Below, piece by piece: positions 1-64,000 of a stretch of 64,000 nucleotides of DNA. The translations under genes were made by a program, and so were the position numbers. Where the stretch lies: the NCBI GenBank assembly GCA_000196815.1, contig FP929003.1, positions 1,697,501 to 1,761,500 of the forward strand, read 5' to 3'. The notes beneath the pieces were generated by a model. The model was given only the letters and a program-made list of their open reading frames with translations, made no database searches and was not told the DNA's origin. The first letter of the stretch is position 1; each line of letters opens with the position of its first letter. Source of the stretch: Nitrospira defluvii (GTDB lineage: Bacteria > Nitrospirota > Nitrospiria > Nitrospirales > Nitrospiraceae).

Positions 1-882
1 AATGCGCAGCGTCTGCGATCCGTTGGGGCCGCTCTCGAGGATATAGACGACCCCCGAATAGGTCCCGATGTTCATCGCCGAAGTGTTGACCGTTACCGTG
101 ATGGGATCGATCTCGGTGGTGATGGTCTGCGTGCTGCCATAGGGCGGATTGAGGGCCGTCCAGGATTGGTTCGCACTGATGCTATACGTGCTCTGTTGAG
201 TGCTGGACTTCTGCAGGTTGAAAACGCCGGACGCAGTGCTCCCCTTCGCGGCCGTGAGCGAGAGTGCGGAGGGGAAGGCCTGGAGCATGGGCGTCAATGA
301 GCCGGTCGGCGGCGGCGGCGGCGGCGGCGTCGAGGGCGGCGGCGGGGGTGGCGTGGTCGAGGGTGGGGGCGGGGGCGGCGTCGTGCTTGAAGGGGGCGGC
401 GGCGGAGGCGGCGGTGTCGTGCTGGTCGCAGTCACGGTGGTAGTCACCGGGATCCGCCAGGTCGCCGACACGCCGGGCCCGGCCTGCCCGATATAAATCG
501 TGCCCGAATAGGTTCCGGCCGCAAGTCCCATAGCGGCAGTATTCACCGTGACCGTGAGGACGTCTGTTTCTGTGCTGATGGTTTGGGTACTGCCGTAGGG
601 GGGATTCAGCCAGATCCAGGATTGGTTGGCACTGATGAAATACGTGTGTTGCGCCGTATCCGATTTCTTGAGACTCAGAGTGCCGCTGACCGTTCCTCCT
701 TTGGCGACGGTCAAGGACAGTGCGCTCGGCGTAAACTGGATGTTCTGCGCGAGTGCCGACGATCCTCCCGTGCCGAAGTCGCAGAACCAGACGATCAGCA
801 TCACGACTATGAAAGAGCCCGACGCATGTCGTTGCACGATGCGTGGTGGATGCTGAATCGGTGTGGCGCGCTGTGACGTCAT
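1..882 (-). CDS. Exported BACON-repeat protein with polyproline linker, C-terminus outside window
   Basis: The frame is open from an ATG at 882 to the left edge, giving 294 visible residues. A strong ribosome site (AAGGGAG) lies just upstream of the start. Residues 1-46 hold a basic start and a hydrophobic stretch ending in ALA-Q, which fits a signal peptide. Two repeats of about 100 residues follow (roughly 47-155 and 195 onwards). Each has the pattern SALSLTxAKGxTxSG, then SANQSW and NPPYGSTQTI, then TVTVNT and TYSG. This is typical of BACON-like immunoglobulin-fold domains found in secreted carbohydrate- or mucin-binding proteins. The repeats are joined by a proline/threonine/serine linker at about residues 157-192. 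Role unknown; surface or secreted binding is an inference. The gene is partial only because the window ends. Confidence 0.8.
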   Translation of the reverse strand, partial: MTSQRATPIQHPPRIVQRHASGSFIVVMLIVWFCDFGTGGSSALAQNIQFTPSALSLTVAKGGTVSGTLSLKKSDTAQHTYFISANQSWIWLNPPYGSTQTISTETDVLTVTVNTAAMGLAAGTYSGTIYIGQAGPGVSATWRIPVTTTVTATSTTPPPPPPPPSSTTPPPPPPSTTPPPPPPSTPPPPPPPTGSLTPMLQAFPSALSLTAAKGSTASGVFNLQKSSTQQSTYSISANQSWTALNPPYGSTQTITTEIDPITVTVNTSAMNIGTYSGVVYILESGPNGSQTLRI

Positions 883-1389
883 AATCGATACTCCCTTAGG
901 TGATATTCCCGAAAAGAAAAAAGGAAACGGTCGTTGGTGAGCAACAGTCGTGCCACAACAAATCGCTTCGGCGTTCTTCTGAGTTATTTGTCGGGAATCG
1001 CTCAGCGGAGTTCGGTGAGAATCCCGTCAGGATTACTATCAGTGCCGACCCTAACGGAAGAGAGCGGAATAGGCAAGTAAAAATTTCACTTGCTTCCCGT
1101 AGGACTCGTGGGAAGACATCTCGTAGAAAAAGTGGATGAGAGGGGTGACCCCTGTAGGGTGTCGGCACCTGTCTGTACAAAACCGACAGCCTTGCCGGCT
1201 ATGGTGTAGAGAGAATCCCTAGGTATGCACCAGAGACGTTTGCGGGTGGCCATACGGGCCTATGGGCATGGGTGAGAGAAAGTTGTTGACCATGTTCTGC
1301 AGGTAGGGTATCTGTGGGCGCGCCGTTTCCGAGGGGATACGTAGTCCCTTGCTATCGATGCGGAACGGCGGAGCCGAGGGGACGACAAT
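883..1389. other. Divergent intergenic region, no gene
   Basis: No frame here has a convincing start or protein-like composition. The segment separates the divergent BACON-repeat gene and outer-membrane barrel gene. The only regulatory signal I can support is the promoter candidate listed near 1286. Confidence 0.5.
1286..1314 (+). promoter_or_regulatory. Sigma-70-like promoter candidate for the outer-membrane barrel gene
   Basis: TTGACC at 1286-1291 and TATCTG at 1309-1314 are separated by 17 bases. This would start transcription about 70 bases before the ATG at 1390. Read by eye only. Confidence 0.4.
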
Positions 1390-2421
1390 ATGGTCTCGCT
1401 ACGACGTTTAGTGTGTGCCGTGTGCGCCTGCCTGGCCGGTTTCGGTGCGCTTCCTGCTGCGGGGGAAGTCGCTCCTGCCCAGTCTTCCTCCATCGCCCGT
1501 GTCGATATCGGCGTGTCCGAATGGTTCAGCCAGGGTGAGACGGTGTGGAGCCACAACGCCTCAGGCCTGGATGCCAACCTTGGAAATCCAAGTTCCAAAC
1601 TTAAGTACAAGGATACCGGCACCAATGTGACCGAAATCAGTGGTCGGGTGCAGTTGAAAAACAAAATCTTTTTCCGCGGCGCCTTCGGGTACGGTTCGAT
1701 CGGCGGAGGCCGCCTGACAGATGACGATTTTCTCAGCGCACAAGGGGCTGCGGCTCAGGGCGCGACCGTCAGCGGAGAACATCGATTCTCGCGCACCTTC
1801 AGTGACATCGGGGGAGACAATCTCTGGTATCTGAACGGGGATGTCGGTGCGACGACGTTCACCTTTCCCGAACACAAAGGCACCCTGGCGATGTTTGTGG
1901 GGTTGCAGTACTGGCGGGAGCGGCATGTGGCAAACGGGGTCACACAAGCCGAATGTACCACGGCCTCGTCCCCCAGCCCGGATTTTCGTTGTTCACCTGC
2001 CGGGACGGTCCGGTTTCGCAATCAGGAAGTCATTACCAACACGTCGACCTGGGTATCAGGCCGGTTCGGCGGCGAGGTCGAATATCGGGTCGATAAGCGC
2101 ATCAGCATTGAGGCCAAAATAGCCATGCTCCTGTCCTATTTGAACAATGAAGATGTGCATCACCTCAGAACCGACCTCGCACAGGATCCGAGCTTCAGAA
2201 TGACGGGCCTGGGCCTGGGTACCAATTCGGATATCAATCTGCGAATCAGGATCTGGGACCGGCTCTACTTGACGGGTGGGTATCGCGTGTTCTGGAATCG
2301 CGTGCTCGTCGGTGACCAGTGGAAGCTGTACGGCTCCGACGGCTCGTCGGCTACCGCCTCCCTGAACCAGTTTCAAACTCTCCGGCACGGACCCACCATC
2401 GGGCTGACGTATTCGTTCTAG
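1390..2421 (+). CDS. Outer-membrane beta-barrel protein
   Basis: 343 residues, with GAGGGG seven bases before the ATG. The N-terminus is a clear Sec signal (basic, then a hydrophobic core to about residue 25 ending near LPAAGEVAPA). The mature part is dominated by alternating polar/aromatic strands, for example the segments around residues 80-100, 205-225 and 270-300. It ends in a strand closing with phenylalanine (LTYSF), the usual BAM recognition signal. Segments such as NDLWYLNGD recall omptin-like or Protochlamydia-type barrels, but I cannot see an omptin catalytic set with confidence. Location in the outer membrane is well supported; the function (pore, adhesin or enzyme) is unknown. Confidence 0.75.
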   Translation: MVSLRRLVCAVCACLAGFGALPAAGEVAPAQSSSIARVDIGVSEWFSQGETVWSHNASGLDANLGNPSSKLKYKDTGTNVTEISGRVQLKNKIFFRGAFGYGSIGGGRLTDDDFLSAQGAAAQGATVSGEHRFSRTFSDIGGDNLWYLNGDVGATTFTFPEHKGTLAMFVGLQYWRERHVANGVTQAECTTASSPSPDFRCSPAGTVRFRNQEVITNTSTWVSGRFGGEVEYRVDKRISIEAKIAMLLSYLNNEDVHHLRTDLAQDPSFRMTGLGLGTNSDINLRIRIWDRLYLTGGYRVFWNRVLVGDQWKLYGSDGSSATASLNQFQTLRHGPTIGLTYSF

Positions 2422-2496
2422 CCGTTGTCCGGTGTTTTCCTCATTTTGCGCTAGCCCACCGACACGTCGGTTGGCATTGTGTCCGCGCGCGTCGTT

Positions 2497-2551
2497 CGTC
2501 TCTCGTCGTTCGTCCGAATGGGAACAGGGGAGCGAGGATACGCTCCTGTTC
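2497..2551. terminator. Hairpin and short repeat between convergent genes
   Basis: GAACAGGGGAGCG (2522-2534) can pair with CGCTCCTGTTC (2541-2551) with a two-base bulge. The hairpin sits between the convergent barrel and helicase genes. Just before it, the 17-mer CGTCTCTCGTCGTTCGT (2497-2513) recurs exactly at 23871-23887, and an inverted relative lies near 3784. It may act as a terminator or simply be an intergenic repeat. Confidence 0.4.
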
Positions 2552-2599
2552 GCGAGAGACGTTTCACGCTAGACGAGTAACGGGATTCTGCGGCAGCAC

Positions 2600-3667
2600 T
2601 CAGCGCGATCGGGATGGGCCGGTTTCGTCTTCGTATTCCGCGAAGAGCCGTTTGGCTTCGGGATGAAGAAGGTGCGGCTGACCGTAGGGGATTCCGGCGG
2701 TCCGGAAGAGGGGCGTCAGTTTCTCGTTCGGATGCAGATAGCCGGCCCGGAGCGGGACCGATCGTTTGGTGTGGCGAATGAGGGCACAGGGATTCGGGCG
2801 GATAGCCGTCAGCCAATCCGCAATATCCTGCGGATTCCCGATCGAGGCGGACAACAACAGCAGGCGTGCCTGGGACGGACAGAAGATCAAGGTCTCTTCC
2901 CACACCACCCCGCGCTCCGGATCGGCGAGGTATTGGGATTCGTCCATGATTACCAGCCCCAAGGTATCCAGGCGCACGTCGATTTCGCCCCCCGCCGCAT
3001 CGTAGAGCAGATTGCGCAAAATTTCCGTGGTCATGATGAGCAGGGGGGCCTGGGCATGCTCCCGGCGGTCGCCGGTGAGGATGCCGACCTGCCCCGGGCC
3101 GAATAGGCGAGAAAATTCTGTAAACTTCGTATTGGAGAGCGCTTTGAGCGGAGATGTATAAATGACCGTACGATTCTCCTGCATCGCCCGCTTCGTGGCC
3201 TCGATGGCGACATAGGTTTTTCCGCTGCCGGTCGGCACGCTGACCACCACGTCGGTTTCCGCCAGCTTTGCCAACGCATCCACCTGCCAGGCATCCGGTA
3301 CAAACGGCTGTGCCTGCGGAACTCCGATTCCCGACAACCATTCATGAAGCGAGACAGGCGGCTCATGGTGCCCGTGTTCCTCAGCCCGGTGCGGGCGTGC
3401 TGAGACGGGGGAGGTGGCTGGTCTCGCAGACACCTTCGGTTTTGGGGCCGGCGCGGCGGGTCTGGCTTGTCGATGTGATTGTTCCTCGATCAGGGCAGCC
3501 AGGTCGGACTCCAGCCCGGGGCGATTTTCAGCGGAAGCCTGGAGTAGCAGGTCGATGAGCTTGCGTTTGCCGGAACGAAAATGTCGGCTGATCCGTCCAC
3601 GCGCCAAGCGGTGCAGCAGGGAGACCGGTTGCTGCAGCAGTAGCTGTTCGAGTTCGTGCGTCGTCAT
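2600..3667 (-). CDS. Ski2-like helicase, RecA1 half encoded separately
   Basis: 355 residues from the ATG at 3667, preceded by GAGG; an upstream start at 3730 is less likely. Residues 1-100 are a helical and basic/proline-rich extension. The first helicase domain follows, with Walker A PTGSGKT at 145-151, motif Ia YTSPLKALSNTK at 170-181, Walker B MDESQ at 241-245 and motif III LSASIGNP at about 270-277. The protein stops where RecA2 should begin, so it cannot be a complete helicase alone. The missing RecA2 half is encoded by the gene just upstream on the same strand (3798-5660). Both products are presumably needed to assemble one ATPase acting on RNA or DNA. The DESQ box differs from the more usual DEVH of Ski2/Mtr4. 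Confidence 0.8.
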   Translation of the reverse strand: MTTHELEQLLLQQPVSLLHRLARGRISRHFRSGKRKLIDLLLQASAENRPGLESDLAALIEEQSHRQARPAAPAPKPKVSARPATSPVSARPHRAEEHGHHEPPVSLHEWLSGIGVPQAQPFVPDAWQVDALAKLAETDVVVSVPTGSGKTYVAIEATKRAMQENRTVIYTSPLKALSNTKFTEFSRLFGPGQVGILTGDRREHAQAPLLIMTTEILRNLLYDAAGGEIDVRLDTLGLVIMDESQYLADPERGVVWEETLIFCPSQARLLLLSASIGNPQDIADWLTAIRPNPCALIRHTKRSVPLRAGYLHPNEKLTPLFRTAGIPYGQPHLLHPEAKRLFAEYEDETGPSRSR

Positions 3668-3797
3668 ATCTGCCTCGTGAGGCGTGACACATGACACGTG
3701 ACACGCAAGAATGGAAACGGAATCCTGCATTGATCCGTCGAATTCGCGAGAATCGTGTGCTTCACGAACGACGCTTCACCAGGAACGAACGACGAGT
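3668..3797. repeat. Spacer between helicase halves with short degenerate repeats
   Basis: 130 bases rich in the words CACGTGACACG, GCTTCACGAACGACGCTTCACC and AACGAACGACGAG. They are relatives, partly inverted, of the short repeats at 2497 and 23871. I see no coding potential. Confidence 0.45.
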
Positions 3798-5660
3798 TCA
3801 AGGCAGCTCCTCCAGCACCCCCCGGCGCATGCCCGCGATGGCTCGATCGGCGGATTCAGCCAGCGAGGGGTGGGTGGCTTTGAGGGTTTTCAATTGAGAG
3901 AGAAACTCGATCGTGCGCGCGAAGAGCCGGAACATGTCGCCTTCGGCCATCGTAGTCAGGCGGGCCAGGCCGATCCAGGTCAGCGTCTGATCCGCGACCC
4001 AGCGTTCGGTCAAGGCCGCGACATCGGCACGGAGCATCGGAGGCGCCTCGTGCGGCGCGAGACTTTCTGCCAGCTTCCGGACCTGGAACAGGAGCGTCAC
4101 CAGCCCGGCGCTGCCGCGTGGAAACGACCCGGGGCGATCGTCGTCGTGCGCGATACTGGCCATGACGGCGGCGAGTAGCGGCGGATCGATGGCGCCGAAG
4201 GCCTCGGCCCGGATCAGTTCCGTAATCAGGAGGGAATGGTCGATGCGAATCAAGCGCGCCCACTCGCCGTCGGCGGTGAGCTGTGCCGTCGCGTTCAGAT
4301 AACCGAAGCGTTCGAGGACATCGATGCGCTCTTGAAACCGGTGCCACAAGCTGGTCTGGAGTGCTTGAATCGATTTCATGTGCCGCTGGATTTCCTGGCG
4401 GATCCGTGAGGCCTTGGGGAAGTCGCGTTGACAGGCCTGACGTGAGGGACAGGTGGGGCAGGCGAAATCGCCAAGGGTTTGGATGATGGAACTATCGAGC
4501 GGAATCTCTTCGTTCTGATGCGTCAGAATCGGCAGAATCGGGAGCCGCGGCGGCAGATCCAGCAGATGGTGTGTGAGTTGCTCCAATGTCTGCGGCGTAC
4601 ACCAGGGATAGGAGGAGGTTTCCTCGCAGTCGAACGTGCGATCGAAGACTTGTGTCACGATGGACGCGGGGCATTCATTGAGGGAGCCGCCGTCCCGCAG
4701 CAACGTCACCATCGGCGCATGCTGGCCTTTGCTTCGATACTGGCGCAGGATGATGCCGCGTCCCCGGATCAGCCCGACGACGCGTCCCGGCGTCAGGAAA
4801 TGTAGGCGCGCGGCGACGTCGGGCGATTCCTGCCTGGCCGACAGGCCGCGCGGTTTCTTCCGTTTCCGGGCCTGATCGAATACCTGCCACTGCGTGATCC
4901 AATCCGAGCAGACCCGCGGACCGAAGGGTTCCATTTCGGCGCGCAGGCCATCGAGTTTGGTTTCGAGCACGGCCGTGCGCTGGTTCAACTGAAATTGGGC
5001 GAAGCTTTTCGCGAGAATGGACTGGATCTGTTCGCGCGGGTGCGCTTTGAGCAGGTTCAACACCATCGGGTAACTGATGACGAATTGGCTGTGAATCGCT
5101 TCCGGTTGTCCCGTGAGCCCTTTGGTCAGGACGGTGAGATCGATGTAGGGCGACGGGGTGATGACGGCGAATCCGACCAGGTCTTTGCCGCGGCGGCCGG
5201 CCCGGCCGGCCAGTTGCTGAATCTCGCTGGCGGTCAAGTCGGTAAAGTCGCGCGCCTTCCGAATGCTGGATTGCGTCACGACCACCGTGCGGGCGGGAAA
5301 ATCGACGCCGGCGGCGAGAGTCGTGGTGGCGAAGACGGCATCCAGGGACCCGGTGCGCATGAGTTCTTCGACGGCGATCTTCCAGGAGGGGAGATGGCCC
5401 GCGTGATGCGCCGCCACACCGATCCGTTGAACCGTGTCGATCAGCGGGTGTTCCGCAATGCTGGGATATTGTTCGGTGACCTGGGTCAGGACGCGGGCGA
5501 TCTGTTCCTGCTGCGTCTTGGGCAGGATGACCTGGCTGCGTTCGAACGACTGCATCGCTTCGTCGCAGGCCCGTCTCGATGTGAGAAAGATAATCGCAGG
5601 AGTGAGATTTCTTTGGCGGAGCGTCGCGACCAGATCAACCGGATGAATCGACGGCGGCAT
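3798..5660 (-). CDS. Ski2-like helicase, RecA2 and C-terminal half encoded separately
   Basis: 620 residues. The protein begins directly with the second RecA domain: IIFLTSRRACDEA (23-35), AAHHAGHLP (83-91), the Ski2-type motif V FATTTLAAGVDFPART (110-125) and motif VI QLAGRAGRRG (149-158). About 450 helical residues follow, as in the winged-helix, ratchet and later domains of Ski2/Mtr4/HelY enzymes. A cysteine cluster, C-x2-C-x5-C, lies near residues 400-408 and may bind a metal. There is no Walker A or B, so ATP binding must come from the product of the downstream gene. The start overlaps the last 26 bases of glgC, which argues for translational coupling. In the transcript the C-terminal half precedes the N-terminal half, the reverse of the usual domain order. 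Confidence 0.8.
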   Translation of the reverse strand: MPPSIHPVDLVATLRQRNLTPAIIFLTSRRACDEAMQSFERSQVILPKTQQEQIARVLTQVTEQYPSIAEHPLIDTVQRIGVAAHHAGHLPSWKIAVEELMRTGSLDAVFATTTLAAGVDFPARTVVVTQSSIRKARDFTDLTASEIQQLAGRAGRRGKDLVGFAVITPSPYIDLTVLTKGLTGQPEAIHSQFVISYPMVLNLLKAHPREQIQSILAKSFAQFQLNQRTAVLETKLDGLRAEMEPFGPRVCSDWITQWQVFDQARKRKKPRGLSARQESPDVAARLHFLTPGRVVGLIRGRGIILRQYRSKGQHAPMVTLLRDGGSLNECPASIVTQVFDRTFDCEETSSYPWCTPQTLEQLTHHLLDLPPRLPILPILTHQNEEIPLDSSIIQTLGDFACPTCPSRQACQRDFPKASRIRQEIQRHMKSIQALQTSLWHRFQERIDVLERFGYLNATAQLTADGEWARLIRIDHSLLITELIRAEAFGAIDPPLLAAVMASIAHDDDRPGSFPRGSAGLVTLLFQVRKLAESLAPHEAPPMLRADVAALTERWVADQTLTWIGLARLTTMAEGDMFRLFARTIEFLSQLKTLKATHPSLAESADRAIAGMRRGVLEELP

Positions 5661-6873
5661 GCAGTTTCATTCCCTTTGAGATGACCACCAATCCGGAATC
5701 GGTGACTTTGAAACGTTGACGATCCGCAACCGGGTCGAAGCCGATCACGGTTTTGGGCGGGATGATGACGTCTTTGTCGATGATCGCCCGCCTGATGCGG
5801 GCATGCTCGCCGATGACGACGTTTTCCATCACGACCGATTCACGTACATCTGCATGATCGTGGACCCGGACGTGCGGCGAGAGCACCGAGTTCTGCACGC
5901 GGCCGCCGGAAATGATGCAGCCGCCGCACACGATGGAGTCGAGCGCCACACCCATGCGGCCGCCTTGAAAATCCTGGGCGAAGACGAACTTGGCGGGCGG
6001 AAACTGCCCTTGATACGTGCGAATGGGCCACGCCTTGTCGTAGAGGTTGAACAGCGGGTCGACAGCAACCAGATCCATGTTGGCTTCCCAATAGGCATCG
6101 AGGGTTCCGATATCGCGCCAGTACTTCACGGCCTTCTTGTTTTCGTCCTGGAACTTGAAGGCGTACACGCGGTTCTCTTTGATCATGCGTGGGATGATGT
6201 TTCGACCGAAATCGTGCTTGGTGCCTTCCTTGGCATCCCGGATGAGTTGTTCCCGGACCACCTCAGTACGGAAGAGGTAGATGCCCATTGAGACGTAGGC
6301 ATGGGCCGGGTCGCCCGGAATCGCCATGGGTTTGTCCGGTTTTTCGTCGAAGCTCAGGATGCGGTGGTCTTCGTCCACGCCGATCACGCCGAAACGATTG
6401 GCATCGGCCAGGGGTGTTTCGATTGCGCCCACCACGGCGTCGGCCTGTTTCTCCTGCATCAGGTTGTACATGTCGGCGTAGTTCATCTTGTAGATGTGAT
6501 CGCCGGCCAGTACGAGCAGGTATTCGGGTTGTTCAGGATCGAGCAGGAACAGATTCTGAAAGACCGCGTCGGCGGTGCCCCGGTACCAGTCTTCACTGAT
6601 GCGCTGCTGCGGTGGCACCGACGTGATGTATTCGCCCAATTCCGCGTTAAGGATGTTCCAGCCGATGCGGATGTGTCGATCGAGCGAGTGCGACTTATAT
6701 TGGATCAGGACGGCGATCTGCCGCAGGCCGGAGTTCAGGCAGTTGCTCAAGGTGAAATCGATGATGCGATATTTCCCGCCGAACGGCACCGCCGGTTTCG
6801 CGCGTTGCTCGGTAAGCGGATTCAGGCGTTCGCCCTTCCCGCCCGCCAGCACCATGGTGAAGATCTTAGCCAT
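5635..6873 (-). CDS. glgC: Glucose-1-phosphate adenylyltransferase (ADP-glucose pyrophosphorylase)
   Basis: 412 residues from the ATG at 6873; longer in-frame starts run into the opposite-strand gene. It makes ADP-glucose from glucose-1-phosphate and ATP, the first committed step of glycogen synthesis in the cytoplasm. Visible family signatures are LAGGKGERLNPLTEQRAKPA at residues 8-27, FGGKYRIIDFTLSNC, the substrate segment around EDWYRGTADA, SFDEKPDKP and the C-terminal left-handed beta-helix with hexapeptide-like repeats (about 290-390). The length is normal for bacterial GlgC. No other glycogen gene is adjacent; the 3' end overlaps the split helicase operon. Confidence 0.93.
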   Translation of the reverse strand: MAKIFTMVLAGGKGERLNPLTEQRAKPAVPFGGKYRIIDFTLSNCLNSGLRQIAVLIQYKSHSLDRHIRIGWNILNAELGEYITSVPPQQRISEDWYRGTADAVFQNLFLLDPEQPEYLLVLAGDHIYKMNYADMYNLMQEKQADAVVGAIETPLADANRFGVIGVDEDHRILSFDEKPDKPMAIPGDPAHAYVSMGIYLFRTEVVREQLIRDAKEGTKHDFGRNIIPRMIKENRVYAFKFQDENKKAVKYWRDIGTLDAYWEANMDLVAVDPLFNLYDKAWPIRTYQGQFPPAKFVFAQDFQGGRMGVALDSIVCGGCIISGGRVQNSVLSPHVRVHDHADVRESVVMENVVIGEHARIRRAIIDKDVIIPPKTVIGFDPVADRQRFKVTDSGLVVISKGMKLHAAVDSSG

Positions 6874-7008
6874 AGACGGGCCGATTGTAGCAGGACGACA
6901 GATGAATAGAAAGGACGCAGAATGATTGACTTCAACTCGATCTCGGACGATACTACGATTCAACGTGCGGCTCCGACATCCGGTCGGGCTCAATGCGAAG
7001 GAGCGGAC

Positions 7009-7287
7009 ATGAAGAAACAGAATGCCCGTCAGGCGGTCGTGAAGCCCGAGATCGAAGCCGCGAATCCGATGATGGAAATGGTGTGGCGGCTGGAACGGCT
7101 GGAGCGGCAGGTACAGCGCCTCTCCGAGCTCGTGCGGAACCATGCCGAAGACAACGACCGGCTCGTGCGCATTGTGGCCGAGGATCGCGACGTCATTCGT
7201 CGCGAACTCTTGCGGAAACATGAGCATCGGGTGCGGGTGCGCAAACATCTGCGCGATGTCAGCTCCAAAGTCGATTTGGAGCATTGA
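7009..7287 (+). CDS. Small coiled-coil protein
   Basis: 92 residues from the ATG at 7009, preceded by AAGGAG at suitable distance; the longer reading from 6922 lacks such a site. The sequence is strongly charged and heptad-like from about residue 22 to 85 (WRLERLERQVQRLSELV, then RRELLRKHEHRVRVRKHL), so a coiled coil is likely. It lies between divergent glgC and the polyamine transporter operon, 39 bases before potA. Function unknown. Confidence 0.6.
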   Translation: MKKQNARQAVVKPEIEAANPMMEMVWRLERLERQVQRLSELVRNHAEDNDRLVRIVAEDRDVIRRELLRKHEHRVRVRKHLRDVSSKVDLEH

Positions 7288-7326
7288 GCCGTGGCTGTCG
7301 GCGCGGCGGTTTGAATTCAGCCTTCG

Positions 7327-8466
7327 ATGGCCACCTCGTCCACTCCTCCGTTCACGGCTTCTGAACAGTCGCTTTCCTCAACACCTCCAACGATCGATGT
7401 ACGCGGGATCGTGCGCCGCCACGGTGCGGTCACGGCCGTGGATCAGGTGAGTTTCCATGTGCGTCGGGGCGAGTTTTTCTCCATTCTTGGTCCGAGCGGA
7501 GCGGGAAAAACTTCGGTTCTGCGCATGCTGGCGGGCTTCGAAGATCCGGACGAAGGCGATCTGTTGATCGACGGACAGTCGATGCTCGGTGTGCCGCCGA
7601 ATCGCCGGCCGGTGAACCTGGTCTTTCAGTCCTACGCGCTGTTTCCCCACCTGACGGTGTTCGAGAATGTGGCCTTCGGCCTGAAGATGCGGCGGGTCTC
7701 GTCCGCGCTCATCGATGAACAGGTGCGCCGGGCGCTGGCGATGGTGAAGTTGATCGGCAAAGAGGCGAGGATGCCGGCCCAGTTGTCGGGAGGTGAACAG
7801 CAGCGTGTGGCCCTGGCCCGTGCATTGGTGAACACACCGGCTGTGGTGCTGCTCGATGAACCCCTGGCTGCGCTGGATCAACAACTGCGGCAGGCCATGC
7901 AGGTGGAGCTGAAATCCATTCAAGAGCAGGCCGGGCTGACCTGTGTCTGTGTGACGCATCATCAGGAAGAAGCGATGATGATGTCGGACCGTATTGCCGT
8001 CATGCATCAGGGTCGCATGTGGCAGGTAGGAAGCCCGCGCGAGGTCTATGAGCGGCCCTGTAGCCTGTTCGTGTCCCGATTTCTCGGCGTGTCGAATGAG
8101 GTGCCGGGTACGATCGGTGCTGCAATCGGGGAGGGCCGCCTGTTTCAACCGGCGGACAACGAGCAGGCGCCGCTCACGGTGCGCACCGAGAGCACGGAAC
8201 CGGCCGGCCGTTCAGCCACGCTTTCGCTTCGGCCGGAACACATCCGTATGGCGCAGGAGCGGCCGTCGACATCCGACCCGGTGCTCTCCGGCGAGATTGA
8301 GAAGGTGCTGTTTGCCGGGAGCGACACGAAGTATCTGGTGCGGATCGGCCGCGACCGTTTCTGGGAAACGAGAATGACCTCGGGCACGTCGCTCCCGGCG
8401 TTCGCGGCGGGAGATCCGGTGTTTCTTCACTGGTCTTTGGCCGATGCGCGGTTGTTCTTCGAGTGA
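7327..8466 (+). CDS. potA: Polyamine ABC transporter ATP-binding protein
   Basis: 379 residues. It powers uptake of spermidine or putrescine through the PotB-PotC pore at the inner membrane. The ABC domain has Walker A GPSGAGKTS (about 56-64), Q-loop VFQSYALFPHL, signature LSGGEQQR, Walker B VVLLDEPLAALD and the switch histidine in VTHHQEEA. A C-terminal TOBE-like regulatory region runs from about residue 260 (LRPEHIRM). An extra serine/proline-rich leader of about 20 residues precedes the domain. It is the first gene of a tight potABCD operon; its stop lies within a few bases of the potB start. Confidence 0.9.
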   Translation: MATSSTPPFTASEQSLSSTPPTIDVRGIVRRHGAVTAVDQVSFHVRRGEFFSILGPSGAGKTSVLRMLAGFEDPDEGDLLIDGQSMLGVPPNRRPVNLVFQSYALFPHLTVFENVAFGLKMRRVSSALIDEQVRRALAMVKLIGKEARMPAQLSGGEQQRVALARALVNTPAVVLLDEPLAALDQQLRQAMQVELKSIQEQAGLTCVCVTHHQEEAMMMSDRIAVMHQGRMWQVGSPREVYERPCSLFVSRFLGVSNEVPGTIGAAIGEGRLFQPADNEQAPLTVRTESTEPAGRSATLSLRPEHIRMAQERPSTSDPVLSGEIEKVLFAGSDTKYLVRIGRDRFWETRMTSGTSLPAFAAGDPVFLHWSLADARLFFE

Positions 8467-8468
8467 CC

Positions 8469-9359
8469 ATGCCTTCTCACGACCTGTCTTCGCCTCCTAA
8501 GCCTGGTCAATCCTCCTGCCGTTCCTGTTGGCTGGCCGCTCCCGGTCTGTTGTGGATGGGCCTGTTTTTTCTCGCGCCGCTGGCGTTGGTGTTTGCGATC
8601 AGCTTCGCTTCACGTGGAACCTACGGCGGCATTGTGTGGGAGTTCACGGCGGCGAACTATCTGGACCTGTGGCATCCGCTGTACGGCAGGATTCTCGGGC
8701 AGTCGCTCTGGTACGCGAGTCTCACCACGGCGATCTGTTTCTCGCTTGGATTTCCGCTCGCCTACATGATTGCCAGAAGTCCGGCACGGTGGCAGCCGGT
8801 GTTGTTGCTTCTGGTGATGTTACCGTTCTGGACGAACTTTCTCGTGCGAACCTACGCCTGGATGATTGTGCTGCGCCAGGACGGACTTGTGAACGGTCTG
8901 TTGCTGGCTCTCGGAATAGTGGACGCCCCGCTGGAATTGCTCTACACGCCGACGGCCGTCGTGATCGGACTGGTCTACGGATACCTTCCCTTTATGGTGC
9001 TGCCTCTCTACGTCGCCGTAGAACGGCTGGATCCGCTTCTGGTGGAAGCGGCCTGGGATCTGTACGCCTCGCGCTGGGCGGTTTTCACGCAGGTGGTGGT
9101 GCCCCTCACGATGCCGGGCATCGTCGGCGGCTGTGTCCTGGTTTTTATCCCGTCGATCGGCTCATTCATCACGCCGGATCTGTTGGGCGGCGCGAGAAGT
9201 ATGATGATCGGCAATCTCATTCAACACGAGTATTTAGTCGTGCGGGACTGGCCGCTGGGATCGGCGGTGTCCTTTGTGCTGATGGCGATCGTCATGGCCG
9301 CGGTGGTGCTGTATTACCGCCATGCCGCGCGGACTCCCGGGCCGTTGGAGGGACGATGA
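8469..9359 (+). CDS. potB: Polyamine ABC transporter permease PotB
   Basis: 296 residues from the ATG at 8469; a GTG two codons earlier is an alternative. It is an inner-membrane permease with about six hydrophobic segments. The permease loop is at about residues 190-215, with VEAAWDLYASRWAVFTQVV followed by PLTMPGI, the EAA motif that contacts the ATPase. It ends within the potC start (ATGA overlap), so the two subunits are translationally coupled. Confidence 0.88.
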   Translation: MPSHDLSSPPKPGQSSCRSCWLAAPGLLWMGLFFLAPLALVFAISFASRGTYGGIVWEFTAANYLDLWHPLYGRILGQSLWYASLTTAICFSLGFPLAYMIARSPARWQPVLLLLVMLPFWTNFLVRTYAWMIVLRQDGLVNGLLLALGIVDAPLELLYTPTAVVIGLVYGYLPFMVLPLYVAVERLDPLLVEAAWDLYASRWAVFTQVVVPLTMPGIVGGCVLVFIPSIGSFITPDLLGGARSMMIGNLIQHEYLVVRDWPLGSAVSFVLMAIVMAAVVLYYRHAARTPGPLEGR

Positions 9360-10129
9360 GGCGAGGATCGACCGGCCTGACCCTCGTGAGCGGTCTGGCG
9401 ATGCTGTTTCTCTACGGCCCCATTCTCGTGCTCGTGCTCTATTCGTTCAATGCCGCCCACCTGTCGATGGCCTGGCGCGGGACGACCCTCAAGTGGTATG
9501 CCGCCCTCTGGCATGACGAGGCGCTGCTGGCTGCGACCGTAAACAGCCTGCTTATTGCCGTGATCTCGACCATCGGCGCGACCTTGCTGGGCGGGTTGAT
9601 GGCACTCGGCATGGAGCGTATGCCGCTTCGCCGGCAGCAGCTCATCGAAGGCGGGCTGGTGCTGCCGCTCGTCATTCCTGAGGTCATGATGGGCGTGGCG
9701 CTGATGCTGCTGTTCGTGATGGTCAAGATGCCGCTCGGCCTCACCACGGTCATGCTTGGACACATCGTGTTCAATATTCCGCTGGTGACCATCATGATCC
9801 GCGCGCGGTTGCGCAAACTGGATCCGGCGTTGCGCGAGGCGGCGGCCGATCTGGGCGCGGATTCCTGGCAGGTCTTCCGGCATGTCACGTTGCCGCTCTT
9901 GCGTCCGGCGATCTGGGGCGCGGTGCTGGTGGCGTTTACGGTCTCGCTCGACGATTTTCTGGTGACGTTCTTCACGGCCGGTCCCGGTGCGACGACGCTG
10001 CCGTTGAAGGTGTATTCGATGATTAAGTCCGGTGTCACGCCGGAGATCAACGCGCTCTCCGCGCTGCTGCTGGTCATTTCCATGGCCTGTGTCGCCGTCT
10101 CCCTTCATCTTCAACGCCGCGAGGTCTGA
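9356..10129 (+). CDS. potC: Polyamine ABC transporter permease PotC
   Basis: 257 residues from an ATG that overlaps the potB stop, with GGAGGG four bases upstream. It is the second permease subunit, with six predicted membrane spans starting LYGPILVLVLYSFN. The EAA loop is clear (LREAAADLGADSWQVFRHV, then TLPLLRP). The DDFLVTFF segment is typical of PotC. It is followed with no gap by the substrate-binding protein gene. Confidence 0.9.
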   Translation: MRRGSTGLTLVSGLAMLFLYGPILVLVLYSFNAAHLSMAWRGTTLKWYAALWHDEALLAATVNSLLIAVISTIGATLLGGLMALGMERMPLRRQQLIEGGLVLPLVIPEVMMGVALMLLFVMVKMPLGLTTVMLGHIVFNIPLVTIMIRARLRKLDPALREAAADLGADSWQVFRHVTLPLLRPAIWGAVLVAFTVSLDDFLVTFFTAGPGATTLPLKVYSMIKSGVTPEINALSALLLVISMACVAVSLHLQRREV

Positions 10130-11200
10130 GTGGGGACTCCTCTCCGACGGATGAGCCTTTGGGGGCTGTGTCTGCTCTGGCTGGCAGGGGCGCTGTCTTC
10201 CTGCGGCCAAGGCGGGGGCAGTGATCCTGCCGGGTCCAGACCGGTCCTGCATTACTTTACCTGGTCCGACTATGTGGGGCCGGAGCTTATTCAGGAATTC
10301 GAACGGCGCGAGGGAGTGAAGGTGGTGATCGATACCTTCAGCAGCAACGAAGAGTTGTTGGCCAAACTCCAGAGCGGCGCGACGGGGTATGACGTGGCGG
10401 TGCCGTCGGATTTCATGGTGGCCATCATGATCCAGCAGGGGCTGCTGAGTGAATTGGACCAGCAGTCGCTGCCCAACGCGTCGTTCTTGGAACCGCATTT
10501 ACAGGCCCTGCCCTTCGATCCGGAGCGGCGGTACTCGATCCCGTATCTGTGGGGCAGCGTGGGGATCGGGTACGATGCTGCGGTGATCCCGACGCCGCCC
10601 GACAGTTGGGCGATCCTCTGGGACGAGCGGTACAAAGGCCGCATCAGCATGCTGAACGACCAGCGGGAAGTCTTCGGCGCGGTATTGCGTTCCATGGGGC
10701 AGTCGATGAACAGCACGGACCCCCAGGTGATCGAGGCGGCGAAAGAGCGGTTGCTGCGGCAGAAACCCCTGGTGAAAACCTATACGAGCGACCATTACGA
10801 TCAGTTGCTGGCTTCAGGGGAGGTGGTCCTGGCGCATGCCTGGGGTGGCCCCGTGGCGCGGGCCATGGTCGAGCGGCCGTCCATTCGTTATGTCGTCCCG
10901 AAGGAAGGGGCCACCTTGTGGGCCGACTGTCTGGTGGTGCTCCGGACGGCGCCGCAGAAGCGGTTAGCCATGCGGTTTATCAACTATTTAATGGAGCCTC
11001 AGGTCGCGGCGCGCACGTCGGAGCGGCTGCGTTTCGCCTCTGCTTCCCGGTCGGCCCGTGAATTGGTGAACGCCTCGACAAGGGACAATCCCGCGGTGTA
11101 TCCGCCGGTCGATCAACTTGATCGGTTGGAGTGGATGAAGGATGTCGGCAGGGGCATCCGTCTCTATGACCGGGCCTGGACGGAACTGAAAATGCAGTGA
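10130..11200 (+). CDS. potD: Polyamine-binding periplasmic lipoprotein PotD
   Basis: 356 residues from the GTG directly after the potC stop. An ATG at 10151 is possible but would remove the basic PLRR that gives the signal peptide its charged start. The lipobox ALSSC places the lipidated cysteine at residue 25. The mature protein starts with LHYFTWSDYVGPELIQEFE, the hallmark of PotD/PotF binding proteins, and carries LWGSVGIGYD and the C-terminal EWMKDVGRG region. It should deliver spermidine or putrescine to PotBC. Absence of a proton-linked polyamine gene nearby leaves the exact ligand open. Confidence 0.9.
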   Translation: MGTPLRRMSLWGLCLLWLAGALSSCGQGGGSDPAGSRPVLHYFTWSDYVGPELIQEFERREGVKVVIDTFSSNEELLAKLQSGATGYDVAVPSDFMVAIMIQQGLLSELDQQSLPNASFLEPHLQALPFDPERRYSIPYLWGSVGIGYDAAVIPTPPDSWAILWDERYKGRISMLNDQREVFGAVLRSMGQSMNSTDPQVIEAAKERLLRQKPLVKTYTSDHYDQLLASGEVVLAHAWGGPVARAMVERPSIRYVVPKEGATLWADCLVVLRTAPQKRLAMRFINYLMEPQVAARTSERLRFASASRSARELVNASTRDNPAVYPPVDQLDRLEWMKDVGRGIRLYDRAWTELKMQ

Positions 11201-11219
11201 CCGAACATCGTGGGTCTTG

Positions 11220-11248
11220 TTTCAAAAACACTGAAGAATCAGTATAAT
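11220..11248 (+). promoter_or_regulatory. Promoter candidate for the metal-efflux operon
   Basis: A perfect TATAAT at 11243-11248 is preceded, with 17 bases between, by TTTCAA at 11220-11225. The -10 box covers the ATG at 11247, so translation of the next gene should begin further downstream. Confidence 0.5.
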
Positions 11249-11285
11249 GCGCGCGCTGTCCTCGATGGTTCGATACTCCTGCACA

Positions 11286-12644
11286 ATGCGAGACGACATG
11301 CTCCACTGTAGAGATCGCCGGCGGGTAGGCCCGTGCCTATCGGCCCTGGTTCGTCGTGCCTGTCTGGCGATCAGCCTGCTGGCTTTTCTCGCAATCGGGG
11401 GGGGAATTGCGCAGGCCGCTGAATCAACCTCACCCCCGCCGGTTCCGTTTTCTCCGCCGGTAGTCCGTCTGAACTTGTCCGAGGCGATGGCCCTCTTTCT
11501 GAAGCAGAACCTGGATTTGCTGATCGCCAAGTACGGGATCGAGTCCAGCAAGGGGCAGCAGATTACGGCACGGCTCTTTCCGAATCCGGTGGCGCAGTTG
11601 GGAAACGTGGCCTCGTTTACGCAGGGCAATACGCTGGCGAAAACCGGCGCGCTCACCATGCAGGTGCAGCAATTGTTTGAATTGGCCGGCAAGCGCGGCT
11701 ACCGCATCGAGAGTGCCGGCTTCGGGGTGCAGTCGGCGGAAGCGGATTTTGAAGATGCCGTCCGGCAGTTGGGGTTCACGATCAAGGACGCCTACTATCG
11801 AGTGCTGGTGGCGCAGCGCCGGTTGTCTCTGGCCGAAGAAAACCGGGACCGGTTTGCGCGTATTTTAGACGTCAACACGATCCGTTTTAAAAAAGGGTAT
11901 ATCGCGGAAGTCGATCTGATTCGTATTCGTCTGCAGGTAGTCGATTTTCAAGCGCAGGTGATCGAGGCGATTCAGGAGGGCGAGTCCGCCCGAGCCGATC
12001 TCCGGCAACTGTTGCGTCTCTCTCCGGCGTCGAAGCTGGAGCTGACGACCGAAATGGACTACCGGCGGGTGGATCCCGACATGGGACGGCTCAGGTCGGT
12101 GGCCCTGGACGTCCGCCCCGATATCAAGAGCCGGCGGGCGGCTCTATCGCAACGAGAGGCGGATCTCAAACTGGCCAAGGCCTTTCGGGTTCCGGATGTG
12201 ACGATCGGCGCAGGCTATTCAGTGCAGGGCTCGCGAGGTCCCGACAACCAGCAGATGGGGATCCTGAATCTCGGTGTGCCCCTGCCACTGTTCAATCGTA
12301 ACCAGGGCGGGATCGTCCAGGCTGAAGTCGGCGTGCAGTCGGCGCAGGCGGAATTGGATCGTACGGTCAACCAGGTGGAAAACCAGGTGGATGTGGCCTA
12401 CCAGAATCTGCTCCAGAGTCGCCGGCTGGTGGAGGCCTATCTGGCGGGGGTATTGGAAGATGCCCGCTCCACCTTCACCATCGTCGAGCGCGCCTATGAA
12501 CGTGGAGGCGCCACCATCCTGGATCTGCTCGATGCGGCGCGGACGTCCCGGACCATTCAACAGAATTTCATCGAGGCCCTCTTTTCCTATCAGCGGAATC
12601 TGTTCCAATTGGAGAGTTCGGTCGGGCAGGAGATCTCGTCATGA
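11286..12644 (+). CDS. TolC/CzcC-type outer-membrane channel of an RND efflux system
   Basis: 452 residues from the ATG at 11286; an ATG at 11247 is rejected because it lies inside the likely -10 box. A signal peptide ends near AQAAES. Two outer-membrane efflux repeats follow, each starting with NLSEAMALFLKQNLDLL-like and VALDVRPDIKSRRAALSQRE-like helices. The typical motif GVPLPLFNRNQGGI occurs at about residue 340. It forms the trimeric exit duct through the outer membrane. Its stop overlaps the adaptor gene (ATGA), and the pump gene follows, giving a classic C-B-A order. Confidence 0.87.
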   Translation: MRDDMLHCRDRRRVGPCLSALVRRACLAISLLAFLAIGGGIAQAAESTSPPPVPFSPPVVRLNLSEAMALFLKQNLDLLIAKYGIESSKGQQITARLFPNPVAQLGNVASFTQGNTLAKTGALTMQVQQLFELAGKRGYRIESAGFGVQSAEADFEDAVRQLGFTIKDAYYRVLVAQRRLSLAEENRDRFARILDVNTIRFKKGYIAEVDLIRIRLQVVDFQAQVIEAIQEGESARADLRQLLRLSPASKLELTTEMDYRRVDPDMGRLRSVALDVRPDIKSRRAALSQREADLKLAKAFRVPDVTIGAGYSVQGSRGPDNQQMGILNLGVPLPLFNRNQGGIVQAEVGVQSAQAELDRTVNQVENQVDVAYQNLLQSRRLVEAYLAGVLEDARSTFTIVERAYERGGATILDLLDAARTSRTIQQNFIEALFSYQRNLFQLESSVGQEISS

Positions 12645-13786
12645 TCACTGGCGTGCGGTCGGTCGCAGTGGTAGCCGTGGCGCTCTCGCTGTGTGCCTGC
12701 AGTCAAACGCAAGAGCCGGCCTCTTCGAAGCCTCCCGTGACTCCGGAACATGCGGCCGTTCAGCCCCCGTCGCAATCCACCGGACAGATTGAGACGGCCG
12801 TGGTGGATTTCAAACCGATCCAGCCCGAGCTGGTCCTGGTCGGGAAGGTCGCCTACGGGGAAGACCGGTACTCCAAAATTTCCTCTCCATTACAAGGGCG
12901 GGTCGTGGAGGTGCGAGCCAAGCTGGGCGATCGCGTGGAGGCAGGCGCGACGTTGCTGGTGATCGACAGTTCTGATATTACCGCCGCCTATTCGGAGTTC
13001 GTGAAAGAAGCCTCGGAGTTGGAGTACTCCACGCGGGCGCAGGAGCTTGCGAAGGAATTGTTTGCGACCAAGGCCTTGGCCCTGAAAGATCTCAAACAGG
13101 CCGAGAACGATTTGATTAAAGCGCGCGCGGAATTCCGGCGGGCGAAGGAACGCCTGTTGTCCCTGCGCATTCCTGCTCAAGAGTTGGAGAAGCCGCTCGC
13201 CCAACAGCGTATTACCTCACGCTTCGAGATGAAGAGTCCGCTGACCGGTACCGTCGTCGAGCGGGCCGTGACCCCGGGACAGTCCGTCGGAAGCGATGCC
13301 GGGCAGGTCTTGTTCACGGTGGCCGATCTGGATCGGTTGCAGGTTGTGGCCGATGTGTACGAACGGGACCTCGCCTTGGTGAAGGTCAGCCAGGTCGGGC
13401 GGATCAATGTGGAAGCCTACCCGGGGACCGACTTTGCCTCCGTCGTGGCCTCGATCGGAGATGTCGTCGATCCGAATACCCGCACGATCAAGGTTCGAGC
13501 CTGGGTCGACAATCGGGACCAGCGTCTGAAACCGGAGATGTTCGCGCGGCTGAGGTTGGATGTCGGCGACGCCACGCCGTTTCTGACGATCCCCAAGGAA
13601 GCGGTCGTCGAGATCGACGGTAAACATTTCGTCTACCTGGTCGACGCTCCCAATCACTATGAGAAACGCGAAGTGGTGGTCTCCAACGTCTCCAGCGGAC
13701 AGGTCCGTATTCTGGAGGGACTGACGTCCGGCCAGCGCATCGTCATCAAGGGCGCCGTGCTGGTGAAGGGGCAGGAGGCGAAGTAA
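12641..13786 (+). CDS. Periplasmic adaptor (CzcB/CusB-type membrane fusion lipoprotein)
   Basis: 381 residues, starting inside the channel gene's stop. The N-terminus is a lipoprotein signal with LCAC at about residues 17-20. It has the split lipoyl/barrel-sandwich segments (GRVVEVRAKLGDRVEAGATL and SPLTGTVVERAVTPGQSV) around a helical hairpin (about 115-185), then beta-barrel and membrane-proximal domains. It links the pump to the outer-membrane channel. No long histidine or methionine metal-binding leader is visible, so the metal cannot be named from this gene. Confidence 0.87.
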   Translation: MITGVRSVAVVAVALSLCACSQTQEPASSKPPVTPEHAAVQPPSQSTGQIETAVVDFKPIQPELVLVGKVAYGEDRYSKISSPLQGRVVEVRAKLGDRVEAGATLLVIDSSDITAAYSEFVKEASELEYSTRAQELAKELFATKALALKDLKQAENDLIKARAEFRRAKERLLSLRIPAQELEKPLAQQRITSRFEMKSPLTGTVVERAVTPGQSVGSDAGQVLFTVADLDRLQVVADVYERDLALVKVSQVGRINVEAYPGTDFASVVASIGDVVDPNTRTIKVRAWVDNRDQRLKPEMFARLRLDVGDATPFLTIPKEAVVEIDGKHFVYLVDAPNHYEKREVVVSNVSSGQVRILEGLTSGQRIVIKGAVLVKGQEAK

Positions 13787-13838
13787 TGATCGTAGGTCTG
13801 ATCATGTTCTCCTGCCTTTCCCAGAGGTATCCCGCCTC

Positions 13839-16800
13839 ATGATTGTCCGTATCGTCGAGCTCTCCCTCGTTCAGCGGTTCCTGATCTGCGCGCTGGGCTT
13901 CAGTCTCCTCTTCGGCGGGCTCTATGCCTTTCAACAACTCGACATCGTTGCCTATCCGGATCCGTCGCCTCCGATGGTGGAGGTGATCACGCAATTCCCC
14001 GGCTGGTCTGCGGAAGAGATCGAGCGGCAAATCACGATTCCCATCGAGGTGGCCTTAAACGGTATGCCGGGTCTCACCGATATCCGTTCTCTGTCGATTT
14101 TCGGGTTGAGCGACGTGAAGATCTATTTCGATTTCGGGACGCAATATTTCTTCGACCGGCAGGAAGTCATCAATCGCCTGGCCACGGTCAGCCTTCCTCA
14201 AAATGTGCAGCCGGCTTTGTCGCCCTGGTGGGCGATTGCGGAGATCTACCGCTATGAACTGGCCGGAGACGGAAAGACGAGTCTGACCGACCTCAAGACG
14301 ATTCAGGATTGGCAGGTTCGGCGGGAGTTCCGGCGGGTACCGGGGATCATCGATGTGACGGCCTTCGGGGGCACGACCCAGGAGTATCACGTCGATATCG
14401 ATCCCGGGAAGTTGATCAGTTATCAAGTCAGCCTGGCGCAGGTCATGGAAGCCTTGACCAACAGCAACGCCAACGTCGGCGGCAACTATCTCACCGTCGG
14501 CGCGCAGAACTACAACATTCGTGGCCTGGGGCTGATCAACGGTCTGCCGGATATCGAAAATGTGATGGTGGCCGAAAAGGAAGGTACCCCCATTTTCGTC
14601 AAGACGCTGGGCACCGTGTCGGTGGGGCATCGGGTGCGGTTGGGGAAGGTCGGCATCGACGATAACGACGATGTGGTCGAAGGGGTGATCCTCTTGCAGC
14701 GCGGATACAAGGCGCTGTCCGTACTGGAGCGGGTCCGGGAAAAGGTCGAGGAATTGAACAAGTGGAAATTGCCGGAAGGGGTGAAGGTCAAGACCTTCTA
14801 CGACCGGACGGCGCTGATCCATACCACGGTTGAAACGGTCACCGATATTTTGATCAGCGGCATGGTCCTGGTTTTCGTGATTCTGTTCGTGTTTCTCGGT
14901 CATTTCCGCGCGTCCCTCATCGTGGCGTTGACCATTCCCATGTCGCTGCTGTTCACCTTCACCATGATGGTAATGATCGGGCAGTCCGCCAACCTCATTT
15001 CGCTCGGCTCGATCGATTTCGGCATCATCGTCGATGCGACCCTGGTGATGGTCGAAAGTATCTTTTTCCATCTCGGCCACGATCGCCGCCTGGGCCTGAC
15101 CGTGCCGCAACAGATCGTGCGGGCGGCCCGCCAGGTCGGCCAGCCGATTTTCTTTTCGACGGCGATCATCGTCGTGGCGTTCATTCCCCTGTTCACGATG
15201 ACCGGCGTCCCCGGAAAGATTTTTGCGCCGATGTCCATTACCTATGGTTTCGCCCTCTTCGGCGCGCTGCTCATGGCCTTTACGCTGGCGCCGGTGCTGT
15301 GCTCGCTGCTCTTGACGGGAGTGGTCAAGGAAGAAGATACGCGGTTTGTCGGTGCGATTCGCCGGACCTATCTGGCGGTGTTGCAATGGGCCTTGCGCCA
15401 CAATGTGAAAGTGATCGGCGCGGCGCTGTTGCTGCTGGTCGGGGCATTCGGGGCGCTGCAATTCATCGGTGGAGAATTCATGCCGGCGTTGGAGGAGGGG
15501 AACCTCTGGGTTCGTGCGACCATGCCGGTCGATATTTCCTACGATGAAGCTGCCCGCTTGACCGGAGAAATCCGGCAGATGTTTCGGCAGTCTCCCGAGG
15601 TCGTCACGATCGTTTCTCAGCTCGGGAGACCCGACGACGGGACCGACCCCACGAGTTTCTTCAACGCGGAGTTCCTCGCGAATTTGAAGCCGCAGAAGGA
15701 ATGGCGGCCGGGGCTCAGCAAGGACCAGTTGGTGGAGGAGATCGAGGCGCGCCTGAAGGTCATCCCCGGGATTGTGTTCAACTTCTCCCAGGTGATTCAG
15801 GACAATGTGGAAGAGGCCATGTCCGGTGTGAAGGGGGAAAATTCCATCAAGTTGTTCGGCAACGACCTGAAGACCATGGAGGCGAAGGCCGTCGAAGTCG
15901 AAGCGGTGATGAAGGGCGTTCGAGGCGTGAAGGATTTGGGAATTTTCCGGCTGGTAGGACAGCCCAATCTGCTGATCCAGGTGGATCGGGAAGCCAGCGC
16001 CCGGTACGGGTTGCGCGTCTCCGACGTCAACGCGGTGGTGCAGGCGGCGGTGGGCGGTCAGGGGGTGACCCAGGTCTACGAGGGCGAACGCCTGTTCGAT
16101 CTGGTGGTTCGGTTTCTTCCCGAGTTTCGGCGGGATGCCGAGACTATCGGCAATATTCTGGTCAATACGCCGGACGGCGCGCGGATTCCCCTGAAACAGG
16201 TGGCGACGATCAGGACTCAGACCGGCGCATTCATCATTTATCGGGAAAACAACGAACGGTATATTCCGATCAAGTTCAGCGTCCGCGACCGCGACCTCGA
16301 GAGCACCGTGAAGGAGGCCCAGACCAAGATGGCTCAAGCGGTTTCGCTTCCGGAACGGTATCGGCTTGAATGGGCCGGCCAGTACGATCAACTTACGGCC
16401 GAACAAAAACGCCTGACGATGATCGTGCCGGTGAGTCTGGTGATCATCCTGTTTCTTCTCTACACGACCTTCAACTCCCTGACGAACGCGCTGCTGGTGT
16501 TGGTCACGGTGCCGTTTGCATTGATCGGCGGTATTTTCTCGCTCGTCTTCACCGGAACTCACTTCAGCATTTCAGCGGCGGTGGGGGTGATTTCGACGCT
16601 GGGAGTAGCGATTCTCGGGGGAGTCCTGCTAATCTCACGTATCGAGGATTTTCGCCGGCATGGGCTCGATTTGCGAGAGGCTGTCTTAAAGGGGGCGGAT
16701 GTGCAGATGCGTCCCATTCTTATGGCCACGCTTGCGGCGGCCATCGGGTTGCTCCCTGCAGCCTTGGCCACGGGCATCGGCTCACAGGCGCAACAACCGT

Positions 16801-16943
16801 TGGCCAGGGTGGTGGTGGGTGGTATGCTGACTGCGGCGGTGCTGATCCTGGTTGTGCTGCCGGTTTTGTATGAAGTGGTGCATCGTCGCACGGCGAGCAC
16901 GCGCACAGTGGAAGCAGAGCAGGAACCGGTGGTTCCACATTAA
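13839..16943 (+). CDS. Heavy-metal RND efflux pump, CzcA/CusA family
   Basis: 1034 residues, normal for the HME-RND family. It is an inner-membrane proton/metal antiporter that exports divalent or monovalent metal ions through the adaptor and channel encoded upstream. Visible marks are the first transmembrane helix and FPGWSAEEIERQITIPIE, the helix-4 proton relay SIDFGIIVDATLVMVES with two Asp and one Glu, the second large periplasmic loop, and the C-terminal membrane block. The 52-base gap to the adaptor gene carries no gene. The substrate (Co/Zn/Cd versus Cu/Ag) is not decided; CzcA-like ion selection is an inference. Confidence 0.9.
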   Translation: MIVRIVELSLVQRFLICALGFSLLFGGLYAFQQLDIVAYPDPSPPMVEVITQFPGWSAEEIERQITIPIEVALNGMPGLTDIRSLSIFGLSDVKIYFDFGTQYFFDRQEVINRLATVSLPQNVQPALSPWWAIAEIYRYELAGDGKTSLTDLKTIQDWQVRREFRRVPGIIDVTAFGGTTQEYHVDIDPGKLISYQVSLAQVMEALTNSNANVGGNYLTVGAQNYNIRGLGLINGLPDIENVMVAEKEGTPIFVKTLGTVSVGHRVRLGKVGIDDNDDVVEGVILLQRGYKALSVLERVREKVEELNKWKLPEGVKVKTFYDRTALIHTTVETVTDILISGMVLVFVILFVFLGHFRASLIVALTIPMSLLFTFTMMVMIGQSANLISLGSIDFGIIVDATLVMVESIFFHLGHDRRLGLTVPQQIVRAARQVGQPIFFSTAIIVVAFIPLFTMTGVPGKIFAPMSITYGFALFGALLMAFTLAPVLCSLLLTGVVKEEDTRFVGAIRRTYLAVLQWALRHNVKVIGAALLLLVGAFGALQFIGGEFMPALEEGNLWVRATMPVDISYDEAARLTGEIRQMFRQSPEVVTIVSQLGRPDDGTDPTSFFNAEFLANLKPQKEWRPGLSKDQLVEEIEARLKVIPGIVFNFSQVIQDNVEEAMSGVKGENSIKLFGNDLKTMEAKAVEVEAVMKGVRGVKDLGIFRLVGQPNLLIQVDREASARYGLRVSDVNAVVQAAVGGQGVTQVYEGERLFDLVVRFLPEFRRDAETIGNILVNTPDGARIPLKQVATIRTQTGAFIIYRENNERYIPIKFSVRDRDLESTVKEAQTKMAQAVSLPERYRLEWAGQYDQLTAEQKRLTMIVPVSLVIILFLLYTTFNSLTNALLVLVTVPFALIGGIFSLVFTGTHFSISAAVGVISTLGVAILGGVLLISRIEDFRRHGLDLREAVLKGADVQMRPILMATLAAAIGLLPAALATGIGSQAQQPLARVVVGGMLTAAVLILVVLPVLYEVVHRRTASTRTVEAEQEPVVPH

Positions 16944-16970
16944 TGGTCATGCTGTAAAGGGTAGGTCACT

Positions 16971-17774
16971 ATGATGGGTGTGAAGCAGCGCAGGGTCGGT
17001 CGATTGTTGGTTCGGGGCCTGGTGTGCCTGGGCTTGCTGGGAATCACTGCAGATCAAGCCTGGTCCGATGCCGCCGTATGGCCGGTGCAGATGCCGTATG
17101 AGGCGCCGCCCAAGTCCGAGCCGGTGCCGGATGTTTCGGTGGCTCCGAATACCAAGGCCTTGACGCCTGAGGAATTGCAGCGGGCTGAGGCGCTGTTGCC
17201 GTTGTTGGAGGGGAAGCAGGAATTCTGGGCGATGGGCGAATTTGTGCATCTGGGCGAGCCCGTTCTGTCGGTGGTGACCAAGGCGCTGGCCATGCCGGGC
17301 CCGCGAATCCGGTACAATGCCATTGAGACTCTGTCCATGATCAAGTCTCCGGCTGCCGTGCCGGCTCTGTTGGATACGGCGAAGCTGGGAACCGAACTGC
17401 CTCGCATTCGCGAGCATGCGCTCCGGGTCGCGGTGCGCCTGGATCCGATGGAGGCCGCACCGGCCATTGAGGTGATGGCGAAAGATGCCAATGCGTCGAT
17501 TCGCAAAGCGGCGGCGGTTGAAGCGCGATATGTTCGTCGGAAAGAGGTGATTCAGCCCCTCATCGATCTGCTGGGGGATGACGAACGGTTCGTGGCCCTG
17601 TCTGCGGTGCAGTCGCTCTGGACCGTGACCCGGCACGAGACGGAGTTTCACGACTGGGATGCTTCCAGCAAACAGGATCGTCAGGCTTGGGCGCAGGAAT
17701 GGATCGAATGGTGGAATCAGTCGAAAGAGACGTTTGAAATGCCGGAGCCGAAGAGCCGCAAACGGGCCGGGTGA
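16971..17774 (+). CDS. Exported HEAT-repeat protein
   Basis: 267 residues with a signal peptide (two basic patches, hydrophobic core, cleavage near AWSDA). After a proline-rich stretch, helical repeats run from about residue 65 to 215, with the HEAT pattern PxxRxxAIETLSMIKSPAAVPALLD and RKAAAVEARY. It ends in a tryptophan-rich helix and a basic tail. HEAT repeats normally mediate protein contacts; the partner is unknown. It lies 27 bases after the RND pump and may be co-transcribed. Confidence 0.65.
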   Translation: MMGVKQRRVGRLLVRGLVCLGLLGITADQAWSDAAVWPVQMPYEAPPKSEPVPDVSVAPNTKALTPEELQRAEALLPLLEGKQEFWAMGEFVHLGEPVLSVVTKALAMPGPRIRYNAIETLSMIKSPAAVPALLDTAKLGTELPRIREHALRVAVRLDPMEAAPAIEVMAKDANASIRKAAAVEARYVRRKEVIQPLIDLLGDDERFVALSAVQSLWTVTRHETEFHDWDASSKQDRQAWAQEWIEWWNQSKETFEMPEPKSRKRAG

Positions 17775-17884
17775 CGACCGGACTCGGGCGGTTGCGGAGA
17801 ATCAAAAGCCCGTGGTAGGTATTGAAGGAACAGGTTGCGCGGCGTGAGTCGCTGGCGCGATGACACTGAGAGAAAAGGTGCAGG

Positions 17885-18415
17885 ATGGCGATCTTGGCGA
17901 TCAGCAAACTCGGTAATCCGATTCTCCGGCAGAAGGCTGTGCCTCTGACGCCGGCGGAGATAAAAAAAGCCTCGTTCCAGCAACTTATCGACGACATGTT
18001 TGAAACCATGTACGACGAACCGGGGATCGGTTTAGCCGCTCCGCAGGTGGGACGATCGCAGCAACTCGTCGTGATGGATTGCCCCGGTGAAGGCGGTTTT
18101 CCCAAGACGGTGCTCATCAATCCGACGATCCAGTTTTACGGGCCCGAGCAGGTTGAAGGATGGGAAGGCTGCTTGAGCGTCGACGGGTTGCGAGGTAAAG
18201 TCACGCGTCCTTCGACCGTTCGAGTGACCGGACTGGATCGGAATGCAAAGCCGTTCGATTTCGAAGCCAGCGGCTTGTATGCCGTCTGTATTCAACATGA
18301 GCTGGACCATCTCATCGGCAAGTTGTTCATCGACCGCATGACCGACTTCTCCACCCTCACCCAGATGGATGAATTTCAGAAGTATTGGCAGAAGGAACCG
18401 GCCAGTGTCATCTGA
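17885..18415 (+). CDS. def: Peptide deformylase
   Basis: 176 residues. It removes the formyl group from the N-terminal methionine of new proteins. All three metal-site motifs are present: GIGLAAPQVG, EGCLSVDG (the usual form has Pro instead of Asp) and QHELDHLIG, with the metal ligands Cys and two His plus the catalytic Glu. It is followed after 24 bases by the exporter gene. Confidence 0.93.
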   Translation: MAILAISKLGNPILRQKAVPLTPAEIKKASFQQLIDDMFETMYDEPGIGLAAPQVGRSQQLVVMDCPGEGGFPKTVLINPTIQFYGPEQVEGWEGCLSVDGLRGKVTRPSTVRVTGLDRNAKPFDFEASGLYAVCIQHELDHLIGKLFIDRMTDFSTLTQMDEFQKYWQKEPASVI

Positions 18416-18439
18416 TCCGTCCCGGATCGTCGAGTCGTC

Positions 18440-20164
18440 GTGAGCTCGCTTCTACGCGTTCTGTCTTACCTCAAGCCGTTCCGGATGCTGGCGGTGGTGA
18501 CCTTCGTGTGCGCGGGGCTTGCCACGGCGCTGGAACTGGTTCCGCCGTATCTCGTCAAAATCGTCATCGACGATGTGATCCAGTCGAAGCGTCCTGAGAT
18601 GCTGCCCTGGGTGTTGGGAGCGCTCCTCGGCTCCTATGTCCTGCGAAACCTGATGAGCTCGATGCGGGTCCGCTTCAACAATCTGCTCGAACAGAAGGCC
18701 GTACATGCGTTGCGCATGCAGGTGTTCGGGGCGCTGCAACGCCTGTCGTTGAGCTATTTCGAGAACCGCTCGACGGGCGAGATCATGACCCGCGTGACCA
18801 GCGATACCGAACATGTCGAACGGATTTTCGTCGATGGACTGGAGGGATTGCTGACGGCCTCGCTGACCCTGGTCGGCATCACGATCATGATGTTCGTTCT
18901 GAACTGGAAACTCGCGCTGCTTTCGCTGCTGCCCATTCCGATCTTGATCGTCTGTGCCGCCTGGTTTACGCGACGGGTGCACGGCTATTACGCCGAGATC
19001 CGAAAAAGTGTGGCGGACCTCAATGCCTATCTTCAGGATGCCTTGTCGGGCATCAAAGAGACCATCGGCTTCAATCAACACGAGTATGAACGCCAACGCT
19101 TCGAGACATTGAGCCAGACGTACAGTCAAAACAGCCTGCGGGCCATGTTCCTGTGGTCCTGGTACTGGCCGGGTATGGTGTTTGTGGGCAGCACCGGCAC
19201 GCTGTTGATTCTGTGGCACGGCGCGGGGGGAGTGCTGGCCGGAGAACTGACGGTCGGCCAATTAGTGATGTTTCTCTCCTACCTCGGGCTCTTTTATACG
19301 CCGATCAACGAAATCCACTCGTTGAATCACATGCTGCAGCATGCGTTGGCGGCCAGTGAGCGCGTATTCGAGATCCTGGATACCAAACCGGAGGTTGAAG
19401 ACCGGCCCGGCGCGGTGCGGCCCGTCGAACGGCTGAGAGGCGCGGTGGAGTATCGCCATGTGGGGTTCGGTTACCGGAAGGACGGCACCGTCCTGTCCGA
19501 TGTGAATCTCACGGTCAGGCCGGGCGAACGGATCGCCCTGGTGGGGCCGAGCGGGGCAGGCAAAACATCGCTGTTGAAGCTATTGATGCGGTTTTACGAC
19601 GTGCGCAGCGGGGCGGTGCTGGTCGATGGGCATGATGTGCGAGATCTGCCGCTGGACTTTTTGAGAGGACAGATCGGCCTGGTGCAGCAGGAGCCTTTTC
19701 TCTTCAACGGTACCGTGCGCCAGAATATCGTCTATAGCGATCTTTCGGCCGGCCATGAGCGTGTGGAAGCGGCCGCCCGCGCGGCGCGAGCCCATGACTT
19801 TATCACCCGACTGCCGGACGGGTATGATAGCTGGATCGGGGAGCGCGGGGTGAAATTGTCAGTCGGGCAGAAGCAGCGTGTTTCGATTGCCCGCGTGCTC
19901 CTGAAAGATCCGCCCATCGTGATCTTCGACGAGGCCACCTCCAATATCGACACGGAAACCGAGGTGAAGATCCGTGAAGCCCTGAACGATCTCACCAAAG
20001 GGCGAACGACCTTCATCATTGCACACCGGCTGGCCACGCTGCATGACGTGGATCGTATCATTGTGGTGGAACGCGGGACGATTGTCGAGGAAGGCGATCA
20101 CGAGGCCCTGATGAAGCGGGGCGGGGTGTATGCCGGTCTGTACGAGGCCCAGTTTAAAATCTAA
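18440..20164 (+). CDS. MsbA-like ABC exporter (fused membrane and ATPase domains)
   Basis: 574 residues from a GTG. An N-terminal six-helix type-I exporter domain (about 1-310) is followed by an ATPase domain. It has Walker A GPSGAGKTS, Q-loop LVQQEPFLFNGTV, signature LSVGQKQR, Walker B IVIFDEATSNID and the switch IIAHRL. The size and layout fit lipid A, lipid or drug exporters of the MsbA group. No LPS-synthesis gene is adjacent, so the substrate remains open. The repeat element at 20165 starts at the base after its stop codon. Confidence 0.85.
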   Translation: MSSLLRVLSYLKPFRMLAVVTFVCAGLATALELVPPYLVKIVIDDVIQSKRPEMLPWVLGALLGSYVLRNLMSSMRVRFNNLLEQKAVHALRMQVFGALQRLSLSYFENRSTGEIMTRVTSDTEHVERIFVDGLEGLLTASLTLVGITIMMFVLNWKLALLSLLPIPILIVCAAWFTRRVHGYYAEIRKSVADLNAYLQDALSGIKETIGFNQHEYERQRFETLSQTYSQNSLRAMFLWSWYWPGMVFVGSTGTLLILWHGAGGVLAGELTVGQLVMFLSYLGLFYTPINEIHSLNHMLQHALAASERVFEILDTKPEVEDRPGAVRPVERLRGAVEYRHVGFGYRKDGTVLSDVNLTVRPGERIALVGPSGAGKTSLLKLLMRFYDVRSGAVLVDGHDVRDLPLDFLRGQIGLVQQEPFLFNGTVRQNIVYSDLSAGHERVEAAARAARAHDFITRLPDGYDSWIGERGVKLSVGQKQRVSIARVLLKDPPIVIFDEATSNIDTETEVKIREALNDLTKGRTTFIIAHRLATLHDVDRIIVVERGTIVEEGDHEALMKRGGVYAGLYEAQFKI

Positions 20165-20287
20165 CAGGATGCTGAAAGCGCCCGCCAGCATCGTTCTCGC
20201 ATCGTGAAAGAGCTCAACGTGCCGCAAGGGTACGCCTCGCTCATTCACGTCGCGGCGGCCTCGCAGGGCGGCCATTTTGGGCATCCT
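20165..20287 (+). repeat. ~120-bp terminally inverted intergenic repeat, copy A
   Basis: Ends in CAGGATGCTGAAA and the inverted GGGCATCCT. It carries the shared 18-mer core CCGCAAGGGTACGCCTCG at 20222-20239, whose flank forms a small stem. It starts immediately after the exporter stop, so it may also form the transcript end. Confidence 0.75.
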
Positions 20288-20393
20288 TACGAATATGTAT
20301 AGGACATACGCGGTCAATATCCAAGAGTCGATTGCATATTGAGTATGACGGTTGCGCAGACTTCATGAATGATGTTCAAAGGGAGTAAGGGAT

Positions 20394-20588
20394 ATGGTGC
20401 TGATTTACGAGAGTGATCCGCTCGACAATGAAGACGCCCGGGGGCGTTTTTATCATGTCTGTCGAGGCCGGATCGACCGGACGGAAATCCGGTTGCCGGA
20501 GGGACAGTCGATTTATGAGTGCGCGGCGTGTGGTGTTGATCTGGAGCCTGAAGATTTCTGGATCGCGAGGCAAAAGGGATCGGTGTAG
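20394..20588 (+). CDS. Small protein with a CxxC pair
   Basis: 64 residues; GGGAGTAAGGG lies just before the ATG. It has a single tight cysteine pair (YECAACG) plus one earlier Cys and a His (YHVCRG), so a partial zinc site is possible. Acidic overall. Forms a likely operon with the next small zinc-motif protein 43 bases later. Not recognised. Confidence 0.55.
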   Translation: MVLIYESDPLDNEDARGRFYHVCRGRIDRTEIRLPEGQSIYECAACGVDLEPEDFWIARQKGSV

Positions 20589-20631
20589 CAAAACTGTGCG
20601 CACCGAGTGACGATATATAGAGGAGTTCGTT

Positions 20632-20841
20632 ATGGCTGGAAGTATAGGCCGGAAGACAGTATCCGTCTCACGTGGGCTGATGATGTTGTGTGAGACCTGC
20701 TACGATCAGGTGTATGCCGAGAAGCTGCCTGATGCCAGGAACTTTATCGCGGATCATGAGGCGCTGTTCGACACGATTTGTATGGGCTGCACCGACATCA
20801 ATCGTCCGCTGATCGATGACATGCTGGGCAGTTCGGAGTAG
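20632..20841 (+). CDS. Small zinc-ribbon-like protein
   Basis: 69 residues with GAGGAG before the start. Two CxxC pairs (LCETCY near residue 20 and CMGC near residue 51) separated by about 30 residues match a zinc-ribbon-like fold. It pairs with the preceding small Cys protein. Function unknown. Confidence 0.55.
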   Translation: MAGSIGRKTVSVSRGLMMLCETCYDQVYAEKLPDARNFIADHEALFDTICMGCTDINRPLIDDMLGSSE

Positions 20842-21136
20842 TCGTGCTACGGGTATGTTTCGACTTGTGAGTCGTCAAAGCCGGCACAACAAACAAGTCC
20901 AGCCGATACGTTTCAATGACCAACCGTTAAAATTGGTCTGCCATGATTGTGGTTTGTCCGTCCCTCGCACAGTTGAGACGGGTCGTGTTTCGTCGCCCAC
21001 TTGAGGCAATGGACAATCATCTCAAATTAGAACCACTTGTCCACCGTGCCTGTGAGCGCCTTGACGGTATGGGTGAATTGGAAGACAATGCGCCCGCTTT
21101 AAGAGATTGCTCGCTGTTCCCCCGAGAGAGGTTCAT

Positions 21137-21376
21137 CTGAGTCCGACCATTTTCAGAGCAGGAGGGTTCCGGTTCTATTTCTTCTCGCGCGAGGAAATAC
21201 GAATGCACGTTCATGTTCATTGTGAACGTGGCGAGGCGAAGTTTTGGCTTGATCCCAGAGTTGAGTTGGCGCAAAACTTCGGTCTGTCCGCTCGCCAGGT
21301 CCGGGCAGTGAAAAATCTCATCGAGGAGCATTACGATGAAATCAGCAACGCTTGGCAAGAACACTTCGGGAGCTGA
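21137..21376 (+). CDS. DUF4160 protein, likely half of a toxin-antitoxin-like pair
   Basis: The conserved part starts SPTIFRAGGFRFYFFSREE and runs through MHVHVHCERGEAKFW to a C-terminal helix (RQVRAVKNLIEEH). That is the DUF4160 family, about 80 residues. No ATG is available. The codon at the family's usual start is CTG at 21137, with GAGAGG five to seven bases upstream; a TTG at 21107 is the alternative. The 3' end overlaps the DUF2442 gene by 41 bases. Such pairs are common in accessory DNA and have been proposed as toxin-antitoxin-like; the activity is not established. Confidence 0.7.
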   Translation: MSPTIFRAGGFRFYFFSREEIRMHVHVHCERGEAKFWLDPRVELAQNFGLSARQVRAVKNLIEEHYDEISNAWQEHFGS

Positions 21377-21647
21377 GCTCACCAACATCTCCAGACATGG
21401 ATTCTGGCTACTCCTCGCGGATGAAGAACTCTTTATTGCGTTCAAGGAGTTCCCCTGGTTCAAGAATGCCTCTGTGGCTGAACTTCTTAATGTTCAATGG
21501 CCACAGTCTCACCACCTGTATTGGCCGGATCTTGACGTAGACCTAGCTGTCGAATCCATCAGGCATCCAAAGAAGTTCCCGCTCGTCTCGAAAGCATCAA
21601 GGCTAACCAAGCGCCCAACACGTCGAGCAAAGATAACGCGTAGCTGA
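21336..21647 (+). CDS. DUF2442 protein, partner of the DUF4160 gene
   Basis: 103 residues. The central part LLLADEELFIAFKEFPWF followed by WPDLDVDLAVESIRHP is the DUF2442 signature. A basic Lys/Arg tail follows. Overlaps DUF4160 in another frame, so the two are co-translated. The pair has lower GC and a different codon choice from the surrounding genes, which suggests transfer. Confidence 0.72.
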   Translation: MKSATLGKNTSGAELTNISRHGFWLLLADEELFIAFKEFPWFKNASVAELLNVQWPQSHHLYWPDLDVDLAVESIRHPKKFPLVSKASRLTKRPTRRAKITRS

Positions 21648-21662
21648 CGTGAGGCACTCATC

Positions 21663-22097
21663 ATGAGACTCTACTTTGCATACGGCTCCAATATGTGGAA
21701 CGCCCAGATGGAACAGCGATGCCCGCAAAGCAAGAAAGTTGGTGTCGCCCGTCTGCTTGGTTATCGTTGGATTATTTCCGCGCGCAGATACGCGAACGTC
21801 GTCAAATCAACGAGGGACGAGGTCGAAGGTGTGTCTTTCGAGATTTCTGCAACGGATGAAGTCTCTTTGGACATCTACGAAGGCGTTAAGTCAGGCTCAT
21901 ATCAGAAGGTTGATCTCCCTGTGTTATACGAGGGACAAGAGAAGGTGGCGCTGGTCTATGTTGATCCAGTGACAGCCGAAGGCTGTTCTACAGACGAATA
22001 CATTCAGCGTATCAATTTAGGGCTGGTAGATGCGAAGCTATCCAATGCATACGTCACACGGTATGTGCGGAGATACATACCAGCCCGACCAAGTTAG
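21663..22097 (+). CDS. Gamma-glutamylcyclotransferase-like (AIG2/GGCT fold) protein
   Basis: 144 residues. The nucleotide- or substrate-loop motif FAYGSNM lies at residues 5-11, followed by the strand LLGYRWIISARRYANVV and the conserved central Asp/Glu region (LDIYEGVKSGSYQK). The fold cleaves gamma-glutamyl dipeptides or amines to 5-oxoproline in characterised members. It follows DUF2442 by 15 bases and shares its lower GC, so it may have arrived with that pair. Confidence 0.72.
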   Translation: MRLYFAYGSNMWNAQMEQRCPQSKKVGVARLLGYRWIISARRYANVVKSTRDEVEGVSFEISATDEVSLDIYEGVKSGSYQKVDLPVLYEGQEKVALVYVDPVTAEGCSTDEYIQRINLGLVDAKLSNAYVTRYVRRYIPARPS

Positions 22098-22119
22098 GGC
22101 TAAGAGCAACGCTTCTTCC

Positions 22120-22449
22120 TTATTTACACGTCTTCCCGTCGAAGTGCAGGCAGGTGGATTCGCCGGATTTGACCTTCCATGTTTTCAGCAGCGGCGGTTG
22201 CCCCTCGCGTGTTTCCACGACGATATCTACGAGTCCTGATTGAGGTAGCTTCTCGATGTGAGCCTTGGCCTCCTCCGGAACCTCCACCCAAAACACCGCG
22301 CCGAGCGTTGAGATCAGGATGCGGCTGTTATCGACATCCACATTGATGATCGGGCTGTAGTAGCTCTTTTCAGCGGCGGAGGAGTGTCCTGGGTTCGTGA
22401 TCCCGGTCAGGCAGAGGATGAGTGCGATGATGAATGGCATGAATCGCAT
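22120..22449 (-). CDS. Small exported protein
   Basis: 109 residues from the ATG at 22449, chosen because AAGGGAG sits six bases upstream; a longer reading from 22476 lacks one. A signal peptide ends near HSSAAEK. The mature part is beta-rich and ends with two Cys (STCLHFDGKTCK) that may form a disulfide. Not recognised. Confidence 0.6.
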   Translation of the reverse strand: MRFMPFIIALILCLTGITNPGHSSAAEKSYYSPIINVDVDNSRILISTLGAVFWVEVPEEAKAHIEKLPQSGLVDIVVETREGQPPLLKTWKVKSGESTCLHFDGKTCK

Positions 22450-22546
22450 CGATTGCTCCCTTGGATGAGAGGACAAAGCCGGATTATGGCATCGTTACCG
22501 GGCGATTGGTAGAGGTGCGCGCTGGAATTATTGGAGTGGGAGGTGG

Positions 22547-23059
22547 CTAGAAAATATGCACGTCGGCCGGGCGAACTTTGCCGCCGGCGATCCAGTAGGT
22601 GCGGATGTCCGCTGCGGGGGAGTGCATGAGTGACACGAGAAGATAGGCGGGGACGGGGAGATTGATGCGTTCCCAGATTTCTTCGTAATCGGTGGCAATC
22701 TTAATGTCGGTGTGCGAGGGGCGCGCCGGGTCTTTCGGATGGGAGTGGTAGACCACCTGGAGGTCCAGGCCGTTCTTGCGGATGTCCTTCTTAGCGGCCG
22801 AAAAATCCCCCATGTCCATCACGAAGGCGATCTCAGCCCGCTCCTCCGGGGACAGCCGTTCGAGATGGGCGACCTTGTCGTCATCGAAGGTCGAGAGTTT
22901 TTCCGCCCCTTCGACGGCCACGATGTTGGTGATGCGGTAGAGGTGTGTGACGGTCTTGTTCGTCCCGGCGAGCAGGCCGCAGCATTCGAACGGCGCCAAC
23001 TCGCGCGCATGCGTGACGATCTGATCCAGGATATGTTGCGGAATCGACAGATCGGGCAT
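22547..23059 (-). CDS. JAMM-family metallopeptidase acting on a sulfur carrier (Mec+/HcyD/QbsD-like)
   Basis: 170 residues from the ATG at 23059, one base from the E1 stop; a GTG at 23080 is possible. The zinc motif is complete: HSH, seven residues, S, two residues, D (HSHPKDPARPSHTD), with the upstream FECCGLLAG strand. Relatives encoded beside ThiS-like carriers either release cysteine from a carrier-cysteine adduct (mycobacterial Mec+) or trim residues after Gly-Gly (QbsD, HcyD). Here the cluster's ThiS-like carrier ends in GGGR, so trimming is the simplest role. Compared with relatives it carries an insertion (about 60-95). Confidence 0.8.
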   Translation of the reverse strand: MPDLSIPQHILDQIVTHARELAPFECCGLLAGTNKTVTHLYRITNIVAVEGAEKLSTFDDDKVAHLERLSPEERAEIAFVMDMGDFSAAKKDIRKNGLDLQVVYHSHPKDPARPSHTDIKIATDYEEIWERINLPVPAYLLVSLMHSPAADIRTYWIAGGKVRPADVHIF

Positions 23060-23060
23060 A

Positions 23061-23864
23061 TCAGATGGTGCAGGCGACACTGTAGTCCCCGCCCAGGTCC
23101 TTGATCGTCGGCGTGGCGCTGCACAGGGGGCAACGCGGATCTTTTGGGCGCGATACTTTCCGGAACTTCATCTCCAGCGCATCGTAGATCACGAGCTTGT
23201 CTGCGATCGTCTCACCGATGCCCAGAATTTCCTTGATGGCTTCAGACGCTTGCAGGATGCCCATGGTTCCGGCCAGGACCCCCAGTACACCGGCTTCCTG
23301 ACAGTTCGGAACCAATCCGGCCGGCGGCGGTTCCGGGTAGAGACACCGGTAGCAAGGGTAGCCGGCGTGCGGCTTGATGCTCGTGAGCTGTCCCTCGAAG
23401 CGAAACATGCTGGCCGAAATGAGAGTCTTCTTCGCGAAGAAACAGGCATCGTTGACGAGGAAGCGCGTGGTGAAATTGTCGGAGCCGTCCAACACGATGT
23501 CATAGTCGGACACGAGTCCAAGAATATTCTCGGTATCGACGTTCAACTGATAGGTCTTGATCGTGATGTCGGGGTTGATGGCCGACAGCATCCTTCTCCC
23601 GGATTCCACCTTGGGCGCGCCGATGGTGGCGGTCGTATGCAGAATCTGCCGCTGGAGGTTCGAGAGATCCACCACGTCGCCGTCCACCAGACCGATGGTA
23701 CCGATACCGGCAGCCGCCAGATACAGGGCTGCGGGCGAGCCGAGTCCCCCGGCTCCGATCAGAAGGACCTTGGCCTTGGACAGTTTGACCTGTCCCTTGC
23801 CGCCGACTTCGTTGAGGATGATGTGTCGGCTGTAACGCTGTATTTGCTGCTCGGTAAATTCCAT
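23061..23864 (-). CDS. E1-like adenylyltransferase (MoeB/ThiF/HesA family), second copy
   Basis: 267 residues. It adenylates the C-terminal glycine of a ubiquitin-like sulfur carrier with ATP, preparing it for sulfur loading. Visible: the N-terminal RYSRHIILNEVG, the nucleotide loop GAGGLGSPAALYLAAAG (about 38-54), DLSNLQRQILH, DGSDNFTTRFLVNDAC, and zinc ligands CYRC and CPLC. It lacks a C-terminal rhodanese domain, so the sulfur donor is separate. Next to the JAMM peptidase gene; the paralogue is at 25724. Confidence 0.88.
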   Translation of the reverse strand: MEFTEQQIQRYSRHIILNEVGGKGQVKLSKAKVLLIGAGGLGSPAALYLAAAGIGTIGLVDGDVVDLSNLQRQILHTTATIGAPKVESGRRMLSAINPDITIKTYQLNVDTENILGLVSDYDIVLDGSDNFTTRFLVNDACFFAKKTLISASMFRFEGQLTSIKPHAGYPCYRCLYPEPPPAGLVPNCQEAGVLGVLAGTMGILQASEAIKEILGIGETIADKLVIYDALEMKFRKVSRPKDPRCPLCSATPTIKDLGGDYSVACTI

Positions 23865-23870
23865 TCGACT

Positions 23871-23941
23871 CGTCTCTCGTCGTTCGTGAAACGTGAAGCG
23901 GTCTGGCCTAAAACGAGATACGCTTCACGAGGTGCGCTTCA
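23871..23941. repeat. Short intergenic repeat with inverted CGTGAAGCG words
   Basis: Begins with the 17-mer CGTCTCTCGTCGTTCGT that also occurs at 2497-2513. It continues with CGTGAAGCG and its inverse CGCTTCACG, which can form a hairpin. It sits between the NIL and second E1 genes and does not code. Confidence 0.5.
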
Positions 23942-23948
23942 CCCATTG

Positions 23949-24188
23949 TTATTCCACCACGTTGAGTTCGATCGGATCGACGACGCAGCCTTTGGTACGG
24001 ATGCCGTCGATGGCGCGTTCGATTTCTTCGGTCTCGCCGGTCAGTTCGAGATCCATCCATCCGGTCGTCTCGCGCACATCGGCCCGACGCACGTTGGTCA
24101 CGACCTTGAACTCATGGCCGATCTGATAAATGATCGGCTCCTTGATCTTGTTCTCGGGGAAACGAATATGAAAGCGTAGGCTGGTCAT
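23949..24188 (-). CDS. Stand-alone NIL-domain protein
   Basis: 79 residues, nearly all one NIL domain: RLRFHIRFP-like first strand, EPIIYQIGHEFKVVTNVRRA, then ETTGWMDLELTGETEEIERA and the closing RTKGCVV. NIL domains are ferredoxin-like folds found at the C-terminus of MetN methionine transporters and in proteins linked to homocysteine synthesis. It lies two bases after the carrier gene, so a role as a ligand sensor or helper of the sulfur-transfer complex is a fair inference. Confidence 0.75.
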   Translation of the reverse strand: MTSLRFHIRFPENKIKEPIIYQIGHEFKVVTNVRRADVRETTGWMDLELTGETEEIERAIDGIRTKGCVVDPIELNVVE

Positions 24189-24190
24189 GG

Positions 24191-24463
24191 CTATCCTCCG
24201 GCAATCGCGGGAACGATCGACACTTCGTCGCCGTCCTTCAACGAGGTTTCTTTCCCGTTCAGGAAACGGATGTCCTCTTCGTTGACGTAGATGTTGACGA
24301 AGCGGCGCAAGTCGCCCTTTTCGTCACAGAGCCGGTTCTTCAGCCCCGGATAGGTCGCGTCGAGCGATCCGATCATGTCCACAATGTTAGCTGCCGCGGA
24401 TTCAACCTCGCCCTGACCCTTTGTGAGGGGACGCAGGGGCGTTGGAATACGAACCTTAATCAT
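24191..24463 (-). CDS. MoaD/ThiS-family sulfur carrier protein ending in Gly-Gly
   Basis: 90 residues of ubiquitin-like fold, with IPTPLRPLTKGQ at the start, FVNIYVNEEDIRFLNG in the middle and KDGDEVSIVPAIAGG at the end. The terminal Gly-Gly is the site of adenylation and thiocarboxylate formation. This layout matches CysO-type carriers more than molybdopterin MoaD, and no molybdopterin gene is nearby. Its start overlaps the threonine synthase stop by four bases. Confidence 0.85.
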   Translation of the reverse strand: MIKVRIPTPLRPLTKGQGEVESAAANIVDMIGSLDATYPGLKNRLCDEKGDLRRFVNIYVNEEDIRFLNGKETSLKDGDEVSIVPAIAGG

Positions 24464-25710
24464 GAGTCACCACCACTGTTCTTTCCCATTTTGAATGTTT
24501 TTTGGAAGTTCACCAGGCTGGGCTGGATGCGATACGGACGTCCGACGGCGTCCACAACCGCTTCCTGGGTCTTGAGCCCGTTGCCGGTGATATAGGCGAC
24601 CGTGACGTCGCCCTTCTTGATCAATCCCTGCTTCACAAGCTTGCACAACACTCCGATGGTCACGCCGCCGGCGGTCTCGGCGAAAATGCCTTCGGTCTGG
24701 GCCAGCAGCTTGATGCCTTCGACCACTTCCTCGTCCGTCACCGCGTCCATCGCGCCCTTGCTCTCCGCGGTGGCTTTCAAGGCGTAGTAGCCGTCGGCCG
24801 GGTTGCCGATGGCGAGGGACTTGGCGATTGTCTTCGGCTTGACCGGCTTGAAGAAGTCCCGGCCGGCCTTGAAGGCGGTCGCGATCGGGGAGCAGCCCTC
24901 AGCCTGCGCACCGTTGATCTTGGTGCGCACGGAATCGACCAGCCCCAGCGCGTGCATTTCGTGCAGGCCCTTCCAGATCTTCGTCAGCAAGGAACCGGAG
25001 GCCATGGGAATGACGGCCTGGTCCGGCGTGCGCCAGCCGAGTTGTTCCACCGTCTCAAACGCAAGGGTCTTCGAGCCCTCGGCATAGTAGGGGCGAATGT
25101 TGATATTCACGAAGGCCCAGCCATGTTCGCCGGCGATTTCGCTGCAGAGCCGGTTCACATCGTCGTAGTTGCCCTCGACCTCGACCACGTTCGGCTTGTA
25201 AATCAGGTTGCCGAGCACCTTCGCCGCTTCTAGGTCGGCCGGAATGAACACGTAGCACTTCATGCCAGCCGCTGCCGCGTGAGCCGCGACGGAGTTGGCC
25301 AGGTTGCCGGTCGAGGCGCAGGCCACTGTTTCAAAGCCGAGTTCCCGCGCGCGTGTGAGGGCGACCGAGACGACCCGATCTTTGAACGACAGAGTCGGAT
25401 GGTTCACCGTATCGTTCTTGATGTACAGCTCGTCGATGCCGAGATAGGCGCCAAGATTTTTCGCCCGCACCAACGGCGTCAGCCCGGCGTGGGGGCCGAT
25501 GATCGCGGTGCTTTCGACCGGAAGCAGGTCGATATAGCGCCACATGCTGTTCGGACCCTGCTCGATTTTCTTTCGCGAGATCGTGCTCTTGATCTCGTCG
25601 TAGTTATATTTCACTTCCAGCGGGCCGAAGCACATCTCACAGACGTGGATGGCTTTGGGTGGATATTCCTTCCCACATTCCCGGCACACGAGCGCTTTCA
25701 TTTTCGACAT
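24460..25710 (-). CDS. thrC: Threonine synthase (PLP fold, N-terminal zinc ribbon)
   Basis: 416 residues from the ATG at 25710; the upstream extension to 25782 overlaps the E1 gene and is rejected. The classical role is conversion of O-phosphohomoserine to threonine. The N-terminus is a zinc ribbon (CRECGKEYPPKAIHVCEMC). The PLP lysine is in HPTLSFKDR, and the phosphate loop in ASTGNLANS. It lies inside the sulfur-carrier operon, 13 bases after the first E1 gene and overlapping the carrier gene. That position raises the possibility that it, or its substrate, serves homocysteine formation; see findings. Confidence 0.88.
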   Translation of the reverse strand: MSKMKALVCRECGKEYPPKAIHVCEMCFGPLEVKYNYDEIKSTISRKKIEQGPNSMWRYIDLLPVESTAIIGPHAGLTPLVRAKNLGAYLGIDELYIKNDTVNHPTLSFKDRVVSVALTRARELGFETVACASTGNLANSVAAHAAAAGMKCYVFIPADLEAAKVLGNLIYKPNVVEVEGNYDDVNRLCSEIAGEHGWAFVNINIRPYYAEGSKTLAFETVEQLGWRTPDQAVIPMASGSLLTKIWKGLHEMHALGLVDSVRTKINGAQAEGCSPIATAFKAGRDFFKPVKPKTIAKSLAIGNPADGYYALKATAESKGAMDAVTDEEVVEGIKLLAQTEGIFAETAGGVTIGVLCKLVKQGLIKKGDVTVAYITGNGLKTQEAVVDAVGRPYRIQPSLVNFQKTFKMGKNSGGDS

Positions 25711-25723
25711 GGAGACACCTTCG

Positions 25724-26551
25724 CTACAAGTTACGTTGACCCGGGAGCGCACAGGTCGGCCCGGCGACGTCGCCGTCTTCAATCAGCTCCGTAATCGTGG
25801 GCCGTTCGCCGCACAGCGGACAATCGGGATTCCGCTTAATGCGGATTTCTCTGAACTGGGTGCGGCGCGCATCAAAATCCAACAGCCGATCGGTCAGCGG
25901 GCGACCGATGCCGAGGATCAGCTTCAGCGCCTCGGTGGCTTGGATGGTTCCGATGATGCCGGCCAGCACACCGATGACACCGGCCTCCTGACAGGAGGCG
26001 ACCAGTCCCTCGGGTGGCGGCTTCTTAAACACGCAGCGATAACAGGCCGACTTCTTCGGGATGATGGTGGTGACGCGACCATCGAATCGAAGAATGCCGC
26101 CGTGCACCAACGGTTTGCCGGCGAAGAAACAGGCATCGTTGATCAAGAACTTCGTCGGGAAATTATCCACGCCGTCGATGACCACATCGTAGCCGCTCAT
26201 GATTTTCAGCGCATTGCCGGCGGTGAGTCGCTCTTCGTACATCACCACGTTCACGTCGGGATTCAACGCCTGAATCTTTTCTTTGCCGGAGACGACCTTG
26301 GGGCGGCCTACGTCGGGGGTCTGGTGAATAACCTGACGCTGCAGGTTGCTCAGGTCCACGACATCGCTGTCGATGAGGCCGATCGTGCCGATTCCGGCGG
26401 CCGCGAGATAGAGCGCGGCAGGGGAGCCGAGCCCTCCTGCGCCGACGATCAGGACCTTCGCTTGCACGATCTTCTTCTGCCCCTTGCCACCGACTTCTGG
26501 CAGAAGAATATGCCGGCTGTAGCGATTGATTTGTGTTTCTGTAAATTCCAT
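25724..26551 (-). CDS. E1-like adenylyltransferase (MoeB/ThiF/HesA family), first copy
   Basis: 275 residues, clearly a paralogue of the enzyme at 23061. Shared marks are RYSRHILLPEVGGKGQ, GAGGLGSPAALYLAAAG, DLSNLQRQVIH, DGVDNFPTKFLINDAC and the CYRC/CPLC zinc site. Differences in the carrier-facing loops suggest that each copy serves a different carrier. It lies directly before threonine synthase, so it is the likely partner of the MoaD-like carrier. No rhodanese domain. Confidence 0.88.
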   Translation of the reverse strand: MEFTETQINRYSRHILLPEVGGKGQKKIVQAKVLIVGAGGLGSPAALYLAAAGIGTIGLIDSDVVDLSNLQRQVIHQTPDVGRPKVVSGKEKIQALNPDVNVVMYEERLTAGNALKIMSGYDVVIDGVDNFPTKFLINDACFFAGKPLVHGGILRFDGRVTTIIPKKSACYRCVFKKPPPEGLVASCQEAGVIGVLAGIIGTIQATEALKLILGIGRPLTDRLLDFDARRTQFREIRIKRNPDCPLCGERPTITELIEDGDVAGPTCALPGQRNL

Positions 26552-26559
26552 ATCCGACG

Positions 26560-26677
26560 GAGGCTGAAAACCATCACCAGCGGCGTTCTCGCGTCATTCA
26601 GATCCTCAACCTACCGCAAGGGTACGCCTCGGACCTTCACGCGCTGCGGCCTTGCTGCTGACGCTTTTGAGCCTCCT
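26560..26677 (+). repeat. ~120-bp terminally inverted intergenic repeat, copy B
   Basis: Starts GGAGGCTGAAAA and ends with the inverted GAGCCTCC, so the terminal stem changed in both arms together. It carries the 18-mer core CCGCAAGGGTACGCCTCG. Lies between cysK and the first E1 gene. Confidence 0.72.
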
Positions 26678-26705
26678 CTCCCTAAAAGTGATCTGGCACG
26701 CGATC

Positions 26706-26721
26706 AAATGTTGAAATACTT
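26706..26721. repeat. 16-bp direct repeat of the cysK 3' end, left copy
   Basis: AAATGTTGAAATACTT is identical to 26871-26886, the last codons of cysK read on the opposite strand. The two copies bracket repeat copy C. Confidence 0.75.
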
Positions 26722-26723
26722 CC

Positions 26724-26849
26724 GGACACTGAAAATGGCCTTCAGCTTCGTTCTCGGCTCGCCGAAATCCTCAACGGACATCCGAGGGGACGCCTCCGGG
26801 TTCGTCTCGCCTGCGGCCTTGCTGAGAGGCCATTTTGAGCTTCCGCCTC
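26724..26849 (+). repeat. Degenerate intergenic repeat, copy C
   Basis: Keeps the frame of the family: an ACTGAAAATGGCC start, TTCGTTCTCG, GGGGACGCCTC in place of the core, then CTGCGGCCTTGCTGAGAGGCC and TTTTGAGC. It is clearly more decayed than the others. Confidence 0.55.
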
Positions 26850-26868
26850 AAACACTCATTCGAAGCGT

Positions 26869-27798
26869 TTAAATGTTGAAATACTTTTCGATGCTGATGT
26901 ATCGCTCGCCGGTGTCGCAGAGAATCGTGACGACGTTTTTCCCCGGTCCAAGCTCTTCGGCGATCTTTTGCGCGGCGAAGACGTTGGCGCCGGCGGAGAT
27001 GCCGACCAGCAGCCCTTCTTTCTTCGCGAGCAGTTTGGCTGTTTGATAGGCTTCATCGTCGGTCACGGTCACCACGCGATCGAGCAGGGTCCGGTTCAGC
27101 ACCTTCGGGACGAATCCGGCGCCGATGCCCTGAATCTTGTGCGGCCCCGGGTCTCCGCCGGACAGGACGGGAGAGCCGGCCGGTTCCACGGCTACGATCT
27201 TGGCGTCCGGATTCCGTTGACGGATCACCTCGCCGCAGCCTGTGATGGTGCCGCCGGTGCCGACCGCTGCCACAAAGGCGTCCACGCGGCCATCCAGCGC
27301 ATTCACAATTTCCGGGCCGGTCGTTTTCCGGTGCATATCCGGATTGGCCGGGTTGGAGAACTGGTCGGGCATGTAATACGACGGATTCTGCGCGACGATG
27401 CTCTCCGCTTCCTTAATCGAGCCCTTCATCCCTTCCCACGCCGCCGTCAGCACGAGTTGTGCTCCATAGGACGACAGGAGGCTGGCGCGTTCCATGCTCA
27501 TGCTTTCGGGCATGACCAAAATGAGCTTATAGCCCCGCACTGCCGCCACCAGCGCCAGGCCGATACCGGTATTGCCGCTGGTCGGTTCGACGATGGTGCC
27601 GCCCGGTTTCAGTTTGCCCAGGCGCTCGGCTTCGTTGATCATGTTCAAGCAGATGCGGTCCTTGATGCTGCCGCCCGGATTGAACGATTCCACTTTGGCG
27701 TAGATCGTGGCCCCGCCCGGCTTGCTCAGGCGGTTGAGTCGAACCAGCGGGGTTCCGCCGATCAACTCGGTGATATCTGCATGGGCCTTGACGGTCAC
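26869..27798 (-). CDS. cysK: Cysteine synthase (O-acetylserine sulfhydrylase, CysK type)
   Basis: 309 residues from a GTG that overlaps the stop of the ThiS-like gene (GTGA). It is a PLP enzyme that replaces the acetyl group of O-acetylserine with sulfur. The PLP lysine is in NPGGSIKDR, the substrate loop in PTSGNTG, and PGPHKIQGIGAGF is the family's C-terminal signature. In mycobacteria the homologue CysM takes sulfur from a carrier thiocarboxylate. The tight coupling here to a ThiS-like gene suggests the same option, though the sequence itself is of the class that can use free sulfide. Confidence 0.92.
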   Translation of the reverse strand: MTVKAHADITELIGGTPLVRLNRLSKPGGATIYAKVESFNPGGSIKDRICLNMINEAERLGKLKPGGTIVEPTSGNTGIGLALVAAVRGYKLILVMPESMSMERASLLSSYGAQLVLTAAWEGMKGSIKEAESIVAQNPSYYMPDQFSNPANPDMHRKTTGPEIVNALDGRVDAFVAAVGTGGTITGCGEVIRQRNPDAKIVAVEPAGSPVLSGGDPGPHKIQGIGAGFVPKVLNRTLLDRVVTVTDDEAYQTAKLLAKKEGLLVGISAGANVFAAQKIAEELGPGKNVVTILCDTGERYISIEKYFNI

Positions 27799-27995
27799 CG
27801 GCCACCGCCCATGTAGAACAGAAATTCCACATGATCGCCGTCTTTCAGCTGTGTGGTCTCGAGGTGTGTCCGTTCGAGCATGGTGTCATTCACTTCGACT
27901 GCCACCATTTGGGGTTCGATGCTCTTGGCTTTCAAGAGATCCAGCACGCTGCCCCCTGCGATCTCTTCGGACTTGCCGTTGATCATGACCTGCAT
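27795..27995 (-). CDS. ThiS-like sulfur carrier with masked C-terminus (GGGR)
   Basis: 66 residues from the ATG at 27995, with AGGAG seven bases upstream. Small ubiquitin-like protein: MQVMINGKSEEIAGGSVLDL at the start, then KDGDHVEFLFYMGGGR at the end. The codons before the stop read Met-Gly-Gly-Gly-Arg, so the active Gly-Gly is covered by one Arg. Carriers such as QbsE and HcyS also have extra residues and need a JAMM peptidase, and one is encoded in this cluster. It could alternatively be thiamine ThiS, but no other thi gene is present and cysK overlaps it. Confidence 0.82.
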   Translation of the reverse strand: MQVMINGKSEEIAGGSVLDLLKAKSIEPQMVAVEVNDTMLERTHLETTQLKDGDHVEFLFYMGGGR

Positions 27996-28022
27996 ATCTG
28001 CTCCTGGGAAGATAAGAGTCTG

Positions 28023-28146
28023 GCAGGATACTGAAAATGTCCGCCAGCGACGTTCTCGCATCTCTCAGGTCCTCAACGTACCGCAAGGGTACGCCTCGTC
28101 CCTTCGTTCGCTACGGCCTTGCTGGACGGCCATATTGAGTATCCTG
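28023..28146 (+). repeat. ~120-bp terminally inverted intergenic repeat, copy D
   Basis: Starts GCAGGATACTGAAAA and ends with the inverted GAGTATCCTG. The G-to-A change in one arm is matched in the other, which keeps the terminal stem. Contains the 18-mer core. Confidence 0.75.
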
Positions 28147-28390
28147 TGAAAAGGTATTCTTGTTGCGCCTTACGTGTAGGTGCTCAGTGTTTCGATGAGC
28201 TCACTGCGAGTTTCTGTAAACAGCTAAATAATTTCAAGAAGTTAGCAAACGCATTCTTGTTTTGTCAAGGCAACAGACCCCGGCGGGTCGATGTGGCGGA
28301 GGTCGCTGCGGGGTCGCACGGAGCAGGCGGCCGCTTTCTTGACTTTCACCATGCCTAGCTTACAGTATGCGCCGGTCTGGAGGGTAGGGC
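28147..28390. other. AT-richer spacer without a gene, with one promoter candidate
   Basis: No plausible coding frame. TTGACT (28339-28344) and TACAGT (28361-28366), 16 bases apart, may drive the gene at 28391. Confidence 0.4.
28339..28366 (+). promoter_or_regulatory. Sigma-70-like promoter candidate
   Basis: TTGACT, 16 bases, TACAGT; the predicted start point would be about 20 bases before the ATG at 28391. Confidence 0.4.
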
Positions 28391-28768
28391 ATGTGGAAGA
28401 AAAATTTCTTATTTCGCGCGCACGAGGCGGCTCCCCTGAAAGAGTCGGAAAACGAGCTGTTTCATGATGCGGAACCGGCTTTGGACAGCGCCGGGTTGCA
28501 GATGGAAAAATTTTTGTCGGTGTGGGTGCAGGGGGAAGGCGAGGACGACAGTCCCTCCATGTACACGAACATCTATGTGCGCACCGCGACGCTCGATTTT
28601 CGTACGCGCGCCGGTTTTCTCCAACCCTTGCAGGGCCGGTCGCATCAGATCAAGCAGATGTTGACGCCGGAGCAGAAGGGCTTTTTGCGCGAGTGGTTGT
28701 CCACGACCTCACCTCACGCGTGGGAAGAATCCGACGACCATTTTCGAACGCTCTTCGACCTAGAGTGA
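28391..28768 (+). CDS. Unknown cytoplasmic protein, 125 residues
   Basis: No signal peptide or membrane segment. The protein is mixed alpha/beta and acidic, with a central strand pair (MYTNIYVRTATLDF) and a C-terminal helix rich in Trp and acidic residues. It is flanked on both sides by copies of the 120-bp repeat (D and E), and has its own promoter candidate. Not recognised. Confidence 0.6.
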   Translation: MWKKNFLFRAHEAAPLKESENELFHDAEPALDSAGLQMEKFLSVWVQGEGEDDSPSMYTNIYVRTATLDFRTRAGFLQPLQGRSHQIKQMLTPEQKGFLREWLSTTSPHAWEESDDHFRTLFDLE

Positions 28769-28777
28769 TCTGTTCCG

Positions 28778-28902
28778 GCAGGATGCTGAAAACCTCCGCC
28801 AGCGGCGTTCTCGCGTCATTCAGATCCTCAACGTACCGCAAGGGTACGCCTCGGATCGTCATTCGCTGCGGCCTTGCTAGGCGAACGTGTTGAGCATCCT
28901 GC
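28778..28902 (+). repeat. ~120-bp terminally inverted intergenic repeat, copy E
   Basis: The best-preserved copy: GCAGGATGCTGAAAA at the left and the inverted TTGAGCATCCTGC at the right, with the 18-mer core in between. It lies just before the PLD-like gene. Confidence 0.78.
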
Positions 28903-28982
28903 GGAAATCCGTCTGTGTTTCATGTGTCAGTCATCGAAGTTCACTTGCGTTCATCGAATCTCTTCTGCCAGCTAGACCACGC

Positions 28983-29528
28983 ATGAGTCGTCCGACCTGT
29001 CTTACACTGATCGCCTTGACTGTGGCCGGGTTTGTGTTTCTGGTGCCGCTACCTGTCTGTGCCTCCGCCACGATTGAGATTTACTATGCGCCCGAGGATC
29101 ACCCCATCGATCGGGTGGTCGGTCTCTATGCCCATGCGACGCGGTACATCTATGTATCTGTCTACGCATTGACGGCGCCGTCGGTCGTGAAGGCCCTGGT
29201 GGAGGCCAAGCATCGCGGCGTCGATGTCCGGGTGATTACTGATCGCGAACGTCTCAACGATCCGAAGCAGCATAGCGCCGTGAATACATTACGACTGGCG
29301 GGCGTGCCCATTCGGGTCAACCGGCATGATGCCTTGATGCACCTGAAGCAGGTCGTGATCGACGATGCCATCCATACGTCCGGTTCAGCCAACCACACGA
29401 CGAGCGGGAACCGGTACAATGACGAACGGCTCGATGTCATCACCGACGCGCGACTGACGGCGAAGGCCCGCGAGAAGTTTCTGACCATGTGGAACGACCA
29501 CGAACGATTTATGACCTGGACTCAGTAG
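28983..29528 (+). CDS. Exported phospholipase-D-like protein with one HKD motif
   Basis: 181 residues from the ATG at 28983; the longer reading from 28887 starts inside repeat copy E. A signal peptide ends near VCASATIE. A single PLD domain carries HLKQVVID (H-x-K-x4-D) and the following GSANHT. Proteins of this size act as dimers, usually as nucleases of the Nuc/PLDc_2 type. Export implies periplasmic action on nucleic acid or a phosphodiester, which is an inference. Confidence 0.78.
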   Translation: MSRPTCLTLIALTVAGFVFLVPLPVCASATIEIYYAPEDHPIDRVVGLYAHATRYIYVSVYALTAPSVVKALVEAKHRGVDVRVITDRERLNDPKQHSAVNTLRLAGVPIRVNRHDALMHLKQVVIDDAIHTSGSANHTTSGNRYNDERLDVITDARLTAKAREKFLTMWNDHERFMTWTQ

Positions 29529-29540
29529 GACGAGCCGCGC

Positions 29541-30818
29541 ATGGGCCGTGCAATGATCGAGACAGATGTGGCGATTGTCGGGGCGGGCGGCGGTGGCGCC
29601 GTATTGGCCTTGATGCTCGCACAGCAGGGCGTGCGGTCGCTGGTGTTGGAACGGGCCGTCGGGCCGCCGCAGGGATTGCGGGGCGAGATCCTGCAGCCGA
29701 ACGGTCAGCGGGTGCTCGATCGCCTCGGATTATTGGACAAGCTTCCTGCCCACGCGGTGCGGTCGGTCCGTCGATTCAACTTTTGCCGTGCGGGCGGTGA
29801 ACGGCTCTGTACGGTGGACTACGGCGAGTTGCCGGCTCCTTACAATCGCGCCCTGGTGACGTTGCCGAACGTGGCGCACCATGCCATTCTCGATGCGCTG
29901 GAACAACAGAATCCCGGCGCGCTCTGGTACGACGCCACCTTCACCGGCCTCCGGTTCGACGGTTCGCGAGTGATCGGTTTGCAGGGGACACGTCACGGGG
30001 AACCGGTCGATGTTTCGGCACGGCTGGTCGTCGGCGCCGACGGCGCGTTTTCCAAAGTGCGAGAGTCGCTCGGTATCACTGCCCAATTGCACCGGTATCC
30101 CGAAAGTTATCTCATCGCCATTCTCAAGGCTCCGCCGGGCTTCGACGAGGCGAGGTATCTGGTGGGGCAACGCGAAATCCTCGGGTTGTTTCCCGCCGCC
30201 GGGCAGCAGGTCTATGCCTTTTATATGATCAAGGCCGGATCCTATGAGGCCGTGAAAGCCCAGGGGCTTGAAGCGCTGCGGAGGGCCTGGGTCCGGATCG
30301 ATCCCGGTATGGAAGGGATTGTCCAAGGACTGGTCGATTGGAGTCAGACGGGCTACATGCCGACTGGACGTGTGAAAACGGATCGATGGGTGGCGGACGG
30401 CGCCTTGCTCATCGGGGACGCGGCCCACGCCATGAACCCGCATGCGTCTCAGGGGCGGATGCAGGCGATGGTAGACGCGGTGGTCGTGGCGGATCTTATT
30501 CCCGGTTGGTTGAAGAAGAACGATTTCTCGGCTGAGTCGTTACGCGCGTTCGAGGTGGCCCGGCGGCCGCAGGTGTCCATGCTGCAACGGTTAGCCGATG
30601 AGCAATGTCGATTCTGGAATACCGGTAATCCGCTGGTGGCGTATTTGCGGGATCGGGTGTTCCGGACGCTCGACCGGAATGCCAGACTGCGCTATCGTGT
30701 GCTCTCGACGACCGCCGGCTTGCGAAGCCAACCGCCGTTTTCATTGTTGGACCGCGTGATGGCCGCCGGACTCTTACCCGATCCGCGCGCAGATCAGAAA
30801 TCAGTGGCCGAAACATAA
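29541..30818 (+). CDS. FAD-dependent monooxygenase/dehydrogenase (UbiH/PHBH-like)
   Basis: 425 residues. The N-terminal Rossmann loop is VAIVGAGGGGAVLALML, the middle motif is RLVVGADGAFSKVRE, and the FAD ribityl-binding motif is LIGDAAHAMNPHASQG. These define the aromatic-ring hydroxylase and geranylgeranyl-reductase superfamily. The substrate cannot be told. It starts 12 bases after the PLD-like gene, so the two may share a transcript. Confidence 0.82.
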   Translation: MGRAMIETDVAIVGAGGGGAVLALMLAQQGVRSLVLERAVGPPQGLRGEILQPNGQRVLDRLGLLDKLPAHAVRSVRRFNFCRAGGERLCTVDYGELPAPYNRALVTLPNVAHHAILDALEQQNPGALWYDATFTGLRFDGSRVIGLQGTRHGEPVDVSARLVVGADGAFSKVRESLGITAQLHRYPESYLIAILKAPPGFDEARYLVGQREILGLFPAAGQQVYAFYMIKAGSYEAVKAQGLEALRRAWVRIDPGMEGIVQGLVDWSQTGYMPTGRVKTDRWVADGALLIGDAAHAMNPHASQGRMQAMVDAVVVADLIPGWLKKNDFSAESLRAFEVARRPQVSMLQRLADEQCRFWNTGNPLVAYLRDRVFRTLDRNARLRYRVLSTTAGLRSQPPFSLLDRVMAAGLLPDPRADQKSVAET

Positions 30819-30891
30819 GGCAATGACTTTCCTGGTAGGTTACGAGATTTTCTTATCCCGAAACGATCAGGGTAAGAACGAATTACCCTGG

Positions 30892-31011
30892 GGGATGCTC
30901 AAAAAGCCGTCCAGCAAGGCCGCAGCGAATGAAAGGCCGAGGCGTACCCTTGCGGTACGTTGAGGGCCTGAACGAGGCGAGAACGCCGCTGGAGGGCTTT
31001 TTCAGCATCCT
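30892..31011 (-). repeat. ~120-bp terminally inverted intergenic repeat, copy F (inverted)
   Basis: The same element in opposite orientation: the core reads CGAGGCGTACCCTTGCGG, and the ends are GGGATGCTCAAAAA and TTTTTCAGCATCC. It fills most of the gap between the monooxygenase and the nucleotidyltransferase-like gene. The runs of A and T at the arms make it terminator-like in both directions. Confidence 0.77.
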
Positions 31012-31035
31012 ACCCCAACCACGACAGAGGTGTTT

Positions 31036-31794
31036 GTGACACAACCAACCGCACTCGATATTCCCTCCGAGGTTCAGCAACTGCTCAAGCGCTACGTGAA
31101 GGAAACCACCGCGCTGCTCGGTTCGCAGCTGGAGGGCATCCTGCTCTATGGCAGCGCCGTGGGCGGGGAATTCCTGCCCGGCCGGTCGAATCTGAATCTG
31201 TTGCTCATGCTGTCCGGGTACGAGCGCGAGGGCATGAAGCGGTATGCGAAGGCGCATAAGCGGTGGAGTCGTGAGCAATTCGTGGTGCCGCTCCTGGCAA
31301 CAGAGGCTGAACTGATGAGGCCCGGTACCGTCTTCCCCCTCGAGTACCTGGAAATTCAAGAACAACATCGCGTGCTCTGGGGGCGAGATCCGTTCATCGG
31401 CATGCACATCGACCGGACGCATTTGGCCTATCAAGTGCAGCAGGGCATTCAAGGGAACCTGGTGCGTCTGCGGCAGCGATATATCGAAGGCGGCGGCACG
31501 GAAGAAGCGATGACCATGTTGTTGCCGCTCTCGTTGACCGCGTTGCTGCCTTGCTTGCGAGGTCTGCAACGGATTGCCGGACAGCCGGCCTTGTTTCAGT
31601 CCGATGCGTTGCTCGCGGGAATTCGAACAATGACGGGACTCGATCTTGCCGGGTTGACCGATGTATTGGAATTGAAGCGAGGTATTATTTCGCCCGGTCC
31701 GGTGGAGGTGCCACGGTTGTTTGAACGGTATGCGGAAAATCTCGATGCGCTGATCGCGCTGATCCGCCCGGATGGGACGGTGGCGCCGCGATGA
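31036..31794 (+). CDS. Nucleotidyltransferase-fold protein with altered catalytic motif
   Basis: 252 residues from the GTG at 31036, with AGAGG before it; a GTG two codons earlier is possible. The segment GILLYGSAVGGEFLPGRSNL at about residues 36-55 matches the GSxxRG...SDxD loop of minimal nucleotidyltransferases. The catalytic DxD is replaced by NLN, so activity is unlikely. The rest is helical. It overlaps the next gene by four bases. A binding or structural role is the best guess. Confidence 0.65.
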   Translation: MTQPTALDIPSEVQQLLKRYVKETTALLGSQLEGILLYGSAVGGEFLPGRSNLNLLLMLSGYEREGMKRYAKAHKRWSREQFVVPLLATEAELMRPGTVFPLEYLEIQEQHRVLWGRDPFIGMHIDRTHLAYQVQQGIQGNLVRLRQRYIEGGGTEEAMTMLLPLSLTALLPCLRGLQRIAGQPALFQSDALLAGIRTMTGLDLAGLTDVLELKRGIISPGPVEVPRLFERYAENLDALIALIRPDGTVAPR

Positions 31795-32528
31795 CTTGTC
31801 GATCCAGTATCACAATCGGTTCTGTTGTCGGGCTGTGCCTTCTGCTGCTGTTGGTCGCAGTGCCGGTCGGATTTGCCCGTGAGCCTGTGCCGTCCTATGA
31901 CCCGCAGGGCTATGTCAGCGACCATGCCGGAGTGATTGATGCGGAGTGGCGTGCCAGAATCCGGTCGGTCTGCCAGGATCTGGAGCGCAAGACCGGGGTG
32001 GAAATGGTGGTCGTGACCGTGCCCGCACTGAAACCCTATGGCTCAGCCAATGACTACGCGGTCGGTCTCTATCAGAAATGGGGCATTGGCTCAGCCCAGA
32101 ATGAGCATGGTGTGCTGGTGCTCCTGTCGGTGCAGGAGCGGCAAGCGGCTGTGACCATGGGGCGGCGGATGTTGCCGGTGATGGGCGGAAATGTGGTCGG
32201 GAAGGTCGGGCATGAATATCTCGACCCCGCCATCAAGAACGGCCACTTCGGCGAAGGACTCTATCGAACCGTCGTGGGGTTGGCGTCGGTCTCCCAGGAC
32301 ATTCGTGTGTCGAACGTGCAAAAGGCGCACTTTCGCGGACTCGGCTTCTGGATCACCATCACCACGGCCAGCGGCGCGTTGTGGTTTCTCTGGTGGCTCA
32401 GCCGGCCTGATTTGCGCCATCCCTATGGGCGCATCAGAAAAGGCCAATACTGGGGGAGTGGACAGGGCGGGTTCGGGGGTAATTTCGGGGGCCACGGTGG
32501 AGGGATGAGCGGGGAGGGGTGGAAGTAG
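31791..32528 (+). CDS. Membrane-anchored TPM-domain protein
   Basis: 245 residues. A signal or anchor helix (about 10-30) is followed by a TPM domain (about 40-165) with YVSDHAGVIDAEWRARI, TGVEMVVVTV and WGIGSAQNEHGVLVLLS. A second transmembrane helix lies at about 185-205, and the tail is Gly-rich (GGFGGNFGGHGGGMSGEG). The architecture is that of the YgcG/psb32 group, sometimes linked to photosystem repair in plants and envelope stress in bacteria. Overlaps the preceding gene, so co-expression is likely. Confidence 0.82.
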   Translation: MTCRSSITIGSVVGLCLLLLLVAVPVGFAREPVPSYDPQGYVSDHAGVIDAEWRARIRSVCQDLERKTGVEMVVVTVPALKPYGSANDYAVGLYQKWGIGSAQNEHGVLVLLSVQERQAAVTMGRRMLPVMGGNVVGKVGHEYLDPAIKNGHFGEGLYRTVVGLASVSQDIRVSNVQKAHFRGLGFWITITTASGALWFLWWLSRPDLRHPYGRIRKGQYWGSGQGGFGGNFGGHGGGMSGEGWK

Positions 32529-32532
32529 GGGA

Positions 32533-32629
32533 GAGGGTGGGCTGATGGGTCCTCAACTGCTCGCGGAACGCGCACACTGAGAAGGTGCTCGTCCGACGCA
32601 CGCAGTTGAGGACCCACCAACCCACCCTC
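32533..32629. repeat. Long imperfect hairpin repeat after the TPM gene
   Basis: Outer arms GAGGGTGGG and CCCACCCTC, and inner arms GGGTCCTCAACTGC and GCAGTTGAGGACCC, pair perfectly, separated by short internal loops. It starts five bases after the TPM stop, so it could also end the transcript. Confidence 0.65.
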
Positions 32630-32799
32630 TTATGAAGCGAAGCGAGCAAGCTTGGAAGGAGTATTTGATAGTCGGCTCGCTCGACTGCTCATCGGCTGCG
32701 GATAGTCCGGCCAGTCAAAGGGTTCGATTTTGGTTGATGTGCGATCGCAAGACCTGACCCCAAACTCTGCGGGCAGGTTGAGTTCAAGTCTCGTTAAAA
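32630..32799. other. Non-coding junction between repeat and ArdC remnant
   Basis: No gene seen. Homology to the ArdC remnant begins abruptly near 32800, so a recombination junction probably lies in this stretch. Confidence 0.4.
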
Positions 32800-33456
32800 G
32801 GGGGCCATGTCCGCAAAGGCGCGAAGGGCTCTATGGTCGTCTATGCCAACTCCATCACGCGCACGGAAACCGATGACAAAACCGGCGAGGATATCGACCG
32901 CGAAATTCACTTCATGAAAGGCTACACCGTGTTCAATGTTGAGCAAATCGAAGGCTTGCCTGCACACTACTATGCCAAGCCCGCGCCGCGCTTCAATCCC
33001 ATCCAGCGTATCGCGCATGCCGAGCAGTTCTTTGCCGCTTTGAATGCGGATATCCGTCAGGGCGGGACACAGGCCTACTACGCGTAGCAATCAGACTACA
33101 TCCGCATGCCCATCTTCGAGGCCTTTCAGACTGCCGAAAGCTATTACGCCACGCTGGCTCATGAGTCCACGCACTGGACCAGGCATCCTTCATGCCTCAA
33201 CCGCGACTTTGGCCGCAAGCAATGGGGTGATGAAGGCTATGCCGAGGAAGAACTTGTCGCCGAGCTTGGCGCGGCGTTCCTGTGCGCTGATCTTGAGCTG
33301 ACATTACAGCCGCGTGAGGATCATGCGTCCTATATTGCCCACTGGCTCAAGGTCTTGCAGAACGACAAGCGGGCGATCTTTTGCGCTGCTGCCCATGCCC
33401 AACGTGCCGCCGATTTTCTCCACAAGCTGCAACCGTCTTCACAAGAGGCCGCCTGA
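32800..33456 (+). pseudogene. ArdC-type antirestriction/zincin pseudogene, truncated, with amber stop
   Basis: The reading frame starts in the middle of the N-terminal domain (GGHVRKGAKGS, then VVYANSI) and stays in one frame to the C-terminus. A TAG at 33085-33087 interrupts it in the segment QAYYA*QSDYIRMP. The zinc motif HESTH, the downstream FGRKQWGDEGYAEEELVAEL and the family's C-terminal helix are intact. Full ArdC proteins are about 300 residues and protect plasmid DNA from restriction during conjugation. This is therefore a relic of a plasmid or integrative element; a readthrough product or the 116-residue C-terminal part (33106-33456) could still be made. Confidence 0.82.
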
Positions 33457-33552
33457 TGGCGGCCTGGGCCTCAGGTCAACAACTGCCTTTGACATGCCTG
33501 TATGTGGTATAGAGAAGCCGTTCGCGGCTCTCTATAACTGAGGTGGTGGAAC

Positions 33553-34095
33553 ATGACGCTCGCTCGCTTCACGATGATCGTGGCACTTGGTTGTTCATCG
33601 GTCGGAATGGCATCCGGGCAGGAAAGTTCTCCGAGGAATATCGGCGAAAGCAGCGCTACAACCGCTTTGGATCGGTACGATCAGAAGAGCCACCAAATTT
33701 TTGCGACGCTGACCGAGCGTGCCGAGTTGTTCGAGGCGAAGGCGAAGTTCGCCGCCCAGTGCGTGAAAGGCCTTCAGCTGATACAGAAAGTGGCGGCGCT
33801 CACCGCGCCGAAAGATGATGATGAAGAGGAGGCACAGTGGACACGCGAGACGTTTTTCCTGGTTCGCATGTGGTTCGGTAAAGAAGACCAGGATGAATGG
33901 TACTTCGCCGGACAGGAAATGGCTGACTACGGGAAAGCTCTGATGGAGGAGGCTCACAGCAAGGAGGAGGCCCTGGAGGTCTACAAGAAATTGTTTGCCC
34001 TGATCACGAATGCCCAAATCGCCGTCCTGGAAAAGATGTCCCACGATCTCGACGCACGAATGAATCGCATGATCGAGACTCCCGGCTCCGACTGA
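33553..34095 (+). CDS. Exported helical protein of unknown function
   Basis: 180 residues, with GAGGTGG before the ATG. The signal peptide ends near GMASGQES. The mature part is almost wholly helical and charged, with a highly acidic loop (KDDDEEEAQW). A hairpin (33511-33533) lies between a TTGACA box at 33489 and the start. The last 27 bases of this gene recur at 36470-36496. Not recognised. Confidence 0.6.
   Translation: MTLARFTMIVALGCSSVGMASGQESSPRNIGESSATTALDRYDQKSHQIFATLTERAELFEAKAKFAAQCVKGLQLIQKVAALTAPKDDDEEEAQWTRETFFLVRMWFGKEDQDEWYFAGQEMADYGKALMEEAHSKEEALEVYKKLFALITNAQIAVLEKMSHDLDARMNRMIETPGSD
34069..34095. repeat. 27-bp imperfect direct repeat, left copy
   Basis: Matches 36470-36496 in 25 of 27 positions. 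It covers the last codons and stop of the preceding gene. Confidence 0.7.
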
Positions 34096-34453
34096 TCCCG
34101 TGCGCACCACCGTAACTCTCCGCCATATTTCTTCCGGCACCCGGGAGAATATCCCGTTTCCCTCTCACGCAATGCCCCATCCTTCCTGACCATGATTTTA
34201 AAGAGGGGATTGTTCTGTCGTACGACCTGCATCGCCGCATGCCAGCGGAGCTGATCATTTGCGCTGCGTGAGGGCCGTGACGCCTGCGTTGCCGCTGTGT
34301 GCTCCCGCTTCTTGAAATTGGCTTCCGTGTTCGATGACACTGGCGTCATGGACAACCCTTGATTATTCGGTGTTGCATGATACTCGCGTCCCTTTAGTGC
34401 GGCCTGGGTGAGTGTGCCACGACTTGGAGTGGTAGCATAAGTCAAGCGGCTCT
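34096..34453. other. 358-base stretch with no supported gene
   Basis: Downstream of two convergent genes. One long minus-strand frame crosses it but lacks family features and continues antisense into the neighbouring gene, so I do not call it. Confidence 0.45.
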
Positions 34454-36226
34454 TCACTTAGGCGACGGCACGTTCACCGGACACGACGTTCGAGGTTCAG
34501 AGACGTTCTGCTTTGCAAAGGCTCGAACGGATTCAGACGGAAGCGGTCCGTTGGCATTCCAATAAAAAACCCTCTCTGCGGCGGTACCAGCAGCTGTTGC
34601 TGGGCCAACAAGGTACGTACATTCCGCAATTGAGTACTTCTTCTCGTGAAGGGCTTGCCGCACATAAGTCGGTATCATGATTGATGTGTACGTGCGGTCT
34701 GGAGTGAGATGCACAAAACTAAGCTTTTGAATACTTACGGAGGAAAGCCCCTGACGTCCAGCATTCTTGTTTATCCACATCATAATATGTTCATCATCCT
34801 CTGGTAGGGGGAAATCGGGTGAAAATGTAGGGAGAACGTTATCATAGAAACGTTCAACCGATAACTCTCCTGAGACATGTATTTTCTCCGTGTAGGAGTT
34901 GTCATTATTAGGTAGGCGACTCTTCGAATAGTCGCTGGTTACATATCGGGTCATATTGTCCATGAACCGAACTGTACCTGGGCTTCCGCAGGATTTCCGA
35001 GGTAACAGTATCTCGATGGCAGCTCTGGCCTTTGCAGCTCTCTCCCGATATTCCAATACAACGGCATCCGCCCACCTACGTTTGTTCTCCGTCGAATCTT
35101 TGGGGTTCTCAGACACCGCCGACACAAACTTCCCAAAGAGTCCTGCGGCATATTCATTGCCGGAGAAGATAAAGGTGTCTCGGTAGTGAGGTTCCATAGT
35201 AATAATAAATTTCTCCCTTACGTAGGTCTTTGTTACGGTACCAAATAAACCTCTGCTAATGTCATCTAAGCGATCCCACGTCTCTACTACAGTGACAGCA
35301 TTACGAGATAAAAAGTCATGACATAATTTGTCATTTTGAATAATCATACCTCTATAGATCATGATCGGAAGATCCCGAACATCTTCTCTTTCCGAAAGAT
35401 CATGGAAGTTACCGTTATAGATCATCAGGAAAAGCCTTTTGTGTTCATTGTCGATTCCAGACAGGTTTAACTGACCATCCGCAGTCATGTTCGTGGCGGC
35501 AAGCTTTTCCTCGGCAGCACGCTGCCGAGCGTGAGCTTCGTCTGCCCGTTTTTTCCATTTATCCCGGACCTTTTCATCATTCGTAATGACTTGAGACTGA
35601 CCCTCGCGCTCTGATCGGGGCGTGCGCAAGTCTAGCAAGCTTTCATATCCATACATGAAATATTTGCGATTGCCCCAATGGTCGATCTTTACTTCTGTCT
35701 GACTTAAGCTCCCGCCTTTGTCGATATTGTTGGGAACCTCGTTTCCTCCAGGGATCTCCTGAACCTCTGGGGATTCTTTTAGAGACGGATAGTCAATTCG
35801 CACCCCTTTAATATAGTTAAAAATATAAATTCTTCTTAGCTGGTTACATCGAGCCTTTAGGATCGGGAGGATTTCTCGTTCAAGTCTTTCCCTATAGGTG
35901 TCATTATTTACGAGAACGAAATCCGCGCCTACCTTATACACTTGCTTTAACCAAACTTGGTCTGGCTCGTAACACCATCCCCTTTCAGTGTTCCTCCCAT
36001 ACAGCACATAGAGGTCAGTCTCCAGAAGCTTTTCAAAGGTGCTAAAAGTTTTTTCCATCTGAGGCTGTTTCGGTGGCAGGGGCTGCCTGATCGGTTGTTT
36101 GTTTTCCCAGGGCTTCTCAGCGGTTTGCTGACCAGGGAAGGTTGCTGTGCCAGGTTTGGGCATCTTGCATCCAGACATGGCGAATGCCAATAATACCGAT
36201 ATGATCGCAACCCATCCTATGCTCAT
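34454..36226 (-). CDS. Large orphan lipoprotein in AT-rich DNA
   Basis: 590 residues. The lipobox AMSGC gives a lipidated cysteine at residue 20, so the protein should be membrane-anchored. A proline-rich linker follows (about 22-55), then a mixed domain with no motif I recognise, a charged coiled-coil-like segment (about 228-250), and a C-terminal part containing scattered cysteines. The coding sequence is visibly richer in A and T than the rest of the window and uses many A/T-ending codons. With the 27-bp repeats and the IS fragments on either side, this points to acquired DNA. Function unknown. Confidence 0.7.
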   Translation of the reverse strand: MSIGWVAIISVLLAFAMSGCKMPKPGTATFPGQQTAEKPWENKQPIRQPLPPKQPQMEKTFSTFEKLLETDLYVLYGRNTERGWCYEPDQVWLKQVYKVGADFVLVNNDTYRERLEREILPILKARCNQLRRIYIFNYIKGVRIDYPSLKESPEVQEIPGGNEVPNNIDKGGSLSQTEVKIDHWGNRKYFMYGYESLLDLRTPRSEREGQSQVITNDEKVRDKWKKRADEAHARQRAAEEKLAATNMTADGQLNLSGIDNEHKRLFLMIYNGNFHDLSEREDVRDLPIMIYRGMIIQNDKLCHDFLSRNAVTVVETWDRLDDISRGLFGTVTKTYVREKFIITMEPHYRDTFIFSGNEYAAGLFGKFVSAVSENPKDSTENKRRWADAVVLEYRERAAKARAAIEILLPRKSCGSPGTVRFMDNMTRYVTSDYSKSRLPNNDNSYTEKIHVSGELSVERFYDNVLPTFSPDFPLPEDDEHIMMWINKNAGRQGLSSVSIQKLSFVHLTPDRTYTSIMIPTYVRQALHEKKYSIAECTYLVGPATAAGTAAERVFYWNANGPLPSESVRAFAKQNVSEPRTSCPVNVPSPK

Positions 36227-36294
36227 GTATTAGCCTTTCGATGTTTCTCAAGCGCGAGAACAAGAGATTGACGCGATAGGAATTATTGTAACGG

Positions 36295-36438
36295 TCACAT
36301 CAAGGTGGCCCAGAAACAACACACATGTAGATTACACGTCTCCATCTGCCTTTCGAATTCATCGAGACTCCGATAGCCAAGCGCCTGATGGAGGCGCTGT
36401 TGGTTATAGAACACCTCGATATACTCATGCAATCGCAT
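36295..36438 (-). pseudogene. 3' remnant of an IS3-family transposase (orfB)
   Basis: About 47 codons. HEYIEVFYNQQRLHQALGYR followed by SLDEFE is the C-terminal signature of the IS3 integrase core. Everything upstream of it is missing, including the DDE residues. The junction to unrelated sequence falls at about 36438. Confidence 0.78.
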
Positions 36439-36469
36439 ACCAGGCCTCCGCGTGATGCGCCCAGCACGG

Positions 36470-36496
36470 ATGATCGAGACTCCCAGCTCCAACTGA
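36470..36496. repeat. 27-bp imperfect direct repeat, right copy
   Basis: Two mismatches from 34069-34095. It lies between the IS3 scrap and the end of the IS110 element. Confidence 0.7.
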
Positions 36497-36532
36497 CTGC
36501 CCGTAAATAGGGGTCAGCAACTGTCTTGAAAA

Positions 36533-37732
<1,200 letters not shown>

Positions 37733-37859
37733 TCAGGCGAATGATCGGTTTAGTGAGGAATGCCGACCAATTGGAGATGGTGATGCTATGCGATGGGGTA
37801 ATTCATCTGCCTGTTTCCAGATGGCAGATCCTACAGCGAATAAATTTGTTCGTGAGAAA

Positions 37860-38144
37860 TTATCCGCGTCCGGGGCCGTTCATACCGAGGTATGAACGGC
37901 GAGATGCTCGTTTAGGGCGAGTGGTGAGGCGTCGGGTTGCCTCCGACATCTCAAGGAGAGAGCGGAGGGCTGCGTTGACCGCAGCCGAGTCTCGAAATGC
38001 TTTTGCGACATCCGGTTCTAGGACCGCAACATTGGCGCCTTCTTGCAGTAATTGTCGGTAATATTTCCCCCGGACTGCTGTCGTGTAGTCGAAGGTGTAT
38101 TCCGGCCGCATCACATCCGAACGAGTTTGCCGTTTACGTTTCAT
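37860..38144 (-). CDS. Antitoxin-like partner of BrnT
   Basis: 94 residues from the ATG at 38144, with AGGAGAAAG upstream. The basic start MKRKRQTRSDVMRPEY, then RGKYYRQLLQEGANVAVLEP and DVAKAFRDSAAVNAALRSLL, match a common small family found directly after BrnT toxins. It acts presumably as antitoxin and autoregulator, which is inferred. The toxin reading frame that overlaps its start is broken, so the antitoxin is orphaned. An extra basic C-terminal tail follows the conserved part. Confidence 0.62.
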   Translation of the reverse strand: MKRKRQTRSDVMRPEYTFDYTTAVRGKYYRQLLQEGANVAVLEPDVAKAFRDSAAVNAALRSLLEMSEATRRLTTRPKRASRRSYLGMNGPGRG

Positions 38145-38392
38145 GACGTTTTCTTTCTCCTGCTGCTGTTGGTCGGGCACTAATGATTGTCACCCGAGCC
38201 TCTCTATCAGTATCGCCACAACAAGTAGTCTGCCGCGAGCAGAATAGCCAATCGTCAGATATCGTCGTTCGTTAACCGAGTGATCAACGTCGTCCACTGT
38301 TGTCGCAAGAAGACTGTCACTGCCTCATCGAATGAGATTCGGTGTTTCTGGATTTTTTGCCTGGCTTTGCTCCGATACCACTCAAATTTCAC
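38134..38392 (-). pseudogene. Frameshifted BrnT-family toxin
   Basis: Three frames read in order give one BrnT. From a GTG at 38392: VKFEWYRSKARQKIQKHRIS then FDEAVTVF. After a frameshift near 38293: DHSVNERRYLTIGYSARGRL then LVV. After a second shift near 38210: GDTDREARVTIISARPTAAG then ERKRHE. BrnT is a ribonuclease toxin of RelE-like fold. With two shifts no functional toxin can be made. The end overlaps the antitoxin start as in intact pairs. Confidence 0.78.
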
Positions 38393-38446
38393 GCCGTTCT
38401 TCTAAAGAACGTACCGGAAACTGTCGGGAGATGGAAATGCTGCTTT

Positions 38447-38833
38447 TTACGCCTGCAGTTGCGCCATTAGTGCCGCTGGGTTCCAGTAGCCCCACATGGT
38501 TTGGATTTTTCCTGCCTGGTTGATCTCGAACACATCGATGCCTTCGAATAGAACTTGTCTACCGTTCTTGCCGGTGCCACGCCCTGTGAACTTCACCGCG
38601 ACCCGGTTGCCGGATTGGAAGACATGGTCTTGCGTCATGGCGATCTTTTCAAAGGCTCCGAGCACCTCCACTAGGAATTGGCGCAATACCACATGGCCTC
38701 GTAGCGGTGCGGGCGCTCCTGGCTCGTAACTGGTTCCCTGTTCCGCGAAGCAGGCGACCCAGGCGTCCGGGTCCTTTTCTCCGATTGCGGTGAAATATCC
38801 GGCCACTACGGTTGGAATGTTCTCAGAGGTCAT
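38447..38833 (-). CDS. SnoaL/ketosteroid-isomerase-like protein
   Basis: 128 residues from the ATG at 38833, with AAGGAGAA upstream; the longer frame to 38989 is rejected. The NTF2-like fold pattern is clear: PTVVAGYFTAIGEKDPDAWV at the start, an SYEPGAPAPLRGHVVLRQFL helix-strand region, RVAVKFTGRGTGKNG and FEINQAGKIQTMWGYW at the end. Members bind or turn over small hydrophobic ligands; the substrate is unknown. Cytoplasmic. Confidence 0.78.
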   Translation of the reverse strand: MTSENIPTVVAGYFTAIGEKDPDAWVACFAEQGTSYEPGAPAPLRGHVVLRQFLVEVLGAFEKIAMTQDHVFQSGNRVAVKFTGRGTGKNGRQVLFEGIDVFEINQAGKIQTMWGYWNPAALMAQLQA

Positions 38834-39087
38834 GCTTGATTCTCCTTTGCATCGAATGGAGTATTGTGTGAATAGGCGCGGTAAAAACCGGGCCTCCAGA
38901 TGAATTACGGACGCTAGGCGTCCTGTGGATGTATCATCCCGGAGAATTTCCACCGGCACAGTGGGACTTAGCCTGAGGAGCCTCCACAAGCGTGGTTTGA
39001 AAGATGATGCCTATGCTGGTGGCAACAGATCAACCTGTGATTGAATTGATTGTATGCCATTCGGTAGGCAGCGATTGAGAGAAACCT

Positions 39088-39444
39088 ATGATCGTGGAAG
39101 TTGAGTCGAACGATAATTGCGAGACCAGCTTTTTTGCGCGCTTCAAGGAAGTCGGGCCCGCTCGACCGGTGGTTCAAGTCCGGCTTTATGATCGAAACCC
39201 TACCGGTGAGTGGTGCTGGGTGACGGGCTGGAGCGACAATGAACAGGCTCCCACATGTCCCGCCTACGTCCAGCTGATTGAAGACTCGGGGGCGGGATTG
39301 GCCTACCTCGTGTATGGAGGGCTCTACGGTCTACGGTTCAGGCCCCTCCAATGCGAGGAGCCTTGGAGTCTCCAGAGTCCTCATCAATGGGGAGACGCGT
39401 ATTTATCACTCGCCGATGTCCAGGATGTGCGGTACGCCGGTTAG
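39088..39444 (+). CDS. Unknown small protein with a decayed relative at 42407
   Basis: 118 residues; beta-rich and aromatic (GEWCWVTGWSDNEQ, then LVYGGLYGLRFRPLQCEEPW). No export signal. The last 26 codons recur in changed form at 42407-42487 (WSLQSPHQWGDAYLSLADVQ here), so the gene was once duplicated. Not recognised. Confidence 0.58.
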   Translation: MIVEVESNDNCETSFFARFKEVGPARPVVQVRLYDRNPTGEWCWVTGWSDNEQAPTCPAYVQLIEDSGAGLAYLVYGGLYGLRFRPLQCEEPWSLQSPHQWGDAYLSLADVQDVRYAG

Positions 39445-39735
39445 CTGTTTTTGCAAACAGGGAGCTGACCCGGTCCCGGCGGCATATTCCTGTTTCCATT
39501 CACGACTCAGGCGTGCAAGAGAATAGGCTCGCTGCGATAGTCGAGGGGGTTCTCTCCATCGGCACGCTCCGCCTCGAGCCCGACCAGCCAATTGTTTTCG
39601 CAGTGCTTGCCCTCTATCGCCGGATAGGGAGTATGATGACACATCCTGCGATCTGCGGATGTCGCTCCACTGGATGAGGATTCTCTACCTCCCGGGAGAG
39701 CGATCGCCGACAGGCCTTCCCATCAGGAGGCTGCG

Positions 39736-40593
39736 ATGCGCACCGTCGTTGCCGTCGACTGGTCCGAGCAGTCTTTCAACGCCGTCAAGGTCGTCTGCCG
39801 TCTCTTCACTCATGAATCATTGACCCTCATCCACGCGGTTGATCTCCGGCCGTTCGAAAACCCCCTCTTTGCGCAACCACTCGGACGCAAAAGCGCCGGC
39901 GTCATGCGAGAGGCGATGGTTGCAGCAGGAGAGCGCCTGCTCGACCAAACCAGCGCATTGGTGCCTGTCACGATTCCTTCCATCCAGCGAGTGTATAAGA
40001 TCGGGAACCCGGCGCCGGTTGTGCTGGACGCGATTCGTTCGGCTCGTGCCCACTTGGTGGCGGTCGGATCACAGGGGCGTGGACGACTTGCGGAGCTGGT
40101 CTTGGGCAGTGTCTCGCATCGGGTGGTGTTGCATGCCCCCTGCGCGGCTCTGCTGGTCAGGGGCGATCCGGGGAGCCTTCGACGTGTGTTGCTGACCGTG
40201 GAAGGATACGAGGATTCGCTCAGGCTGCGCAGCTGGTTGCGCACGCATCGGTTCAGTCAGCCGATAGAGCTGTCCCTCTTGACCGTGGTGCCGGCCATTC
40301 CCATCGGCGATTCGACGATGGAATTTCCATACGACAAATGGACGGCTGAAATGGATCAGTATGCCAGGCAGCTCGTGGACGAAACGGCTGCAGCCTTGCG
40401 AACCATGTATCCTGTTGTCACCGCGCAAGTCGAGCATGGTGATCCGGCTCATTGCATTACCGAAGCGGCAGGCCATGCCGATCTTGTGATTGTCGGATCG
40501 CATGGTTGGAGAGGCCTCGAGCACTTCCTGCTCGGCAGCGTGTCACATGCGGTCTTGCATAAAGTGACCTGTCCCATCCTGCTCATTCGATGA
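39736..40593 (+). CDS. Tandem universal stress protein (two UspA domains)
   Basis: 285 residues with AGGAGG before the ATG. Two Usp domains, about 1-140 and 148-285. Each ends with an ATP-binding signature: VGSQGRGRLAELVLGS and VGSHGWRGLEHFLLGS. Such proteins bind nucleotides and are induced by energy, redox or growth stress. The CBS-pair gene follows about 100 bases later, a frequent association for adenylate sensing. Confidence 0.88.
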   Translation: MRTVVAVDWSEQSFNAVKVVCRLFTHESLTLIHAVDLRPFENPLFAQPLGRKSAGVMREAMVAAGERLLDQTSALVPVTIPSIQRVYKIGNPAPVVLDAIRSARAHLVAVGSQGRGRLAELVLGSVSHRVVLHAPCAALLVRGDPGSLRRVLLTVEGYEDSLRLRSWLRTHRFSQPIELSLLTVVPAIPIGDSTMEFPYDKWTAEMDQYARQLVDETAAALRTMYPVVTAQVEHGDPAHCITEAAGHADLVIVGSHGWRGLEHFLLGSVSHAVLHKVTCPILLIR

Positions 40594-40700
40594 GGGGAGG
40601 CTCTGACGCCGGTTTCGATGGGCGTCGGCGTTACCCGGCTCCGGTACTTAGCGTCAAGGACCGGTTTCGTCCACCTGCATCCCACAGAAAGGAGGCGGCG

Positions 40701-41123
40701 ATGGCGTGGAATATTGCCTCGAAAATTGTTCACAGGGTGGTGACGATCGACGAGAATCATAGCGTGCTCGATGCCGCGACGCTGATGGCCGAGGAATTCG
40801 TCGGGTCGGCGCTCATCACCAGTTCCTCCAAAATCACCGGCGTGTTCACGGAGCGGGATTTGATGATGCGCGTCGTCGGTCGGAAGCGAGATCCTGAGAA
40901 GGTGAAGATCAAGGATGTGATGACGAAAAACATGGTGACCGTGAATCCGAAGGATACCGCGCACTATTGCTTGAATCTGATGAAGGAACATCGCTGTCGC
41001 CACCTGTTGGTGTTCGACAACGAGGAGTTTATCGGGATTGTCTCGCTCCGGGATATGGTTGCGCTGTTGATGGAGGAAAAGGAGGCGTTGATCGCCTATC
41101 TCCACCAATACATCAGCTCATGA
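40701..41123 (+). CDS. CBS-domain pair protein
   Basis: 140 residues from the ATG at 40701, preceded by AAAGGAGG. Two CBS motifs make up the whole protein: VVTIDENHSVLDAATLMAEE with GVFTERDLMMRVV, then MVTVNPKDTAHYCLNLMKEH with GIVSLRDMVALL. CBS pairs bind adenosine nucleotides and act as energy sensors. Likely co-regulated with the preceding Usp gene. Confidence 0.87.
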   Translation: MAWNIASKIVHRVVTIDENHSVLDAATLMAEEFVGSALITSSSKITGVFTERDLMMRVVGRKRDPEKVKIKDVMTKNMVTVNPKDTAHYCLNLMKEHRCRHLLVFDNEEFIGIVSLRDMVALLMEEKEALIAYLHQYISS

Positions 41124-41488
41124 CAGCTGCGAGGGTCTGTTTGGCAGGGAGGATGGCTTCCGGGCCCCTGCCTGTCTGAGGCCCGCCGAGAGGTGCTCTC
41201 CGTCGTGAGGAGCTTTTTCCGGCTCTTGCATGGAACTCATTCTGAAAAAGATCCCTATGGCCTCTTGGAGGAAGCCGAGAATCAGGATCGCCATGCAGTT
41301 GCTTCCGCGTGTTTGGGTGCCAGGCTGGTTCGCACAGCCTTTGCCGGGCAGGTCTCCGAGTTCCCCCACCTGTCGAGATTGTTGTCGTGCTTGCAATCAA
41401 GCGCCTTCAGGATGGGCGGGAGCATTTCTGTGGTGATTAGCCTCGTCTCTACTTTCTGCGGGGCGATCGATCGGACCGTCGAGGCGTA
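41124..41488. other. 365-base stretch with no supported gene
   Basis: Frames exist on both strands (for example a GTG-start frame at 41193), but none has a ribosome site at proper distance or a recognisable family. Confidence 0.4.
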
Positions 41489-41716
41489 CTACAGGGGCAG
41501 CGCATGACCGTCGGCGGTTGTGCTGAAGAGAAGATGTCTGTAGCGTTTCATGCAGTCTGGGCAATAGGTGTGGGACAGCTTGAGATCCCTCTCATCCAAC
41601 TGATATTTGGCGCGATAGGTCTGAAGAGTCACCCAGGACCCTTCTCCGTCACCACCCTTGGGGAGTCCGTCTCGGACGTTCTTGCAGAAACAGCAGGCCG
41701 CAATGATCGTCTCCAT
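41489..41716 (-). CDS. Stand-alone zinc-ribbon domain like those at the end of response regulators
   Basis: 75 residues from the ATG at 41716, with AAAGGG upstream. The pattern CCFCKNVRDG, GSWVTLQTYRAKYQ and LSHTYCPDCMKRYR matches a small metal-binding module that follows receiver or PAS domains. The same module ends the response regulator at 51980 in this window. Here it occurs without any receiver. Function unknown; likely zinc binding. Confidence 0.62.
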   Translation of the reverse strand: METIIAACCFCKNVRDGLPKGGDGEGSWVTLQTYRAKYQLDERDLKLSHTYCPDCMKRYRHLLFSTTADGHALPL

Positions 41717-41773
41717 AGGAGTACCCTTTCCTGATGGAAGAAAGACTTGGAGCATGACCGAGAGGCGTGATGG

Positions 41774-42010
41774 TCATACCGCCGCGTTCCTCCGTTCGGA
41801 TGTGGCTGCCGATGAGAGGGAGATCAAATATACGAAGCGAGAAGGCTGTCGGAGCGTAAGCCGCCCGTCCCGACAGAGTTGGTCAACCGCCAAGAACACT
41901 TGGTTCCAGGTATAGGCTGGAAGCCTTTGCACGAGCTCTTGCGCCGTGCATGGCCCGAGCTGCTTCAGGGCTTGAAGAATCATCGACGCAATGCCGCCTG
42001 CGAGCGCCAT
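41774..42010 (-). CDS. Small winged-helix-like protein
   Basis: 78 residues from the ATG at 42010, chosen for the strong GGAGGAGGGT just before it. Helix-turn-helix pattern: MILQALKQLGPCTAQELVQR, then WNQVFLAVDQLCRDGRLTLR and a wing (QPSRFVYLI). This suggests a minimal DNA-binding regulator. The target is unknown. Confidence 0.6.
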   Translation of the reverse strand: MALAGGIASMILQALKQLGPCTAQELVQRLPAYTWNQVFLAVDQLCRDGRLTLRQPSRFVYLISLSSAATSERRNAAV

Positions 42011-42339
42011 ACCCTCCTCCGAGACCGCTCCGCTTGTACGCCGCCATCGCCGAGCAAGGCGACGATACTTCTCCGTGCGCCATCGCCGCTCACGATAGTG
42101 CGGCCAGCCGACCTCTCCTTGCACTGGCGACGAGATGGTATAAGTGTGTACCTTACCGGGCTCTTGTGTGGCATCGCCGAAAACACAATTGTTGCCTCGA
42201 CGTTTTGTTGATTGGCGGAGTCGACGTTTCTGCTACGAACAGACCGGAGGAGAGCAGGGGAACCGTGGGGTGATGAAACCAGGGGAGTCGTATCATCTGA
42301 GCAGCCGATTGCCCAATTGGTTTCCATGCCGTTGTTGGA

Positions 42340-42402
42340 GTCGATGAGATCCTGACGACCCGTTCAGCTGGTGAGGTCGGTTCGTGAACAATCAAGCGTA
42401 TC
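42340..42402 (-). pseudogene. C-terminal fragment of a DUF5069 gene
   Basis: Reads DTLDCSRTDLTS, stop, TGRQDLID. This aligns with DAVDPSRTDLTSWADLQDLE in the intact gene at 45953. A 17-base identity (ACCGACCTCACCAGCTG) underlies it. The Trp codon has become TGA. Confidence 0.6.
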
Positions 42403-42406
42403 ACCG

Positions 42407-42487
42407 TGGAGTCTCGTGAGTCCGCATCACTGGGGAGTAGCGTACCTCTCGCTTGCCGACGCTCGTGATCTACGTGACGCCGACTAA
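42407..42487 (+). pseudogene. C-terminal fragment of a relative of the gene at 39088
   Basis: 26 codons plus stop: WSLVSPHHWGVAYLSLADAR then DLRDAD. This aligns with the end of the protein at 39088. No upstream part is present. Confidence 0.68.
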
Positions 42488-42525
42488 CTCAATCCCGCTC
42501 CCATAAAGCCTGTTGGGCATTCAGG

Positions 42526-43272
42526 TCACAATCCCGTCCCGACTCGTTCCTTGAGTTCATGCTGCAAGAGCACGGCTTGTCCCTCTTGGAGTAAGCTGGG
42601 AATCAGTACGGTCATGAAGGCGCTCCCATGGCCTTGATGATCGAGCCGATTCCTACTTTCCCTGTCGAGCAGATCTCCGAGTTCGACCCATTGGTCAAGG
42701 TCATCATAATTTCTGTGATCGACCGCCATCAGGATAGGCAGAAACGTCTCGGTGATGATGTTTTGTGCATCTTCCGACAGCGGCTGGAGCCAGCCCTCAC
42801 GCAGACCCACGGCATGATAGATCCTGGTGATCTGCCGCTCCTTTGGTCCGTTGTTGTCGATACCAAGCTCCTCGCAAATCTCTGCGAGAATCTTCTCGTC
42901 ATATCGGTTCAGGTACCAGATGGTCTGGCGAGGAAGACTTTCGGCCGGCAGCACCAGCGAATCCGCTTGTTGTCGTAAACGGGTGAGTTGCTCGTGCATT
43001 GTTCCCGTTGATGGAAGCCCGAGTGCTTGCAGCCATCCGGATAATTCCCTGGCCATGGAAAAATTCACATAACAATCGATCAGCCGTGTCTTCAAGGCTT
43101 CATGGTTGAGGGGCGCCGGAGCCGTTGGTTGGGTCAATTCGTCTCCGCACCCGGCCGCTTGCAAGACTGCTTCATCGAACGCCGGATCCTCCGGCAGTTT
43201 TATTTGCGCACCGCAGGAGGGACAAAAGCGGGCCCGCAAGGGGAGCGCAGCCTCACAACTGGTGCAGTTCAT
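42526..43272 (-). CDS. Zinc-ribbon protein with helical body
   Basis: 248 residues. An N-terminal zinc ribbon (CTSCEAALPLRARFCPSCG) is followed by an all-helical region of about 200 residues with no transmembrane segment. The middle part has an ATP- or peptide-free look, with repeated Leu/Ile heptads (for example WYLNRYDEKILAEICEELGI). Not recognised beyond the ribbon. It lies 62 bases after a universal stress gene on the same strand. Confidence 0.65.
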   Translation of the reverse strand: MNCTSCEAALPLRARFCPSCGAQIKLPEDPAFDEAVLQAAGCGDELTQPTAPAPLNHEALKTRLIDCYVNFSMARELSGWLQALGLPSTGTMHEQLTRLRQQADSLVLPAESLPRQTIWYLNRYDEKILAEICEELGIDNNGPKERQITRIYHAVGLREGWLQPLSEDAQNIITETFLPILMAVDHRNYDDLDQWVELGDLLDRESRNRLDHQGHGSAFMTVLIPSLLQEGQAVLLQHELKERVGTGL

Positions 43273-43334
43273 GGTAGCCTCCGGGGCGCGCCTAACGTTC
43301 CTGCTTCAGGACGATAGTTGCGCCTGTCACAAGA

Positions 43335-43892
43335 TTATCCCAGGACCCAGACCGCGACTCCGGACAGGTCCCGCACCAGGCGGTCAATGATGCCGCTACT
43401 GAAGAGTCGCTTGCCTCCCATCGGCCCGTGCCGGGTCACCACGACGGTGCCATACCCTCCGGCTCTGGCTTCATCCATGATGCTGTCGGCGATATCGCGC
43501 TCATGCCCCAACTTGAGCGTGACATGGTCGAGAGGAAATCCGGTCTGCCCGAGTCGTTCCATCGCCGTCACCAGGATGGGATACTCGATGGCGCCCTCCG
43601 CGCGCAGCCACTCTTCCTGATCCTTGCGCAGCTGCTCGCCAAGATGATCTTCCGTCTCGGGATCCTCTGAGCCGCCGTGTTCCATCAGTTCCCGAGGCAT
43701 GGGATTCAGGACATGAAACAACGTCACCTTCACGTCCCGAATGTCCCGCAGTAGCGATCCGACATACTGCAGGGCGCGGGCGGACTCGTTCGAGTCATCG
43801 ACAGCGATCAGAATGGTTTTTGAGGAGAGGTGTCTGTTGAGCGTCTGGTCCGGTGTGAGGAGAGGTTGGTCACTCGTTGTCTTGGTCTTCAT
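43335..43892 (-). CDS. Universal stress protein, single domain
   Basis: 185 residues. After a 25-residue leader, the Usp fold starts with TILIAVDDSNESARALQYVG. It has a long acidic insertion (EHGGSEDPETEDHLGEQL) and a nucleotide-loop variant VVTRHGPMGGKRLFSSG, where the usual GxxGxGxxxxxxGS is altered. It is thus a divergent UspA, perhaps without ATP binding. Confidence 0.8.
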   Translation of the reverse strand: MKTKTTSDQPLLTPDQTLNRHLSSKTILIAVDDSNESARALQYVGSLLRDIRDVKVTLFHVLNPMPRELMEHGGSEDPETEDHLGEQLRKDQEEWLRAEGAIEYPILVTAMERLGQTGFPLDHVTLKLGHERDIADSIMDEARAGGYGTVVVTRHGPMGGKRLFSSGIIDRLVRDLSGVAVWVLG

Positions 43893-44176
43893 AGTCTCAC
43901 CATGCGCGTGCCGAAGTAGATTGCCTCACTGCGTGCCCGGGGAGGTTTAGTCGGATCGGCGTTGATGGTGATCTGGCGGACTGAGGTCTTCCATACGACC
44001 CCTCTTGCGGTGACGCAACAATTAAGAGGCGCTGAGGGATTAGGTCTGCTCCGGTCACGATCTACGATCTTCTGCGACCGGACGAGTAGTAGCCTATCCC
44101 TCTAGGAAGGACAAATCAATGCGGGGAGCAGTAGAGCAGTCCTTTGTGGAAGACCTTGTGCAAATTGAAACCGCTA

Positions 44177-44208
44177 CTCCATGAAGCCGAGTGATCGGCT
44201 TCATGGAG
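44177..44208. terminator. Perfect 14-bp hairpin after the first tandem paralogue
   Basis: CTCCATGAAGCCGA, a four-base loop, and the exact inverse TCGGCTTCATGGAG. It follows the minus-strand gene at 44227 by 18 bases. The identical stem lies after the sister gene. No run of T follows, so attenuation or RNA stabilisation is as likely as termination. Confidence 0.6.
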
Positions 44209-44226
44209 CTGCACCGTTGGTTGGGA

Positions 44227-44823
44227 TCAGCCCTTCTTTTTCGCGCTACGGGTATTCACGGCCGTGGCGGATTTTCTACGAGCGATGGAGCCGGCGGGCA
44301 TGATTCGATTGCGTACCAGATAGGAGGCGATTTCAGGAGTACGTTTCCCGGCGTTTCCGGCAGGATTGGTGTCCGCATAGGACCCGCCTGGATTATTTTT
44401 GAAGAGCCAGAGCTGTCCGACGCTCATGGGGGTGATGGGAGTCGGGACGCCCGCTCCTCGAAACTTCATCATGCCCTGTGTCTGAACCAGGACGGAACCG
44501 CTGGTGATCGATGGATACAGCGCTGCGCCTCCCATGAGTTCGATGAGGGTTTCCATCGCCACGTGATTGCTGTGAGGGAACGGCACCACCTGGGTGACGC
44601 CATACTTTGTGATGCCGGCATGTTGCCACAGCAGTCCGATTTCCTGGCCGGAGGCATAACGAAAGCCATAGGTGGTGGTGTACCCTCCGGCGCCACCCAG
44701 CACCTCGAGATAGGATAAGTTGGCTGTTGCGTTCAAGCTCAACCATTCAAGGTTGGTTTCGGTGTCGAGCGTCACCAGATGGTCGCCGGTTGCGGGAACA
44801 AGATTCTGTTGAACAAGAGCCAT
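44227..44823 (-). CDS. Tandem paralogue 2 of a PEP-CTERM-associated-type extracellular domain
   Basis: 198 residues, with AGGAGGT before the ATG. The domain pattern is LVTLDTETNLEWLSLNATAN, GGYTTTYGFRYASGQEIGLL, and VGQLWLFKNNPGGSYADTN. A similar domain (W-L-D-L-T ... G-W-R-Y-A-T) occurs in proteobacterial PEP-CTERM secreted proteins, but here there is neither a signal peptide nor an anchor. A basic tail (RRKSATAVNTRSAKKKG) is unique to this copy. Function unknown. It is transcribed in the same direction as its sister at 45322. Confidence 0.65.
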   Translation of the reverse strand: MALVQQNLVPATGDHLVTLDTETNLEWLSLNATANLSYLEVLGGAGGYTTTYGFRYASGQEIGLLWQHAGITKYGVTQVVPFPHSNHVAMETLIELMGGAALYPSITSGSVLVQTQGMMKFRGAGVPTPITPMSVGQLWLFKNNPGGSYADTNPAGNAGKRTPEIASYLVRNRIMPAGSIARRKSATAVNTRSAKKKG

Positions 44824-45190
44824 GTCGGTACCTCCTGCGGATGGTGGTGGCGTGGACGATTGCGCGATCTCTCGAGCCAGAGTCCATGCGATTCATATGC
44901 CAGTTCGTCAGACTGCCATCATTTCGTGGCTCTGTGACCATTTCGAATGAGACACGTCGCCCTGGCGGCCGGATCAGGCGCGCAGCAAGAATGCGCCTGC
45001 TAAGTACGGATCATCGTGAACCACACGTATCCGGAGAGATACAACGGGAATCTGTTTGGATACGATTCCGTTCCGGCTCGGTTCAGGCAGGCTGTGGGGC
45101 GTGCCTGTTTGAGCAAACCATCGAATGTCCGCTGCATCGTACCGGCTCTTCTTCGCTGCTGTGGTGAATGGTTCTGCCGGGACCTCGGCG
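44824..45190. other. Spacer between tandem paralogues, no gene
   Basis: 367 bases with no ribosome site or coding frame that I can support. Confidence 0.45.
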
Positions 45191-45224
45191 CTCCATGAAG
45201 CCGATTCCGTTCGGCTTCATGGAG
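45191..45224. terminator. Perfect 14-bp hairpin after the second tandem paralogue
   Basis: The same 14-base arms as at 44177 with a six-base loop (TTCCGT). It lies about 100 bases beyond the end of the gene at 45322. Confidence 0.58.
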
Positions 45225-45321
45225 CTGGCAGGTTTGCCGTGGATGAGTCGGCCTTCTCCGCGTCATGGGCTTCCTCTCAATGAGCAGAGGTGCCGTGAAT
45301 AAACGAGTCGATGGCGACGAT

Positions 45322-45879
45322 TTATTTGTCGCCCACCCGAAGGTTACGGGGAGGATTAGGGGTCACGTGATTGCGTACCAGATACGATGCCAGCGCAGAA
45401 CTCCGGTAGGTTTCCGGCGTCATTCCTTGAGGTACATTGGGGAAAATATCCGTGGTTGCGTAGGACCCACCAGGATTGTTGGTGAAGAACCAGAGTTGTC
45501 CCACCCCCGGGTGGCCGGGTGCCGGTGGAACCATGAAGATTCCTTGTGTCTGGATCGTGCCGGTTGTCGGATAATTCGTCGCGCCGCCCATCCAGTCGAT
45601 GAGCTTTTGTATTCCCGCGGAGTTGCTATCGGGCGCTGGTACAGGCTGGTTGGGGGCAAACCTTGTGATTGCGGCATGGTTCCATAGCGCCTGGAGCTCA
45701 GCGCCGTTGGCGTATCGGAAACCGTAGGTGGTGGCATAGCCCCCGGCGCCGTTCCGCACATCCGAAATGGAAAGATTCACAGTCTTCGTGAGGCTCAACC
45801 ATTCGAGGTTGGTATCGGTGTCGAACGTAATGAGCGAGTCACCGCTTGCAGGAACAAGATCCTGTTGTAACAGGGCCAT
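45322..45879 (-). CDS. Tandem paralogue 1 of a PEP-CTERM-associated-type extracellular domain
   Basis: 185 residues, with AGGAGG upstream. It is closely related to the 44227 gene over its full length: MALLQQDLVPASGDSLITFD, GGYATTYGFRYANGAELQAL, VGQLWFFTNNPGGSYAT. No signal peptide. It contains a proline-rich insert (MVPPAPGHPG). The two genes arose by duplication. A ligand-binding role is guessed from the domain's usual extracellular setting. Confidence 0.65.
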   Translation of the reverse strand: MALLQQDLVPASGDSLITFDTDTNLEWLSLTKTVNLSISDVRNGAGGYATTYGFRYANGAELQALWNHAAITRFAPNQPVPAPDSNSAGIQKLIDWMGGATNYPTTGTIQTQGIFMVPPAPGHPGVGQLWFFTNNPGGSYATTDIFPNVPQGMTPETYRSSALASYLVRNHVTPNPPRNLRVGDK

Positions 45880-45952
45880 GGTGTGCCTCCTATGAAAATG
45901 TTGGACGAGTCTGCTCCCGACGCGCAGGCGGAGCAGGTGTCAACCATAAACG

Positions 45953-46384
45953 CTAGGCTCTTCGTGGGACCGTCCGTCCTTCTTCAAGGTCCTGGAGGTC
46001 GGCCCAGCTGGTGAGGTCGGTGCGGGAGGGATCCACGGCGTCCCGGTACTTATCAAATGAAGCCTGCTTCTCCGGTGTGGTGGGCCCCCGACTCAACATC
46101 ATCCGGTTCCACTCATCCAGCTCGGCTTGGGCGTGTGGTGTGGCTATCCCGCGGAACCATTGGATGACGCCTTCGTCATTCAGGTGTTGCTTCACGGCTG
46201 CGGTGAACTGCGCCGCGGTGATACCGGCGAATGCCATGAGCCGGTCGTCCATGGGGCAGGGGTAGATATACTCGCCTTCGGTTCCCGCGAGCACAGCGCG
46301 GCACTTATCGATCATGCGCGCGAGGTGCACATATCCTTCCAGTGTGACGCGCATGCTGCGCGGGAACGTCGTGCGTAAATCCAT
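45953..46384 (-). CDS. DUF5069 protein
   Basis: 143 residues. The family pattern is seen in LEGYVHLARMIDKCRAVLAG, GEYIYPCPMDDRLMAFAGIT and EGVIQWFRGIA. Cytoplasmic, function unknown. Its start codon overlaps the stop of the DUF3386-like gene by one base, so the two are coupled. A decayed C-terminal copy exists at 42340. Confidence 0.78.
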   Translation of the reverse strand: MDLRTTFPRSMRVTLEGYVHLARMIDKCRAVLAGTEGEYIYPCPMDDRLMAFAGITAAQFTAAVKQHLNDEGVIQWFRGIATPHAQAELDEWNRMMLSRGPTTPEKQASFDKYRDAVDPSRTDLTSWADLQDLEEGRTVPRRA

Positions 46385-47061
46385 CAGACCAGCAACTTGT
46401 GGTTGGTGAACGTCAGGGTCCGAACCAGCACCGCCCCGTTTTCATACGAGATGATCCGGCGTGTGGCCGGCAGATCGGAGTTGCCGACCCGCACATGGGT
46501 GTCGGTAAAGCTCTCGACGTTGCGGAGCTTGGCATCCTGCGGCGCGAAATAGTAGACCGTGTATTTGGTGGTCAGCTGCTTCTGGTCCTGCGTGGTGCTG
46601 CTTTCTTCCACGTTGATGGTGAACGCCACATGGGGCATCTTCCGGTTGATCTGCGTGATGCGGTTATCTTTGATTCGGTAGAAGGACTGCATGCCGTCGC
46701 CGTGGATGTCTAACCGCCGGCCGAGCGGGTGGTCTTCGCCGGCTTCCATGGTGAGGCGGTGTTTGCCGTCCGATTCCTCGAATTTGCGGGGCGCGCGGTG
46801 GACGGCGATCATGCCGATCTGTTCCTGGGCCCACTTCTGAATCGCTTCGTCCGGCAACTGCACCGTCACCTCACGTGGTCCTTTGACCACCACGGTTCCG
46901 CGCACCTGCTGGCCGTTGGTATTCACGGTCAGATCGGCTGAAAATCCTCGAAAATCAGCCTGCCATCGGGCCGTGCTCTCGAAGGCCCGTTGGAGCAGGG
47001 CGCGGGCTTGGGGGTCGTCGGCAACAGTGGTTTGAGTATCGATTGCTGCAGTATGTTCCAT
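46384..47061 (-). CDS. DUF3386-like protein
   Basis: 225 residues. An N-terminal helix with ALLQRAFESTARWQADFRGF precedes a long beta-rich region (FSADLTVNTNGQQVRGTVVV and further strands), which matches DUF3386 proteins known mainly from cyanobacteria and chloroplasts. No signal peptide. Co-translated with the following DUF5069 gene. Function unknown. Confidence 0.72.
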   Translation of the reverse strand: MEHTAAIDTQTTVADDPQARALLQRAFESTARWQADFRGFSADLTVNTNGQQVRGTVVVKGPREVTVQLPDEAIQKWAQEQIGMIAVHRAPRKFEESDGKHRLTMEAGEDHPLGRRLDIHGDGMQSFYRIKDNRITQINRKMPHVAFTINVEESSTTQDQKQLTTKYTVYYFAPQDAKLRNVESFTDTHVRVGNSDLPATRRIISYENGAVLVRTLTFTNHKLLV

Positions 47062-47227
47062 CAGGCACTCCTTTGGATCGTGGTGAAGGCTACAACACGA
47101 TTATAGAGACCTCCATCGCCCCTCACAACCCGAGGCTTGATCCGTGACCGGATCGGCTCGAACAGCCCCGGACGCGATATTTTCTTCCGGATGACCGATG
47201 TTTGTGTAGTACTGGCTAGGCCGAATC

Positions 47228-47236
47228 TGTTATACT
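47228..47236 (+). promoter_or_regulatory. Extended -10 promoter candidate
   Basis: TGT followed by TATACT (47231-47236) fits an extended -10 box. No good -35 box lies upstream. It would give a leader of about 60 bases before the ATG at 47307. Confidence 0.4.
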
Positions 47237-47306
47237 GCGGGGCATTTCATCCGGCCATTTGGCGTATTTGCGCAGTGAGTTTCGGGCATCCTTTGAAAGG
47301 AGCGCT

Positions 47307-47654
47307 ATGGAGCGGCGAGCAGCGTCTCATACTGAAGAAGAAGAAATGAATCAACGGCGGCGGCTGCTGGGGCTGGCGCGCAAGGGCGACCCCAAGGCCA
47401 TCAGCAAGTTGTTCGAGTTATACCAGGTGCGTGTTCTGAACGGCGACATGCTCAGCAAACTCAATAAATCCTACTATAAAGCGGCGGCTGCGCAGGAACA
47501 AAAGGCCAGCCAGGCGAGCAGCAAACCGGCGAAAGCCGCCAAGGGGACACATGGCAGCGCCAAGGGCAGTCCCAAACCTTCCACCTCCCAGCCTGTAGCG
47601 GCCGGCAAGCCCAAAATCGCCAAGGCAACAGGGGCAAAGAAACGAGCCAAGTAA
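47307..47654 (+). CDS. Small protein with alanine/lysine-rich histone-like tail
   Basis: 115 residues from the ATG at 47307, with GAAAGGAG upstream. Residues 1-55 are helical (RRRLLGLARKGDPKAISKLF). From about 60 on, the protein is a low-complexity Ala/Lys/Pro/Ser tail resembling bacterial histone H1-like proteins. It probably binds nucleic acid through the tail. Confidence 0.6.
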   Translation: MERRAASHTEEEEMNQRRRLLGLARKGDPKAISKLFELYQVRVLNGDMLSKLNKSYYKAAAAQEQKASQASSKPAKAAKGTHGSAKGSPKPSTSQPVAAGKPKIAKATGAKKRAK

Positions 47655-47658
47655 AGTC

Positions 47659-47687
47659 GGTCTGCGTCGAGTCTTTCGGCGCAGACC
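47659..47687. terminator. Bidirectional hairpin between convergent genes
   Basis: GGTCTGCG (47659-47666) pairs exactly with CGCAGACC (47680-47687). It sits between the histone-like gene and clpS, which converge here. Confidence 0.55.
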
Positions 47688-47703
47688 AGCCCCGTTCACT
47701 TCT

Positions 47704-47997
47704 TTATTGCACTCCGACCCGTAACCCTCCGGCCACCAGTTTCTTCCCGATCTCCTCCGCCGCCTTTCGCTCTCCCGAATAGACCGTCGCCTGGCCCTCG
47801 TGGTCGATGCGCCACGCCAGCTCGAAGGCCCGGGAAGAGTTCATTCCGGGAATGCATTTGCAGAAGAGCGCAATGACCTGTTGATAGGTGTGGCAGTCGC
47901 AATTGAACACGATGACCCGTGCTTCCAGGTCGTCGCCAGTGCCCACGTCCGTCGTGTCGAGGGCCTCAGGGGTCATGACGGGGGTCAGTGTGCTCAT
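47704..47997 (-). CDS. clpS: ATP-dependent Clp protease adaptor ClpS
   Basis: 97 residues from the ATG at 47997. ClpS delivers N-degron substrates to ClpAP. The core begins ARVIVFNCDCHTYQQVIALF, where the usual family text is ...VxLxNDDxTPMxxVV. The MNSSRAFELAWRIDHEGQAT helix and the terminal KKLVAGGLRVGVQ complete the fold. The usual NDD-TPM loop is altered here (NCDCHTY), so substrate choice may differ. Confidence 0.8.
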   Translation of the reverse strand: MSTLTPVMTPEALDTTDVGTGDDLEARVIVFNCDCHTYQQVIALFCKCIPGMNSSRAFELAWRIDHEGQATVYSGERKAAEEIGKKLVAGGLRVGVQ

Positions 47998-48111
47998 GCG
48001 GTCGTCTCGCCAGGCGCGGAGTGTAGCAGGTGAGGTAGGGCTGAATGCAACCGGAACCGATGCCGGCGGTACGTCGATGGTATCACGCTCCTTGCGTATC
48101 CCCACTCGTGT

Positions 48112-48828
48112 TTACTCATGCCGCCTCGATGTGACCGGCGGCGATGCTGTTCCTGCGGACGCGTCGACATATTCGTGGGGGAGATCGATCCCGTCGCGGG
48201 CCAGGGTCCGGCTCAGCAGCACATCGTGGGTGCGGGAGTCGGTGACCGGCAGAAGGTTGTGCGCGCGGGACAGGCGAATCGTATAGACCTGCGCAGCGGC
48301 GGTCTTCAACAGGGCCAGGCCATATTCAAATTGATAGGCGTGGTCCAGCGTCGGGGTCGGTTTGGCGAGGCGTTGCACGAGGGCGACGTTGTAGAGCGCC
48401 GCTGCACGGTCCGGCTCAAGCAGTCGGAGCAACGCGGCCGGGCCGGGCACCAGCGACGATCCGATCCTCATTGCATGCGTCAGGTCGAAGAGCCCGCGCT
48501 GAAAACGTCGATCGTTTCTAAGCCCGTCATGGAACAGGGTGCGCCAACGGGAATCGCTCAGGTCACGATCGATGGCCGCTGCGGCAGTCTCGTCCAACGG
48601 GCCGCTGACCGGATACCCTTGCACCAGGCGGCCGCTCGTGACGAGCATCGGATGCTCGTCCCCCATGCGGTCCTGGTAGGCCATGGTGCCCATCAGCGGA
48701 GTGAGACGGAGTGCCATGTAGTCGCGGAAATGGACGGCATCGTACCGTGCGAGCAGCGCCTCAAGGGTGTGCGGGGCACAGAGGTGGAACGGGTGAAAGA
48801 GAGCGTTGCGGGAGGACAAGGCGTTCAT
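48112..48828 (-). CDS. Unknown protein, 238 residues
   Basis: Start chosen at the ATG 48828; a frame to 48876 exists. Mostly helical, with a short LRLTPLMGTMAYQDRMGDEH segment and no signal peptide or membrane span. Clusters of Arg and Ala dominate. Not recognised. It lies behind clpS on the same strand with a 114-base gap. Confidence 0.6.
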   Translation of the reverse strand: MNALSSRNALFHPFHLCAPHTLEALLARYDAVHFRDYMALRLTPLMGTMAYQDRMGDEHPMLVTSGRLVQGYPVSGPLDETAAAAIDRDLSDSRWRTLFHDGLRNDRRFQRGLFDLTHAMRIGSSLVPGPAALLRLLEPDRAAALYNVALVQRLAKPTPTLDHAYQFEYGLALLKTAAAQVYTIRLSRAHNLLPVTDSRTHDVLLSRTLARDGIDLPHEYVDASAGTASPPVTSRRHE

Positions 48829-48927
48829 GGATTGTATGACTGTCGATCGACGGTGAGATCGGATCGGTGTGTGCACGACTGGTGCGCGGGAATGGTCGAA
48901 TCGATCTCTGCTGGTGGCGGCACTGAA

Positions 48928-49125
48928 TCACCAGGTATCCATATCGATGACTTCGGTCGCGTCCCAGAGGTTTTTCAGTTCCGCTTCCGCAATGGCCTTT
49001 TCCCGATCGGCTTCGGTATCTTCTCCGAACTGCTTGGTCTGGCTGCTGTCCTGGTCGGCCGCGGCCGCAGCCTGTTCGACAGACTGACGTCGGCGGCGCT
49101 TGGTGGGGTCCATGTTCACTGGCAT
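48928..49125 (-). CDS. Small acidic protein
   Basis: 65 residues, with AAAGGAGG eight bases before the ATG. Basic start (PTKRRRRQ), then an acidic Gln/Glu/Ala-rich helix ending WDATEVIDMDTW. Likely disordered to helical; function unknown. The strong ribosome site is the main support. Confidence 0.55.
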   Translation of the reverse strand: MPVNMDPTKRRRRQSVEQAAAAADQDSSQTKQFGEDTEADREKAIAEAELKNLWDATEVIDMDTW

Positions 49126-49168
49126 GACGGATGCCTCCTTTCGGTTCGTCAGTCTCCCCTCTGTCGGG

Positions 49169-50347
49169 TCATGAAGTCAATGGGAGTGAGGATAGTGAGG
49201 ACTCCAGGCTTGCCAGCAGGGTCACTGCCACAGTATCCGCGTAGCGCCGGCCTCGGGCGGTGAGCCGTACCCGCTCACCCCTGCGTTCGAGGATATCGTC
49301 GCCGATCAATTCGTCTACTTTGCCGGCTAAACCAGAAAATGCCAGCGCTCCCGTTTCCTCGAGGGTGATGCCCTCGGTCAGCCGGAGTCCGAACACCAGT
49401 CGTTCGCAGGCATCATCGGCTGCAGAGAGTTGCTCGGATTCTGTCACAGGGAGGGTGCCGGTTCTAAGAAAGGCGTTGTAGGCGCTCAAGTCGCTTACAT
49501 TTCCAAATCGCCGACCCGCGACATAGGATTGCGCGCTGGGGCCCAGGCCGAGATAGTCTCCGCCGGTCCAGTGCAAGCGATTATGTCGGCTGGCAAATCC
49601 GGGACGACAATAGTTGGAAATTTCGTAGCGGGTGAAGTCTGCCTCGCCCAGTATGTCCTCGGCCAGATCTTCCATCTCATTTTGTAGGGTCTCATCAGGG
49701 GCAGGGACAGTGCCACGCCGGATCGCCGTCTGCAAGGCGGTGCCTTCTTCAACCGTCAGGGCATAACAGGAGAGGTGCGTCGGCGCGAGCTCGACGATCT
49801 GGCGCAGCGAGGCCGCCCAACTGTCGATGGTTTGTCCGGGGAGGCCATGCATGAGGTCGAGGTTCAGATCGGTGAAGCCGGCCGTACGTGCAGCGGTCAC
49901 CATCTGCACGGTGCTCATGGGATTGCCGGGGCGTCCGACTCGATCCAATTCGAGTTGATTCATGGATTCGGCGCCGAAACTCACCCGTGTGAATCCGGCG
50001 TTGCGGAGGTGCGACAAGCTGTCCTGGGTGACCGATCCCGGATGGGCTTCGACGGTGATTTCAGCCTCATCCTGGAGTCCGAACGTCTCCCTTGCCGCCG
50101 ACAGGACGGTGGCAAGTTGCGGAGCAGACAGGGTTGTGGGGGTCCCGCCGCCGAAGTAGACTGATTGCAACGGTTCCGATCCAAAGAGCCGCTGCTCACC
50201 ATAGAGTCGCAGTTCAGTCAACAAGGAACCCAGAAACTCTTCCGCAGCCCGCGCGTGATGGATTTCGAGATAGAAGGCGCAGAAATGGCAGCGCTGATGG
50301 CAGAAGGGCACGTGAATGTAGAGGCCGCGGCCGGTCGCCTGAGGCAT
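49169..50347 (-). CDS. hemW: Radical SAM heme chaperone HemW (HemN-like)
   Basis: 392 residues. The cluster motif is C-x3-C-x2-C in HVPFCHQRCHFC at residues 12-23, with Phe between as in HemW. The glycine-rich segment YFGGGTPT and the later HWTGGDYLGLGPSA are family marks, and a HemN C-terminal domain is present. HemW inserts heme into respiratory enzymes and lacks the fourth Cys of coproporphyrinogen dehydrogenase, as seen here. Confidence 0.88.
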   Translation of the reverse strand: MPQATGRGLYIHVPFCHQRCHFCAFYLEIHHARAAEEFLGSLLTELRLYGEQRLFGSEPLQSVYFGGGTPTTLSAPQLATVLSAARETFGLQDEAEITVEAHPGSVTQDSLSHLRNAGFTRVSFGAESMNQLELDRVGRPGNPMSTVQMVTAARTAGFTDLNLDLMHGLPGQTIDSWAASLRQIVELAPTHLSCYALTVEEGTALQTAIRRGTVPAPDETLQNEMEDLAEDILGEADFTRYEISNYCRPGFASRHNRLHWTGGDYLGLGPSAQSYVAGRRFGNVSDLSAYNAFLRTGTLPVTESEQLSAADDACERLVFGLRLTEGITLEETGALAFSGLAGKVDELIGDDILERRGERVRLTARGRRYADTVAVTLLASLESSLSSLPLTS

Positions 50348-50361
50348 GGTGGTTCGCCCGG

Positions 50362-50616
50362 TCAGGGGGCTGGTGAAAAATCACGGGTCATCGCGACTTC
50401 AATTTCTTCCGTCGGCGATTTTCCGCGATTGCGGACATGGGCCTTCCATGCGGGATATTCTCGCAGCGTCTCGAAGAGATTCTTGATGAGCACCGGTTTG
50501 ATCTGCAGTTCCCATTCACGAAGCCACGCATGTTCATCGTGAGGGCCTTCATAATCGTCGGGGAATTGCGCTTCGAGACTGATGCGAAAGACAAACGATC
50601 TCTCTTCTGACCACAT
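50362..50616 (-). CDS. Conserved small protein
   Basis: 84 residues. Aromatic and acidic (RISLEAQFPDDYEGPHDEHA, then WLREWELQIKPVLIKNLFET). No signal or membrane segment. It precedes hemW by 14 bases on the same strand, suggesting a shared transcript. Not recognised. Confidence 0.6.
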   Translation of the reverse strand: MWSEERSFVFRISLEAQFPDDYEGPHDEHAWLREWELQIKPVLIKNLFETLREYPAWKAHVRNRGKSPTEEIEVAMTRDFSPAP

Positions 50617-50640
50617 CTGTGGACTCCCATCGGCTGATGA

Positions 50641-50670
50641 TTGCGAAGTGGAACCGACCTTACTTATAAT
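50641..50670 (+). promoter_or_regulatory. Sigma-70-like promoter for the FmdB-type gene
   Basis: TTGCGA at 50641-50646 and TATAAT at 50665-50670, 18 bases apart, in the gap between divergent genes. Confidence 0.55.
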
Positions 50671-50697
50671 ATTTTAAATCTCAAGGAGTACAGCACC

Positions 50698-50925
50698 ATG
50701 CCCATCTTCGAGTACGTCTGTAAGGAATGCAACCATCGGTTCGAACTATTAGTCCGGGGCGACGTCGTGCCGGCCTGTCCCGCGTGCAAGGGCACGGGCC
50801 TCGACAAGCAGTTTTCGGCCTTTGGAGTCGGCGCAACCGGCGGATGGCCCGTCACCTCCAGTTCCGGCGGTGGGTGTGGCTCCTGCGGGGATCCTCGCGG
50901 CCCCGGTAGCTGTTCGATGAACTAA
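50698..50925 (+). CDS. FmdB-type zinc-ribbon regulatory protein
   Basis: 75 residues from the ATG at 50698, with AAGGAG upstream. The signature MPIFEYVCKECNHRFE with CPAC twenty residues later is the FmdB/CxxC zinc ribbon. A Gly/Ser/Cys-rich tail follows (GGGCGSCGDPRG). The family is named after a putative regulator of formamidase; the role here is unknown. Confidence 0.85.
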   Translation: MPIFEYVCKECNHRFELLVRGDVVPACPACKGTGLDKQFSAFGVGATGGWPVTSSSGGGCGSCGDPRGPGSCSMN

Positions 50926-50956
50926 TTATTTTGTATTTCACTGGATCATCCTCATC

Positions 50957-51274
50957 ATGGACGAGCAGGAAGCGCAGGTGCGTCGTGCGATCGGGACACT
51001 CTTACAGTCGGACCCGTTGATCAAGTTGCTGCAGGAAGTCAGGCTGGGAAGAATGAAAGCCACTGACCCCGGATTGCGGGCGGTGACCGAATCCTGGATC
51101 GGCGTCTATGCCCAGGTCTTGAAATCACAGCCGGTGCCTGCGGCCTCGTTACCCCGCTTGGATCCTTCACCACGGCTTCAAGTGCTGGTTGATATGGGCG
51201 TGTTGTCGTGGGACCATCCTGGAACACAAGACCTTCGCAACCTGTTTCAGCGGGTGTCGATACCCGCCGCCTGA
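50957..51274 (+). CDS. Unknown helical protein, 105 residues
   Basis: Helical throughout, with RRAIGTLLQSDPLIKLLQEV at the start and no export signal. It follows the FmdB-type gene by 31 bases and precedes an exported protein by four, so it is probably in an operon. Not recognised. Confidence 0.58.
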   Translation: MDEQEAQVRRAIGTLLQSDPLIKLLQEVRLGRMKATDPGLRAVTESWIGVYAQVLKSQPVPAASLPRLDPSPRLQVLVDMGVLSWDHPGTQDLRNLFQRVSIPAA

Positions 51275-51278
51275 GCCC

Positions 51279-51968
51279 ATGATTCGCTTCGACAGAGGGG
51301 TGCGACTCCTCCTGACCCTCCTGCTCCTGGGCTCCCTGAGTCCTGTCTCGACGCGAGCAGAAGAGTCGACCGGTGTCAGGCCGTTGCGCAAGGACCTGGT
51401 TGCCGCCCTGGCGAGCCTTCCCGCTCAGACCCATCTCCTTCTCGATCAGCAATCGATTGAACAGTTTCTTGTGGAACTGGACGGCGCGCCGCCCGATTGG
51501 GCCGCTGTCTATGGGCAGGGGCACCATGACCCGGGCCACGATGAGCGGCTCTTTGCGCTCAACCGCGAGCGCGATGCCCGGCGTGAAGGGAAGGCGCCGC
51601 TGGAGTGGGTGATTGCGTTTGTCTGGCTCGGCGAACTGTCCGGGTTCGATGAGCAGGAGGGCGGATTCCGCGTCGTACTGGGGCCGAAGTTCAACCGAAC
51701 CGCATGGGGCGAGGTGCGGTTCAAGTATGAGGACCTGCCGTCCACGCTCATTGCGTTGGCCGGGCAGGAGACCGCCAAGCTCAGAGCGCTGATCCAACGA
51801 GGAACGCCTGCCCCTGTTGCGGTCCTGATCACCGGTCGGCTGATTCCTGAGGAGTCGTTGATTTACGACTTCTCCCATGAAGCAGAGGGACTGGGACTCA
51901 TCATGCCGGTGGTGCGTGTCGAGGCGGTGGACTTTGTGCTGGAGGGCGGACAGGAAGCTCAGCCCTGA
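51279..51968 (+). CDS. Exported protein of unknown function
   Basis: 229 residues from the ATG at 51279; the frame can be extended to 51189 but overlaps the preceding gene. A signal peptide of about 26 residues ends VSTRAEEST. The mature part is mixed alpha/beta with many acidic residues. No motif recognised. Overlap-free operon position after the 105-residue protein. Confidence 0.62.
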   Translation: MIRFDRGVRLLLTLLLLGSLSPVSTRAEESTGVRPLRKDLVAALASLPAQTHLLLDQQSIEQFLVELDGAPPDWAAVYGQGHHDPGHDERLFALNRERDARREGKAPLEWVIAFVWLGELSGFDEQEGGFRVVLGPKFNRTAWGEVRFKYEDLPSTLIALAGQETAKLRALIQRGTPAPVAVLITGRLIPEESLIYDFSHEAEGLGLIMPVVRVEAVDFVLEGGQEAQP

Positions 51969-51979
51969 CCGGGACGTAT

Positions 51980-52615
51980 TTATTTCAGGTGGGGATAGGC
52001 CTGATGCAGACAGGTCTCGCACACGGTTTCGGCGACCTTCGCGCGGGCCTCCCGGCGTAGGTAATCTTCCACGCGTTGCCAATGCGGGCCGTCGCTTTTG
52101 ACGCGTTTGCACTTGGCGCAGATGTGGACCGTACCATGGAGCGTGGTGATCTGCTCGAATGCATGGTCGAGTTCCTTGGTCCGCTCCAGGAGTTCCTGCT
52201 CACGAAGTTTTCTGGCATCGATCTCCTGTTTCAGGCTGAGCGCATTGGCCGCCCGGGCGATCAGTTCGGCCGGGATCACCGGTTTCCGAATATAGTCCGT
52301 GGCGCCGCACGTATAGGCAGCCTGAATATCTTTGGCCTCCGTGTGTGCCGTGATGACGATGATGGGCAGGCCTTGCAGCTGCTCTTCCATCCGGATGCGC
52401 TGGCAGGCCTCCAATCCATCGATCTCGGGCATTTCGATATCCATCAACACTAAGTCGATTCCGCTGGCCTGTTTTCCACGTTTCCCGACCCCCAGGAGTT
52501 GCAGCCCTTCCCGGGCGGTACCGACCGGGAGAAGCGGGCCGAACCCTGCACTGTGGAGAATGGTGAAGAGCAGGTCCCGCTCTTCCTGGAAGTCGTCGAT
52601 GATCAGAATGCTCAT
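51980..52615 (-). CDS. Response regulator with C-terminal zinc-ribbon module
   Basis: 211 residues. A receiver domain (1-125) has the phosphorylation Asp in DLVLMDIEMPEIDG, the Thr in VITAHTE and the Lys in YIRKPVIP. A coiled coil (about 128-160) leads to a cysteine module ICAKCKRVKSDGPHWQRVED ... TVCETC. No known output domain, so it may signal by protein contact. It lies 38 bases after the TM-REC-HPt gene on the same strand. Confidence 0.85.
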   Translation of the reverse strand: MSILIIDDFQEERDLLFTILHSAGFGPLLPVGTAREGLQLLGVGKRGKQASGIDLVLMDIEMPEIDGLEACQRIRMEEQLQGLPIIVITAHTEAKDIQAAYTCGATDYIRKPVIPAELIARAANALSLKQEIDARKLREQELLERTKELDHAFEQITTLHGTVHICAKCKRVKSDGPHWQRVEDYLRREARAKVAETVCETCLHQAYPHLK

Positions 52616-52653
52616 GGTCCCTCTGTTCCTGCGAAGAGTCTCCTGAAATCTTT

Positions 52654-53799
52654 TCAGGCGGCTTGATCGACTCCGGCGAGGATGGTCGCCAGTCCGTCGA
52701 GTTCCCGTCGAATCGCCGCACGATCGCGGGATCGAGCGGCCTGTTCCAGTTGTTGTCCTACCGCCCCGATATCGGGAAACCCGAACGAGCCCGCGAGGCC
52801 TTTCATGCGGTGTCCTGTGGTGCGAATCGCGTCATAGTCTTCCTGAACCAGGGCATCCTGCATCATGGTGAGATCCATGCGGCGATTGGCGAGAAACGCG
52901 GGCCGGCGTCGCCGCAGCTCCTCGTCGATGCGTTCTGTCACGTTGGATGACTCCAAAGCTTGCGCTGCGGTTGTGTCGCACGCCGGAGAAGGCGGGTGGT
53001 ATGTGCGCAGGGTGTTGAACAATTGGGCCTTAGTGATGGGTTTAGTCAGGAGTTCCGTGCAGCCCGCCGCCAGGCTCTGGGCCTGCGTGTCAGCCAGGCT
53101 GCTTGCCGTCAGTGCCACGATTATGGCGGAGGGGCGTTTGCGAGAGGTTTCCCAGGCGCGCATCGCGCGGGTGGCGCTGAAGCCGTCCATCCCGGGCAGG
53201 TGCAGGTCGATGAGGACAAAGTCGAATCGGCCTGTCTTGAAGGTCGCGACGGCTTGCTCGCCATCCGAGGCGATCTCCAGGTCGTACGGTGTATTCCTGA
53301 AATAGAACCGCATCAGCGTATGCGACTCAATCGAATCGTCGACCAGCAACACGCGGGTTTTTTGTTCTGCCGGTTCCGCAGGCACGCGCGGCAGGACCGG
53401 CTCCGGTGCCTGAGACGCCGGCCCCTGTACCTGGCGTTCTTCTGAGCCGGGCACCGTGGGTTGGCTGATCTCCCGCAGGTCGCACGCGGCAGGCTGTCGA
53501 TCGAGCTGATAGGCGATGATCCAGATACCAAGGAGACCGATCGCGCGACTCACGAGCGCGTTCGTCGCTTCGTCGGCGGGAAAGGGAGCGAGGAATCCTG
53601 CCGCAATCAACAGCGACCATCCTCCGACGGCAGACAGGACCACGTGTCGGGGATAGAGGCGGGCAGCCGGAATGGTCAAGAAGAAGTAGGGAAGCCAGGT
53701 GGCCAGTCTGAATTCAGATGTCAGTTCGGCGAGGAAGATGAGGCCTGTCAGCAGGACGAGGAGCCCGGTCGTCGTGAATCGGGGGCTGTGGCGTGTCAT
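52654..53799 (-). CDS. Membrane protein with receiver and HPt domains, no kinase
   Basis: 381 residues. Three to four transmembrane segments occupy about residues 12-100. A proline-rich linker follows, then a receiver domain (about 148-265; FVLIDLHLPGMDGFSATRAM) and a C-terminal HPt domain with the phospho-His in GHRMKGLAGSFGF near 328. A histidine-kinase catalytic domain is missing entirely, so it must act as a phosphorelay intermediate. Likely partner of the response regulator encoded next. Confidence 0.85.
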   Translation of the reverse strand: MTRHSPRFTTTGLLVLLTGLIFLAELTSEFRLATWLPYFFLTIPAARLYPRHVVLSAVGGWSLLIAAGFLAPFPADEATNALVSRAIGLLGIWIIAYQLDRQPAACDLREISQPTVPGSEERQVQGPASQAPEPVLPRVPAEPAEQKTRVLLVDDSIESHTLMRFYFRNTPYDLEIASDGEQAVATFKTGRFDFVLIDLHLPGMDGFSATRAMRAWETSRKRPSAIIVALTASSLADTQAQSLAAGCTELLTKPITKAQLFNTLRTYHPPSPACDTTAAQALESSNVTERIDEELRRRRPAFLANRRMDLTMMQDALVQEDYDAIRTTGHRMKGLAGSFGFPDIGAVGQQLEQAARSRDRAAIRRELDGLATILAGVDQAA

Positions 53800-53972
53800 G
53801 GTGTGTTGCTCGAACGATCGGTGTCCGGCGACGCGGATGATGCGTCGCGCTCACTCGCAGTATAGCGGCGATTGCGTAGGGCACCTAGGATCTCCTGAAA
53901 TTCGAGCAGGCAGCAGAGGGGAAAAGAGGGCGTTGGGCATGCGGTCTGAATCAGCGATGGGAAGGGCTTCGA

Positions 53973-54863
53973 TCAGTAGGCGTCCCGGGCACAACGGAAC
54001 CCGGTTCCGGACGGCCGGCTGTCCATTGTCCCCCAGTCGCGGTCGGTCGTGCGCAGGCTGATCGCCGGCTTAAGCCAGGAGCCGCCGCGCATCCCTTTGA
54101 TGGCTCCGCGTTCCGGGCCCTGAGGATTGGTGAGCGCCGCCGTGCGGTAGTCGTTGGGGTTGTACCAGTCCTGCACCCATTCGGCGGCATTGCCCGCCAT
54201 GTCCAGCACTCCATAGGGGCTGGCACCGCCCGGAAAGCTGCCCACCGGCAAGGTCAGGATTTCTCCCTTCAGGCCCTTTTCTTTGGAGATGGCCGCGCCG
54301 ACGCCCTTGACCCAGAACGCCTCCCATTCCGTGCTGTCGGCGAACTGCACCGTCCGACGGGCCCAGTAGCTCGCGCTGTTGCCGTTCTCAAAGTTCCACT
54401 CGTTACCCCAGGGGTAGGTTCGCCCGTCTGTTCCCCGTGCCGCCTTTTCCCATTCCGCTTCAGTCGGAAGCCGTTTGTTCGCCCAGCGACAGAAGGCGAC
54501 GGCATCAAGCCAACTGACGTTGACCACGGGATGTTGCTCGATGCCGGGCAGGGGCGCATTGTGCTCCCACAACGTCAATGCCGGAGCGGAGTTGGCAGGT
54601 GCCTGGTAGCCGGTGGCCTCCACGAATTCCTGATAGGCCGCGTTGGTGACTTCCTGCCGATCGATCCGAAATGCGCTGAGGTAGATGAGCCGTAGCGGAC
54701 GTTCATCCGGAAGCCCGCCGCTCTCCTCCGTCGCCCCCATCCGAAACTCACCGGCCGGTACGAAAACCATGTCGTCGACCCGAGGGGCTCCGAGGGCCGA
54801 TGGCAGAGAGCCGATGGTCGGAAAGAGGCAGAGTGTTAGAAGCAGCAACCGTGTCAGTCTCAT
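53973..54863 (-). CDS. Exported formylglycine-generating-enzyme-like (SUMF1/FGE-sulfatase domain) protein
   Basis: 296 residues from the ATG at 54863. Signal peptide ending near SALGAPRV. The FGE-like fold is clear: MVFVPAGEFRMGATEESGGL, NVSWLDAVAFCRWANKRLPT, EAEWEKAARGTDGRTYPWGN, YGVLDMAGNAAEWVQDWY and GSWLKP. The active-site cysteine pair of true FGE is not evident, so this may be a binding or regulatory member. It lies six bases after the PqqC/CADD-like gene on the same strand. Confidence 0.85.
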   Translation of the reverse strand: MRLTRLLLLTLCLFPTIGSLPSALGAPRVDDMVFVPAGEFRMGATEESGGLPDERPLRLIYLSAFRIDRQEVTNAAYQEFVEATGYQAPANSAPALTLWEHNAPLPGIEQHPVVNVSWLDAVAFCRWANKRLPTEAEWEKAARGTDGRTYPWGNEWNFENGNSASYWARRTVQFADSTEWEAFWVKGVGAAISKEKGLKGEILTLPVGSFPGGASPYGVLDMAGNAAEWVQDWYNPNDYRTAALTNPQGPERGAIKGMRGGSWLKPAISLRTTDRDWGTMDSRPSGTGFRCARDAY

Positions 54864-54868
54864 TCGGG

Positions 54869-55621
54869 TTAGGCTTTCTTCAGCTTGCAGGCTTTTGCGA
54901 TGCTGTCGCGGTAGGCCATCCACAAGGCGAGGCCTTTGGTGACGCAGGCCAGGACTGCGTTCTGCTGATTTCTGGTTTCGGCGTAGTTGACGACCATCGT
55001 GTAGGCATCCTGTCGATGACCGGCCTCAACTTTCTGGTGGGCGCGAATCAAATCCATGTGCTGTCGGTCGATCCCATGGTGACGGATAAGAGGATGGGCA
55101 TCGATATAGGCTTCAATCTCGGCTTCGGTTTTCGGCTTGGAGGGCGCCTGGATCTCCTGCCGGTCCTTGACGCTGCCCTCGACAAACACGGCGAGGGCAG
55201 CTGCCCCGACCACCCAGTCGCGACTCGCGGTAACCTTCTCCAGCCAAGTCCGATATCGCGCACTGGCCGGGAGGAGTGTCGCCCTGCGAAACGTCTCGCC
55301 GTCGAAGCCCAGGCCGCGCATCATCTCGTTAAACAGCTCGGGATGGGATCGGCCGAATGAGAGCCCACCGGTGTCTTCTTCATAAATATTCTCAGCCAGC
55401 ATGCGTCGCACGTCGGGAGGCGGGTTCTGCCCATGGACGCGCGCCAGCAGGACAGGAAAGTCGCGGACGTAGACCAGGAATTCCTGTTGATAGTGGAGCT
55501 TCAGCTGGGCTTTTGAAATTCCCGGTCCCATGATGATCGGCCAGGCCCAGTGGTGCTTGCGGTCCATGATCGCCAACAGCCGCTCGAGAAATTGCGTGCG
55601 GGTCAATCTCTTCTGTGTCAT
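54869..55621 (-). CDS. Heme-oxygenase-like diiron protein (PqqC/CADD-like)
   Basis: 250 residues, all helical, in the TenA/PqqC superfamily. Potential metal ligands are the Glu and His residues in YQQEFLVYV, IYEEDTGG, SHPELFNEM, FVEGSVKD and HHGIDRQHMD. CADD relatives in Chlamydia and Nitrosomonas make p-aminobenzoate, sacrificing a protein side chain. In Nitrospira-like organisms such a gene could replace pabABC. Alternatives are PqqC or UndA-type oxidases. Operon with the FGE-like gene. Confidence 0.72.
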   Translation of the reverse strand: MTQKRLTRTQFLERLLAIMDRKHHWAWPIIMGPGISKAQLKLHYQQEFLVYVRDFPVLLARVHGQNPPPDVRRMLAENIYEEDTGGLSFGRSHPELFNEMMRGLGFDGETFRRATLLPASARYRTWLEKVTASRDWVVGAAALAVFVEGSVKDRQEIQAPSKPKTEAEIEAYIDAHPLIRHHGIDRQHMDLIRAHQKVEAGHRQDAYTMVVNYAETRNQQNAVLACVTKGLALWMAYRDSIAKACKLKKA

Positions 55622-55668
55622 GCCTTGCCTTCCTTCTTTCTCACTGGCTACAATCAGCCACCGATCAG

Positions 55669-55953
55669 ATGAAGCCTATCACGATTCAAGACTCCGACCA
55701 GATTCTCAACTTCCTCGCCGAAGTCGCCCTGCGCGGCAAGGGGTTTACCACCGACTGCCTGCTGGATTATGTCCTGGACGAGGGATTTACCGAACCGATC
55801 TATCTGAACGCCTCCGGAGAGGATCCGGATGCCTTCTATAAGGACCAGCCTCAGGCCTGGGCGATCTACCAAGTCCGCGAGTGGAAGCGAGTGCTGACCG
55901 TGTCGGGGGGCGCCGGGAAGGAACGGCGCGTGCAGATCACTGAAACCCCCTAA
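55669..55953 (+). CDS. Unknown small acidic protein
   Basis: 94 residues from the ATG at 55669; weak ribosome site. Helix plus beta (GFTTDCLLDYVLDEGFTEPI, then AWAIYQVREWKRVLTV). Divergent from the PqqC/CADD-like gene with a 47-base gap, so the two may share a control region. Not recognised. Confidence 0.55.
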   Translation: MKPITIQDSDQILNFLAEVALRGKGFTTDCLLDYVLDEGFTEPIYLNASGEDPDAFYKDQPQAWAIYQVREWKRVLTVSGGAGKERRVQITETP

Positions 55954-56181
55954 GCCGTCCGTGCCGGGCCGCCGGTCCCTGGCTTCGATGGATTCCTTCT
56001 CACCTCGTTCACACGGTATAGGCCCGGCCTGATGGAAGGTGCCGCACTCACTCATCAGTCAGTGTATTAACCAACCGAGGGAATTGCAACGAATCGCGCA
56101 CTGTCAGCCGCCCCCTTGCCGGTTCCGGGCAAGCCTGTTCGGAATGTGGCGTCCAACTGCGGACCTGGGAGACCGACCTTC

Positions 56182-56451
56182 ATGCCAAGACACCACCCTG
56201 AACATTCCACGAAGCTGGTTACCCTGTGCGAGTCGGGCGACGTCGGTGAGTTGGCGCTGATTAAGAGCCTGCTCGACGGCAATGGGATCAGGTACGCTGT
56301 GCAGCATGAGCACGTCGGGGCGTTGTACCCAGGGGTCGCGCTGTTGGGCAGCCGGGTGATGGTAGAGGAACGTGACAGGCAGCGGGCCGAGGTGCTGATC
56401 AGTCGCCTGGCCCTGCAGATTCGTGAAACGACCGGCGATGTGGAGGGATGA
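56182..56451 (+). CDS. DUF2007 putative signal-transducing protein
   Basis: 89 residues from the ATG at 56182. Pattern: LCESGDVGELALIKSLLDGN, then GIRYAVQHEH and the closing VMVEERDRQRAEVLI, as in DUF2007 (PII-like fold). Role unknown, presumably ligand-sensing. Confidence 0.7.
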   Translation: MPRHHPEHSTKLVTLCESGDVGELALIKSLLDGNGIRYAVQHEHVGALYPGVALLGSRVMVEERDRQRAEVLISRLALQIRETTGDVEG

Positions 56452-56485
56452 TGTCTTGCGCGGATGGCCGGGAATCTACGCCCGC

Positions 56486-56938
56486 CTACGGATGTCCCTT
56501 CGGTTTGACCGGCTCGGGTGTCGTGGGGATGGGTAGCCGCACATCTGATCCCGAAAAATGCCCGCCGATCAACTTGCCTTCCTCGAAATACAAGTAGCGG
56601 TGTTTCACCACCGCCGGACTCTCCCAGTCTTCGAAAATCCATTCTTCACGCCGCAATCCGTCGCTGGTGTGCGTCACGTTCATCGTATTCGGGGAACCCC
56701 AGGAGTCGAGGACCTGTTTGCGATCCATGCCGACCATCACCCGGTGGCTTTCGATGTGCTTCGAAAAGTCCGGATCCAGCCAGCCCGGCACGAAACGAAA
56801 CGCAATGAGGGCGACCACGAATAGGCCCAGAAACGTATGGATAATAATCCGGACCGGCCGCTGGCGGATGAAGGGCGTCGGCTCCGCCGCCGGGGGGAGG
56901 GAGGAAACGGGAGCTGCAGAGGTTGTCTGATCGGTCAC
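56486..56938 (-). CDS. Single-pass membrane protein with SmpA/OmlA-like domain
   Basis: 150 residues from a GTG, with GGAAGGACC upstream. One transmembrane helix (about 30-50) is followed by a small domain whose RVMVGMDRKQVLDSWGSPNT resembles the BamE/SmpA turn. A proline-rich tail closes it. Probably a periplasmic-facing anchor protein of unknown function. Confidence 0.62.
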   Translation of the reverse strand: MTDQTTSAAPVSSLPPAAEPTPFIRQRPVRIIIHTFLGLFVVALIAFRFVPGWLDPDFSKHIESHRVMVGMDRKQVLDSWGSPNTMNVTHTSDGLRREEWIFEDWESPAVVKHRYLYFEEGKLIGGHFSGSDVRLPIPTTPEPVKPKGHP

Positions 56939-57106
56939 AATGGTCCTTCCGTCATCGAATAGGGAGAAGAGTCTCGGTACCCCTGCATGCTAAACAATCG
57001 TTTTTCGGTCCGTCAAGGGAGGGGGAGGGCATGAGGGGCGGGTTTCCCACCCGTGCGCCACGGTTTCGACCTGCTATGCTTGCAGCAGGACTGTGGAGGG
57101 CGACGC

Positions 57107-57760
57107 ATGGGGTTCTGGCGTTATTCGATCAATCGATGTTGGAATTGGCTGATCCTGCCGGGGATTTGCCTGACATGGTACGGCGTGGCGGGGGCGGGAC
57201 CGCTCTATGTCTACACCGATGCCCAGGGACAGGCCGTGCTGACCGATAACCTCGAGCAGGTACCGGCAGCGTTTCGCGGGCGGGTGCGAACGATGGCGGC
57301 TGCGGAACCTCCGCCGACCGCCGCCCCTGCGCCGGCGGCTGATGCAACCGTCAGCCGGTCACCGTCTGCTTCTGGAGTGGTGGAGCATCTCCTCACGGTC
57401 ATCGCGGCGAAAGTCGGGTCCCATACAATCAAGGGTCTCACAGCCCATCAAACCGCCGTCATCATCCTGGCCGGCTTGTGCTGGCTGGCACTGCTGGTGC
57501 CGATATTTATGAGTTCCAATCCCGGCATCCGGCTGCTCTGCAAGTTCCTGCTGGTGCTGGTCGGCGTCGCCGCTCTCTATCAGGTGGCGATTTCGGGCAT
57601 GTCTTCGTTCGACGCGGTGACCGGCTCCCCTCAACAGGGATCGGAACAGGCCATGGAGAATGTGCTGGGGAAGATGAGAAGTCAGACCGAGCAAAGTTAT
57701 CGCGCGCAAGATGCCCGCACGGCCCGCCAATTGGAGCAGATCGAACCGCCTGCCCAGTAA
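57107..57760 (+). CDS. Membrane protein with N-terminal DUF4124-like segment
   Basis: 217 residues from the ATG at 57107, with GGAGGG upstream. After a signal-like helix comes the DUF4124 pattern GPLYVYTDAQGQAVLTDNL. A proline/alanine-rich linker leads to two transmembrane helices (about 125-165) and a charged, Gln-rich tail. The cell-envelope location is clear, the function is not. Confidence 0.65.
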   Translation: MGFWRYSINRCWNWLILPGICLTWYGVAGAGPLYVYTDAQGQAVLTDNLEQVPAAFRGRVRTMAAAEPPPTAAPAPAADATVSRSPSASGVVEHLLTVIAAKVGSHTIKGLTAHQTAVIILAGLCWLALLVPIFMSSNPGIRLLCKFLLVLVGVAALYQVAISGMSSFDAVTGSPQQGSEQAMENVLGKMRSQTEQSYRAQDARTARQLEQIEPPAQ

Positions 57761-57856
57761 CATCCCGGCAAGATGGCACAGCCTTGCAGCGAGGCGTAGC
57801 GTTTCGCGCACAGTTGGACGATGGGGGGCGCAGGGAGCAGGCCCGTCCGGAGTCTG

Positions 57857-58636
57857 TCAATCGGCGTACTTGGGGACCGGAATCTTTTTCACGGCCGGCG
57901 GGGGAGGCGGCTGTTGGGCGAAGGCCTTGGAGAAAGGGTTCAGGACCGGCTCGTGGGTGTTGCGTTGGCGGAGCTTGACCAGCGGCAAACTCTGCGTGCT
58001 GATCTCCAAGCGGTCGATCGGGGCCTTCGAGGTCAGCGGATCGGGTAGTCCCTGCAGGGCGAACATTTGAAAGGCGAGTGACCAGTCCAGGGCCTCCTTC
58101 CCCTTTTCCCGCACAAGAAAGCGCGCCTCCGGCGAAGGGCTTCCGGAGAAAAACAGCAGCATGATGTTCGAACGGAAGACCGGCGCGGTGGCGTCTTCGG
58201 AGGGTTTGAACTCAGGGACCAATTGGGGAACCTTGTTCAACGCGACCGGCGGCGTGAATTCGATATCCACCAGGCGCACGAAGAGCGGCCGTTGGTCGTT
58301 GTGGTCGTTCGGATCGAAGGTGTAACTGAACGAATAGCGCACGTCGATGCCGTCACGTTTGAAGGTGTATACATCCTCTCCGTTTTCGGGCGAGGCCACC
58401 TTTTTGAAATACTGATCCCAATCGGTGATCGGATAATAAGTGAAGACACGCAGCGCGGATTTGCGGTCCCGGACGGCCTGCGGCAGACCGAGTTTGTCAT
58501 GCAGTTGCGTTTGCGTGAGACCGAGGTAGCCGTCCTCAAAGTAGGGGCCCGCCCACAGGAGATCGAGTCTCAGCAAGACGATACCGATACAGAACAGGGC
58601 CAAGATGAACAGGCGGGAGACTGTCTGATGCGCCAT
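57857..58636 (-). CDS. Exported protein of unknown function
   Basis: 259 residues. Signal or anchor helix at about 8-28. The mature part begins with a SmpA/BamE-like turn (YLGLTQTQLHDKLGLPQAVR) and continues beta-rich, then ends in a Pro-rich tail (QQPPPPPAVKKIPVPKY). Divergent from metH with a 186-base gap. Not recognised further. Confidence 0.62.
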   Translation of the reverse strand: MAHQTVSRLFILALFCIGIVLLRLDLLWAGPYFEDGYLGLTQTQLHDKLGLPQAVRDRKSALRVFTYYPITDWDQYFKKVASPENGEDVYTFKRDGIDVRYSFSYTFDPNDHNDQRPLFVRLVDIEFTPPVALNKVPQLVPEFKPSEDATAPVFRSNIMLLFFSGSPSPEARFLVREKGKEALDWSLAFQMFALQGLPDPLTSKAPIDRLEISTQSLPLVKLRQRNTHEPVLNPFSKAFAQQPPPPPAVKKIPVPKYAD

Positions 58637-58720
58637 AGGATTGTCTCAGGCTCGGGCAGACAATGGTGGGCATCGTATCGGCCGGGGTGGTCAATGTCAA
58701 GGCGAAGGCCGTGCAAGCGC

Positions 58721-58750
58721 TTGCCGAAAAAAGTCCGTTCCCGATATGAT
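58721..58750 (+). promoter_or_regulatory. Sigma-70-like promoter for metH
   Basis: TTGCCG (58721-58726), 18 bases, TATGAT (58745-58750). Gives a leader of about 65 bases. I see no riboswitch-like element in it. Confidence 0.5.
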
Positions 58751-58822
58751 GGCCGTCCAATTGCCAGTCATCGACGCAGTCGTGGCACGCCTGACGTCGG
58801 TGGCAGAAAGACATAGGTAGTC

Positions 58823-61800
58823 ATGCCGGTACATGAAGTTCGCGACCTCTTGAGAGAGCGCATCCTGATCCTGGATGGTGCCATGGGGACCATGATCCAG
58901 CGGTACAAGCTGGACGAAGCCGCGTTTCGCGGGGAGCGTTTTCGAAACTGGAGCAAAGATCTCAAGGGACACAATGATCTTCTGAATGTCACCCGGCCGG
59001 ATGTCATTGAGGCGATTCACCGGCAGTACCTAGAAGCCGGCGCGGATATCATCGAGACCAATACGTTTAACTCACAGTCCGTGTCACTGGCCGATTACGG
59101 CATGGACGACCTGGGATATGAGCTGTCCAAAGCCGGCGCCGAATGCGCGAAGCGGGCAGTGGCACAGGTTGTCGCGGCGCACCCCGCGCGGCGCTGTTTC
59201 GTAGCGGGCGCAATCGGCCCTACCACCAAGACCTCCTCGGTCTCGACCGATTCCAACGATGCGGCGGCGCGTGGCACGACCTATCCTGAACTGGTGCGAG
59301 CCTACGGGGAGCAGGTGCGCGGCCTGTTGGACGGCGGCGTCGATCTGCTCCTGGTCGAGACGATTTTCGATACGCTCAACGCCAAGGCGGCCTTTTTCGC
59401 GATCCAGCAGCTGTTTGCAGAAGGGGCGCGGCAGGTGCCGATCATGGCCTCGGTCACCTTCATTCAGGCCGGGAGTAACCGCGGCTTTTCAGGTCAGACG
59501 GTGGAAGGGTTCTGGAATTCGATCTCGCATGTGCCGTTGCTCAGCGTGGGCATGAACTGCGCATTGGGGCCGAAAGAAATGCGGCCCCTGATCGAAGAGC
59601 TCTCGCAGATCGCGCCGATTTTTGTGAGCAGCCATCCGAATGCCGGATTGCCCAATCCCTTGCTGCCGACCGGTTTCCCGGAAACGCCGGACTCACTGGC
59701 GCCGCAGTTACGCGAGTGGGCGCAGAACGGCTGGCTGAATATCGTCGGCGGCTGCTGCGGGACGACGCCCGACCATATCCGTTCGATCGCAACGGCCGTG
59801 AACGGTGTGACGCCACGGCAGCCCTCCAAGGTCGAGCCCTACTTGCGGCTGAGCGGCCTGGAGGCCTTGACGGTGCGGCCTGAGTCGAATTTCGTTAATG
59901 TCGGGGAGCGTACCAACATCACCGGCTCACCGGCCTTTTCCAAGCTGATTCTGACCGGCGATTATGACAAGGCCTTGACTGTGGCGCGGCAACAGGTCGA
60001 GGGCGGGGCGCAGGTCATCGACATCAACATGGACGAAGGCATGCTGGATTCCAAAGCGGCCATGCAGAAGTTTCTGCGGCTGTTGGCGGCGGAATCGGAC
60101 ATCGCCCGGGTGCCGATCATGGTGGATAGTTCCAAGTGGGAAGTCATCGAAGAGGGCCTTCGCAACATGCAGGGAAAGGGCATCGTCAATTCCATCAGTC
60201 TGAAGGAAGGCGAGGCCAAGTTTCTCGAACAGGCGCGGCTCATCCGTCGGTACGGCGCGGCGATCGTGGTCATGGCATTCGATGAACGGGGGCAGGCCGA
60301 CTCGGTCGCGCGACGGATCGAGATTTGTGAGCGCTCCTATCGCCTGTTGACGGAACAGGTCGGGGTGCCGCCGCAGGATATTATTTTCGACCCCAATATT
60401 CTTACGGTCGCGACCGGTCTTGAAGAACACAATAACTACGCGGTCGATTTTATCGAAGCCACCCGATGGATCAAGCAGCACTTGCCGCTGGCGAAAGTCA
60501 GCGGCGGCGTCAGCAATATTTCGTTCTCGTTCCGCGGTAACAACGTCGTCCGCGAGGCCATGCACGCCGCGTTTCTCTACCATGCCATCCAGGCCGGCCT
60601 CGACATGGGCATCGTCAATGCGGGACAGCTGGCCGTCTATGAGGAAATTCCCAAGGACCTGCTGCTGTTGGTCGAAGACGTGTTGTTGAATCGCCGGCCG
60701 GATGCCACGGAGCGGTTGGTGACGTTTGCCGACACGGTCAAGCAGAAGGGCAAGGCGGCGGTGAAGGACGACGAGTGGCGGACCAGGCCGGTCGAGGAGC
60801 GCTTGGCCCATGCGCTGGTGAAGGGACTGACCGACTACATCGATCAGGACGTGGAGGAAGCACGACAGAAATCCGTCCGGCCGCTCGACGTGATCGAGGG
60901 ACCGTTGATGGCGGGGATGAACATCGTCGGCGATCTGTTCGGATCGGGGAAAATGTTTCTGCCGCAAGTGGTGAAGAGCGCCCGGGTAATGAAGAAGGCC
61001 GTGGCCTATCTCATGCCGTTTATGGAAGCCGAAAAATTACGGTTGGGCACGTCCCGGGCGAACGGCAAGGTGTTGCTTGCGACGGTGAAGGGCGATGTGC
61101 ACGATATCGGGAAGAACATCGTGGGTGTGGTGTTGGGCTGCAACAACTATGAGGTGATCGATCTTGGGGTGATGGTCTCCTGCGAAACGATTCTGGCGAC
61201 GGCCCGTGAGCAGCAGGTGGATATGGTCGGCCTGAGCGGGTTGATCACTCCGTCGTTGGATGAAATGGTGCATGTGGCCAAGGAGATGACTCGACAAGGG
61301 TTCACGGTGCCGTTGCTCATCGGCGGCGCCACCACCAGCAAGGCCCACACGGCCGTGAAAATTGCCCCTTCGTACGGCCATGCGACGGTGCATGTGCTTG
61401 ACGCCTCCCGTGCCGTCGGTGTCGTGGGGAGTTTGATCAACGACGAGCAGCGGGAAAGTTTCTCTGCCGGCGTCCGCGCCGACTATGACCGTATCCGGCA
61501 GGCGCATCAGGATCGTGGGCAGAAAGTCCTCCGTAGTCTGGACGAGGCGCGACAACACAAATTGCCGACCGATTGGGCTGCGGCCGATATCCCCGTGCCG
61601 TCATTTACCGGCGTGCGTCAGATCGATCGCATGCCCTTGCGCGAGCTGGTGCCCTACATCGATTGGTCGCCGTTTTTTCATACGTGGGAATTGCGCGGCC
61701 GGTATCCATCGATACTGGACGACGCCACGGTGGGACCGAAGGCCAAGGAACTTCTCGCCGATGCGCAGGCTTTGCTGGAGGAGATCATCCGGGGTGAATT

Positions 61801-62506
61801 GTTGACCGCTCGCGGAGTCTACGGGTTCTTCCCCGCCAATAGCGCGGGCGACGACATTCATCTCTACCGGGATCAGGATCGACGTGAGCCGCTGGCCACC
61901 TTCCACACGCTCCGGCAACAGATGGAAAAGCCGGCCGACCAGTTCAACCTGGCGCTCGCGGATTATGTGGCCTCCAAGGAGTCCGGACGAGCCGACTACG
62001 TGGGGGCATTCGTGGTCACGGCCGGCATCGGCGTGCCGGCGCTCTGCGCGAAGTATGAGAAGGATCATGACGACTACAATTCCATCATGGTCAAGGCCTT
62101 GGCGGATCGGCTGGCGGAGGCCTTTGCCGAATGGCTGCACCAGCAGGTGCGGCTGGAATGGGGATATGGGAAGACGGAGAACCTCACGAACGAAGACATG
62201 ATTCGCGAGCGGTATCGGGGGATCCGGCCGGCTCCCGGTTATCCGGCCTGTCCGGATCACACGGAAAAGCGGACGCTCTTCGATTTATTGAATGCCGAGG
62301 CTCAAGCGGGGGTGACGCTGACCGAATCCTACGCCATGCTGCCGGCGGCTGCGGTCAGCGGCTTGTATTTCGCGCATCCGGAGGCCAAGTATTTTGCCGT
62401 GGGCAAGATCAATCGCGATCAAGTGGAGGATTACGCGACCCGCAAGAAACTACCGGTCAGCGAAGTAGAGCGGTGGCTGGCTCCCAATCTGAACTACGAT
62501 GCGTAA
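58823..62506 (+). CDS. metH: Cobalamin-dependent methionine synthase
   Basis: 1227 residues, full length. It transfers a methyl group from methyltetrahydrofolate through cobalamin to homocysteine. Domains in order: homocysteine-binding barrel (about 1-330) with zinc Cys in MNCALGP (~243) and [10 protein letters not shown] (~309); pterin-binding barrel (about 350-630) starting [13 protein letters not shown]; cobalamin cap and Rossmann domain with [11 protein letters not shown] (~757), whose His ligates cobalt; SAM-dependent activation domain (about 905-1220) with [10 protein letters not shown] and GYPACPDH. This gene needs homocysteine, which the cluster at 22-28 kb may help to supply. Confidence 0.96.
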
Positions 62507-62535
62507 TGGTGAAGAGCCGATGGCAGGTAGCAGAT

Positions 62536-62601
62536 AGCGTATGGCTGACAGAAAGAACGAGAAGGGCTCCGGGCCCGGCTATCAGCCATTGGCCATACGC
62601 T
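62536..62601. repeat. Inverted repeat between metH and a convergent gene
   Basis: AGCGTATGGC (62536-62545) is the exact inverse of GCCATACGCT (62592-62601), with further partial pairing inside. Likely terminator for both flanking genes, or one more intergenic palindrome of this genome. Confidence 0.55.
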
Positions 62602-62613
62602 CTTACCTTCCAA

Positions 62614-63111
62614 TTAGTTCTTGACGGCTTCGAGGGGCGAGGGAATGGCAGGGGAGACGGATACGCCGGCGATGACACTCGTGAGCGATGTCTTGATCCA
62701 ATGATATCGTTCCTCCGCCCAGGCATTGAAGTCTTCTGAATTCTCAAACACCAGTTCCCAGGCTTTGGCGGCATCCAAGAGCAAGAGCTGGTGCGGCTGA
62801 TTCTGCCCCGGGAAATACACCACCAGCACCGCCGATTTTCCGGTGAGACTGATATCCGTGAAGACGTGGATCATGGCTGCTGCGGGAATCGGGATATCGC
62901 GCGTGGCGGCTTCGACCAGCGGTTGGTACAACCGGTGCAGCAGGTGCGTCGTATCCTCATAGGGGCAGGTAGTTCGCAAGAGCCGGGGGTTGGGCTTGTC
63001 GCCGAACAGGTTGTCGGTCAGGTAGGTGGCGGCTTCCCAGGTCGGCATCATGCCGGAGGAGGCGAGGTTCTCGCACAGATACGCGATCCAATTGCGTGAT
63101 GCGCGGGTCAT
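62614..63111 (-). CDS. Unknown protein coupled to an HD-GYP regulator
   Basis: 165 residues from the ATG at 63111, which overlaps the stop of the HD-GYP gene. Helical start (RASRNWIAYLCENLASSGMM) and a central beta part (GKSAVLVVYFPGQNQPHQLL). No signal peptide. Tight coupling implies a joint role with the c-di-GMP phosphodiesterase. Not recognised. Confidence 0.62.
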   Translation of the reverse strand: MTRASRNWIAYLCENLASSGMMPTWEAATYLTDNLFGDKPNPRLLRTTCPYEDTTHLLHRLYQPLVEAATRDIPIPAAAMIHVFTDISLTGKSAVLVVYFPGQNQPHQLLLLDAAKAWELVFENSEDFNAWAEERYHWIKTSLTSVIAGVSVSPAIPSPLEAVKN

Positions 63112-64000
63112 GCGACTTCCCCCTGGTCCTGCGTGATGGTGCGGTGGCGGGAGGAGGATAACCACGTCGGATCGGCAAATTGATCGTAAATGCGTGTGAT
63201 CTCCTCCATCGAGTCGAAGAAGATATCCAGCAGTTCCGGATCGAAGTGCTTGCCCCGCTCCTTGAGCATCAGTTCCTTCGCGTGATCGAAATCATAGGCC
63301 GGCTTGTAGACGCGCTGCGTCGTCAGGGCGTCGAAGTTATCGGCGATGGCGGTGATCCGGCCTTCGAGTGGAATCGTCTCGCCTTTAAGTCCGCGCGGGT
63401 AGCCGGTCCCGTCGAAGCGCTCGTGGTGCGTCCAGGCGATGAGCGCGGCGACTTTTAAGAGTTCAGAATCGGACCCGGCCAGAATCCGGTACCCGATTTC
63501 CGTATGCTGGGTGATCACCTTGAATTCTTCGGGAGTGAACTTGCCGGGTTTGAGCAGCACATGGTCCGGAGTGCCGATCTTGCCGATGTCGTGCATCGGA
63601 CTAGCGGTGCGGATGAGATCGCATCGCTCGGGTGAGAGCCCGTAGCGACGGGCCAGCAGTTCGCAGTAGTGGCTCATCCGTTGAATGTGCTGCGCGGTCG
63701 AACTGTCGCGGTATTCGGCCGCGATCGCGAGCCGTTGAATGGTTTCTTCGCGGGAGAGGCGAAGTTCCTTCTCGCTCCGCTCCAGCCACTCAAGGGCCTG
63801 CTGAAGGGCAATCGTCCTGGTCCGGACGACTTCTTCCAGATTCTCCCGGTGCATGGCGTTTTCAATTTCCAACTTGCGTCGTCGCAACGCGTTGGCCACG
63901 TTGATCAGGACCTCGTTCGCTTCGAACGGCTTGATGACGTACCCGAAGGCGCCCATATCCAAGGCCGCATTCGCAAGGACGGGGCTGTCGAGGCCCGTAA
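63108..64000 (-). CDS. Response regulator with HD-GYP phosphodiesterase domain, N-terminus outside window
   Basis: The frame stays open to the right edge, where it reads the end of a receiver domain (TGLDSPVLANAALDMGAFGY followed by VIKPFE, with the conserved Lys). A coiled coil follows, then an HD-GYP domain with MHDIGKIGTPDH, HTEIGYRIL and HHERFDGTGYPRGL. It should break down cyclic di-GMP under control of phosphorylation. The visible part is 297 codons. Overlaps the next gene by four bases. Confidence 0.9.
   Translation of the reverse strand, partial: TGLDSPVLANAALDMGAFGYVIKPFEANEVLINVANALRRRKLEIENAMHRENLEEVVRTRTIALQQALEWLERSEKELRLSREETIQRLAIAAEYRDSSTAQHIQRMSHYCELLARRYGLSPERCDLIRTASPMHDIGKIGTPDHVLLKPGKFTPEEFKVITQHTEIGYRILAGSDSELLKVAALIAWTHHERFDGTGYPRGLKGETIPLEGRITAIADNFDALTTQRVYKPAYDFDHAKELMLKERGKHFDPELLDIFFDSMEEITRIYDQFADPTWLSSSRHRTITQDQGEVA

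Follow-up and report, generated by a model that had tools for sequence, protein, structure and literature searches.

We propose, with a probability of about 0.5, that the AT-rich gene for a 590-residue predicted lipoprotein in the window (the whole stretch of Nitrospira defluvii DNA that was analysed, 64,000 nucleotides) is horizontally acquired cargo, placed behind a 180-residue gene by recombination anchored on the 3′ end of that gene. The segment as it now stands is probably a decayed insertion made by recombination rather than an active mobile element. The features on which this reading is based are listed in Table 1, and other genomes are designated by G followed by a number.

Table 1. 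Features of the lipoprotein locus, in window coordinates.
Feature	Position	Strand	Basis or remark
Variable segment, limits approximate	32640..37898		Synteny comparison with 20 relatives; both flanks on a single contig in 17
ORF pair matching MPTase-PolyVal and, below the Pfam cut-off, ArdcN	32833..33456	+	Pfam
180-residue gene with duplicated 3′ end	33553..34095	+	ORF list, homologue search
Left repeat copy	34069..34095	+	3′ end of the 180-residue gene; contains the patch departing from homologues
Stretch homologous to DNA downstream of the 180-residue gene in G096 (75%)	34149..34333		Sequence comparison
DNA shared with the G150 lipoprotein locus (76%)	34401..36253	-	Sequence comparison
Predicted lipoprotein, 590 residues, AT-rich	34454..36226	-	ORF list, Pfam, PHROGs, GC scan
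IS3 remnant: 3′ end of transposase gene and terminal sequence	36303..36456	-	Pfam, DNA match
Right repeat copy	36470..36496	+	Within the 54-bp scrap 36457-36510, from the IS3 break to the IS110 end
IS110-family element	about 36511..37680	-	DEDD_Tnp_IS110 and Transposase_20, Pfam

The initial annotation had pointed to an imperfect 27-bp direct repeat on either side of the lipoprotein gene, and this repeat proved to be real. The two copies differ at two of 27 positions; extension by 3 nt, to 34066 and 36467, gives 27 identical positions out of 30 (3 mismatches), and the part of the left copy from 34069 to 34083 is identical to the right copy at 15 of 15 positions. The left copy was confirmed as the end of an intact gene, the 180-residue ORF. 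Direct repeats of which one contains the end of an intact target gene are an expected mark of an IME or ICE, and this arrangement was found here (27 nt, 2 mismatches). No comparable repeat match was obtained in 100 shuffles of the window. The possibility, raised at the outset, that the repeat is common elsewhere in the genome was not borne out, as a search of the whole genome (a single contig of 4,317,083 bp) at up to 3 mismatches returned exactly two hits. When a 25-nt pattern with up to 3 mismatches was used, the repeat was absent from 60 relatives, making the genome under study the sole carrier among 61. Genome uniqueness, the shuffles and the absence from the 60 relatives rule out a chance repeat, and the presence of two copies only in the genome rules out a dispersed repeat family. 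A scan of the window with exact 13-nt seeds, retaining pairs of at least 27 nt and at least 88% identity lying 200-8000 bp apart, gave five direct-repeat pairs, this one among them; by eye, three of the other four resemble one dispersed repeat.

The 180-residue gene departs from its homologues within the repeat. Relatives of this gene were found in G096 (71% at the amino acid level), G006 (57%, with one stop), G112 (58%) and, more distantly, G150 (29%), so that the family is represented in five of 269 genomes including that of the window. In a 14-nt patch near the stop codon, the limits of which were picked post hoc after inspection, the window matches G096, G006 and G112 at 6 of 14 positions each, while these three agree with one another at 12-14 of 14. 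The stretches beside the patch are identical between the window and G096 at 13 of 13 and 11 of 12 positions. Because the patch deviates in this way and falls inside the 15 nt shared perfectly by both repeat copies, the last codons of the 180-residue gene appear to have been rewritten in the window lineage, in connection with the repeat. The nine bases that follow the stop codon agree with G096, G006 and G112 at 5, 4 and 4 positions in the right copy and at 3, 0 and 2 positions in the left copy, a weak comparison with too few bases to be relied on.

The DNA between the repeats had initially been described as including an empty stretch, a description that fits only in part. It does not fit 34149-34333, which is homologous to the DNA downstream of the 180-residue gene in G096; the portion 34203-34333 is additionally matched in contig C2 of G150 (84%). 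Plainly foreign cargo therefore begins only after 34333, and a clean start of the insertion at the stop codon would require that the incoming DNA also carried 34149-34333. An antisense ORF of 158 aa is also present at 33981-34457.

The right repeat copy is closely hemmed by insertion sequences. The IS3 scrap noticed in the initial annotation was confirmed. It retains only the C-terminal end of a DDE transposase (rve_2, E 0.0013, below the cut-off) and not an intact one, and its DNA matches a 343-aa transposase ORF in G010; this relative is apparently intact and occupies the same chromosomal locus, and the match runs to both limits of the remnant. The IS110-family assignment is supported by matches to DEDD (E 1.2e-24) and Transposase_20 (E 6.7e-19), the transposase domains lying at 36536-37714, and the ends of the element were estimated from copies with different flanks in other genomes. 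The right repeat copy lies 14 bp from IS110, and the 30-nt match starts about 10 bp from the broken edge of IS3, so that its visible length may have been set by these elements. Target duplications made by IS3 elements are shorter than 27 bp. IS3 and IS110 flank and trim the repeat, and would not alone generate a repeat of 27 bp.

This setting would also suit a different history, in which the 180-residue gene once had a second copy in tandem, IS3 and IS110 removed all of that copy but what is now the right repeat copy, and the lipoprotein gene arrived independently between the two. The proximity of IS3 (within about 10 bp) and of IS110 (within 14 bp) is consistent with such a loss, as is the existence of partial copies elsewhere: G112 contains one full 180-residue gene, one fragment and one 28% relative, the fragment being a 5′ piece about 1.6 kb upstream of the intact copy. 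However, the patch, which is foreign to the gene family, lies within the identical 15-nt core, and two full close copies were found in none of the five genomes out of 269 with a match. We regard this history as possible, at clearly lower odds than recombination anchored on the gene end. The position of the right copy in a 54-bp gap between two IS elements would be in keeping with another origin of the second tail, as filler taken from the nearby gene when a break between IS3 and IS110 was repaired, with no relation to the lipoprotein. Such an origin would leave unexplained both the deviating tail of the intact gene and the parallel in G150 described below, and we consider it highly improbable.

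The lipoprotein gene is foreign in composition and sporadic in distribution. Its unusual base composition, remarked on in the initial annotation, was substantiated: its GC content is 46.8% as compared with 58.9% for the window, a value undercut by only one of 312 overlapping windows of the same length. Reading by eye revealed a lipobox-like MSGC in the 590-residue protein. A profile search found the family in five of 269 genomes of the class, and in the same five of 395 genomes of the phylum; the members are the window gene and those of G024, G099, G150 and, in broken form, G134. The four genes that are unbroken are AT-rich relative to their surroundings, and the neighbours of the gene differ in all five genomes. 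When a collection of genome contigs was scanned, the single protein retrieved nothing, and a two-row alignment retrieved one locus, taken as the G024 contig.

The window protein matched no Pfam or PHROG family at E 0.1; the G150 protein matched no PHROG and no Pfam family above the cut-off, and the G024 and G099 proteins matched no Pfam family above the cut-off. A profile search against solved structures gave an insignificant best E of 0.093, the matches listed all being named P450, and a structure prediction from the two-row alignment reached a mean pLDDT of only 29. The initial annotation had called for comparison with phage and conjugative-element proteins; no match to the lipoprotein was found in 50,697 phage records, 72,556 plasmid records or viral contigs, and a phage, plasmid or viral origin is thus unsupported by any direct match. 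Judging from the predicted export signal and the scattered distribution of the family, our guess is that the product may be a protein of the cell surface or periplasm, acquired and lost as cargo.

The DNA shared with the G150 locus comprises the gene together with 27 bp ahead of its start and about 50 bp behind it, the latter resembling a hairpin by eye. Homology stops at 34401 and 36253, short of both repeats. The segment bounded by the 27-mers is therefore not a shared mobile unit, and its reading as a conserved one was rejected. At up to 7 substitutions, the 27-mer is absent from the 14-18 kb around the lipoprotein copies of G150, G099, G024 and G134. There is no clear flanking repeat around the G099 and G024 copies. 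In G134, a 29-nt exact repeat of the end of a tRNA-Ser gene lies on the other side of the tRNA, and the lipoprotein remnant is not enclosed by it.

Both the lipoprotein gene and its supposed target lie in a segment that varies between relatives. The locus was compared in 20 of 24 relatives of the same genus, G003, G012, G014 and G022 being left out; the contig ends first in three of the 20, and both sides are present in 17. On the left, the DNA is conserved up to about 32.63 kb, a TPM-domain gene ending at 32528, and on the right, conserved DNA resumes at 37899 or 38447 in most relatives. The gap between the conserved flanks ranges from 16 bp to about 5.8 kb in the 17 relatives. The 16-bp gap is that of G004, but there the homology resumes elsewhere (41763), and it resumes further right in G007 too; among the relatives in which homology resumes at the usual place, G002 has the smallest gap, about 65 bp. 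Various ORFs of at least 75 aa are held at the locus by 12 of the 17 relatives, and five hold none. One cargo is common to G019 and G008, and examples from the relatives include a double TIR-domain protein, a DUF5655 protein and an FGE-sulfatase protein. The locus thus has the conserved flanks and the cargo varying between genomes that define a hotspot. The two ORFs preceding the 180-residue gene are a putative broken ArdC-like antirestriction gene, a sign of a decayed mobile region.

Neither the lipoprotein gene nor the 180-residue gene was found at this locus in any of the 20 relatives. Among 61 genomes, the 180-residue gene is present in that of the window and in G006 only, and the lipoprotein gene in that of the window and in G024 only. 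The G024 hit lies on a contig different from that of the window locus; the G006 hit lies on a contig different from that of the left flank, with a match resembling the right flank about 29 kb away. An empty site with a single 27-mer, which the initial annotation had proposed to look for, was not found, as 19 of the 20 relatives are without the target gene and G006 has it elsewhere. Since the variable segment includes the supposed target gene, such a site is unobtainable in these genomes.

An empty site was identified for the homologous cargo of G150. In this genome, the lipoprotein gene and an 860-residue ORF, the only two ORFs of at least 90 aa in the insert, lie between an intact endonuclease/exonuclease/phosphatase gene, identified by Pfam, and a duplicate of the last 218 nt of that gene (92% identical). 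The end of the endonuclease gene matches two places only in G150. By eye, the 860-residue ORF starts like a lipoprotein, and a single comparison indicated marginal C-terminal similarity to the lipoprotein (E 0.009). The precise empty site is present in G172, in which the sequence to the left of the far copy runs straight into the gene, position 5144 of L052 being followed by 10326; the insertion thus measures 5,181 bp. This site is corroborated by G116 and G151, with 19 and 60 unmatched bases where 19 and 59 were expected. Alignment with other genomes showed that, in G150, the far copy of the gene end is followed by what lies downstream of the empty site, and the intact gene by another sequence, a swap that is expected if the incoming DNA rebuilt the end of the gene. 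The two copies are nearly identical over about 150 bp, and the sequences flanking this block differ by about a fifth; the G150 repeat would thus resemble a homologous exchange with a conversion tract more than the short core of an integrase. We conclude that the G150 lipoprotein locus is an insertion with duplication of the 3′ end of its target gene. At the endonuclease locus of G099 (L102), there is one match to the gene, with the 3′ end uncovered, and no match to the left flank of G150.

Displaced ends of the endonuclease gene also occur in other genomes. The gene end was searched in 59 genomes of that genus at E 1e-10, a threshold at which shorter fragments may escape, and 19 endonuclease loci in addition to that of G150, picked for strong matches or secondary fragments, were inspected. 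Displaced 3′ fragments on the same contig were found in G101, G167 and G122, two of them in G122, along with weak candidates in G116 and G129; a 3′-end fragment in G131, lying on a separate contig, could not be assigned a position. In G122 and G167, a PIN-domain gene and a small upstream partner lie between gene and fragment, the partner in G122 having no Pfam match. In the alignment, the G101 fragment and one of the G122 fragments have the same first base and are preceded by a foreign arm common to both, an arrangement in favour of a preferred joint. The displaced piece in G148 derives from near the start of the endonuclease gene, contrary to a strict 3′-end rule.

These data also bear on an origin by site-specific integration, in which an IME-like element used the 3′ end of the gene and has since lost its integrase, the 27-mers being its att sites. 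The geometry and the length of the repeat fit, one repeat including the end of the intact target gene; moreover, the G024 lipoprotein gene lies 38 bp from a tyrosine-integrase fragment, and the common start of the G101 and G122 endonuclease fragments points in the same direction. However, no encoded site-specific integrase was found. Pfam detected no integrase domain in the lipoprotein and IS3-remnant ORFs, and apart from the IS3 remnant no mobility gene was recognised between the repeats. Searches by tblastn with two tyrosine integrases, each of which found itself and one of which found the other weakly, gave no match at E 1e-3 in 47 further stretches, among them the window, although with two queries only a divergent integrase could be missed. 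The G150 insert holds just its two ORFs, the lipoprotein is unmatched among the phage, plasmid and viral sequences, and the core is absent from the gene ends of the homologues. We consider an IME-like origin unlikely.

Recombination anchored on the 3′ end of the 180-residue gene, the reading preferred here, would proceed by pairing of incoming DNA that carries a homologous gene end with the end of the resident gene. One crossover of the Campbell type, or one homologous and one illegitimate joint, would add the cargo and duplicate the tail, resulting in the order intact gene, cargo, displaced old 3′ end, and a self-encoded integrase would be unnecessary. We infer this route for both the window and G150. 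The same type of event would have made the window copy, and IS3 and IS110 would later have cut the displaced tail to about 54 bp. The original suggestion of an insertion that rebuilt the 3′ end of its target survives to the extent that the G150 parallel, the unique repeat and the rewritten tail speak for it; the failure to find an integrase and the lack of any sharing of the repeat-bounded unit speak against it.

Several observations fit this reading less well. The right copy amounts to only about 30 nt, its upstream junction having been lost at IS3. A simple crossover would be expected to leave the native patch in the displaced tail, yet both copies carry the new one. Displaced pieces are not always 3′ ends, as the near-start piece of G148 and the 5′ piece of G112 illustrate. 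Relative to the target gene, the lipoprotein gene is oriented one way in the window and the other way in G150, and the G099 and G024 copies are those devoid of a clear flanking repeat. A direct empty site for the window was not present among the relatives examined.

Three systems described previously have features in common with this locus. Integrative and mobilizable elements target the 3′ ends of genes, and their direct repeat includes the end of the target gene (PMC5704250). As compared with the elements outlined there, the window is without a found integrase, the cargo consists of one lipoprotein gene (two ORFs in G150), and the homologous insert of G150 has an imperfect repeat of 218 nt, not a short one. 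Homology-facilitated illegitimate recombination with displaced 3′ ends has been proposed for type VI effector arrays and rhs loci (PMC5361080). In that outline, as here, an incoming module attaches at a stretch that is conserved, and old 3′ ends are pushed downstream one after another (compare G122). The present case differs in that ordinary genes serve as anchor, through their 3′ ends, and in that the cargo bears no relation to them. Hotspots of horizontal transfer without mobile elements have also been reported, for which homologous exchange at flanking core genes was proposed (PMC5635113). The loci examined here resemble these in their conserved flanks, in their varied content and in the failure to find an integrase with the two queries; 3′-end duplication, however, is not the mechanism proposed there. 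Among the titles and openings of abstracts listed in the literature searches, none dealt with the lipoprotein or with this pattern in Nitrospira, which leaves its absence in print unproven.

Taken more broadly, and as a tentative and rather doubtful generalization, Nitrospira-type bacteria might gain small cargo such as lipoproteins and toxin pairs without an integrase, via the 3′ ends of ordinary genes. Each arrival would replace the tail of the gene and push the old tail downstream, leaving a readable series, as behind the endonuclease gene of G122 and G150, that would have been eroded behind the 180-residue gene of the window. The lipoprotein family itself matches nothing in Pfam or PHROGs. 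If the pattern holds, gene gain by recombination at an anchoring gene end would become testable in a concrete case, and displaced gene tails would offer a simple means of dating cargo gains in nitrifiers and placing them in order, one that would serve even where no mobile element is recognised.

Further rearrangements were seen at or near the endonuclease/exonuclease/phosphatase gene. In one genome (G122), the intact endonuclease gene is followed by a PIN-domain gene and by two displaced fragments of its 3' end, one after the other, an arrangement that looks like insertions made in series at one gene end. Near the endonuclease gene of another (G168) there is an exact duplication of 3,982 bp, the copies 4,460 bp apart, which may be an assembly artefact.

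Repeats of tRNA ends were found near homologues of the lipoprotein gene and the 180-residue gene. A tRNA-Arg end of G006 is duplicated (47 nt, 96%, 6,275 bp apart) and a tyrosine integrase adjoins this tRNA, an arrangement resembling an integrated element of small size; this genome's broken homologue of the 180-residue gene lies just outside it. In G134, the broken copy of the lipoprotein gene adjoins a tRNA-Ser end that is repeated exactly (29 nt, 199 bp apart).

Coordinates of the features described
Sequence	Positions	Feature
L084 (G122)	4821-7214	displaced 3' fragments, PIN-domain gene
L098 (G168)	1-3982	exact duplication
L010 (G006)	2375-2421 / 8650-8696	tRNA-Arg end
L054 (G134)	6466-6494 / 6665-6693	tRNA-Ser end
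window	30893-31011	dispersed repeat
window	26559-26656; 28022-28098	similar to dispersed repeat
window	32532-32630	imperfect palindromes
L064	4251-4509	imperfect palindromes
L072 (G010)	~3876-5130	IS3

The window also carries a dispersed repeat of ~120 bp, present in several copies in its own genome and, among the matches listed, in many relatives (similarity about 83-93%); two further window segments resemble it by eye. Its members resemble a family of small non-coding repeats.

Imperfect palindromes mark the left edge of the TPM hotspot, the variable segment beside a TPM-domain gene, and some relatives have further copies close by. These palindromes could promote local turnover at the hotspot. 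An apparently intact IS3 occupies the hotspot in G010, followed by ~20 bp resembling the right end of the window's IS110 and then by the shared flank. This looks like a single spot at which IS elements replace one another.
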